In this document: in pieces, positions 1 to 33,821 of the stretch
Layout of the letters: each line of letters starts with the position of its first letter
Numbering within the stretch: the first letter of the stretch is position 1
Source: a virus
Length of the DNA stretch: 33,821 bases
Strand: one strand, 5' to 3'
IMG/VR virus record: IMGVR_UViG_3300032304_001282
Coordinates: 1 to 33,821 of that record
Made by a program: the position numbers and the translations under genes
The notes under the pieces: model-generated
The model's database searches: none
Told to the model about the DNA's origin: nothing
The model's input: only the letters and a program-made list of their open reading frames with translations

Positions 1-537
1 AAGCGATTCAATGAGTGGATTCCCGAAATGCCAGATCAGATATTTGATCACAAATATGTGTATGATGAAATTGGGTATAATTTAAAACCTATTGAACTAC
101 AAGCGGCTATGGGTCTTGAGCAACTTAAAAAATTGCCAGAAATTCATGCACTACGTCAACGCAACTATAATCTATTGCTTGCTATATATGAAAAGTATGA
201 AGAGTTTTTTCACTTGCCACGTGCTAGAGACAAGGCCGATGTTAGCTGGTTTGCATTTCCTTTAACTATTCGTGAAGGTGCTCCGTTTACCCGTATGGAC
301 ATTGTTGACTATCTTGAAGAAAATTTAATTCAAACACGTCCTTACTTTGCTGGCAATATCATGTTGCAACCTGCATATAGTCATTTGATGAATCCTGTGG
401 ATGCACGTGACAACTATCCTGTGGCCACGTTCACAATGAAGAATACATTCTTCCATGGATGTAGTCCAGTTATCACTCCAGAACAAATTGCGTACATTGG
501 TGAAAAAGTTGATGGCTTTATAAGCCTATACCTATAA
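1..537 (+). CDS. rfbH: RfbH-type DegT/DnrJ/EryC1 aminotransferase-fold dehydratase, C-terminal part
   Basis: The frame is open from base 1, so the start lies upstream and only about 178 C-terminal residues are visible. The stretch HKYVYDEIGYNLKP followed by LQAAMGLEQLKKL is the hallmark of RfbH/DdhC, the PMP- and iron-sulfur-dependent enzyme that removes the 3-hydroxyl from CDP-4-keto-6-deoxyglucose. The later VSWFAFPLTI, APFTR and PYFAGN segments also fit that family. The PLP-lysine/histidine position and the cluster cysteines lie outside the window, so an ordinary sugar aminotransferase cannot be fully excluded. It is followed after 12 bases by a chain of overlapping genes and is probably the committed step of a deoxysugar pathway. 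Confidence 0.8.
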   Translation, partial: KRFNEWIPEMPDQIFDHKYVYDEIGYNLKPIELQAAMGLEQLKKLPEIHALRQRNYNLLLAIYEKYEEFFHLPRARDKADVSWFAFPLTIREGAPFTRMDIVDYLEENLIQTRPYFAGNIMLQPAYSHLMNPVDARDNYPVATFTMKNTFFHGCSPVITPEQIAYIGEKVDGFISLYL

Positions 538-549
538 AGGACAAATTTA

Positions 550-1092
550 ATGAGCAAGAAAGCGTTAGTAATAACATCTACAGGATATCGCGATCAAGAA
601 GTTGTGTATCCATATTACCGCCTAATCGGCGCAGGGTTCGAAGTTACATTAGTTGCAGATAAACGAGATGATCGAAAACGAGTATATGGGATCACTGGAG
701 TTAATATGCCGTGTGATGTGCTATTAAAAGATTTTGGTCAAGATTTAGATTTCTATCAAACCAATTATGATTTCTTAGTTATTCCAGGCGGCTGTTTAGC
801 GTTAGAAAAACTACGGCTTGATAAAAAGGTTATCGAATTCGTATCGGAATGGAATAAGCGTGGTAAAGTTGTTGCTAGTATTTGTCAAGGCGCTCAAATT
901 CTTATTTCTGCAAAAGTTGTTGCAGGTCGCCAAATCTCTGGCTATTATAATATCGAAGATGACATCACTAATGCAGGAGCAACTTTTGTAGATGCACCCG
1001 CAGTAGTTGATCGAAATATTATCTCTTGTCCGCATTACGATTTCATGGGGCAATGGATGGAAGCGGCGTTAAATGTTTATAACATAAAATGA
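550..1092 (+). CDS. DJ-1/PfpI family protein (class I glutamine amidotransferase-like)
   Basis: 180 aa, full length for a DJ-1/PfpI domain. Visible landmarks are Glu17, the PGG turn at 79-81, and the nucleophile-elbow cysteine C112 in SICQGAQ, followed by NAGA and VVDRNIISCP, which correspond to the conserved family C-terminus. Members are proteases, chaperones, glyoxalases or hydrolases, and the exact reaction cannot be read here. The start at 550 has a GGACAAATTTA spacer resembling a weak Shine-Dalgarno site. The stop overlaps the next start by four bases, so it is co-translated with the cupin gene. In a sugar operon it might repair glycated or reactive carbonyl intermediates, which is inference only. 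Confidence 0.85.
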   Translation: MSKKALVITSTGYRDQEVVYPYYRLIGAGFEVTLVADKRDDRKRVYGITGVNMPCDVLLKDFGQDLDFYQTNYDFLVIPGGCLALEKLRLDKKVIEFVSEWNKRGKVVASICQGAQILISAKVVAGRQISGYYNIEDDITNAGATFVDAPAVVDRNIISCPHYDFMGQWMEAALNVYNIK

Positions 1093-1757
1093 CAAGACAT
1101 AAACAAGTTATTGTTCGTAAACCGTGGGGGTACGAATACCTTGCATATCAAAATGCAGATGTGGCACTTTGGGTTCTGCATATCCGTCAGGGTGAGCGTA
1201 CTAGCATGCATTGCCACCCAACTAAATCAACTGGACTAGTTGTGTTAGAAGGTCAAGCAGAAATTAATTTTATTGCAGATAGTAAGATTTTAAATGCTCC
1301 TTCAAAACAAATGATTAGGAGAGGATTATTTCATCAAACTCATGCACTTAGTGAAGATGGAATCATTATGTTTGAAGTTGAAACACCAGTCGACAAAGAC
1401 GACCTTGTTCGATTGCACGATGCATACGGTAGAAAAGATGCAGGTTATGAAGGTACTGATTTTGAATTGCCAAAAACTGAAGAGTGTTTGTGGTTAGAAA
1501 ATCCAATCGGAACTCCATTTGAATATAAATTCAACAATCGTACTATTGTACTTGAAAACGCACATGACGGGATCTTTGAGCAGTACGACGAAAACGAAAT
1601 CATGATGTTTGTGCAAGGTGGACTAATTAAAAATATTAATAGTCGTGAACACCTAGTTACCGTCCCAGGCGATGTTGGCCAAATTAAAGTTGTAAAACAA
1701 GTAGCGAAAGAAATGGACGGTTTTGCTAAAAATTCTATTGTAATGGTGATTAAATGA
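1089..1757 (+). CDS. Cupin (bicupin) protein related to mannose-6-phosphate isomerase type II
   Basis: 222 aa. The N-terminal KPWGYEYL and the metal-ligand pair H41/H43 in MHCHP, with E54 in VVLEGQ and GLFHQTH near residues 106-112, form a classic cupin. The segment EVETPVDKDDLVRLHDAYGR is like that in phosphomannose isomerase/GDP-mannose pyrophosphorylase C-termini. A second, weaker beta-barrel repeat appears from about residue 150 (IFEQYDENE, FVQGG) and lacks obvious metal ligands. It is probably a sugar isomerase or epimerase acting on the same nucleotide-sugar route as its neighbours; the substrate is unknown. Start and stop both overlap neighbours by four bases. Confidence 0.8.
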   Translation: MTRHKQVIVRKPWGYEYLAYQNADVALWVLHIRQGERTSMHCHPTKSTGLVVLEGQAEINFIADSKILNAPSKQMIRRGLFHQTHALSEDGIIMFEVETPVDKDDLVRLHDAYGRKDAGYEGTDFELPKTEECLWLENPIGTPFEYKFNNRTIVLENAHDGIFEQYDENEIMMFVQGGLIKNINSREHLVTVPGDVGQIKVVKQVAKEMDGFAKNSIVMVIK

Positions 1758-2143
1758 ATAACGAATCTCCACCCGGTATTGAATCGTCAGACAACACACT
1801 AAGTATTGATTTTGATGGAGTAATTCATAGCTATCATTTAGGGTATCACGATGGCACAATATACGGTTACCCGATTGAGGGAAGTCTAGAAGCAGTTCGT
1901 GAATTAAGTACACAATATAAAATTGTTATCTTTACAGCTAAAGCTAAACCCGACCGCCCACTCGTAAACGGAAAGACAGGTAAAGAGCTTGTTTGGGAGT
2001 GGTTAAAGAAACACGGAATCGATGATTGCGTTGCAGAGGTTACATCTGAAAAACCACGAAGTTTCTTATATATTGATGATAACGGATACCGTTTTGAAAA
2101 TTGGAAAGAAACATGTAAGTTTGTTGAAGGAATTAGGTCTTGA
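1754..2143 (+). CDS. Small HAD-like phosphatase
   Basis: 129 aa. Motif I is DFDGVI with nucleophile D19 and acid/base D21. Motif II is the threonine in IVIFTAK, and a late YIDDNGYRF supplies the acidic motif. There is no sizeable cap domain, so it resembles small phage and bacterial HAD phosphatases of the polynucleotide-kinase-phosphatase or sugar-phosphatase type. In this operon dephosphorylation of a sugar phosphate is the simplest reading, but a nucleotide substrate is possible. It shares ATGA with the upstream cupin and overlaps the TTG start of the next gene. Confidence 0.75.
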   Translation: MNNESPPGIESSDNTLSIDFDGVIHSYHLGYHDGTIYGYPIEGSLEAVRELSTQYKIVIFTAKAKPDRPLVNGKTGKELVWEWLKKHGIDDCVAEVTSEKPRSFLYIDDNGYRFENWKETCKFVEGIRS

Positions 2144-3276
2144 TTACAAGCATCGAAGATCTGCATCAGCTTTATAAAAAGCGAGTCCCCCGCATGTTTT
2201 ATGATTATACCGCCGGCGGATCCTGGACTGAGGGCACACTGAAGTCAAATGAACAAGATTTTCAAAGTATAAAGTTACGTCAACGAGTTGGGATTGATAT
2301 TAGTAATCGTAGTATTAAATCTAATCTAATCGGGGAAGATGTAAGTATACCAGTAGTACTAGCACCGGTTGGTATGATCGGAATGCAACGTGCTGATGGA
2401 GAGATTCTTGCCGCTCAAGCCGCAGAAGAATTTAATGTACCATTCTGCTTATCAACGATGAGTATCTGTTCTATTGAGGATGTTGCTAAAGCAACTACTA
2501 AGCCTTTTTGGTTTCAGTTATATGTTGTACGTGATAAGCAGTTTACAGAGGATTTGATTAATCGTGCAAAAGCCGCAAAGTGTTCTGCACTTGTTGTAAC
2601 ACTTGATTGCCAAATTTCTAGTCAACGTCTTAGAGATATTAAAAATGGGCTGTCAGTTCCTCCGAAACTTACAATTAAGAATATAGTTAACATGATAACT
2701 AAAGTTCGTTGGGGTATAGGTATGTTAGGGACTAAGCATCGTACTTTTGGTAACATTGCAGGACATGTTGCAGGTGTTAATGATTTGTCAACGATTAGTC
2801 AGTGGACTAATAATCAATTTGACCCCACATTTACATGGGACGACATTGCTTGGATTAAGCAGAAATGGGGTGGAAAACTAATCCTCAAAGGTATACTAGA
2901 TAAAGAAGATGCACTAAAAGCAATGAGGGCGGGTGCTGATGCTATTGTTGTTTCTAATCATGGCGGGCGCCAACTAGATGGTGCACCATCAAGCATTATA
3001 GCATTACCGGCAATTATAAAAGCAGTCGGCAATGGAACAGAAGTATGGTTAGATAGTGGTGTTCGTTCAGGACAAGACACTTTAAAGGCGATTGCATTAG
3101 GCGCAAAGGGTGTTATGATTGGTAGACCTTATGTATATGGAGTAGGAGCATTAGGTAAACAAGGTGTTACTAAGGCTCTAGAAATTATTGCAAAAGAGCT
3201 AGACTTAACAATGGCATTCTGCGGAGTGCAAAATATTAAAGAAGTTACAAAGGACATTTTGTATGAGAGTTTGTGA
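2140..3276 (+). CDS. FMN-dependent alpha-hydroxy-acid dehydrogenase/oxidase (lactate/glycolate oxidase type)
   Basis: 378 aa, the normal size for the L-lactate dehydrogenase LldD/glycolate oxidase family. Residues 21-27 (YDYTAGG), FQLYV with Y128, the flavin lysine K250 in LILKG, the catalytic pair H274/R277 in SNHGGRQLDG, and the phosphate loop SGVRSGQD with ALGAKGVMIGR are all present, so the enzyme looks active. It uses a TTG start whose last bases overlap the previous TGA. Members oxidise L-2-hydroxyacids to 2-ketoacids. As it is directly upstream of a thiamine-diphosphate enzyme, it may supply pyruvate or another ketoacid donor; this link is inference. Confidence 0.9.
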   Translation: MITSIEDLHQLYKKRVPRMFYDYTAGGSWTEGTLKSNEQDFQSIKLRQRVGIDISNRSIKSNLIGEDVSIPVVLAPVGMIGMQRADGEILAAQAAEEFNVPFCLSTMSICSIEDVAKATTKPFWFQLYVVRDKQFTEDLINRAKAAKCSALVVTLDCQISSQRLRDIKNGLSVPPKLTIKNIVNMITKVRWGIGMLGTKHRTFGNIAGHVAGVNDLSTISQWTNNQFDPTFTWDDIAWIKQKWGGKLILKGILDKEDALKAMRAGADAIVVSNHGGRQLDGAPSSIIALPAIIKAVGNGTEVWLDSGVRSGQDTLKAIALGAKGVMIGRPYVYGVGALGKQGVTKALEIIAKELDLTMAFCGVQNIKEVTKDILYESL

Positions 3277-4273
3277 TTGGATTGCTGAATATCTTTATGA
3301 TCAAGGCATTAAACGGGTGCATGGTCTTATGGGCGGTGGCGCTAGTGGGCTCAATGATGGTTTTATAAAACAAGGTAAAATTTCTTATATTTGTTACCAC
3401 AACGAGCAAGGTGCCGGGCATGCCGCAGTTGGAGAAGCAAAATTCACTGGCCAATTAGCAGTTGTGAATCCCACCACTGGATGTGCTGGCACTAATTGCA
3501 CTACTAGTGTATTGGATGCCTGGCAAGATAGTGTTCCTGTTTTATTTTTAAGTGGCAATGTAAAGCTCAATACCTGTAGTGGGTGGATTAATCAAACTCA
3601 GGGGATTAATTTGCGCAAATATGGTGTTCAAGAGCATCATATTGTTGATACAGTAAAATCAATTACTAAAATGTCGTACTTTATAACTTCTCCCGATGAA
3701 GTTGCCAAAGTTATTCAAGAAGCAATGTATGTTGCTACTACAGGGCGGCCTGGTCCTGTGTGGATTGATATTCCAGGTAATATTCAGACTTCGCCTATGC
3801 CCGCTGAGTTCGAAACATTTAATATACCAGAACAAACACAGTCACAGGTTGATATAAAATCAGTAATTGATGCATTAGAGCAGAGTCAGCGTCCATTGGT
3901 TGTTGCAGGGGATGGCATACGACAATCACGCACAGTGAATTATTTTGTTAGATTTGTTGAAAAGTATCAACTTCCGTTTGTTACTACCTATGGTGGGCGA
4001 GATATAACTTCCAATGATTATTCTCTGAATGTTGGGCCTATTGGTGTTCGTGGTAGTCGAGCAGGAAATTTTGCTTTACAAAATGCCGACTTGTTATTAA
4101 TACTTGGTACCAGTCTTAATAGCGGTGCTGTGGGTTATGACCCAGCACAGTTTAGTCCATTTAGTTATAAAATTGTTGTTGATTGCGACTTTAATGAGTT
4201 AGAAAAAAATATTATACACATGGATCAAAAACATCAACTCGACTTGCAAGATTTTTTTGGAGCTATGCTATGA
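3263..4273 (+). CDS. Thiamine-diphosphate enzyme, N-terminal half (PYR plus central domain), acetolactate-synthase/YerE-like
   Basis: 336 aa. The PYR domain is clear: YHNEQGAGHAA carries the catalytic Glu48 that activates ThDP, followed by VNPTTGCAGTNC and GRPGPVWIDIP. The central domain (about 190-330) has the usual RPLVVAGDG and ADLLLILGTSL segments. The protein ends just where the PP domain would start, and the next ORF supplies it in another frame, joined by an ATGA overlap. The start lies inside the end of the oxidase gene. Family members condense hydroxyethyl-ThDP with a ketone; YerE does so on a CDP-3,6-dideoxy-4-ketohexose, which would suit the RfbH neighbour. Confidence 0.85.
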   Translation: MRVCDWIAEYLYDQGIKRVHGLMGGGASGLNDGFIKQGKISYICYHNEQGAGHAAVGEAKFTGQLAVVNPTTGCAGTNCTTSVLDAWQDSVPVLFLSGNVKLNTCSGWINQTQGINLRKYGVQEHHIVDTVKSITKMSYFITSPDEVAKVIQEAMYVATTGRPGPVWIDIPGNIQTSPMPAEFETFNIPEQTQSQVDIKSVIDALEQSQRPLVVAGDGIRQSRTVNYFVRFVEKYQLPFVTTYGGRDITSNDYSLNVGPIGVRGSRAGNFALQNADLLLILGTSLNSGAVGYDPAQFSPFSYKIVVDCDFNELEKNIIHMDQKHQLDLQDFFGAML

Positions 4274-5022
4274 CAAGAACACAATGGATTAAAAGTTGTC
4301 AACGTTGGAAAGAAAAATGGCCGATTATACAACAAGAATATCTTCCGCAACCAGAAGATCAGGCACTTAATATCTATGCTGTGTTGCATGCTATTAATCA
4401 ACATAGCACAGCCAATGATATTCTCATGGGCGATGGCGGCAGTATAGGATACGCAGGCCCTACAGCAATGAATGCCAAGCAAGGACAAAGAATAATTTTA
4501 AATCTTGCACAAGGTGAAATGGGATGGGCATTGCCGGCATCTATAGGTGTATCAATGTCTAGTAATCAACCAGTTATTGCAACCATGGGTGATGGTAGTT
4601 TTATGTTAAACATGCAAGAACTTGCTACAGTAAAGCAACATAATCTAAACATCAAATATGTTGTTATGAATAACCGGGGTTACCTAAGCATTAAAAATAC
4701 ACAGAACAAATACTTTGGCGGTCGTGTGTATGGCACAAGTTCTGAAACTGGACTTTGGTTCCCTGATTTTGCCAATGTTGCTCAGGCATTTGAGATTGGG
4801 TATGCAAAAGTTTCCACTAAAAAAGATCTTGACAATATAAAAGTATTGTTATCAACTCTGGGCCCAATGATTATTGACTGCACTTGTTTATCTGAGCAAG
4901 AAATTATGCCTGGACAAGCTCTTAAAAATGGGCGGCAAGCGGCATTACATGATATGTATCCGTTTCTAAGTGACAAAGAGATGCAAGAAGAAATTATTAA
5001 CAAAAAATTGTTAGACCTATGA
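4270..5022 (+). CDS. Thiamine-diphosphate enzyme, C-terminal PP domain half
   Basis: 250 aa. The ThDP-binding motif runs from GDGS (107-110) to NN (134-135), with the usual spacing of about 28 residues, and GEMGWALPASIG precedes it. There is a short N-terminal linker, so this ORF supplies the cofactor diphosphate and Mg2+ site. With the upstream ORF the total is 586 residues, typical for an undivided acetolactate-synthase-like enzyme. Its own ATG overlaps the upstream stop as ATGA, so translational coupling of two subunits is the simplest reading. The segment from about residue 38 matches the family, so the whole ORF is used. Confidence 0.85.
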   Translation: MTRTQWIKSCQRWKEKWPIIQQEYLPQPEDQALNIYAVLHAINQHSTANDILMGDGGSIGYAGPTAMNAKQGQRIILNLAQGEMGWALPASIGVSMSSNQPVIATMGDGSFMLNMQELATVKQHNLNIKYVVMNNRGYLSIKNTQNKYFGGRVYGTSSETGLWFPDFANVAQAFEIGYAKVSTKKDLDNIKVLLSTLGPMIIDCTCLSEQEIMPGQALKNGRQAALHDMYPFLSDKEMQEEIINKKLLDL

Positions 5023-5816
5023 AGATTGCAGTGCTAGGTGCCAATGGATTTGTTGGCCAACATCTTGTAAAGTATCTGTCCACCAACCACAATGTTGTAC
5101 CTATTGTAAGATCTACGGTAGATTTGTTAAACTATCAGGCGGTAAAAGAATTTCTTGAGTGCCATAAGTTTGATTCTGTTATTAATGCTGCTACAAGTCA
5201 CACAGATGATTCTGTGTTAACTGACACCCGAGTTAATCTTGGAATGTTTATGAATTTTTATCATTGTGCAAACTTGTTTGGACAATACATCAATATAGCA
5301 TCCGGCGCAGAATTTGATCGAGAAACAGACATCAATCAAGCCAATGAAGTTGATATATTTCAACAAATGCCCAAAGATAGTTATGGTTTTGGACATAATA
5401 TTATCAGCAGATTGTGCTACGACAGAGATAACTTTGACACTTTGAGAATATTTGGATGTTTTGGCAACAAAGAAAAACATACTCGGTTGATTCCAAGAAT
5501 TTTATCTTCTACAGAACATTTTCACATTCACAATGATAGATACTTTGATTATATTAGTATCGATGATTTTTGCTTAATTGCTGGTTTTATAATTCAACAA
5601 CGTCCTAAAAATAAGGATACTAATTGTGTGTATCAAAATAAAATTAAACTCAGTGAGTTTGCAAAAACATTTATTGAAACACATCGTTTAAAAATTGAAA
5701 TTACAGTCAACTCTTGCAATCAGCTGAATTACACTGGCAACAGTAACAACGTCAAGATGCTGGGCATTGGACTAAAAGGAATTGAACACGGAATTCAAAA
5801 TTATTTTAACAGATAA
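5019..5816 (+). CDS. NAD(P)-dependent epimerase/dehydratase or 4-ketoreductase (extended SDR, RmlD-like)
   Basis: 265 aa. A Rossmann GANGFVG at 7-13 binds the nucleotide. A serine region NIASGAEF lies near 92-99, and the catalytic tyrosine Y122 sits in YGFGH. The usual YxxxK lysine is replaced by His126, which is odd and could mean altered activity. The compact size resembles RmlD-type ketoreductases rather than full dehydratases. In a YerE/YerF scheme this would be the reductase acting after two-carbon addition. It overlaps the ThDP gene by four bases and ends the first overlapped run. Confidence 0.8.
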   Translation: MKIAVLGANGFVGQHLVKYLSTNHNVVPIVRSTVDLLNYQAVKEFLECHKFDSVINAATSHTDDSVLTDTRVNLGMFMNFYHCANLFGQYINIASGAEFDRETDINQANEVDIFQQMPKDSYGFGHNIISRLCYDRDNFDTLRIFGCFGNKEKHTRLIPRILSSTEHFHIHNDRYFDYISIDDFCLIAGFIIQQRPKNKDTNCVYQNKIKLSEFAKTFIETHRLKIEITVNSCNQLNYTGNSNNVKMLGIGLKGIEHGIQNYFNR

Positions 5817-5838
5817 CGGCATACCTCATCCAAAATCA

Positions 5839-5867
5839 TTGACGGCTAAAGCTAATCCATGTACAAT
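5839..5867 (+). promoter_or_regulatory. sigma70-type promoter before the phosphoribosyltransferase gene
   Basis: TTGACG at 5839-5844, a 17-base spacer, then TACAAT at 5862-5867. A start about seven bases downstream would give a leader of roughly 27 bases to the ATG at 5902. The same hexamer pattern recurs through the window. A CTAAATA box at 5891-5897 resembles phage late motifs but is too close to the ATG to judge. Confidence 0.5.
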
Positions 5868-5901
5868 GTTACTATTAAACTCTATTAGATCTAAATACTC
5901 A

Positions 5902-6399
5902 ATGAAAAAAATCTATTACTCCTGGCAAGATGTCGAACATCAAACACAAGAAATCCTGCGCCAAATTCAGCAAGATGCTTGGCAACCCGATTATGTAGTT
6001 GGGCTTACCCGAGGTGGACTAGTGCCAGCCAATCTAATTAGCCAGTATCTAGAAGTGCCAATGGAAACGCTCAAGGTAAGCCTGCGTGATGATAATAGTC
6101 AGCCTGAAAGTAATTTGTGGATGGCTGAAGATGCTTATAATGGCAAAAAGATTCTCATTGTCGACGACATCAATGATTCTGGTGCCACACTAAATTGGAT
6201 TAAACAAGACTGGCAAGATGGCTGTTTACCTGAAGCTGATCGCTGGTTCAAACTGTGGGGAGATACTGTCCGTGTTGCTGTTCTATGCGATAACGAATCA
6301 AGCGCCAGTGAATTAAATGTTAGCTACTCAGCAGTTGACCTAAATAAAGCTGAAGAAGATTCATGGATTGTGTTCCCATGGGAGGATTGGTGGAAATAA
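5902..6399 (+). CDS. Phosphoribosyltransferase (type I PRT fold)
   Basis: 165 aa from the ATG at 5902. The PRPP-binding signature VDDINDSGAT is at residues 87-96, and the GLTRGGLVPA loop near 34-43 is that of xanthine-guanine and related purine PRTs. An upstream in-frame ATG at 5782 exists but would overlap the preceding gene and lie ahead of the promoter, and the family N-terminus begins at MKKIYYSW. Likely cytoplasmic purine salvage, or ribosylation of an unusual base; substrate not determinable. Confidence 0.85.
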   Translation: MKKIYYSWQDVEHQTQEILRQIQQDAWQPDYVVGLTRGGLVPANLISQYLEVPMETLKVSLRDDNSQPESNLWMAEDAYNGKKILIVDDINDSGATLNWIKQDWQDGCLPEADRWFKLWGDTVRVAVLCDNESSASELNVSYSAVDLNKAEEDSWIVFPWEDWWK

Positions 6400-6403
6400 A
6401 TTT

Positions 6404-6988
6404 ATGTTTTGCATGACTAAGGGGCCATTGGCCTGGATTAAAATAGCTAAAAATGCTTGTAGCAGTTGGCAATATGCCTTGACTCAAGACGGGTGGTCAC
6501 TTGAAAATCTATCAGATTATCAAGGGCGGTGGCATGAAAAAACATGGTTTGGATTCTTACGAGACCCCGGTGATAGACATACCATGGGGGTGGCGCAATT
6601 TTTAGACGGTAACAATTTGTTGTCTATTCTGGACCACCCAGTGTATGCTAAAATGGTATGCTCTGTACTGTGCGACGAACATACATACAGCGTACATCAT
6701 ATGGTTCCTTACGAGTTAATACAACAAACAAATTGGTTTGTAATTGATCATGCGCATTTCGATTATGAAGATTTGACTCGTCGTTTTTGTAAATCTCACA
6801 ATGTGCAGATTCCACCAATACCAAATCTTAATCAATCTAGAGACAAGATTAAACAAATACGTAGTAAAATTGATCTAATTAAACAACAGAATCCTGCTGT
6901 TTATGGATCGGTTATGAAAAACTATCTTGAAAGAGATGTTTTTCTTTATGCAAAAGCCGATAGCAGTCAGTCAAAATTTGACATATAG
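6404..6988 (+). CDS. Sulfotransferase-family-like protein
   Basis: 194 aa from ATG 6404, five bases after the previous stop (an ATG at 6368 is possible but sits inside the upstream gene). IKIAKNACSSWQYAL near residues 12-26 resembles the PAPS 5'-phosphosulfate loop of sulfotransferases, and FLRDPGDRHTMGVAQF at 51-66 resembles the 3'-phosphate-binding segment. The C-terminal ERDVFLYAKA matches the usual RD..LY ending. It may sulfate a glycan or sugar made by the operon; an inactive homologue is possible. A weak recognition, based on motif order only. Confidence 0.6.
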   Translation: MFCMTKGPLAWIKIAKNACSSWQYALTQDGWSLENLSDYQGRWHEKTWFGFLRDPGDRHTMGVAQFLDGNNLLSILDHPVYAKMVCSVLCDEHTYSVHHMVPYELIQQTNWFVIDHAHFDYEDLTRRFCKSHNVQIPPIPNLNQSRDKIKQIRSKIDLIKQQNPAVYGSVMKNYLERDVFLYAKADSSQSKFDI

Positions 6989-7007
6989 TTGATAGTTATG
7001 TTATACT
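6978..7007 (+). promoter_or_regulatory. sigma70-type promoter for queE
   Basis: TTGACA at 6978-6983, 18-base spacer, TATACT at 7002-7007. It overlaps the end of the sulfotransferase-like gene and leaves a leader of about 22 bases before the queE ATG at 7036. Confidence 0.65.
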
Positions 7008-7035
7008 GTTATATCAATTCACCCCTATTAAGATT

Positions 7036-7896
7036 ATGAAAATTAAAGTCAGCGAAATATTTTATAGCTTGCAAGGCGAAGGTCGCTTTGTTGGTGTGCC
7101 TAGCGTGTTCTTGAGAACATATGGTTGCAACTTTACCTGTGCCGGCTTTGGTTGCAAGCCTGGAGTCAAGTCAACCGGTGCAGACGAAGTGGCCGAGATG
7201 GTCCATATGTATCCTACATTTAATGACCTGCCACTAGTGGAAACTGGATGCGATAGTTATGCGTCATGGCATCCAGCCTATAAACATTTAAGCCCTACCA
7301 TAGCAACAGAAGACCTAGTTGCTAACATGTTGTTGTTAACTCCTAATAATCGGTGGGCCCAGAACAACGGCAATGATGTACACTTGGTCATCACCGGCGG
7401 TGAACCTTTACTGGGTTGGCAACGTGCCTATAGTGAATTGTTAAGTCATCCTAGTATGGCTGATCTCAAGAATATCACGTTCGAAACCAACGGTACTCAA
7501 GAATTGCACACAGACTTTAAACAGTATTTGATCAAATGGGCACAAGAAATGCCCGGGCGTGAAGTTACATTTAGTGTAAGTGCCAAGTTGAGTGCAAGTG
7601 GCGAGTCTTGGGATGATGCTATCCGTCCTGAGGTCGTTGCCGACTATCAAACGTATGGGCATACCTATCTTAAGTTTGTTGTTGAAACAGAGGATCATGT
7701 TAACGAAGCTGTCCGAGCCGTGGATGCTTTCCGTGAAGGTGGATTTACAGGTGTTGTTTACTTGATGCCACAAGGTGGCGTAGTTGATCCATACGAATCA
7801 AACAAACTAAACATTGCTAATATCTGCTGTGAGCGTGGATTTAATTACAGCCCACGATTACATGTGGACTTGTGGGGCAATGGTTGGGGCAAATAA
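7036..7896 (+). CDS. queE: 7-carboxy-7-deazaguanine synthase (QueE), insert-containing phage type
   Basis: 286 aa radical SAM enzyme. FYSLQGEGRFVGVPSVFLRTYGCNF is split here as IFYSLQGEG then SVFLRTYGC: the standard QueE opening. Cysteines C31 and C35 form the first part of the cluster motif; C40 and C72 are candidates for the third ligand. C72 lies in TGCDSYASW, which matches the CD(S/T) of ordinary QueE, implying an insert of about 35 residues. ITGGEPLL and FETNGTQ are also present. QueE converts 6-carboxytetrahydropterin to CDG, a precursor of preQ0 used for queuosine or for deazaguanine DNA modification. No queC, queD, folE or transferase is in this window. Own promoter upstream. Confidence 0.9.
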   Translation: MKIKVSEIFYSLQGEGRFVGVPSVFLRTYGCNFTCAGFGCKPGVKSTGADEVAEMVHMYPTFNDLPLVETGCDSYASWHPAYKHLSPTIATEDLVANMLLLTPNNRWAQNNGNDVHLVITGGEPLLGWQRAYSELLSHPSMADLKNITFETNGTQELHTDFKQYLIKWAQEMPGREVTFSVSAKLSASGESWDDAIRPEVVADYQTYGHTYLKFVVETEDHVNEAVRAVDAFREGGFTGVVYLMPQGGVVDPYESNKLNIANICCERGFNYSPRLHVDLWGNGWGK

Positions 7897-7955
7897 TGTT
7901 TGGGTATGGCTATTATGGTCAACAAATATTTAAACATAGAGATGAGAGAAAAACA

Positions 7956-8702
7956 ATGACGTTACAAGATCGTATCACTGCCTGGATCCGAGACTATGCC
8001 GCCCAAGCTGGTATGAAAAGTTTGGTAGTGGGCATCAGTGGTGGTATTGATAGTGCTGTGGTCAGCGCACTCTGCGCTAGAACTGGATTACATACTGTGG
8101 CAGTAACTATGCCAATCCGTCAACGTCCAGACCTGCATGATCTCAGCATGCGTCAAGGTGCTTGGTTAGCCGAACGCTTTGACAATGTGCGCCATGAAAT
8201 TATCGATCTGACCTCAGTGTTTGATGAGTTTGAAAATCGGTTGGCTACCTATCCAAATTTGCTGGGCCTAGCCAACAGTCGTAGTCGTTTGCGTATGGTT
8301 ACCTTATATCAAATTGCCCAAACAGTCAGTGGGCTAGTAGTAGGCACAGGCAACAAGGTTGAAGACTTTGGTGTAGGCTTTTACACCAAGTACGGCGATG
8401 GTGGTGTGGACATCAGTCCCATTGCTGACTGTTACAAAACAGAAGTGTGGCAAATGGGTCGTGAGTTGGGTGTGTTACAAGACATTATTGATGCGGCTCC
8501 CACAGATGGTCTATGGGACGACGGACGCACCGACGAAGATCAACTGGGGTTAAGCTATGCTGATTTAGAAGTTGCCATGCGTATGGATCTAGGTGAAATC
8601 AAATCCACAGCGCCAGAACTTGTGGCCAACTTGGAAAAATTCCGTACTATACAGGCCCGCAGCCTGCATAAAATGAATCCTATTCCTGTGTTTAAAAAAT
8701 AA
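7956..8702 (+). CDS. nadE: NAD synthetase (NH3-dependent, NadE)
   Basis: 248 aa from ATG 7956. The PP-loop SGGIDS is at 28-33, GTGNKVED and TKYGDGGVDISPIADCYKTEV follow, and PTDGLW with TDEDQLGLSY completes the NadE signature; QueC lacks these. No glutaminase domain is present, so it uses ammonia. An upstream in-frame ATG at 7872 lies within queE and is unlikely. It amidates NaAD to NAD+ in the cytoplasm and suggests the phage supports the host NAD pool during infection. Confidence 0.9.
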   Translation: MTLQDRITAWIRDYAAQAGMKSLVVGISGGIDSAVVSALCARTGLHTVAVTMPIRQRPDLHDLSMRQGAWLAERFDNVRHEIIDLTSVFDEFENRLATYPNLLGLANSRSRLRMVTLYQIAQTVSGLVVGTGNKVEDFGVGFYTKYGDGGVDISPIADCYKTEVWQMGRELGVLQDIIDAAPTDGLWDDGRTDEDQLGLSYADLEVAMRMDLGEIKSTAPELVANLEKFRTIQARSLHKMNPIPVFKK

Positions 8703-8766
8703 TAGTCTATATCCCGAATCCAGATAAATTAGTCTGTAGGATTCAACTATTATCTCAAGGACAAAA

Positions 8767-10002
8767 ATGAAAAAAATTGGATTTATCGGCATTGGAAAAT
8801 TAGGCCTAGACTGCGCTGAAGTATTTGCAGAAAAACACGAAGTACGCGGCTACGACATTTACCCACGTGCCAGCGACACCGTAAAAGTATGCGGCATTGA
8901 AGAACTGGTGCACGAAAGTGAGTGGATCTTTATTGCTGTACCTACTCCGCATGCCGAAGGCTATGATGGATCAGTTCCGTCAAGCCACATGACTCCTCGA
9001 GACTTTGGGCACGATGCTGTTATTGACGCTATTAAAAATGTAAACCTATTTGCCACTACACCCAAAAAAGTAGTGCTGATCAGCACAGTATTGCCAGGAA
9101 CCACTCGTAAAAAGTTTGTTCCATTGTTGGACAAGAAACATGAGTTTGTTTACAATCCATACTTAATTGCCATGGGATCAGTTAAGTGGGACATGGTCAA
9201 TCCAGAAATGATCATGCTAGGCACTGAAGATGGTAGCTTGACCGGTATTGCCGGCGAACTCCACGACCTGTACGAAACCATTATGCAGAACAATCCACGT
9301 TACGAAGTCGGTACATGGGACGAATGCGAAGCTATCAAGATTTTCTACAACACATTTATTAGTGCTAAAGTAGGATTGGTCAACATGATCCAGGACTTCG
9401 CTATGAAAATTGGCAACATTAATGTTGATGTTGTAACCAATGCCCTGGCCCGTAGCACAATGCGTATTATGGGTCCCAAGTACATGACAGCAGGCATGGG
9501 CGATGCAGGTGCTTGCCATCCACGTGATAATATTGCACTACGTTGGTTAGCCGAAGAATATCAGGTAGGCTACGATTTGTTTGATACGGTCATGCATGCT
9601 AGAGAGATCCAAGCACGAAACTTGGCATTGTTTTTGGTTGACCACGCCCGGAAACACAACTTGCCTGTTGTGATCCACGGCAAAGCCTACAAGCCCGATG
9701 TTGAATACTGTATCGGTAGTTACTCAACCTTAGTTGGCTTCTATATCAAAGAAGCAGGCTTACCTGTTGTTTATGTTGACCCACTGGCCGACGATCGTAC
9801 TGATTGCTTGGATACTATTGATGGTCCAGCAGTGTTTTTATGGGCACACAATCGCAAGATCACGTATGAATATACCGGTAATACTCCTGATACGCAACCG
9901 TACTGCAAAATTGAATCTGGCAGTGTTATAGTTGACCCATGGCGCAAGTTACCAGTTGACATGCCTGGTGTTGCTGTGTTACACTACGGTAACACTCGAT
10001 AG
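8767..10002 (+). CDS. UDP-glucose/GDP-mannose dehydrogenase family nucleotide-sugar dehydrogenase
   Basis: 411 aa. N-terminal Rossmann GIGKLG at 8-13, STVLPGTT near 106-113, the catalytic lysine in EAIKIFYNTF (K191, N195), and the nucleophile Cys250 in AGACHPRDN correspond to UDP-glucose 6-dehydrogenase. The C-terminal domain includes GKAYKPDVEY and GSYSTLV, equivalent to the family's GxAyKpdt. It should oxidise a nucleotide hexose to the uronic acid for surface glycan synthesis. An AAGGAC ribosome site precedes the ATG. Substrate sugar unknown. Confidence 0.88.
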   Translation: MKKIGFIGIGKLGLDCAEVFAEKHEVRGYDIYPRASDTVKVCGIEELVHESEWIFIAVPTPHAEGYDGSVPSSHMTPRDFGHDAVIDAIKNVNLFATTPKKVVLISTVLPGTTRKKFVPLLDKKHEFVYNPYLIAMGSVKWDMVNPEMIMLGTEDGSLTGIAGELHDLYETIMQNNPRYEVGTWDECEAIKIFYNTFISAKVGLVNMIQDFAMKIGNINVDVVTNALARSTMRIMGPKYMTAGMGDAGACHPRDNIALRWLAEEYQVGYDLFDTVMHAREIQARNLALFLVDHARKHNLPVVIHGKAYKPDVEYCIGSYSTLVGFYIKEAGLPVVYVDPLADDRTDCLDTIDGPAVFLWAHNRKITYEYTGNTPDTQPYCKIESGSVIVDPWRKLPVDMPGVAVLHYGNTR

Positions 10003-10008
10003 GAAATC

Positions 10009-10392
10009 ATGCCAAAAATATTTGACATTTTTAAAAAGAAAAAAGCAATCACACCCGATGCACCTGCGGTTCCACAAAAAACGGAGAAAGAGATTGCCAC
10101 AGAAAAGGGTGAGCCGTATGTCAATATTGTTAGCATGGATGTTGATCCTGAGAATATGCAAAACGGTGCGTTTGAATTAGATTGGAATGACAAGTTTGTG
10201 GCCAATTTGATTCGTGCTGGTTATCAGAAGGATCCTAAAGATACCGATGCTGACATTGTAGATCGTTGGTTTACTGCTGTGTGCCGTAATGTGGTTCTCG
10301 AAACCTACGAACAATACGAGGCAATGAATCCTGAACGTGACCGTGTGGTTAAAACTCGCAACATCGGAGATGGCCGTAGTGAAGTGTCATGA
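10009..10392 (+). CDS. Conserved phage-type hypothetical protein
   Basis: 127 aa, start supported by AGGAAATC just upstream. A basic N-terminus (KKKK at about 9-12) and a low-complexity linker lead to GAFELDWNDKFVANLIRAGY and a C-terminal VDRWFTAVCRNVVLETYEQ. I have the impression of similar proteins in T4-like phages of marine bacteria but cannot assign a function. It overlaps the cytidylyltransferase by four bases. Confidence 0.7.
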   Translation: MPKIFDIFKKKKAITPDAPAVPQKTEKEIATEKGEPYVNIVSMDVDPENMQNGAFELDWNDKFVANLIRAGYQKDPKDTDADIVDRWFTAVCRNVVLETYEQYEAMNPERDRVVKTRNIGDGRSEVS

Positions 10393-10865
10393 TATTCAAT
10401 CATATTCGTAAACTCAAAGATGAAGGTAAGAAGATTGGCATTACCTTCAGTACCTTTGACATGCTACATGCAGGGCATATTGCAATGTTAAGTGAAGCCA
10501 AGAATCACTGCGATTACTTAATATGCGGACTACAAACAGATCCAACTATTGATCGCCCGGATACCAAAAACAAACCTGTACAAAGTATTGTAGAACGTCA
10601 AATACAGTTGGCCGCTTGTCGTTATGTAGACGAAGTTGTAGTTTATCAAACTGAACAAGACCTAGTTGACTTGTTGTTAATCCTTCCTATTAATGTTCGT
10701 GTACTCGGTGTTGAGTACGAAGGCAAAGCATTTAGCGGCGAACACGAATGTCATCAACGTGGTATTGAACTAGTATTCAACGGTCGTGATCATTCTTTTA
10801 GTTCCAGTAGTTTACGTCGACGTGTAGTAGAGGCCGAAACAGACAAACTGCTTCAACAAAAATAA
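10389..10865 (+). CDS. Cytidylyltransferase-like nucleotidyltransferase (TagD/RfaE C-terminal type)
   Basis: 158 aa. The HxGH nucleotide-binding motif is HAGH at 27-30 in FDMLHAGHIAML, and the second phosphate-binding motif is the SSSLRRR near 137-143. These are the marks of glycerol-3-phosphate cytidylyltransferase and the RfaE ADP-heptose domain. It activates a small phosphorylated alcohol or sugar with CTP or ATP; the substrate is not evident. Stop TAA at 10863-10865 overlaps the ATG of the next gene by one base. Confidence 0.85.
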   Translation: MIFNHIRKLKDEGKKIGITFSTFDMLHAGHIAMLSEAKNHCDYLICGLQTDPTIDRPDTKNKPVQSIVERQIQLAACRYVDEVVVYQTEQDLVDLLLILPINVRVLGVEYEGKAFSGEHECHQRGIELVFNGRDHSFSSSSLRRRVVEAETDKLLQQK

Positions 10866-11497
10866 TGTTGTACGTAAATGGCGATAGCCATAGTTATGGT
10901 ATTGGGATTGATCCTACAGAAACATTTGCCCATAGTGTTGCTAATAAATTTAATTTAAACTTAATAAATCAATCTAAAATTGGCGCCAGTAATCAACGCA
11001 TTATTCGCACTACACAAGAGTACCTAAAAATTAACACCCCTAATTTAGTGCTAATTGGATGGACTACTTGGGAACGTGAAGAATGGATACACGAAGAAAA
11101 GTATTATGATGTAAATAGTTCAGGACATAATGGCCTGCCGGCAGAATTAGAGAATAGGTATAAAGTCTGGGTCACAGATCAAACAAGTGACACTCTTGAT
11201 ACTAAGTCACAATACTGGCACAAAGAAATATACAATTTACATTTAGATTTACAGAAAAAAAATATACCACATTTATTTTTTAATTGTATGTATAATTTTT
11301 TTAAAATTGTTAATTATGTAGACTGGAAGCATAACTATGTTGGACCTTATGAAAACAACTATAGTTATTATTGGTATTTAAAAAATCTAGGATTTGTTAC
11401 CGACAAATGGTATCATTATAAAAAAGACGGTCATTATGCCTGGGCGAAGTTATTAATTGAACATATAGAAAATCATGATATTATACGTAAACGGTGA
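10865..11497 (+). CDS. SGNH/GDSL-hydrolase-like protein, copy 1
   Basis: 210 aa. The nucleophile block is GDSHS at 6-10, the oxyanion Gly/Asn block is GASNQRII, and a C-terminal DGHYAW provides the Asp-His pair. IGWTTWEREEW is shared almost exactly with the following gene. Esterase or carbohydrate O-acyl transfer chemistry is expected of the fold, with no signal peptide, so it acts in the cytoplasm unless it is a virion component. The 3' end overlaps the next gene by 23 bases. Confidence 0.75.
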   Translation: MLYVNGDSHSYGIGIDPTETFAHSVANKFNLNLINQSKIGASNQRIIRTTQEYLKINTPNLVLIGWTTWEREEWIHEEKYYDVNSSGHNGLPAELENRYKVWVTDQTSDTLDTKSQYWHKEIYNLHLDLQKKNIPHLFFNCMYNFFKIVNYVDWKHNYVGPYENNYSYYWYLKNLGFVTDKWYHYKKDGHYAWAKLLIEHIENHDIIRKR

Positions 11498-12179
11498 TAG
11501 CCACACAGCAGCAGCAGAAGCTGTTAACATGCATGCCTTTGCCGAAGACGATCCTGCGTTATTCTATTTAGGCAGGGCGCCGCATCCAGAAAATCTTGCA
11601 GTCAGTTGGGGCAAAACATTAAGTCTTACACTTAGATCAGGATTACGTTGCGATGCTGAAAGTGCTAGTAGCAATGCCCGAATCATAAGAACTACACGCG
11701 AGTGGTTAGCTGATGGCGGTGCCAATCATCCAGATCAATTAGTTGTCATACAATGGTCAACATGGGAACGCGAAGAGTGGTTGCACAACGGAACTTATTA
11801 TCAAGTCGGGTCTAGTGGCATTGATGATGTTCCACAGGAACTGCAAGAAAAGTACAAACATTTTGTAATTGGAACTGACTGGAAAATCAAAACAGAACAA
11901 GCACATCAAGAAATTTGGGAACTTCATCAGGAACTTACCGAACAGGGCATCCGACATATTTTCTTTAATGGCAATAATGATTTCAGCCCTATTACCGATC
12001 AAAAAGATTGGGGAGTTAATTACATTGGCCCGTATGATCCTAATCAAACTTATGATGCTATTATCCGGTCCACTGGCATAGAAACAGTCATGCCCAATTC
12101 TTGGCATTTTGGACGCGATGGCCACTCAAGTTTTGCTCGCTTTATTCTCAATTACATTATATCCAATAAATTTGTTTGA
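11475..12179 (+). CDS. SGNH/GDSL-hydrolase-like protein, copy 2
   Basis: 234 aa, a diverged tandem duplicate of the previous gene. It shares VNGDSH at the start, SNARIIRTT, WSTWEREEW, a NYIGPYD block and the catalytic DGHSSFA near the C-terminus, and has an insert of about 30 residues after the nucleophile. A function on glycan O-acyl groups is plausible given the neighbouring sugar genes. It ends 31 bases before the exonuclease gene. Confidence 0.75.
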   Translation: MILYVNGDSHTAAAEAVNMHAFAEDDPALFYLGRAPHPENLAVSWGKTLSLTLRSGLRCDAESASSNARIIRTTREWLADGGANHPDQLVVIQWSTWEREEWLHNGTYYQVGSSGIDDVPQELQEKYKHFVIGTDWKIKTEQAHQEIWELHQELTEQGIRHIFFNGNNDFSPITDQKDWGVNYIGPYDPNQTYDAIIRSTGIETVMPNSWHFGRDGHSSFARFILNYIISNKFV

Positions 12180-12204
12180 CTTTGACTGTTAGCTGTGTTA
12201 TACT
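12176..12204 (+). promoter_or_regulatory. sigma70-type promoter giving a near-leaderless exonuclease mRNA
   Basis: TTGACT at 12176-12181, a 17-base spacer and TATACT at 12199-12204. A start site about seven bases downstream falls on or next to the ATG at 12211, and no Shine-Dalgarno site is visible, so the message may be leaderless. Confidence 0.65.
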
Positions 12205-12210
12205 AATAGT

Positions 12211-13236
12211 ATGAAATATGTTCTTATAGATACTGCAAACTTGTTCTTTCGTGCTAGACATGGAGCCTTTCGTGCCAGTGACACTTGGGAAAAGGTAGGA
12301 TTTGCACTGCATGTTACCTTGATGGCTGCCAACAAAATGGCCCGAAGATTCGAAGCAGATCATGTGGTTTTTGCCTTGGAGGGGCGTAGTTGGCGCAAAG
12401 ATCATTACAAGCCCTACAAAGCCAATCGTGCTGTAGCCCGTGCGGCGCTTACAGACGCAGAACAAGAAGAAGATAAAATGTTCTGGGAAACATATGATAA
12501 TCTGACTAAATACTTGAGTGAGAGGACCAACTGTAGCGTATTACGTTGTCCTACCGCAGAAGGCGACGATATCATAGCTCGCTGGATTGCTTTACACCCC
12601 CAAGATGAACATGTAGTAATTTCAAGCGATACTGACTTTGTACAGTTACTTGCTGAAAATGTTAAACAATACAATGGTATTACAGACGAATTACACACTA
12701 TAGAAGGAATCTTTGATGCTAAAGGAAAAGCGGTCATCGATAAAAAAACTAAAGAACCTAAAAAAATCCCTGATCCAAGCTGGTTACTGTTCGAAAAATG
12801 TATGCGCGGCGATTCGTCGGATAATGTGTTCTCGGCCTACCCGGGCGTCCGTACTAAGGGCACTAAGAACAAGGTTGGCCTTCAGGAAGCGTTTGAGGAC
12901 CGAGCAAAACAAGGGTACGCCTGGAACAACATGATGCTACAACGCTGGACTGATCCAGATGGACAAGAGCATAGAGTATTAGATGATTACGAACGCAATA
13001 GAACATTAATTGACTTGACAGCACAGCCTGAAGAAATTAAAAACACAGTAGACACCTGCATCAGAGAACAGGTCAGTCATAAAGACATTGGACAAGTTGG
13101 TGTAAGATTTATGCAATTCTGCGGCAAGTATGAATTAAACAAATGCAGTGAAAGTGCAGATAGTTTTGGACGCTGGCTGAATGAAACATACAAAGGAGTA
13201 TTGAATGACACTAGTAGCACTACCAGTAGTAGATAA
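12211..13236 (+). CDS. 5'-3' exonuclease / flap endonuclease (T4 RNase H-like)
   Basis: 341 aa. Metal-binding acidic motifs are in order: LIDTANL with D7, AEGDD at 116-120, SSDTDF at 138-143 and MRGDSSDN near 198-205, the last leading into the helix-hairpin-helix-like YPGVRTKGT. These correspond to T4 RNase H, FEN-type and PolA 5' nuclease domains. The role would be removal of RNA primers or flaps in phage replication. The 3' end overlaps the next gene by 32 bases and consists of a Ser/Thr-rich tail that may be nonessential. Confidence 0.85.
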   Translation: MKYVLIDTANLFFRARHGAFRASDTWEKVGFALHVTLMAANKMARRFEADHVVFALEGRSWRKDHYKPYKANRAVARAALTDAEQEEDKMFWETYDNLTKYLSERTNCSVLRCPTAEGDDIIARWIALHPQDEHVVISSDTDFVQLLAENVKQYNGITDELHTIEGIFDAKGKAVIDKKTKEPKKIPDPSWLLFEKCMRGDSSDNVFSAYPGVRTKGTKNKVGLQEAFEDRAKQGYAWNNMMLQRWTDPDGQEHRVLDDYERNRTLIDLTAQPEEIKNTVDTCIREQVSHKDIGQVGVRFMQFCGKYELNKCSESADSFGRWLNETYKGVLNDTSSTTSSR

Positions 13237-13657
13237 ACAATATTGGATTTTAAAAGAAAACGATCGCAAGGTCGGTAACGTGGAAGCCTGTGCCGGTGGA
13301 TACCAAGTCAAAATCAACAATCAGGTTGTGCAATTTAAAACAATCAAGTTGGCAGCCCGAAATGCAAATATTGAATTTGAACCAGCACCTAAAATTGTCA
13401 AACCTAAAACAAACATAGACCAAATCTATGGCTACACTGTTACAGGACGAGTGTACAACCCCATGTGGAATGTGTCTCAGCAATTGCCTGTGTACACTAA
13501 AACTAACAAAAGTAAATCGTGGTTTGCTGCCGGTTGGTATAATATACGTAAAGGTCGCAAATGGAAAGCAGTCTTGGCGCCTAAACTAATTACATTACAA
13601 CGATATCCTTATCAAGGACCTTTTTATACTCAAGAGGAAGTTGATAATCATGACTGA
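13205..13657 (+). CDS. Conserved hypothetical protein
   Basis: 150 aa, basic, starting inside the end of the exonuclease gene. A central YGYTVTGRVYNPMWN and a C-terminal SWFAAGWYNIRKGRKWKAV are rich in aromatic and basic residues, giving a beta-rich compact look. No catalytic motif is recognised. The tail overlaps the MazG-like start, so it belongs to the replication-like operon beginning at 12211. Confidence 0.65.
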   Translation: MTLVALPVVDKQYWILKENDRKVGNVEACAGGYQVKINNQVVQFKTIKLAARNANIEFEPAPKIVKPKTNIDQIYGYTVTGRVYNPMWNVSQQLPVYTKTNKSKSWFAAGWYNIRKGRKWKAVLAPKLITLQRYPYQGPFYTQEEVDNHD

Positions 13658-14024
13658 AACAACTAATTTATTCTTGGATCAAGCACGATTCATGCGCCTA
13701 TGTGGACAATCTGTAGGAACTGAAAACGTAGACCAATATGCACTATATTTGAATTTAATCAAAGAAGAAGTTCAAGAGCTGGAAGATTCAAGAACTCGCA
13801 CAAATGACCTTGATGCATTGATTGACATTCTTGTGGTCACGATTGGTGCCATTCATAGTGCCGGCTTTGATGGAGAAGCCGCGTGGCAAGAAGTAATGCG
13901 TACCAACTTTGACAAAGTTGATCCCATCACCGGCAAGATTCGCAAGCGTGGCGATGGTAAGATTCTCAAGCCCGATGGGTGGACTCCACCCAGTCTAGAA
14001 CCATTTGCACGACTACCTGAATGA
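13650..14024 (+). CDS. MazG-like / phosphoribosyl-ATP pyrophosphohydrolase-like nucleotide pyrophosphatase
   Basis: 124 aa from the ATG at 13650, preceded ten bases upstream by GAGGAA; an in-frame TTG at 13641 is less likely. The all-alpha NTP-PPase signature is present: KEEVQEL with E39, E40 and E43, then LDALIDILVV with D55 and D59. The tail ITGKIRKRGDGKILKPDGW is typical of phage members. It hydrolyses a (d)NTP to the monophosphate, for pool cleansing or for lowering an alarmone. Confidence 0.82.
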   Translation: MTETTNLFLDQARFMRLCGQSVGTENVDQYALYLNLIKEEVQELEDSRTRTNDLDALIDILVVTIGAIHSAGFDGEAAWQEVMRTNFDKVDPITGKIRKRGDGKILKPDGWTPPSLEPFARLPE

Positions 14025-14230
14025 GTTTACACCTACAGAAATTTGTTGATCGAGTGCGTGGGCATGAAGCTCGTGGATCCAAAGACTTTGTTATGACTCT
14101 TGCCGAGGCCAAAGACATGCATGCCGACATTACTAGATTGTTGTTAGAACTGCATGATCTACGTGAACAAGCAAATAAACCCCAAATAGAAGAAGTAATA
14201 ACAGTAAAGGTAGGTGGTGGCTCATTCTAA
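14021..14230 (+). CDS. Small hypothetical phage protein
   Basis: 69 aa, overlapping the MazG-like gene by ATGA. The helical sequence FVDRVRGHEARG then LAEAKDMHADITRLLLELHDLRE looks like a two-helix or short coiled-coil protein, followed by a glycine-rich KVGGGSF end. Function unknown; it is the last gene of the run. Confidence 0.65.
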   Translation: MSLHLQKFVDRVRGHEARGSKDFVMTLAEAKDMHADITRLLLELHDLREQANKPQIEEVITVKVGGGSF

Positions 14231-14247
14231 ATATACCTATATTTCTA

Positions 14248-14255
14248 GATAAATA
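14248..14255 (+). promoter_or_regulatory. T4-type late promoter candidate (GATAAATA)
   Basis: GATAAATA fits the NATAAATA late consensus of T4-like phages and lies 21 bases before the ATG at 14276. A second CTAAATA sits just upstream at 14227-14233, across the previous stop codon. Confidence 0.4.
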
Positions 14256-14275
14256 AAACATAGGAATACGATGCT

Positions 14276-14563
14276 ATGAGCCGACCAAAACCCAGCATAC
14301 TAATTGAACACACCAACAAATCTACCTACAAAACTGAACAAGTTTTAGCCAGCGAAGGCGTGTGGGCTGTATTTTTTGAAGCCAAACCTATCAATCTAAA
14401 AACATCAAATATGCTGGTGCAATACCCTGGACCCAAGTACAAAAAGGTTTCATTCAGTAATCCCGGACACGCCAAAAACTTGGCCCGTAAACTTAACACA
14501 CAATTTAAAACTGACAAATTCACAGTTGTGTTGTTAAACGCCGGTACACAGGTTTATCCTTGA
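14276..14563 (+). CDS. Small hypothetical protein
   Basis: 95 aa, basic and lysine-rich, with a central YPGPKYKKVSFSNPGHA and a helix ending KLNTQFKTD. No recognised domain. It follows a possible late promoter and precedes a GTG-started gene whose first codon is one base after its stop. Confidence 0.6.
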   Translation: MSRPKPSILIEHTNKSTYKTEQVLASEGVWAVFFEAKPINLKTSNMLVQYPGPKYKKVSFSNPGHAKNLARKLNTQFKTDKFTVVLLNAGTQVYP

Positions 14564-14564
14564 T

Positions 14565-14936
14565 GTGCGTGACAAAAAGAAACTCACTCAAGAACTTGTA
14601 GCACTGTTGCCTGAAGAGCAACGCATAAGCCCAGCGTCGGCATTCAGTGCCTGGTGGTATAACTTGCGCAGTACTGGTGGTCTTAGATTGACTACCTTGG
14701 GATATATGACCTTTGTTGACTATCTTGATCTTGCACAGTATATGTTCCGCATTGAAGATGCACACGAATTTAATCTGCGCACAGTAATTGCCCTAGATCG
14801 GCAGTTGGAACTACCTTACTACATTGTGATCAAAAAAGGTGTTCCGATCAGTGTGATATTTTTTGGTAGTAAAGAAGCCATGTTGGTTAACTTATACGGT
14901 AATTTACAGAAGTTTCTTGACAATTATAACAGTTAG
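14565..14936 (+). CDS. Conserved hypothetical phage protein (GTG start)
   Basis: 123 aa. The GTG at 14565 follows the previous TGA directly. A WWYNLRSTGGLRLT block, LGYMTF, LDRQLELPYYIV and a late NLYGNLQKFL are well-formed and look conserved, as in small proteins of T4-like phages, but no function is known to me. An ATG at 14563 is in another frame. Confidence 0.65.
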   Translation: MRDKKKLTQELVALLPEEQRISPASAFSAWWYNLRSTGGLRLTTLGYMTFVDYLDLAQYMFRIEDAHEFNLRTVIALDRQLELPYYIVIKKGVPISVIFFGSKEAMLVNLYGNLQKFLDNYNS

Positions 14937-14945
14937 TGTTACACT
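14917..14945 (+). promoter_or_regulatory. sigma70-type promoter candidate
   Basis: TTGACA at 14917-14922, 17 bases, TACACT at 14940-14945, inside the end of the upstream gene. The ATG at 14959 is only 13 bases beyond the -10 box, giving a very short leader. CTAAATA at 14944-14950 overlaps the -10 box, so a late promoter may be nested here. Confidence 0.4.
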
Positions 14946-14958
14946 AAATACTCAACAC

Positions 14959-15126
14959 ATGGACCAGAACAAAAAACCAGTAGAGCAATATTACTACTCC
15001 GAAGACGAGTGGGCAAGGTTAGGCTGTGGCCCTTTACCGTCCGAACGTGATCGCAATAAGATAGTGGATGCCCACGCAAAAGGTAATCCCAAGATTGACG
15101 GTAAAGTTGTAAAAGGGTATAATTAA
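14959..15126 (+). CDS. Small hypothetical protein
   Basis: 55 aa from ATG 14959; an ORF extending upstream to 14863 is only an overlap with the preceding gene. It is hydrophilic, with EQYYYSEDEWARLGCGPLP at the front and a lysine-rich end. Unrecognised. It is the last protein gene before the palindrome and the tmRNA locus. Confidence 0.55.
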   Translation: MDQNKKPVEQYYYSEDEWARLGCGPLPSERDRNKIVDAHAKGNPKIDGKVVKGYN

Positions 15127-15134
15127 TTTTGTTT

Positions 15135-15154
15135 TGCATTTTGATCAAAATGCA
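15135..15154. repeat. Perfect 20-base palindrome
   Basis: TGCATTTTGATCAAAATGCA reads the same on both strands. No T-run follows in either direction, so a terminator is unlikely; a dimeric-protein operator or RNA processing hairpin is possible. It sits between the 55-aa gene and the tiny membrane ORF. Confidence 0.7.
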
Positions 15155-15178
15155 TGGTGGGTCGGACTAGGAGACAAT

Positions 15179-15247
15179 GTGGAACAGGATTATAGTTTTG
15201 TTATAGGCGTAGTTCTTGTACTAATTGTCTTTGTTTGGATTTTATAA
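15179..15247 (+). CDS. Tiny predicted single-pass membrane peptide (GTG start)
   Basis: 22 aa: five polar residues then an unbroken hydrophobic stretch (about residues 7-22, FVIGVVLVLIVFVWIL). A well-placed AGGAGA lies five bases before the GTG. This looks like a real inner-membrane micropeptide, though its small size leaves doubt. It ends right where the tmRNA acceptor piece begins, so it could share its transcript. Confidence 0.4.
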   Translation: MEQDYSFVIGVVLVLIVFVWIL

Positions 15248-15249
15248 AA

Positions 15250-15594
15250 GAATTGTTGTAATTCCTTCGTAGTGAAGGCGTTGTGGACCCGGGTTCGATT
15301 CCCGGCATCTCCACCAAAGTGTATTGGATACATTGATGTTATCGAACGGCATCGGTCACTTTCTAGTACGCTTCGTTGGGGATGACAAGGTTTCGACATG
15401 GCGAGATAGCGAAAGAGGCAACACAGTAGGCGATGACTGTAAATCAAGCAAAACTCGTAAATGCAAAAGCAAATACAGGCGAAGTAACTGTTTCAGGTAA
15501 GAACGTCAAGTTCTCTGCTCGTACAGCACAACGCCAATCATTAGCAGTTTAATCACTGCTTAGGGTAGTTATACCTCGTAACAGAAAATAACAG
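15250..15594 (+). ncRNA. ssrA: Circularly permuted (two-piece) tmRNA
   Basis: The 3' acceptor part comes first: T arm CCGGG TTCGATT CCCGG at 15289-15305, acceptor strand CATCTCC at 15306-15312, then A and CCA ending at 15316. After a spacer of 61 bases the 5' part starts at 15378 with GGGGATG, which pairs with the acceptor strand over seven base pairs, including the G3-U70 wobble that alanyl-tRNA synthetase reads. GGTTTCGACA is the tmRNA D-loop analogue, and ACAGT/ACTGT at 15423-15440 could be PK1. The tag frame ends RTAQRQSLAV, stop at 15550-15552. This order is that of permuted ssrA genes, which need excision of the spacer. The exact 5' and 3' processing ends are not determined. Confidence 0.88.
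15469..15552 (+). other. tmRNA tag reading frame (approximate start)
   Basis: Reading back from the TAA at 15550, frame 1 is open to 15430. The most tmRNA-like resume codon is GCA at 15469, giving ANTGEV at the start and QRQSLAV at the end, 27 residues. GCA at 15463 or 15448 are alternatives. The hydrophobic LAV ending fits a ClpXP-type degron, but the tag is longer than common 8-16 residue tags. Confidence 0.6.
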
Positions 15595-15620
15595 ATAGGC
15601 TCCTCGGAGCCTATTCTTTT
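15595..15620 (+). terminator. Intrinsic terminator after the tmRNA
   Basis: ATAGGCTC (15595-15602) pairs with GAGCCTAT (15607-15614) over a CTCG loop, followed by TCTTTT. It closes the tmRNA transcription unit. Confidence 0.8.
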
Positions 15621-15643
15621 GAGCACGATCTAGTCAGTTTACT

Positions 15644-15701
15644 CTAAATACCTACTAAAACCCTGCATTTTTTGCAGAGCATCAGTGAGAACCACTAAAT
15701 A
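15644..15701 (+). promoter_or_regulatory. Porin upstream region with two CTAAATA boxes and a hairpin
   Basis: CTAAATA occurs at 15644-15650 and 15695-15701, like the late-promoter variant seen in T4-like phages. CTGCA(15663)...TGCAG(15677) forms a short hairpin between them. No good sigma70 pair is visible, so late expression of the porin is an inference. Confidence 0.35.
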
Positions 15702-15748
15702 ATTAGTTGGGCGATCGTCCAGCATTCTCTTATAAGGAAATCTCAAGC

Positions 15749-16870
15749 ATGAAAAAACTATTAGCAACTTTATTGTTGTCTCTTGGCGTAGTTACTATGG
15801 CGGCGGCACAGAGTTCGGTTACCATTTATGGTATCCTGGATGCCGGTTACATCGGTAAGAATCTCAAAGGTTCACCAGCAACAGCAACCAACACTCTCAA
15901 CTCCAATCAGTTCGGATCTAGTGCAGAAACAACTAGCCGTCTTGGTTTTAGAGGCACAGAAGACTTGGGTGGTGGTACCTCTGCATTCTTTACCATTGAA
16001 ACTGGAGTAACGCCCACCAGTTCTACTCTTAGCTCGTTCAACAATCGTCAAAGTTTTGTTGGAGTTGCACAAAAAGGTCTTGGCAACGTGGCTGTTGGTA
16101 CACAGTATAGTCCTATACACAAGGCTGTTGCGGCAACTGACCCGGGTCAGCAAAACAACACCATTGGTTCGGTGATCTATCCTTCTGCTGGCACCGATGG
16201 CGGACAGAGCTCAGCTGATGCAGCCTACACAATCCGTTTCAACAACAGCTTGACAGCTACCACAGAGCGCAAAGCAGGCTTTAGTGCCAATGCAATCTAC
16301 TCTATGAACAACCAGACCAGCACCCAAACAGGCGCTACCACTGGTGGTCAAGTAGATGCAAATGCATATGGCCTAGGTGCTGACTACTCGCGTGGAAACT
16401 TGTACGCTACCGTGGCATATCAAAGTGTCAAAAGTATCAACGACACATCAGCTACTGCGTCGGTAAGTTCTGCATTTGTAGGTACCAACACCACTGACAG
16501 TCAGTTGTATGCAGGTGCCACATATGATTTGAAAATTGTTAAATTGTTTGCAGGTTTCACTGATCGCAAGATTTCTAGCAACTTGAACAGTGCAAATCAA
16601 CTCAATCGTACAGCACAGCAAATTGGTGCACGTGGTTTTATCACTAAGACGGTTGAAGGTTGGGCAAGTGTAGGCAATGGACGTTACAATGCATTTGGTA
16701 CGAACCAAGCTACAGCCGACTTCACAGCATATCAAGTTGGTACAAACTACTGGATGAGCAAGCGTACAAACTTGTATGCAATTGCTGGCAGTACACAAAC
16801 AAGTAGCACAAGCCAAGTTGGCGCACTCAGTGGCAACATGTATGCCACAGGTATACGTCACACATTCTAA
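15749..16870 (+). CDS. Gram-negative outer-membrane porin (Porin_4-like, betaproteobacterial type)
   Basis: 373 aa from the ATG at 15749, with AAGGA about ten bases upstream; the in-frame GTG at 15707 would mask the signal peptide. Residues 1-20 are a typical signal peptide ending MAAA, and the mature protein starts QSSVTIYGILDAGY, the classic opening of Burkholderiales porins. Alternating amphipathic strands, GFRGTEDLGGG, RQSFVG and the terminal phenylalanine (GIRHTF) needed for BAM recognition are present. It would form a trimeric 16-strand diffusion pore in the outer membrane. Two hairpin terminators isolate it as a single-gene unit. Confidence 0.92.
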   Translation: MKKLLATLLLSLGVVTMAAAQSSVTIYGILDAGYIGKNLKGSPATATNTLNSNQFGSSAETTSRLGFRGTEDLGGGTSAFFTIETGVTPTSSTLSSFNNRQSFVGVAQKGLGNVAVGTQYSPIHKAVAATDPGQQNNTIGSVIYPSAGTDGGQSSADAAYTIRFNNSLTATTERKAGFSANAIYSMNNQTSTQTGATTGGQVDANAYGLGADYSRGNLYATVAYQSVKSINDTSATASVSSAFVGTNTTDSQLYAGATYDLKIVKLFAGFTDRKISSNLNSANQLNRTAQQIGARGFITKTVEGWASVGNGRYNAFGTNQATADFTAYQVGTNYWMSKRTNLYAIAGSTQTSSTSQVGALSGNMYATGIRHTF

Positions 16871-16894
16871 TAGCGTTAATATTAGAATACAAAA

Positions 16895-16916
16895 AGCTCC
16901 CTAGGGAGCTTTTTTT
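16895..16916. terminator. Intrinsic terminator after the porin
   Basis: AGCTCCCTAGGGAGCT (16895-16910) is a perfect inverted repeat, preceded by A's and followed by seven T's. It should stop the porin transcript and could act in both directions. Confidence 0.85.
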
Positions 16917-17732
16917 ATGGTAAGTATTCACATGATAGATCTCATTACCGTTGTCTTCAAAGATGAATTAGATACATTAAAAACTCAAGCCCAAAGCGTA
17001 GCTGTCTATGGGCGAAACATAGACACCATATTTGTTGTTATAAACGATGATTCTGGTACAGGATCTTGTATAGATCGAGCTTGGTGGGGCATCTGGCAAG
17101 AACGAGTACAGGTAATAAATCGGCAAGCGTTTGGCAATATGTGGGTAGACAATGGGTGGCTCAGTCAACAAGTATTAAAATTAATGACCGCAACTGTTAG
17201 TAGCAACAAGTGGAGCATGATATTAGATGCTAAAACTTTTTTTGTTCGCCCTATGTTAGAATTTGAACAATTTCCAGCAGTTGGTCAACTAGACATTTAT
17301 CCAGTGTTTGAACCCAGTCAACAGATAGTCAATCAATTATTTGGAATCGCATTAATTAAACAACTTGGGCCAGGCGGTGTTCCTTTTATTATTAACACCA
17401 CGGAAGTACGTCGTATGGTCACTTGGATTGAAGAGCATGCCAAACAAGATTTTGTCAAGTGGTTTCAGGCTCAAGGAATGTTAACTGAATTTATTTTATA
17501 CTCTGGATGGATACAATATCAATACGGTGGGTTTGATATATTATACGAAATTACAAAATCAGATGTACATCCGTGTAATCTTTGTCATAGTGAAGTGGCT
17601 AGCTTTGATCGTAAATTCTTACAAATGCAAACAGCAGATACTGTAAGTGTGCATCGTCGTGCGTGGCCACAGTTGACTACAGAGCAACAAACAAAGTATA
17701 CAGAGTTCTTGGCCAGTCGAGGTATAGTATGA
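16917..17732 (+). CDS. DUF6492-like glycosyltransferase
   Basis: 271 aa from ATG 16917; the ATG at 16932 (MIDLITVV) is an equally good start because the first five codons abut the terminator. The GT-A-like acidic segment MILDAKTFFVRPM at about 99-111 corresponds to the DxD region of DUF6492 proteins (seen again in the - strand paralogue as LLTDPDTFMTKPY). It probably transfers a sugar to the host surface glycan or to a virion protein. The stop overlaps the PIG-L start by four bases. Confidence 0.7.
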   Translation: MVSIHMIDLITVVFKDELDTLKTQAQSVAVYGRNIDTIFVVINDDSGTGSCIDRAWWGIWQERVQVINRQAFGNMWVDNGWLSQQVLKLMTATVSSNKWSMILDAKTFFVRPMLEFEQFPAVGQLDIYPVFEPSQQIVNQLFGIALIKQLGPGGVPFIINTTEVRRMVTWIEEHAKQDFVKWFQAQGMLTEFILYSGWIQYQYGGFDILYEITKSDVHPCNLCHSEVASFDRKFLQMQTADTVSVHRRAWPQLTTEQQTKYTEFLASRGIV

Positions 17733-18262
17733 AAGCCGTAGCTATGGTAGCGCATCCAGATGATTGTGTGATCTTTGCTTATAGTTTCATGCATTACTAT
17801 CCGCAGTTTGATTGGACTGTGTGCTATCTTACCTATACCGAACAAGATGCACGTGGTCGTGAATTTGCTGAGTTCTGGGGGCGCCGCGGAGTCACGACCA
17901 AGTTCCTAGGTTATGTAGATGATTATCGTGATTTAGAAACAGGAATATGCAGTTTTGATATTGCATTAGCTGCCGAATCTATTAGGCAAGCAATTACCGA
18001 TCAAGACCTTGTACTTACACATGATCATTATGGTGATTACGGGCATCTTCATCATAAATTCATTCATAATGTAGTTGCTAACCATCATGCCCATATAGTA
18101 ACTTTTGCTGGTACTGGAAAAGGCAATGTTAAATACACAATAGAGCCAGGTGTTTATAGTTTAGATGAATTTCCGTTACATCGAGAGATTGTTTCTAGTT
18201 TTCATCAACATACACATGCAAACGAATATGCAGTCTCAAAAAAAGTGAACAAAATATTATGA
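17729..18262 (+). CDS. PIG-L/LmbE family N-acetylglucosamine deacetylase-like protein
   Basis: 177 aa from ATG 17729 (ATGA overlap with the upstream stop). The zinc-site motif HPDD is at 9-12, the downstream histidines are in LTHDHYGDYGHLHHKFIH, and EQDARGREFAEFWG follows the family pattern. The enzyme removes acetyl groups from sugar amines, which in this setting suggests N-deacetylation of an amino sugar. It is translationally linked to a glycosyltransferase and two SGNH proteins. Confidence 0.85.
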   Translation: MKAVAMVAHPDDCVIFAYSFMHYYPQFDWTVCYLTYTEQDARGREFAEFWGRRGVTTKFLGYVDDYRDLETGICSFDIALAAESIRQAITDQDLVLTHDHYGDYGHLHHKFIHNVVANHHAHIVTFAGTGKGNVKYTIEPGVYSLDEFPLHREIVSSFHQHTHANEYAVSKKVNKIL

Positions 18263-19071
18263 AAAAATTAATGGTAGCCGGTTGTAGTTTTTCAGCTACA
18301 GCTAAAATTCCAGATGGCACAAGTTGGAGTGAAATATTAGCCAAACGATTGGGGTGGGAATTAGTTAATTTGGCCAGACAAGGTTGCAGCAACGGCGGTA
18401 TTAGAATTCAGATGGAGGAGATTCGTAGACAACGTCCAGATTTTGCTATCGTTACTCCTACCTTTTGGGATCGCATGGAGATGCCTGCTACTGCTGCTCC
18501 GTATGATTGGACAATTCCGCCAGGTGGATGGAATCCTCCGCTGGAACGACATTTACAAGATCGTGAACGTAAAAATGGCTATCGTAGAGAAGATGGCATC
18601 AACAATGTCAACTATGGCAACAACAACTATAACATGATCTGCGAAACTATTTTTACTCTTGCAGAAAACTATCCCCACCCGTATCGTTCTGGACTTATCA
18701 ATAAAGATGCACAGACAGCGGTAAGACATTATATCGATAGCATTTACGATAACCATTGGAAAAAACAACAGGATGAGTGGATTGTTACCGAAGGTGTGTT
18801 TGAGTTATATCACGACGGCATTCCATTTTTATTACAACCAGTATTGTTGTGGCCATTTGATCCAAACAATCAAACACTATGGCGAGATTCATTTCATCGT
18901 GTAATACCAAATCACTATATCATGCAAGACTCTATTGAAAGTGTATTAGCGGTTTGTGGTAATAATCCGTTTGCTGGTGAGGATCCTGGGTATCATAGTA
19001 GTCCGGCAGGACAACAGATAATTGCCGACAACTGGTACCGCAGAATTTCCAAAGACCATGGCATCATTTAA
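18259..19071 (+). CDS. SGNH-hydrolase-like protein, copy 3
   Basis: 270 aa. The nucleophile block is GCSFS at 8-12, the oxyanion block GCSNGGIRI around 42-50, and DPGYHSS near the C-terminus gives the Asp-His pair. Between them is a long insert rich in Asn and Trp. The start overlaps the PIG-L stop as ATGA. Esterase or O-acyltransferase on glycans is a reasonable but unproved reading. Confidence 0.7.
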   Translation: MKKLMVAGCSFSATAKIPDGTSWSEILAKRLGWELVNLARQGCSNGGIRIQMEEIRRQRPDFAIVTPTFWDRMEMPATAAPYDWTIPPGGWNPPLERHLQDRERKNGYRREDGINNVNYGNNNYNMICETIFTLAENYPHPYRSGLINKDAQTAVRHYIDSIYDNHWKKQQDEWIVTEGVFELYHDGIPFLLQPVLLWPFDPNNQTLWRDSFHRVIPNHYIMQDSIESVLAVCGNNPFAGEDPGYHSSPAGQQIIADNWYRRISKDHGII

Positions 19072-19780
19072 TCATTTAGTTGTTAATGGTTGTAGTTACA
19101 TGGAGGCCTATGCTTCGGGGTGTGGGCAAGTAGATTTAGCAGAACGGTTAGGCATTGCTACTTCAGAAAGTTTGGCCATTGGCGGCAGTGCTAATACTCG
19201 TATTATTCGTACCACTCTTAAACACAGTTATCAAACAACCCAATCAACATTTTATGTTCTTGGCATGACTTTTTTAAGTAGGTTAGAAATTCCTATCCTG
19301 GAAAATCAAACAGAGTTTGAAGGTCGGTGGACCAATCCACAGAATCAAAAATTTGTAAAAGATTGGCAGTACGGATGGGGACAAACTGAAACTGATCAAT
19401 ATGTAGATCTCAAACTAAAAAATGAAATGTACAGTATATTAGATCGTACTGAAGATTTAATGTATAAAATTCTTTCTATGATTAGCGATCTCAAGTCAAG
19501 AGGGCACAGGGTTTTAGTTTATCAACAAGCCGATACGCTTTATCAAGATCTGTTGGATGATCCAAGATTGCAACTGTTTAAAAGTACACCAGCAATCATT
19601 GACGGATATGGTTGGCGGGCTGTATCTTGGCAATTGAATAATGGTGTTCCGCCAACAAATTATGGCAGTAACCCTAGACATGTTGTGGCAAAAGACATGC
19701 AACATCCAATGCCCGGCCATCATCAAAAATTAAATGAATTTTTAGTTGATTACATTAACAGGAATTCTCTCCTGCAATAG
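19058..19780 (+). CDS. SGNH-hydrolase-like protein, copy 4
   Basis: 240 aa from ATG 19058, overlapping the previous gene by 14 bases (the ATG at 19022 lies deeper inside it). NGCSYME near the N-terminus, GGSANTRIIRTT and the C-terminal HPMPGHH are the SGNH blocks; the GGSANTRIIRTT segment resembles copies 1 and 2. It converges with the - strand gene ending at 19742, the last 39 bases being shared on opposite strands. Confidence 0.7.
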   Translation: MASFNHLVVNGCSYMEAYASGCGQVDLAERLGIATSESLAIGGSANTRIIRTTLKHSYQTTQSTFYVLGMTFLSRLEIPILENQTEFEGRWTNPQNQKFVKDWQYGWGQTETDQYVDLKLKNEMYSILDRTEDLMYKILSMISDLKSRGHRVLVYQQADTLYQDLLDDPRLQLFKSTPAIIDGYGWRAVSWQLNNGVPPTNYGSNPRHVVAKDMQHPMPGHHQKLNEFLVDYINRNSLLQ

Positions 19781-20821
19781 TTGTTGCATATGTTTGCGAG
19801 TTTCTGTTTGTAATTTAAACAGCCGATTGTGATTATGATCTACAATAGGTTTTATTTGTTGACAAATTGTTTGATAATTTTGAGTGCTTAAATATACTAA
19901 CTGTTCGGTGGCTTGCCGGAAACGATCAAAGTCCAACACGTTGCTATCATAGGATTCGTCTATTACTGAACTAAATGTTTCAAATCCTAATCTATGCAGG
20001 CCTTTTAAATAATTGGCATTACTAAATGCTACAAAAAGTCGACGTGCATAAAATGCCTTGGTTGACTTTTCACTCATAAAGAAACAGTTGCCAGTGCCTA
20101 TGGTTTCCGTTAAAATGGTATATTGTGTTTGTTGATATATTTTCCACGGCACATACGGACTAATACTTTTTTCAATTTGTTCTTTAACTTCCCAGTTGGG
20201 ATTTAAATTAGGACTAACATACGGATATAATAGTTGTTGCTCAGGAAATATTTTAGAAAATTCTTCTGTTTGATGGTTAACTATATCCCCAGTAAATACA
20301 TCTCTATAGTTAGCAATAGACTTGTTGACAAGATTGTACTGCTGCAGGGCTAACATAACATAATCTCTATGAGGTCGGCGGGCCCCAAGAAGTGCTTCAA
20401 ATATAAAAGGTTTTTGGTCTGAACTAGTATCTTGATATTCGTTGTGTTTTAATAAATTATAACCCCACCATGGACGATATACCATTGAGGCAATATCAAA
20501 TATATCATCTGCTATTTGTCCGCCTGTGGCCAATATATAATTGGTGATTTTATTACGCTCTGCCCATGCCTGTATATTACGTACAGATTCAAATTCTATA
20601 TCAGATAAAATAATTAAACTAAACTGTGTAAGATCTAATTGAGATAAGGTATGATCATAACACCACATGCGAGATTCATTGAACATTACAGGTAATATTG
20701 CTATTGGGTACGGACTTATTAATGCCTCTTTTAAATTTTTAGTAGTGGGGCCAATCGGCCAATCGGTTGCTGTGGCATCAATGGGTGCATATATAGGATG
20801 GCGTAAATTTATTGTAGACAT
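19742..20821 (-). CDS. Probable glycosyltransferase-like phage protein
   Basis: 359 aa, last gene of a three-gene - strand operon. The block TETIGTGNCFFMSEKSTKAFY, then GFETFSSVIDESYDSN, resembles the donor-binding C-terminal region of fucosyltransferase/exostosin-like proteins, where an SEKT.Kp and a DESYD motif are common. The N-terminal half is unrecognised. Confidence in the enzyme class is modest. It overlaps the upstream DUF6492-like gene by 13 bases. Confidence 0.6.
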   Translation of the reverse strand: MSTINLRHPIYAPIDATATDWPIGPTTKNLKEALISPYPIAILPVMFNESRMWCYDHTLSQLDLTQFSLIILSDIEFESVRNIQAWAERNKITNYILATGGQIADDIFDIASMVYRPWWGYNLLKHNEYQDTSSDQKPFIFEALLGARRPHRDYVMLALQQYNLVNKSIANYRDVFTGDIVNHQTEEFSKIFPEQQLLYPYVSPNLNPNWEVKEQIEKSISPYVPWKIYQQTQYTILTETIGTGNCFFMSEKSTKAFYARRLFVAFSNANYLKGLHRLGFETFSSVIDESYDSNVLDFDRFRQATEQLVYLSTQNYQTICQQIKPIVDHNHNRLFKLQTETRKHMQQLLQERIPVNVIN

Positions 20822-21672
20822 TGTTGTACAACCTCTAGGTGGTGTTCAAAGTCTTTGATTATACCTGTGGACCAATCCAACTGTAAACTTAAACTTAGAT
20901 CAGGAACAGCATCAGCAAAACAATTGTAGTCTGCGGTAAAGTTGCCTAGTTTGTCCAAACTGTTGTATTCAAATCTGCGCTGTTCTTGATAGTCTACTGC
21001 ATGTTGACTTACAGCCCAGTTGCCCAGCAACTCATATTCACTGAACCATTTGATCATATTACCTGTGCCCCATGGCGGTACAGTAGGCAGTCCAGGACAA
21101 CTATCAATAATAGCATCGAGGAAATGTGTGGTGTGGCGTTGTTCCAAATGTGTCTTGAGTGAATTCCAATCATCTCTGTGTACTGGCACAAACTCAGTAA
21201 TGAAACAATGCGGCGACTGTCTTGGAATACCCACAATAGCATCCATCATGCCGTTGTAACTGCCGTGTGTGGTGTTGGTCAAGACCAGATAGTTAAGACG
21301 CCCGTCGTTATAACAACAGTATGGTTTGGTCATAAAGGTATCTGGATCGGTCAACAACACCACATCATCTTTTAAATAGTCCAGCACTGATAATTTGACT
21401 GCTTGTTGACGCAACCAAAAGCCGCGATAGTCCCCGGGAATAACCCAGTTTTCAATTTCAGGGTAATGCGGTAGTACTTCCTCATCTGGAAGATAATCAA
21501 AGTGGGCAGTGTCGATTCCGTACCTGGCAAATATTGGCCACAGTTCAGCTTTGGGCACAGGACTAGCAATCACTGTGCGGTCAATTCCGTCGAGCATGTG
21601 ATCAAACTGCATACTCATACAGGCATGCGGCACACGATATCTAGCAATGAATACTACACGGGCTACGGTCAT
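20809..21672 (-). CDS. DUF6492-like glycosyltransferase, second copy
   Basis: 287 aa from the ATG at 21672, which overlaps the upstream stop as ATGA; an earlier in-frame start at 21687 is inside the radical SAM gene. The WLRQQAVKLSVLDYL segment followed by LLTDPDTFMTKPY is the core of DUF6492 proteins, with the DxD-like acidic pair. It is related to the + strand protein at 16917. A sugar transfer role on a surface polymer is likely. Confidence 0.75.
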   Translation of the reverse strand: MTVARVVFIARYRVPHACMSMQFDHMLDGIDRTVIASPVPKAELWPIFARYGIDTAHFDYLPDEEVLPHYPEIENWVIPGDYRGFWLRQQAVKLSVLDYLKDDVVLLTDPDTFMTKPYCCYNDGRLNYLVLTNTTHGSYNGMMDAIVGIPRQSPHCFITEFVPVHRDDWNSLKTHLEQRHTTHFLDAIIDSCPGLPTVPPWGTGNMIKWFSEYELLGNWAVSQHAVDYQEQRRFEYNSLDKLGNFTADYNCFADAVPDLSLSLQLDWSTGIIKDFEHHLEVVQQCLQ

Positions 21673-22679
21673 TTTCTGCCGCCGCAACTGTTCACACAGC
21701 CATACAGTCTACCTTCAGCAATGCTGCTCTTAGCCCATGTCTCTTCTACGCTGTTGAACCATTCAATACAGTGTTCAAGATCGTATTCTAATGCATTGTT
21801 TTCTTTAACTAAAGGCAATAACTGTTGGTTGCCAGGATGGTTCATTGTTGCTGGATAAAAGCCCAAAAAGCAACAAGGATACACTGTTCCGTCAGCGGCA
21901 ATGTAAATTTCTTTGAGACGATTGTGCTGACAGACCAAATTCAATGGTGATGTATCTTTGTCTGATTTGACTGTACGATGATCAAACCATGTGACATGAC
22001 TTTGCAACATTGTTTTTATATCTGGTGGTGTTATTTCTTCTTGAGCTGTAAACGGTTTACCAAGCCAATGGCTAAACTCTCCTAGTCTGGAATACACAGG
22101 ACCACGGTTACGACCCTCATCAATGTTTTCAAATCGGGCGAACCCTAATTTGTCAGCCAAGTCTTTACAGGCTTGCTCTTGGTGGCGGTTGTGATCAAAT
22201 GGAATGAAACGCCAAATGGCCTGGCCACCGGCTCGAATAAACGCAGTTGCGTTGGCAATCACCTTGTGCCAATCTGTGTCCTGTCTGTAAAAACTGTGAG
22301 TGTCCTCTAACCCATCTATAGCAAATCCAATTGTGACTCCGGATAATGCTAACCCAGCCCACCAATCGGGTGTGCGCATGCCAGCGTTGGAGTTAATATA
22401 AACCGGCACTTGTTGACCTGCCAACCAGTGTACTATTTTTTGTGAGTCTCGGGCCAGACCAAAATCGCCCAGGTTGCCGTTGAAACTTATGCCTCGAGTC
22501 AATTGTTTTAAAAATACCGTTGGTAAAATTTGTTTTATGTTATCTAGGGTAAGTTCAGTTTCGGGGTACCCAGCATTGAAATCAAATCCGCGATAGTTAC
22601 GCATGCACATTGGGCATCGAGCATTACAGCGAGTAGTAAGTTCTATCTGGACTTGTTGGATTTGGCTAAGTTTTAACAT
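21669..22679 (-). CDS. Radical SAM/SPASM domain protein
   Basis: 336 aa from ATG 22679 (an upstream ATG at 22709 crosses a late-promoter-like box). The SAM [4Fe-4S] motif is C18, C22, C25 (TTRCNARCPMC). A C-terminal SPASM-like cysteine set includes GTVYPCCFLG and GCVNSCGGR, which would bind auxiliary clusters. Such enzymes modify peptides or act on small molecules. No precursor peptide is obvious beside it, and the two downstream glycosyltransferases make a glycan or lipid modification possible. Confidence 0.85.
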   Translation of the reverse strand: MLKLSQIQQVQIELTTRCNARCPMCMRNYRGFDFNAGYPETELTLDNIKQILPTVFLKQLTRGISFNGNLGDFGLARDSQKIVHWLAGQQVPVYINSNAGMRTPDWWAGLALSGVTIGFAIDGLEDTHSFYRQDTDWHKVIANATAFIRAGGQAIWRFIPFDHNRHQEQACKDLADKLGFARFENIDEGRNRGPVYSRLGEFSHWLGKPFTAQEEITPPDIKTMLQSHVTWFDHRTVKSDKDTSPLNLVCQHNRLKEIYIAADGTVYPCCFLGFYPATMNHPGNQQLLPLVKENNALEYDLEHCIEWFNSVEETWAKSSIAEGRLYGCVNSCGGRK

Positions 22680-22683
22680 GAAA

Positions 22684-22691
22684 TATTTATG
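22684..22691 (-). promoter_or_regulatory. T4-type late promoter candidate for the - strand operon
   Basis: On the - strand this reads CATAAATA, matching NATAAATA, five bases before the radical SAM ATG. It would give a leaderless or nearly leaderless transcript. Confidence 0.35.
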
Positions 22692-22702
22692 TACCACTCT
22701 GG

Positions 22703-22731
22703 TTGACAAAGTATAAATAACCGTATATAAT
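22703..22731 (+). promoter_or_regulatory. sigma70 promoter with a late promoter nested in its spacer
   Basis: TTGACA at 22703-22708, 17 bases, TATAAT at 22726-22731. The spacer holds TATAAATA at 22712-22719, the exact T4 late consensus. The ATG at 22739 is seven bases after the -10 box. Confidence 0.7.
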
Positions 22732-22738
22732 ACTTACT

Positions 22739-22843
22739 ATGATGACTAATAAATTACATCTCTCTTTAGCAAGCCGACTCATTATTGGGCAAACCAATCT
22801 ATGGATAGTGGTCTGCGAAGATGGTGCAAGGGGTTCTGAATAG
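22739..22843 (+). CDS. Possible leaderless 34-aa ORF (or start of a small RNA)
   Basis: From ATG 22739 a 34-codon frame reads MMTNKLHLS at the start and EDGARGSE at the end. Transcription from the promoter above would begin at or next to this ATG and end at the terminator at 22871-22899. The RNA also folds locally (ATTGG 22784-22788 with CCAAT 22794-22798). Whether the product is peptide or RNA is open. Confidence 0.4.
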   Translation: MMTNKLHLSLASRLIIGQTNLWIVVCEDGARGSE

Positions 22844-22870
22844 AATAAGTTTTAAATTCATATTTACGAA

Positions 22871-22899
22871 CCCTGGAACTTAACACTCCGGGGTTTTTT
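22871..22899 (+). terminator. Intrinsic terminator of the short transcription unit
   Basis: CCCTGGA (22871-22877) pairs with TCCGGGG (22887-22893) with one G-U pair, nine-base loop, followed by six T's. Confidence 0.8.
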
Positions 22900-22918
22900 A
22901 TTTAGAGGAAAGATTAAT

Positions 22919-23092
22919 ATGACAGATTTTACAAAATTAAACGATCGTATTGTGAAGCAGGCTTGGGAATTAAGTAATTTTACACTAAATGAAGAACTCA
23001 AGACCCGACTGCTTCAGGATAAGATTCGCAGGGCCGCAGAAATGATTCAAGCTCGCGAGCAAAATCCTGTGTATTTTAAAGTTAAAGATTAA
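22919..23092 (+). CDS. Small hypothetical protein
   Basis: 57 aa from ATG 22919, preceded by AGAGGAAAG at good distance. Mostly helical and charged: MTDFTKLNDRIVKQAW, then LKTRLLQDKIRRAAEMIQARE. It lies 14 bases before the phosphoesterase gene, whose ribosome site overlaps its end, so the two are co-transcribed. Unrecognised. Confidence 0.6.
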   Translation: MTDFTKLNDRIVKQAWELSNFTLNEELKTRLLQDKIRRAAEMIQAREQNPVYFKVKD

Positions 23093-23106
23093 GAAAGGAG
23101 GCACGT

Positions 23107-23697
23107 ATGCCAGCAGTATTTTTAGTCAGCGACACACACTTTGGTCATGCAGGTGTATGTCGCTTTACACGTAACGATGGTGTGACCAAACTGCGTCCAT
23201 GGACTGATCCAGACGAAATGGACGAGTTTATGGTTGCGGCCTGGAACGATAGAGTCAAACCCACGGACAAAGTTTATCACTTGGGTGATGTTGTGATCAA
23301 CCGCAAGGCCTTGGGGATCATGAGTAGACTCAACGGTGACAAGGTGTTGATCCGTGGTAATCACGACATCTTTAAGGACGAAGACTATCGTAAACACTTC
23401 CGTGAACTGCGTGCTTACCATGTGATGAATGGAATGATTCTCAGTCACATTCCTATCCATAGCGAAAGTCTGGGCCGGTTTGGTGTCAACATCCACGGAC
23501 ACTTACACGCCAATCGTGTAATGAAGGCCATGCCGCCGGCATACATACCTGACATGATTGATACAAGATATCACTGTGTTTGCGTTGAGCAAACTGACTT
23601 TGCACCTATCTTGTTTGAAGACGTCATCAAGCGGATCAAAGCAGAAGGTGGTGTTGTTGGTTTTCAAAATGGCAATGGCACCACACAAGTAACATAA
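23107..23697 (+). CDS. Calcineurin-like metallophosphoesterase
   Basis: 196 aa with a strong AAGGAGG ribosome site. The five metal/catalytic blocks are SDTHFGH near 8-14, GDVV, RGNHD, SHIPIH and HGHLH. This is the phage-type YfcE/DUF-like phosphodiesterase or phosphatase. The substrate cannot be read. The stop is nine bases before the tRNA cluster. Confidence 0.88.
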   Translation: MPAVFLVSDTHFGHAGVCRFTRNDGVTKLRPWTDPDEMDEFMVAAWNDRVKPTDKVYHLGDVVINRKALGIMSRLNGDKVLIRGNHDIFKDEDYRKHFRELRAYHVMNGMILSHIPIHSESLGRFGVNIHGHLHANRVMKAMPPAYIPDMIDTRYHCVCVEQTDFAPILFEDVIKRIKAEGGVVGFQNGNGTTQVT

Positions 23698-23706
23698 AAT
23701 TAATAT

Positions 23707-23780
23707 TCCTCGGTGATGTAATGGTAGCATAGCGGTCTCCAAAACCGTTCGTTGCAGTTCGAGTCTGTACCGGGGAGCCA
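23707..23780 (+). tRNA. tRNA-Trp (CCA)
   Basis: TCCTCGG pairs with CCGGGGA (one T-G pair), G discriminator, encoded CCA. Anticodon loop CTCCAAA gives CCA; T loop TTCGAGT is normal. Confidence 0.92.
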
Positions 23781-23787
23781 GTAGCAG

Positions 23788-23861
23788 GCGGGATTAGTTT
23801 AATGGTAAAACTACAGATTTCCAATCTGTCGTTATCAGTTCGATTCTGATATTCCGCTCCA
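23788..23861 (+). tRNA. tRNA-Gly (UCC)
   Basis: GCGGGAT pairs with ATTCCGC, U73 as expected for Gly, encoded CCA. Anticodon loop TTTCCAA gives TCC; T loop TTCGATT. Confidence 0.92.
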
Positions 23862-23869
23862 GTAACAAG

Positions 23870-23946
23870 GTGGGTGTGCAACTGAAAGGCGAGGTAACGG
23901 ATTGCAAATCCGTATTATGTAGGTTCGAATCCTATCACCCACTCCA
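23870..23946 (+). tRNA. tRNA-Cys (GCA)
   Basis: GTGGGTG pairs with CACCCAC, U73, encoded CCA. Anticodon loop TTGCAAA gives GCA; T arm GTAGG TTCGAAT CCTAT. Confidence 0.92.
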
Positions 23947-23951
23947 GTTTT

Positions 23952-24026
23952 GGTCTCGTAGTTTATTGGTTAGAATATCCCCCTGTCACGGGAATGGGAC
24001 GAGTTCGATTCTCGTCGAGACCGCCA
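23952..24026 (+). tRNA. tRNA-Asp (GUC)
   Basis: GGTCTCG pairs with CGAGACC, G73, encoded CCA. Loop CTGTCAC gives GTC. The anticodon stem has one C-A mismatch (position 28-42). Confidence 0.9.
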
Positions 24027-24032
24027 AGTTAT

Positions 24033-24109
24033 ACCCTGGTAGACAAACAGGTAAAGTCACTGCTCCAAGAAGGCAGGATATGGAGGTCCGAATCCTCCCC
24101 AGGGTACCA
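24033..24109 (+). tRNA. Aberrant tRNA-like gene (anticodon position AAG)
   Basis: ACCCTGG pairs with CCAGGGT, A73 and CCA; D stem GAC/GTC is short. Anticodon stem CTGCT/GGCAG encloses CCAAGAA, so position 33 is C rather than U and positions 34-36 read AAG. The T loop TCCGAAT has C at position 55. The short variable loop is unlike a true tRNA-Leu. It may be a decayed gene, a decoy or a noncanonical tRNA. Confidence 0.65.
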
Positions 24110-24116
24110 TTATAAC

Positions 24117-24145
24117 TTGACTTTTTAGAAATAGTAGCGTATAAT
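24117..24145 (+). promoter_or_regulatory. sigma70-type promoter for the omega-like gene
   Basis: TTGACT at 24117-24122, 17 bases, TATAAT at 24140-24145. It separates the first five tRNAs from the downstream gene, which has a CAGGAG ribosome site. Confidence 0.75.
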
Positions 24146-24168
24146 ATACTTTTAAAACAGGAGATATC

Positions 24169-24396
24169 ATGAAACCAAGAATTGCAAGCCGAGGCCCAGA
24201 AATTGACATGGAACAGTGTGTATGTCAAGCTGGTGGCGGTCGCTACGACATGGTCCTAATTGGTGCGCAACGTCTGCGTGAACTCAAACGTATTCATCGC
24301 GAGGACACCACACGATATGTAACATGTGTTGATGCTCTACGTGAAATTCAAGCAGGACAGGTCAGTCTGGTTGACTACTTAGCAAAGGTAAAATAA
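24169..24396 (+). CDS. RNA polymerase omega-subunit-like protein (RpoZ/Rpb6 family)
   Basis: 75 aa. The segment GRYDMVLIGAQRLRELK at about 24-40 follows the bacterial omega pattern (NRF-D-LVLVAARRARQ), and VDALREIQAGQVS near 54-66 matches the TVIALREIEEG motif. The N-terminal 20 residues differ from host omega. Omega binds the beta' C-terminal tail and helps assembly, so a phage copy could replace or compete with the host subunit, or favour late transcription. Known family relation is recognised from sequence; the phage role is inference. Confidence 0.75.
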   Translation: MKPRIASRGPEIDMEQCVCQAGGGRYDMVLIGAQRLRELKRIHREDTTRYVTCVDALREIQAGQVSLVDYLAKVK

Positions 24397-24397
24397 A

Positions 24398-24559
24398 ATG
24401 GCCAAGCCACAACAAACAACAAGTGAATTGAGTCGAACTCTAGCAGGACAATGGACTAAAAGTGAAAAGCGTGAACGAGCTAGCCGTGAAATCATGGAGG
24501 CTAATCAACGCATCAAGGCCATCAACAAGGCTATCAAGCAACAGCAATTCATGAAGTAA
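24398..24559 (+). CDS. Small basic helical protein
   Basis: 53 aa, start one base after the omega-like stop. Gln- and Lys-rich with a long helix (WTKSEKRERASREIMEANQ then RIKAINKAIKQQQ). Likely RNA- or protein-binding by composition, with no family recognised. It ends seven bases before tRNA-Glu. Confidence 0.6.
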   Translation: MAKPQQTTSELSRTLAGQWTKSEKRERASREIMEANQRIKAINKAIKQQQFMK

Positions 24560-24566
24560 AGATTAG

Positions 24567-24641
24567 GCACCCTTCGTCTATCGGTGAGGACACGCCCCTT
24601 TCACGGGCGGAAGAGGAGTTCGATTCTCCTAGGGTGTACCA
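24567..24641 (+). tRNA. tRNA-Glu (UUC)
   Basis: GCACCCT pairs with AGGGTGT (first pair G-U), encoded CCA after A73. Anticodon loop CTTTCAC gives TTC; the layout matches bacterial tRNA-Glu. Confidence 0.92.
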
Positions 24642-24649
24642 GGTAATAC

Positions 24650-24739
24650 GGAAGCGTGGCCGAGTGGACGATGGCATCTGCCTACTAAGCAGACATACGG
24701 GCAACTGTATCGTGAGTTCGAATCTCACCGCTTCCGCCA
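24650..24739 (+). tRNA. tRNA-Ser with anticodon ACU
   Basis: GGAAGCG pairs with CGCTTCC, G73, CCA and a long class II variable arm, all typical of tRNA-Ser. Anticodon loop CTACTAA reads ACT where bacterial tRNA-Ser for AGY codons has GCT. T loop TTCGAAT is normal. Confidence 0.85.
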
Positions 24740-24740
24740 A

Positions 24741-24816
24741 GGGCCTATAGCTTAAACAGTAAAGCAAACGACTCATAATCGTTGGAGTCTGGGTGCAAGT
24801 CCTAGTAGGCCCACCA
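24741..24816 (+). tRNA. tRNA with CAU anticodon (Met or lysidine-Ile)
   Basis: GGGCCTA pairs with TAGGCCC, A73, CCA. Anticodon stem-loop CGA CTCATAA TCG is like tRNA-Ile2, but elongator Met is possible. The T loop TGCAAGT has G where U55 is expected. Confidence 0.85.
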
Positions 24817-24825
24817 GAATTTTAA

Positions 24826-24854
24826 TTGCTGTCTACACCACTTATAAGTAAAAT
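24826..24854 (+). promoter_or_regulatory. sigma70-type promoter candidate
   Basis: TTGCTG at 24826-24831, 17 bases, TAAAAT at 24849-24854, before the gene at 24873. Weaker than the others. Confidence 0.4.
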
Positions 24855-24872
24855 ATAACACAAGGAAACAAA

Positions 24873-25082
24873 ATGGCAAAGACAGGACAAAAAGCTCGTA
24901 AATCAGATCCAATGCGTACCAAGAACGGTAAAGAACGTTTGGGACCATTAAATGTTGCACAGTTAGAAAAGTTATTGGCCAATGCTCGTAAAAAAAATCA
25001 AGCCAAAATTACTCGTAGGATTGCAGTAATAAAAAGTCGCCCAGGTTATCGGGTGCCTGTTGTAGAAACAGTAACAGAATAA
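24873..25082 (+). CDS. Small very basic hypothetical protein
   Basis: 69 aa, about a quarter Lys or Arg, with CAAGGAAACAAA upstream. RLGPLNVAQLEKLLANARKKN is a predicted helix, then KITRRIAVIKSRPGYRVP. Composition suggests nucleic-acid binding. It lies between two tRNA genes, so a role in the translational module is possible but unproved. Confidence 0.6.
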   Translation: MAKTGQKARKSDPMRTKNGKERLGPLNVAQLEKLLANARKKNQAKITRRIAVIKSRPGYRVPVVETVTE

Positions 25083-25088
25083 TTTCAA

Positions 25089-25164
25089 GCCCCTTTAGCT
25101 CATCCGGTAGAGCAACTGATTTGTAATCAGTAGGTGGTCTGTTCGAGTCGGACAAGGGGCACCA
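25089..25164 (+). tRNA. tRNA-Thr (UGU)
   Basis: GCCCCTT pairs with AAGGGGC, A73, CCA. Anticodon loop TTTGTAA gives TGT; T arm GTCTG TTCGAGT CGGAC is normal. Last of the nine tRNAs. Confidence 0.93.
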
Positions 25165-25173
25165 AAATATAAT

Positions 25174-26418
25174 ATGTCTGAATATATCAACTACGATCTA
25201 AATCTCAACAAGTTTTTTACAGACGCAGATCACCAGATCATATTTTGTCCATCCAAACACCAGTATCAACTTGATAGAAAAATCTATTTTCAGCCGTCAG
25301 CCAGCCCGCTTTTACACGTAAGTGACTCCGAACTAGGTAGCTGTTTTGAACAATTAACTATACCTACTGCTAGCTGGATTTATAATGGTAACAAGACACG
25401 TCAGCGGTTACCCATAACCACTGAATTAAAATCCTATACACAACAAATATACCAAAACATAAAAGAATCTATTGCAAAAATTTATTCCCAACATCCGTTA
25501 GTGAATCTAATGTACAGCGGTGGCATAGACAGCATGGTTCTGTTGAGCTACATATTAAAACAAGGATTTGGTCCTCGCACCCGACTGGTATGTTTTGAAA
25601 ATACAACTCAACCACACCCTAGCGGATTAGGCACTAACAATACAAAAAAATTCAAAGTTAAAGATTTGTATAGGAAATATCAAAATCAATTACACAGCAT
25701 AGTCTGGCACAGTATAGATATTTCCCATGTAGTTAATGCATTCAATCACGGACAGTTAGCAGACATAAAATGCTATGCTACAAAAACTGTCCTAGACCAA
25801 TACCAAAATAGTGTGTTTATATTTGGTCATCATGGAAATCAAGTATTGTTACACAAGTATATTTTCCTTGACGAAATTATAATTCAACAGCCCGATATTC
25901 AATCACGTATACAAAAACTTCAAATAGATAATGACTATTACACCACGTCAATACGTGAGTACCAGATACCCAAAGAACCCATTGGGGTTGATCGTCGACA
26001 TTTTTTAATTAAACCTTGGTCTGTTTTTCACGGATACCGTAATAACTTAATTTACTCGCCCATTGGTAGCAATGAGAATTTTCAACTGACACGAAGCCTT
26101 GATTTTAGTAAAATTGACCCATGGACCATCATGGATGCTACTGTAGCTAAAGATCTTATTAGACAAAATGTTGGCGATGAGTTTAATGCATTTATAGATA
26201 CCGAGAGTTTAAAAGAGAATGATAATTTAGAGACAATACAATTACCTGTAGATAAGTTAGACCCTGTTGCATTAACCATTCCTTTAGATTTATTACACAG
26301 TCCAGAAGGATTAGACTATGTTCAAGGCCAGATTGATCTGGCCCATTCAACTGGGTGGTTGCCAATCAACACGGCTGTGTCAATAAAATCATTGCAACAC
26401 ATTTCGGATACATATTAA
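25174..26418 (+). CDS. PP-loop ATPase (adenine nucleotide alpha-hydrolase / asparagine-synthase-like), copy 1
   Basis: 414 aa. The PP-loop is SGGIDS at 115-120, preceded by NLMYS and followed by MVLLSYILKQ. A later FIFGHHGNQVLLHK is the kind of second loop found in asparagine-synthase-like amidotransferase domains. No N-terminal Cys glutaminase is present; the first 100 residues are unrecognised. The family adenylates a carboxylate or carbonyl before attack by an amine or thiol. The ATG is nine bases after the tRNA-Thr CCA and has no clear ribosome site. Confidence 0.75.
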   Translation: MSEYINYDLNLNKFFTDADHQIIFCPSKHQYQLDRKIYFQPSASPLLHVSDSELGSCFEQLTIPTASWIYNGNKTRQRLPITTELKSYTQQIYQNIKESIAKIYSQHPLVNLMYSGGIDSMVLLSYILKQGFGPRTRLVCFENTTQPHPSGLGTNNTKKFKVKDLYRKYQNQLHSIVWHSIDISHVVNAFNHGQLADIKCYATKTVLDQYQNSVFIFGHHGNQVLLHKYIFLDEIIIQQPDIQSRIQKLQIDNDYYTTSIREYQIPKEPIGVDRRHFLIKPWSVFHGYRNNLIYSPIGSNENFQLTRSLDFSKIDPWTIMDATVAKDLIRQNVGDEFNAFIDTESLKENDNLETIQLPVDKLDPVALTIPLDLLHSPEGLDYVQGQIDLAHSTGWLPINTAVSIKSLQHISDTY

Positions 26419-26432
26419 ACAAAGGAGATTTT

Positions 26433-26597
26433 ATGTCAAAACTTACAGATGTACTACAAAAAGCCCTGGCAAAAAAACAAGGCACAACACATCAAGAGAA
26501 TTTAGAAACACCAGCGATTGAAAAGAAAACCGGCAAACAACGGGCTCCTACAGTTGGCAAAAAACCGCCTACAAGAAGTGCCGGCCGTGGCCGCTAA
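26433..26597 (+). CDS. Small basic hypothetical protein
   Basis: 54 aa from ATG 26433 with an AAAGGAG ribosome site (the longer upstream frame is overlap). A short helix MSKLTDVLQKALAKKQ is followed by a disordered, lysine/proline/glycine-rich tail. Unrecognised. Confidence 0.6.
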   Translation: MSKLTDVLQKALAKKQGTTHQENLETPAIEKKTGKQRAPTVGKKPPTRSAGRGR

Positions 26598-26599
26598 GG

Positions 26600-26607
26600 T
26601 ATAAATA
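26600..26607 (+). promoter_or_regulatory. T4-type late promoter (TATAAATA)
   Basis: Exact TATAAATA at the end of the 54-aa gene. A transcript from here would carry a leader of about 135 bases with a 12-base palindrome (TCCGACGTCGGA, 26628-26639) and a GACAT-AACA-ATGTC hairpin (26655-26668). Confidence 0.55.
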
Positions 26608-26652
26608 ATACTGCAACGCCGGGTTCTTCCGACGTCGGATTACCAAAGACGC

Positions 26653-26681
26653 TTGACATAACAATGTCTTTACTGTATTAT
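26653..26681 (+). promoter_or_regulatory. sigma70-type promoter within the leader
   Basis: TTGACA at 26653-26658, 17 bases, TATTAT at 26676-26681, 68 bases before the ATG at 26749. Early and late control of the downstream operon from separate promoters is suggested. A GTAGA-GTTCT-TCTAC hairpin follows near 26704-26718. Confidence 0.5.
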
Positions 26682-26748
26682 TAATACAGAACGCCTACCG
26701 TAAGTAGAGTTCTTCTACAAGCAATAAAACTAATTGAAGAAATTATAA

Positions 26749-27339
26749 ATGTTCACATATTGTATTATGAACAATTTGCCGTTGCCTCCACAGTGGTTAA
26801 TTGATGAAATTGACTTGGACTATCGGCCTACAGATCAAGATGTTGATTATGGTACCCCAACCGGCTACAATATAGATATCAGTGTTCAAAGACACTTGCG
26901 CAACTGGGGTGACACTAACCCAAAAGCTGTAAGAAACAAACGTATTCCAAATTTAAAATTTGATTCCTGGGCTCGTGAAAACATTTATAAAAACATTAAC
27001 GATGTGGGTATAAATTATTCTATTGTAGAATCAGGTGCTGGAAAATGTAGTACAGGGGCTCATACCGACGGAACTAGAAATTATGTTCTATTATTTCCTA
27101 TTACGCAAGGCGGGCCAGATGCAAAACTACATTTTTGGAAAGAAAAAGATCATGAGGTGATTCGTCCACGAAAAACTCAAGGAGAAGATTTTGACCGTTT
27201 GATATTGCTAGACAAAATTCAACTGCCAGAAAATTGTTGGACCCTTGCACACACCACTATTCTTCATAGTGTAGAAGATTTATTTTCAACAAGAATTAAT
27301 TTACAAATAAGTTTAAATGATAATCCTTGGCAACAATAA
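26749..27339 (+). CDS. 2-oxoglutarate/Fe(II) oxygenase-like protein
   Basis: 196 aa. The HxD iron pair is H105/D107 in AHTDGTRN, the distal histidine is H173 in TILHSVED, and R182 in TRINLQIS would bind 2-oxoglutarate, so a full facial triad is visible with DSBH-like spacing. Such oxygenases hydroxylate protein side chains, bases or small molecules. An internal ATG at 26767 is an alternative start. It overlaps the next gene by 23 bases. Confidence 0.7.
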   Translation: MFTYCIMNNLPLPPQWLIDEIDLDYRPTDQDVDYGTPTGYNIDISVQRHLRNWGDTNPKAVRNKRIPNLKFDSWARENIYKNINDVGINYSIVESGAGKCSTGAHTDGTRNYVLLFPITQGGPDAKLHFWKEKDHEVIRPRKTQGEDFDRLILLDKIQLPENCWTLAHTTILHSVEDLFSTRINLQISLNDNPWQQ

Positions 27340-28477
27340 AGACAAGTTTGGATATTACCGAGTAGGTGATTACAAAACCTACAGCAAGGTAGACGCTATC
27401 GAAACACAAACCAGAAACGGCATTCATCCCCACTGGAATTTCAATGAAGAATTTTATTCTAGCTACAATTGGACCGTAGAACCAACTAAAAATTTACAAG
27501 AATTATATGCTGACCGAGCCAGACAAATTAGAGAAACATACGATCATGTGGTGTTAATGTGTAGTGGAGGTGCAGATAGTACCAACGTACTTAATAGTTT
27601 TGTGAAAAACAATATACAATTTGATGAAATTCTAACCTACAATTACTGGGAAGCAGACAACAATCCTGAAAGTTTTTTTCATGCTGAATTAACTCACGCT
27701 ATGTATCCGCTGATTAAAAAACTGCAAGAACAAGGAATTAAGTTCAAACATAGAGATTTTGATATGAGCCCGCTTGTTGCTAGCATCCTTACCGATCGTC
27801 AATATAGGCTTGAACGCGGTTATCTATCATCGTGTTTTTTTGGCATTGGGACTATTTGCAAAAGTTTTTTAAGAGATTATGTAGAAGATTACAAGAGATT
27901 ATCCGAACAAGGTAAAAAAGTTGTTTTTGTTTGGGCTTCAGAAAAACCCAGGGTATATTTTGATGGTCGTTATAACATAAGATTTTTAGATGTGTTTGAC
28001 AATGCTGTAAATCCCAGAACGCAAATGTTACAACGAGAAAACGAATATGACGAACTGTTTTATTGGTCACCCGAAGCTGTAGACATTGTTTGCAAGCAAG
28101 GACACATAATTAAAAATTTTTTTAAAAAAAATAAACTAGCACTAGAGGAAGACATAAATTCTGAAAAAGCTATTAAATTGCCCAATATCGAAACGGTATT
28201 CAACAACAATGATACCCAAGACCGTTTAGGGTACAGATTTTTAATTGATAAACTGGTATACCCAGACTGGAACACATCAACGTTTAGTGTAGGCAAGGGG
28301 AATGGCCCGTTGATAAGCCCGTTTGACGGAGTGTGGAATGGAGATAATATTTTTGGGCAAACTACTCAACTACTTGTACAACATATTAAATCATTACCAG
28401 AATATTGGTTATCAAACCCTAAAAAAATTCACAGAGGATTAAAACTATGCATCTCACCCGCTTATTATTTGGAATAA
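27317..28477 (+). CDS. PP-loop ATPase (adenine nucleotide alpha-hydrolase-like), copy 2
   Basis: 386 aa. PP-loop SGGADS at 83-88 in LMCSGGADSTNVLNSF. Other stretches, for instance KVVFVWASEKPRV, fit N-type ATP pyrophosphatases, but the C-terminal half is unknown. Probably a relative of copy 1 with a different substrate. Both ends overlap the neighbours (23 and 31 bases), so it belongs to a five-gene unit with the oxygenase, the Bug-type protein and the SDR. Confidence 0.75.
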   Translation: MIILGNNKDKFGYYRVGDYKTYSKVDAIETQTRNGIHPHWNFNEEFYSSYNWTVEPTKNLQELYADRARQIRETYDHVVLMCSGGADSTNVLNSFVKNNIQFDEILTYNYWEADNNPESFFHAELTHAMYPLIKKLQEQGIKFKHRDFDMSPLVASILTDRQYRLERGYLSSCFFGIGTICKSFLRDYVEDYKRLSEQGKKVVFVWASEKPRVYFDGRYNIRFLDVFDNAVNPRTQMLQRENEYDELFYWSPEAVDIVCKQGHIIKNFFKKNKLALEEDINSEKAIKLPNIETVFNNNDTQDRLGYRFLIDKLVYPDWNTSTFSVGKGNGPLISPFDGVWNGDNIFGQTTQLLVQHIKSLPEYWLSNPKKIHRGLKLCISPAYYLE

Positions 28478-29373
28478 TATTTGCTATATTCACAACAACC
28501 ATTCATGCAGAAGAATATAAAATTCTGTTGCCATTTCCGCCCGGTAACTTAGCAGATGTTGTATTGCGTAGCATGCAGGCCAGTATTGAACGCAACACTC
28601 CGGATCGTTTGATCATCATCAACATGCCCGGGGCCGAAACTGTTGTGGCTGCCAACCATTTTGTTGCTAACAAAAATATTGATATGATCTGGGGATCATC
28701 CAGTCAGACTGTGTGGAATCCTTTGCTGAAAGACACTGTTAAATATAGAGACAAGGATTTTCGAAATCTTGTATTGGTTGGTACAGTTAATGCATTGTGG
28801 GTGGTTCGATCTGGTACCAAGATTCATACTCCACAAGACCTAGTTAAAAATCTGCCGGATCTAGTGGGTGGATTCGCTACCGCGTACAATCTAAATCTAG
28901 AAGCCGTGGTTAGAAAATACAACAAAAAATCCACCATAGTTCCTTTCAAAGGTACCAACGACATTGTTGCGTCTTTATTAGGCGGCAACATAGATATGGC
29001 CTTAATTACTGGTAGCAACATGCTGATGCAACATGTAAAGGAAGGCAAGTTGGCCATTATTGGCAACACAGGTTCTACGGCTATTACAATAGATGGTATA
29101 ACAATTCCGTCCGTGCCTAACAGTTTAAAAGTTTCTGGATTCAGCGGAATTTCTATGATACTTACTCATGCCGATATGGACGAAAGGAAAGCACTACGTA
29201 TGAAAACATTGTTGTGGAATGCCTTGCAAGATCCGGCTACAAAACAAGTGATCAAAAATCTTTATCTACAACCGGATGCCACCGATAATCAGATTTTTAT
29301 TGACAATTATATTCAATCTGAACAGGCCAGGGCCAAAGAGTTTTTAATTCATCCTGTAAGTATACTTCAATGA
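28447..29373 (+). CDS. Bug/TctC-family tripartite tricarboxylate-type periplasmic binding protein
   Basis: 308 aa. A 21-residue signal peptide ends IHA, then EEYKILLPFPPGN starts the mature protein. VPFKGTNDIVASLLGGNIDMAL is the family's signature loop, and ADVV with PGAE lie in the ligand pocket. Such proteins catch carboxylates in the periplasm for tripartite transporters; no membrane subunit is in the window. Start 28447 is within the upstream gene (31-base overlap). A phage copy is unexpected. Confidence 0.88.
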   Translation: MHLTRLLFGIIFAIFTTTIHAEEYKILLPFPPGNLADVVLRSMQASIERNTPDRLIIINMPGAETVVAANHFVANKNIDMIWGSSSQTVWNPLLKDTVKYRDKDFRNLVLVGTVNALWVVRSGTKIHTPQDLVKNLPDLVGGFATAYNLNLEAVVRKYNKKSTIVPFKGTNDIVASLLGGNIDMALITGSNMLMQHVKEGKLAIIGNTGSTAITIDGITIPSVPNSLKVSGFSGISMILTHADMDERKALRMKTLLWNALQDPATKQVIKNLYLQPDATDNQIFIDNYIQSEQARAKEFLIHPVSILQ

Positions 29374-29924
29374 AAATAGCAATTACTGGACATACCCAGG
29401 GAATTGGGTTGGCACTTAGCCAAATTTATCGAGAGCGCGGACACGAGGTATTGGGTTTCAGCCGATCAACCGGACATGATATTACTAATTCAGAGCATCG
29501 ACAAAATATAATTGCCGAAGTAACCGACTGTGACATTTTTATTAACAATGCCCACGATTACGAAAACACATTTTGCGGAACTTTTATGCTGACCGAACTG
29601 TGGGAATCTTGGCAAGGCCAGAAAAAAATTATAGCAAATATTTCTAGCAGTGTTACCATGCGTTGGGAACAAGGAGAAAATTGCACCATGACATATCGTG
29701 TGGCCAAACGAGCCCTGGAGGATTGTTGTGAATTTTTATGGAATAAATCCCAATGGCCACAGGTCAGTCTTATTGCTCCTTGTTTGACCAGCACACCAAA
29801 AACCCAATCAAAAAAACACAAGAACAAAGTCGATCCTATGGTGTTTGCTGACTTGGTTTATAATGCATTAGATCAAAAACAATTCCGAGTGCAGATGTTA
29901 AAATTAGCAGTAAATCCTTTATAA
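29370..29924 (+). CDS. Short-chain dehydrogenase/reductase
   Basis: 184 aa, short for an SDR. TGHTQGIG at 6-13 binds NAD(P), INNAH at 58-62 is the NNAG-type motif, the serine is in NISSSV, and Y109/K113 (YRVAK) complete the catalytic set. It lacks most of the usual C-terminal substrate loop. Starts in an ATGA overlap with the Bug-type gene, so a common pathway is likely. Confidence 0.85.
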   Translation: MKIAITGHTQGIGLALSQIYRERGHEVLGFSRSTGHDITNSEHRQNIIAEVTDCDIFINNAHDYENTFCGTFMLTELWESWQGQKKIIANISSSVTMRWEQGENCTMTYRVAKRALEDCCEFLWNKSQWPQVSLIAPCLTSTPKTQSKKHKNKVDPMVFADLVYNALDQKQFRVQMLKLAVNPL

Positions 29925-29933
29925 ATTACACGG

Positions 29934-29962
29934 TTGACCATTAATTACCTTTTTGCTACAAT
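29934..29962 (+). promoter_or_regulatory. sigma70-type promoter
   Basis: TTGACC at 29934-29939, 17 bases, TACAAT at 29957-29962, before the gene at 29992, which has an AAAAGGAG ribosome site. Confidence 0.65.
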
Positions 29963-29991
29963 AGCAGTATAGTAATTAAAAGGAGTCCAAG

Positions 29992-30201
29992 ATGGCTTAC
30001 ACCGTTTTCCAACATGACACTCGTTTTGGCCTACGCAAGGGCTTGGAAGGTCCTTTTCATTATCCCAGTGGTGCTGTCTTATACTACGATCACAAAGAAG
30101 GCAAGTATTATGACCCACGCACCGACTTCTATGTCAGCAATGAAGATGTTGCGGCATTAAAACAACAGATCGTTGATCGATTGACACAAAAATCCCGTTA
30201 G
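29992..30201 (+). CDS. Small hypothetical protein
   Basis: 69 aa with a strong ribosome site. FHYPSGAVLYYDHKEGKYYDPRTDFYVS is a beta-type core with a calcium- or phosphate-like Asp pattern, then a helix DVAALKQQIVDRL. Function unknown. Confidence 0.65.
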   Translation: MAYTVFQHDTRFGLRKGLEGPFHYPSGAVLYYDHKEGKYYDPRTDFYVSNEDVAALKQQIVDRLTQKSR

Positions 30202-30210
30202 TAGTATAAT
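30181..30210 (+). promoter_or_regulatory. sigma70-type promoter for the MoxR-like gene
   Basis: TTGACA at 30181-30186 (inside the preceding ORF), 18 bases, TATAAT at 30205-30210, 48 bases before the ATG. Confidence 0.65.
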
Positions 30211-30258
30211 AGTCGTACAGTAGTTAATTTTAATCACAATTTATAGGACACAGCCCTT

Positions 30259-31344
30259 ATGTCAGAAACAAGAACAGTCACTTCGGTGCAAGCTCGTAAG
30301 AGTCTACTCAAAGCATTTAAAAAACAACGCCCACTATTCCTTTGGGGTCCTCCTGGTATCGGCAAGTCAGAGTTGGTAGCAGACATCACCCAAGAACTAG
30401 GTGGTGTAATGATTGATCTTCGTTTGGGTCAGATGGAGCCCACAGACATTCGTGGTATTCCGTTTTATAACAAAGACAACGGCAAGATGGATTGGGCGGC
30501 TCCGATTGATTTGCCCACAGAAGAATATGCCGCTGAATATCCAATTGTAGTTCTGTTTCTGGATGAGATGAACAGTTCTGCGCCTAGTGTTCAGGCCGCG
30601 GCTTACCAGTTGATACTAAATCGACGCATTGGCAAATACTTCTTGCCCGACAATGTAGTGCTAGTGGCCGCTGGTAATCGAGAGTCAGACAAAGGCGTTA
30701 CATATCGTATGCCTACTCCGCTTGCTAATCGTTTCATTCACCAAGAAATGAAGTGTGACTTTGCATCTTGGCAAGAGTGGGCTGTAAACAAGAACATCCA
30801 CAAGGATGTGGTAGGTTACTTGAGTTATGCCAAGCAAGACCTGTATGATTTTGATGCCAAGTCTGCGTCACGTGCTTTTGCAACACCACGCTCGTGGACC
30901 TTTGTAAGCGAATTGCTGGAAGACGAAGATGGTGATGACGACACTATCATGAACTTGATTGCTGGCACTGTAGGCGAAGGACTTGCTGTCAAGTTTATGG
31001 CACACCGTAAGATTGCTGGTCGTATGCCCAAGCCAGAAGATATCCTAGCTGGCAAGGAAAAAGAGCTGAATGTCAAAGAAGTGTCAGCTATGTACAGTTT
31101 GGTGATCAGTATGTGCTACGAGCTCAAGGCCGCAATTGAAGCCAAAGTATCGGATAAACAGTTCCACGAAATGGCCGATAACTTCTTTGCTTACATGATG
31201 AAGAACTTTGAAACTGAGTTGGTTGTTATGGGGGCAAGGATAGCCTTAACAACATATAATCTTCCATTCCAACCTACTAAGTTGAAGAACTTTGATGAGT
31301 TCCACCAACGCTATGGAAAATATATTCTCCAAGCATCTGCCTAA
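30259..31344 (+). CDS. MoxR-type AAA+ ATPase
   Basis: 361 aa. Walker A GPPGIGKS at 30-37, Walker B VVLFLDEMN at 97-105, sensor/arginine-finger region AAGNRES and TPLANRFIH follow in order. MoxR proteins are unfolding/metal-insertion chaperones normally paired with a VWA-domain partner. No VWA gene is in this window; downstream is a terminator and a nuclease gene on the - strand. Own promoter at 30181. Confidence 0.88.
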   Translation: MSETRTVTSVQARKSLLKAFKKQRPLFLWGPPGIGKSELVADITQELGGVMIDLRLGQMEPTDIRGIPFYNKDNGKMDWAAPIDLPTEEYAAEYPIVVLFLDEMNSSAPSVQAAAYQLILNRRIGKYFLPDNVVLVAAGNRESDKGVTYRMPTPLANRFIHQEMKCDFASWQEWAVNKNIHKDVVGYLSYAKQDLYDFDAKSASRAFATPRSWTFVSELLEDEDGDDDTIMNLIAGTVGEGLAVKFMAHRKIAGRMPKPEDILAGKEKELNVKEVSAMYSLVISMCYELKAAIEAKVSDKQFHEMADNFFAYMMKNFETELVVMGARIALTTYNLPFQPTKLKNFDEFHQRYGKYILQASA

Positions 31345-31386
31345 ACAACTCGGGCATTTACGGGCTGTGGGTGCCCAACAGTTGGC

Positions 31387-31412
31387 AAAAGGATCTTAGG
31401 ATCCTTTTGTTT
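31387..31412. terminator. Bidirectional terminator between convergent genes
   Basis: AAAAGGATC (31387-31395) pairs with GATCCTTTT (31400-31408), TTAG loop, then GTTTT. The loop TTA is the - strand gene's stop codon, so the stem is coding for its last residues (Lys-Gly-Ser). Confidence 0.75.
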
Positions 31413-32007
31413 TGGCCATACGAGCCGCTACACGACGAGCAATATGCTCCGGTGATTGTTTTCTTCCTTTAAGAGTTTCAGATCGTTTAGCATTGGCTTC
31501 TGGTGTTGATGGCACACCAGGCTTACCCTTCTTTGGTGATGGTTGCCCTTTACGAGTTAGTGCTATTTTCTTTTTCTGTTCTTCACTCATAGGAACACCC
31601 TTATTATGTGCGGGCTTACCCTTCATTTTAGCAGAATGTTCTGGATTTGGTTTGCCACTATTCCAACTGGGGGTTCCTCTTGGTTGCTTTTTACCTTTGT
31701 TATGTGCTGGTAGTCCTGTTGTGGTAAATCGACCATCACCGTTATGTTGGTTATAACTACGGAGATCATTCTTGGCGTCAAATAACTCAAGTAGTGTAGT
31801 CTCAAGATCGAGCATGTCAGCCGGACTACCGTTTGCTATAATATCTCTAGACCACTCAGTTTGAGCAGATTCGATCAAAGGTTTAACCTTTTTACTAGAG
31901 CAGATATATCCATCATCAGGAGAGCATCCTTGAGCCGTCCGCGAGCCGATATACCATTTTAATGTTGGTAGGTGAGTCCATTTGTAAACGAATGCAGAGT
32001 TTGACAT
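31396..32007 (-). CDS. GIY-YIG homing endonuclease with NUMOD3 repeats
   Basis: 203 aa. FVYKWTHLPTLKWYIGSR is the GIY-YIG start (YKW..YIG). From about residue 95 come lysine-rich repeats of the NUMOD3 type (PEHSAKMKGKP, SEEQKKKIALTRKGQP, SPEHIARRVAARM), which bind DNA. It is free-standing on the - strand directly after the MoxR gene. Such nucleases are mobile genes of phages. The - start overlaps the divergent promoter at 32001. Confidence 0.85.
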   Translation of the reverse strand: MSNSAFVYKWTHLPTLKWYIGSRTAQGCSPDDGYICSSKKVKPLIESAQTEWSRDIIANGSPADMLDLETTLLELFDAKNDLRSYNQHNGDGRFTTTGLPAHNKGKKQPRGTPSWNSGKPNPEHSAKMKGKPAHNKGVPMSEEQKKKIALTRKGQPSPKKGKPGVPSTPEANAKRSETLKGRKQSPEHIARRVAARMAKTKGS

Positions 32008-32029
32008 AATAATGTATTTACGCTATAAT
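32001..32029 (+). promoter_or_regulatory. sigma70-type promoter for the small-protein operon
   Basis: TTGACA at 32001-32006, 17 bases, TATAAT at 32024-32029. The -35 box overlaps the nuclease ATG on the opposite strand. ATG of the first gene at 32064. Confidence 0.7.
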
Positions 32030-32063
32030 AGCATATTACAATAGTATTCGCAAAAGGTATGAA

Positions 32064-32342
32064 ATGAAGAAAAGAATCAATACAATGGATCTTGATACTT
32101 CGGCTCAAGTGATTCAAGAGTATGCCATACAGCATACGCTTGGTATCGCCGATGCAATAACCCAACTGGCACACCAGTCGTTTGAAGATTGGAAACATAC
32201 CCTTAAAGGTGCTCCACGAACCTATCAACGGCAGTTGAACCAACTTCAAGAAGATGCCTTGGATTGCTATGTGCGACAGCAATGGAAATGGAGAACTGCG
32301 GCCTTGCAAAACGGATTGGATATTTCAGATTTTGTTCCGTGA
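32064..32342 (+). CDS. Small hypothetical protein
   Basis: 92 aa, helical, with Trp/Arg-rich QQWKWRTAAL at the C-terminus. No known domain. Preceded by a weak AAAGG site. First gene of the run to 33821. Confidence 0.6.
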   Translation: MKKRINTMDLDTSAQVIQEYAIQHTLGIADAITQLAHQSFEDWKHTLKGAPRTYQRQLNQLQEDALDCYVRQQWKWRTAALQNGLDISDFVP

Positions 32343-32356
32343 CACAGGGCTGTGTC
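32341..32356. repeat. Hairpin inverted repeat after the 92-aa gene
   Basis: GACACA(32341) ... TGTGTC(32356) with a GGGC loop overlaps the stop codon. No T-run follows, so it is a processing or attenuation candidate rather than a terminator. Confidence 0.45.
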
Positions 32357-32422
32357 CATCACAGCCTTCCACCTATTATGAAGACACAATATGAGTACTG
32401 GAAAGAAGATCATGATTGAGTC

Positions 32423-32695
32423 ATGGCAGAAATGGCCGCAACAATGAACTATACCGTAAATGAAACTGTCGCTAACGATCATTTTAAATATTTTATCAGA
32501 GTAAATAAAATGCTAGAGTTTGACAGTATAAGAAAATGGATGACGCAAACTTACGGCATGTCAGAACATATTGGCCGTGATACCATGAATAATCCGCATT
32601 GGAGTTTTAATATTAGGTTAGGCGGTAGTATTATTTACTTGCGTGGTAATGAAGAACTTGGTTGGTTTAAGATTCGTTACGGTGATCCGGCATGA
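32423..32695 (+). CDS. Small tryptophan-rich protein, LRW-family member 1
   Basis: 90 aa (ATGs at 32432 and 32444 are alternatives). It contains WSFNIRLGGSIIYLRGNEELGW and ends GWFKIRYGDPA, a loose version of the LRW ending of the next three proteins. Hypothetical; ATGA overlap with the following gene. Confidence 0.6.
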   Translation: MAEMAATMNYTVNETVANDHFKYFIRVNKMLEFDSIRKWMTQTYGMSEHIGRDTMNNPHWSFNIRLGGSIIYLRGNEELGWFKIRYGDPA

Positions 32696-32883
32696 AGATA
32701 GCCAGTGTAATGGCCCCTATAGTAAACTCAGATCCAGTGTCAGGTCACAGATATCAAGGTTGGAAGCCGTGTATTGAATGGTGTGATGAGTACTGCGAAG
32801 GTCCTTGGTTGTTCGTTAGTGAAGGTGTGTTTGAGTTTGAATGGGACACGGATTATGTCTTGTTTATGTTAAGGTGGGCATGA
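32692..32883 (+). CDS. Small tryptophan-rich protein, LRW-family member 2
   Basis: 63 aa. Cys/Trp-rich middle (GWKPCIEWCDEYCEG) and the ending DTDYVLFMLRWA. Overlaps both neighbours by four bases. No function known. Confidence 0.65.
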   Translation: MKIASVMAPIVNSDPVSGHRYQGWKPCIEWCDEYCEGPWLFVSEGVFEFEWDTDYVLFMLRWA

Positions 32884-33101
32884 TTAGAGCAAGTACCAAA
32901 GATACGGCGTTTAATCAAGCATGGGCAAATGCTCATCGTGCCTTGCCGGTCAAAACATTAGAACGACCTAGACAATATGGACAACGTTGGCGAGAAGCAT
33001 ACAGATGTAGGGTTGATCCCAATGGTAGTAAATTGGGAGAAACATATTATATCTTTGATCAGGATGAAGACTACACTTGGTTCATGTTGCGATGGGGTTA
33101 A
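32880..33101 (+). CDS. Small tryptophan-rich protein, LRW-family member 3
   Basis: 73 aa from ATG 32880 (ATGA overlap; longer upstream frame is overlap only). Ends DEDYTWFMLRWG, nearly the same as the preceding protein's tail. N-terminal region differs. Confidence 0.65.
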   Translation: MIRASTKDTAFNQAWANAHRALPVKTLERPRQYGQRWREAYRCRVDPNGSKLGETYYIFDQDEDYTWFMLRWG

Positions 33102-33310
33102 AGATTGTGGTAAAAACAGCCCATGAGGCATTCTTATACAATGATCAAATTGGCAATCAAGGACTACAGAATGACAAAGATTACACCTGGCGTTTTACTC
33201 CGGCAGTAAATACATGGTTAGGCGATGAGACGATAACCCCGGCAACAGTAGAGTTTAATTTTAAAGACCGGCGGTGGGAAACATATTTTCAACTAAGGTG
33301 GGCTCAATGA
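33092..33310 (+). CDS. Small tryptophan-rich protein, LRW-family member 4
   Basis: 72 aa from ATG 33092, overlapping the previous gene by ten bases. DKDYTWRF occurs in the middle and the tail is WETYFQLRWAQ. Another start, GTG at 33107, is possible. Unrecognised fold. Confidence 0.6.
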   Translation: MGLKIVVKTAHEAFLYNDQIGNQGLQNDKDYTWRFTPAVNTWLGDETITPATVEFNFKDRRWETYFQLRWAQ

Positions 33311-33612
33311 CAAGCAAACGAACTGGCAATTATACGTCTCCAGATAAAACGGATCTTAATAGATGGTATGTGTATACTCATACTGATCCGGCCACGGGCG
33401 AAATTGTGTATGTAGGCGAAGGCACTGGACAACGATTTGCGGCTGTTAATACTAGAGACGCACCACATTCGCAATTTCTCAAAGAAGTTATCCACGATAA
33501 AAAACTAGACTGCTTCCGTATAGTCGAATCAAGGTTAACCAAAGACCAAGCTCGTGCGATTGAAAGAGAGTTAATAGCCCGATATCGACCAAGATTCAAT
33601 AAGTTAAAATGA
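33307..33612 (+). CDS. Small GIY-YIG domain protein
   Basis: 101 aa from ATG 33307 (ATGA overlap). WYVYTHTDPATGEIVYVGEGTGQRF is the GIY-YIG core with the characteristic YVG, and the late IERELIARYRPRFN carries the conserved Glu. No DNA-binding repeats, so it may be a stand-alone nuclease or a UvrC-like fold protein. Lies in the middle of the small-protein run. Confidence 0.75.
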   Translation: MTSKRTGNYTSPDKTDLNRWYVYTHTDPATGEIVYVGEGTGQRFAAVNTRDAPHSQFLKEVIHDKKLDCFRIVESRLTKDQARAIERELIARYRPRFNKLK

Positions 33613-33821
33613 ATTATTACTATGAAATAGATTCCAAGTACGACGGCACCATGTTTGGTGATAAGTGGCGCTACTGGTGCATGTATAATTGTAGCCCTGC
33701 GGATAATGGTAAAATGTGTTTTAAAACACACGATGACTTTGTGGCTCGCAGCAGCCGAGTATGGTTAGAGAATCGCAACGGTGTATATCAGGTGTATCCT
33801 AAGTGGCACGGCCATCGTCGA
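33609..33821 (+). CDS. Small tryptophan-rich protein, partial at window end
   Basis: 71 codons are visible from ATG 33609 (ATGA overlap) with no stop before the edge. WRYWCMYN and VWLENRNGVYQVYP are aromatic-rich as in the neighbouring small proteins, but the end where LRW would appear is outside the window. Confidence 0.6.
   Translation, partial: MNYYYEIDSKYDGTMFGDKWRYWCMYNCSPADNGKMCFKTHDDFVARSSRVWLENRNGVYQVYPKWHGHRR

Follow-up and report, generated by a model that had tools for sequence, protein, structure and literature searches.

Why does a phage genome carry a two-piece tmRNA whose tag runs to 29 residues and ends in LAV, and what could such a tag do? We addressed this question in IMG/VR virus record IMGVR_UViG_3300032304_001282, analysed over its whole 33,821 bases (positions 1 to 33,821, hereafter the window), and in the related phage contigs that carry the same kind of gene.

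A circularly permuted tmRNA gene

A circularly permuted (two-piece) tmRNA gene occupies 15254-15617. The covariance model for permuted tmRNA, RF04321, matched 15254-15495 at 129.9 bits (gathering threshold 47), the betaproteobacterial two-piece model RF01850 matched 15202-15617 at 127.9 bits (family cut-off 84), and ARAGORN independently called a permuted tmRNA (tmRNA*) with a 29-residue tag. The original prediction had placed an acceptor half, ending in CCA at 15316, upstream of a 5' half starting at 15378, and had named a covariance-model search as the way to check it; both the models and ARAGORN bear out this order. Within the acceptor half, CATCTCC (15306-15312) is followed by A and the CCA and pairs at 7/7 positions with GGGGATG (15378-15384), while the alanine identity pair G3-U70, also foreseen as a wobble in a seven-base helix, is present as G15380-U15310. 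The tag had been read as about 27 residues ending LAV; the LAV end stands, but the length does not, since the resume codon GCA at 15463 and the stop codon TAA at 15550-15552 delimit 29 codons (15463-15549). The features of the locus are collected in Table 1; the 3' terminal stem was listed by a pattern scan for the minus strand only.

Table 1. Features of the permuted tmRNA locus and its upstream region
Feature	Coordinates	Strand	Basis
Sigma-70-like promoter candidate, TTGACG-17-TATAAT (11/12)	15095..15123	+	Consensus match only; promoter-like sites in the region are no commoner than in shuffles
Conserved leader element: 8-bp hairpin TGCATTTT/AAAATGCA, then TGGTGGGTCGG	15135..15165	+	Covarying stems in 17 further phage loci
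Acceptor half: T arm, acceptor 3' strand, CCA	15254..15316	+	RF04321/RF01850 alignments
Intervening sequence, presumed removed by processing	15317..15377	+	Position between the tRNA-like halves; length and sequence vary in relatives
tRNA-like 5' half (GGGGATG, ggTTTCGAC) and pre-tag pseudoknot region	15378..15462	+	Covariance-model alignment
Tag frame, 29 codons and TAA, AKANTGEVTVSGKNVKFSARTAQRQSLAV	15463..15552	+	ARAGORN; conserved in ~80 distinct phage loci
RNA hairpin within the tag frame, AGAAC-GTCAA-GTTCT	15500..15514	+	Closing-pair covariation
H5-like hairpin GCAGT-TTAATC-ACTGC, stop codon in loop	15544..15559	+	Direct reading; alignment
Post-tag pseudoknot GGGTA/TACCT and GTTA/TAAC	15563..15592	+	Stem 1 strand-pair shuffle test; loop-tail co-changes
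3' terminator-type hairpin ATAGGCTCCTCGGAGCCTAT, then T-rich tail	15595..15614	+	3' stem of RF01850

Comparison with relatives supported the predicted pairing of the two halves. The acceptor stem was fully paired (7/7) in 44 of 47 automatically placed stems despite variable positions 4-6 (GC, CG, TA and others), and across 14 distinct combinations the halves formed a mean of 6.5 pairs, as opposed to 5.17 after the halves were re-dealt (maximum 6.07 in 1000 shuffles). The G3-U70 position was G-T in 12 of these 14 combinations, and the two without it are probably wrongly placed T arms. Stem 1 of the post-tag pseudoknot, represented by 10 distinct strand pairs, had a mean of 4.4 of 5 positions paired against 3.41 when shuffled, a value reached by 0 of 2000 shuffles, and stem 2 co-changed as GTTA/TAAC, ATTA/TAAT and ACTA/TAGT.

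Upstream of tmRNA genes of both tag kinds described below lies a leader hairpin whose 7-9 pairs covary and which leads into TGGTGGGTCGG, the loci including L013, L021, L022, L094, L100, L106, L108, L129 and L133 as well as L147, L181, L187, L190, L230 and others. Exact leader matches numbered three in 20 large phage contigs, each lying just upstream of a tmRNA, and the hairpin matched no Rfam family. Separately, we observed that the leader 11-mer TGGTGGGTCGG is exactly complementary to the 3' end of a Burkholderiaceae tRNA-Lys(UUU) (CCGACCCACCA), a sequence found in 5/5 Polynucleobacter genomes searched.

Phage setting and likely host

The phage-like setting noted at the outset was confirmed by the virus record itself, by PHROG-matched genes and by tRNA genes. 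Upstream of the tmRNA are a 5'-3' exonuclease, a MazG-type gene and sugar or nucleotide genes (PHROG matches); downstream are a porin, glycan genes and 9 tRNAs. Given that the exonuclease is ~50% identical to those of the jumbo phages PA5oct and XbC2 and of Erwinia SNUABM phages, and that related IMG/VR contigs reach lengths of up to 344 kb, we regard the window as a fragment of a jumbo phage, a large freshwater phage that probably infects Polynucleobacter-like bacteria. The window porin shares 50% identity with its Polynucleobacter counterparts, and this one gene, together with the match to a betaproteobacterial-type model, makes a Polynucleobacter-like host likely. The porin had no counterpart in 50,697 phage records, and relatives of it occur in four other IMG/VR contigs, at least two of which (L279, L281) also have a long-tag tmRNA.

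Several genes of the window merit mention in their own right. The porin (15749-16870), directly downstream of the tmRNA, is a full-length outer-membrane protein (PF13609, E 1e-36) with a signal-peptide-like start, and two metabolic-type genes that are unusual in phage encode an FMN-dependent dehydrogenase (2140-3276; PF01070, E 4e-133) and a TctC-type tricarboxylate-binding protein (28447-29373; PF03401, E 3e-11).

In five Polynucleobacter genomes the tmRNA is of the one-piece kind, with the tag ANDERFALAA, and none of the five contains a permuted tmRNA over the cut-off; it follows that the phage did not recently copy its gene from the likely host. Permuted tmRNAs were found in 12 of 300 Burkholderiales genomes, the clear ones with 10-residue tags, and the ARAGORN tag of one locus of this set (L260) looks like a wrong call. 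With regard to partner proteins, no SmpB gene was detected in 20 large long-tag phage contigs and no SspB in the 10 largest. ClpP is encoded by 3 of the 20 large contigs (G001, G002 and G008; L304-L307), including both that exceed 300 kb. The phage ClpP matches score up to 270 bits, and the 340-kb contig has two copies.

A long-tag family found in phage contigs

The long-tag family comprises 80 distinct loci and 53 peptide strings after removal of repeats, one string being cut by a contig end; the sampled waters behind its contigs are limited in number, and not every contig is independent of the others. Its consensus is GEVTV..F...[LF]AV, and all 79 complete tags that were scored end at an in-frame TAA and are only 28, 29, 30 or 31 codons long. 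A degenerate peptide pattern of the tag found 76 stretches in IMG/VR and 0 in 84,980 bacterial and archaeal species genomes, with the proviso that the pattern fixes GEVTVS, so that diverged tags (L046, L049) would escape it; a nucleotide pattern gave ~100 further viral stretches, some of them chance matches. A tblastn search with the window tag against 50,697 sequenced phage records returned no match. The original prediction was thus right to single out the tag as the unusual part. Its suggestion of a cyanobacterial affinity is not supported, as the window matched the betaproteobacterial RF01850 and not the cyanobacterial model, the linked porin has its nearest relatives in Polynucleobacter, and none of the bacterial and archaeal genomes searched contains the degenerate pattern.

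ARAGORN misses ~40 long-tag loci, but Rfam models found a permuted tmRNA in 19 of 20 such loci that were scanned, so these are not tag-only genes. All 20 large long-tag phage contigs that were searched gave a permuted tmRNA as well.

Three ideas about the origin or resemblance of the tag were considered and set aside. A host origin was rejected on the absence of the pattern, with its fixed GEVTVS, from bacterial and archaeal genomes. Descent from the C-terminus of host HU (TGE..KxVKFSA) is suggestive by eye and is not claimed: for five tags against one HU, chosen after the fact, 5, 106, 4, 30 and 5 of 500 shuffles were equally good, and a profile search of the tag against PDB chains returned no HU at E up to 10. 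A likeness to cardiac myosin-binding protein C (E 0.22) is a chance match.

Exchange of long and short tags at one locus

We examined 80 exonuclease-bearing contigs, in 14 of which ARAGORN found a permuted tmRNA, and observed two kinds of tag: short (ANDEQFALAA, ANASNDEVFALAA) and long (the family above). In close relatives the short tags have 10-13 residues, end in [A]LAA and occupy the same locus as the long ones, and in almost all relatives the tmRNA lies a few kb downstream of the 5'-3' exonuclease gene on the same strand. Short-tag phages fail to form one group on the exonuclease tree; there are five changes of tag type, at least three of them forced by well-supported branches. Between L022/L023 (long) and L027/L029 (short), the acceptor and 5' halves are nearly identical and divergence extends from the first pseudoknot through the tag, which looks like a direct swap of the pseudoknot-plus-tag piece. 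Two permuted tmRNAs lie 29 kb from each other on one contig of 235,812 bases (G003), with the tags ANDESYALAA and ANASKGEVTVSGKGIRFSARTAQRQTLAV (L230/L296, L213/L297), an arrangement that may be a chimeric assembly; the ANDESYALAA gene adjoins gp32-like, helicase-loader and endolysin genes.

Proposed function and alternative readings

Judging from sequence comparison, we consider it about 80% probable that the locus is a functional phage two-piece tmRNA of betaproteobacterial type with a phage-specific, exchangeable tag cassette. Beyond the anatomy, pairing and covariation described above, we infer that the host's tRNA-processing enzymes would cleave a single precursor into two pieces, one with the acceptor and one with the D-loop and tag, held together by the acceptor stem, and that host alanyl-tRNA synthetase would charge the tmRNA through G3-U70. 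Host SmpB, whose use we assume, and EF-Tu would then bring the tmRNA, in the infected cell, to ribosomes that have stalled on broken mRNA, where translation would resume at GCA 15463 and append A+AKANTGEVTVSGKNVKFSARTAQRQSLAV. The hydrophobic [LF]AV end of the rescued peptide would probably be recognised by a host Clp protease or, in some relatives, by a phage-encoded Clp. In this phage group the long tag would thus be an exchangeable, RNA-structured cassette standing in place of the ordinary ANDxxFALAA tag. Ordinary trans-translation with host SmpB and alanyl-tRNA synthetase appears the most likely role, useful when infection leaves many broken mRNAs.

Two readings of the long tag, not mutually exclusive, bear on what the extra residues contribute. 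It is possible, and we hold this only tentatively, that the extra length serves the RNA, the insert being a structured hairpin module of the mRNA-like domain that the peptide merely tolerates. Such a role is consistent with the codons of GEVT, almost frozen in nucleotides (GGC GAA GTA ACT), with an outer CTG/CAG helix in the tag region that is paired in 49/49 cases and invariant, and with a minimum free energy z of -3.3 over 15378-15620. The closing pair of the in-tag hairpin points the same way, as it covaries across 65 distinct CDSs (C-G 52, A-U 10, U-A 1, U-G 1; 64/65 paired); scored over whole stems, 5 of 2000 shuffles were equally good. Indels, on the other hand, are of whole codons only, with frame and stop intact in 79/79 loci, nine residues are invariant in a 15-tag alignment (G6, E7, V8, T9, V10, K13, F17, A28 and V29), and most variation falls at the third codon position (entropy 13.3 vs 10.7 and 6.8), all of which speaks against this reading. 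Stops interrupt frame +1 in 65/65 distinct CDSs and frame +2 in 51/65. The pN/pS of the tag is only 0.71, in part because synonymous sites are also constrained by RNA pairing, and selection on peptide and on RNA is not strongly separated here. As the frame is conserved and the hairpins are kept, the cassette appears to be both peptide and RNA structure.

A ClpXP-type LAA end is usual for tmRNA tags, though not strictly defining. The window tag ends GCA GTT in place of the usual GCA GCT, a single transition that turns LAA into LAV and leaves the stop-codon hairpin GCAGT/ACTGC intact, and AV are the last two residues of every long tag. This constancy would fit a rather doubtful reading in which the insert and the change to LAV (GCT to GTT) make recognition by adaptor and ClpX weaker and divert rescued proteins from their normal ssrA fate, so that ribosomes are freed while tagged proteins are spared or steered to another protease or partner. 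Also in its favour are the second tag position, where K and N are about equally frequent in the 29-residue class, in contrast to the AND start of the host tag; the presence of SspB in 2 Polynucleobacter host genomes; and phages with both tag kinds (G003), which would need two fates. Hydrophobic C-termini other than LAA may nevertheless still be good degrons, and a literature search on LAV tags found no paper. The broader proposal, that freshwater jumbo phages reprogramme ribosome rescue through an exchangeable RNA-structured long tag leading to a fate unlike host ssrA degradation, some phages having two tmRNAs with one for each fate, strikes us as unlikely on present evidence. It is very improbable that the locus is the decayed remnant of a tmRNA captured from a host, or a small protein gene standing on its own and overlapping the tmRNA: an in-frame ATG does lie 30 nt before the resume codon in 41/79 loci, the window included, but an in-frame stop precedes any ATG in 35/79, a finding on which a standalone small ORF over the tag was rejected. 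Moreover, compensatory changes preserve the tRNA-like parts, the T-loop, the acceptor pairing and the pseudoknots, covariation that already makes a remnant or chance likeness unlikely.

On the main reading, the swapping of a phage-specific tag with a canonical one between close relatives at a single locus amounts to a natural experiment on protein stability, ribosome rescue and phage growth, and bears on why phages carry tmRNA. The mRNA-like domain here both encodes a peptide and forms a covarying hairpin, and the known range of tag sequences is widened. If the tag does alter the fate of rescued proteins, this would add a new way in which phages take over their hosts.

Comparison with known systems

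The commonest tmRNA tag length is 10, and phages account for 79 of the 97,179 sequences in the newest tmRNA database (PMC11915505). Tag lengths differ between species from 8 to 35 amino acids (PMC8012679), and with such variation the [LF]AV end does not exclude membership among tmRNAs. The window gene shares with the betaproteobacterial two-piece tmRNA (RF01850/RF04321) the permuted order, the tRNA-like domain, the beta-type 3' elements and the resume context UAAAUGCA. The clear permuted tmRNAs of the Burkholderiales genomes examined here have tags of 10 residues ending [A/I/M]AA, whereas the phage tags have 28-31 residues and an [LF]AV end.

A permuted tmRNA in a phage, whose origin and use in infection the original prediction took to be novel, has precedents: Melnitz and 53 two-piece phage tmRNAs were published in 2022 (PMC9004378), and like Melnitz and other marine phage genes ours is permuted and belongs to a lytic aquatic phage. 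The Melnitz ssrA is of alphaproteobacterial type and has a glutamine riboswitch (PMC9004378), whereas the window gene is of beta type with another tag family, and no Rfam riboswitch was found at it. Standard phage tmRNAs (mycobacteriophages, phage G and DS6A; PMC4131195) likewise show ssrA carried by phage; these are not listed as permuted, and DS6A has the tRNA-like domain only. A further precedent is the isolated Xanthomonas jumbo phage XacN1, whose permuted tmRNA, unannotated at the place read, we found here (L283, L287, L288) twice in its linear record AP018399, 319 kb apart; its tag ANANTFDYALAA differs from the long-tag family in having 12 residues and shares with many long tags the start ANANT. 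Collectively, these comparisons indicate that, as far as our searches show, the new elements are a family of long tags confined to phages, the exchange of these tags with short ones, the dual coding and structural nature of the tag and the associated leader hairpin.
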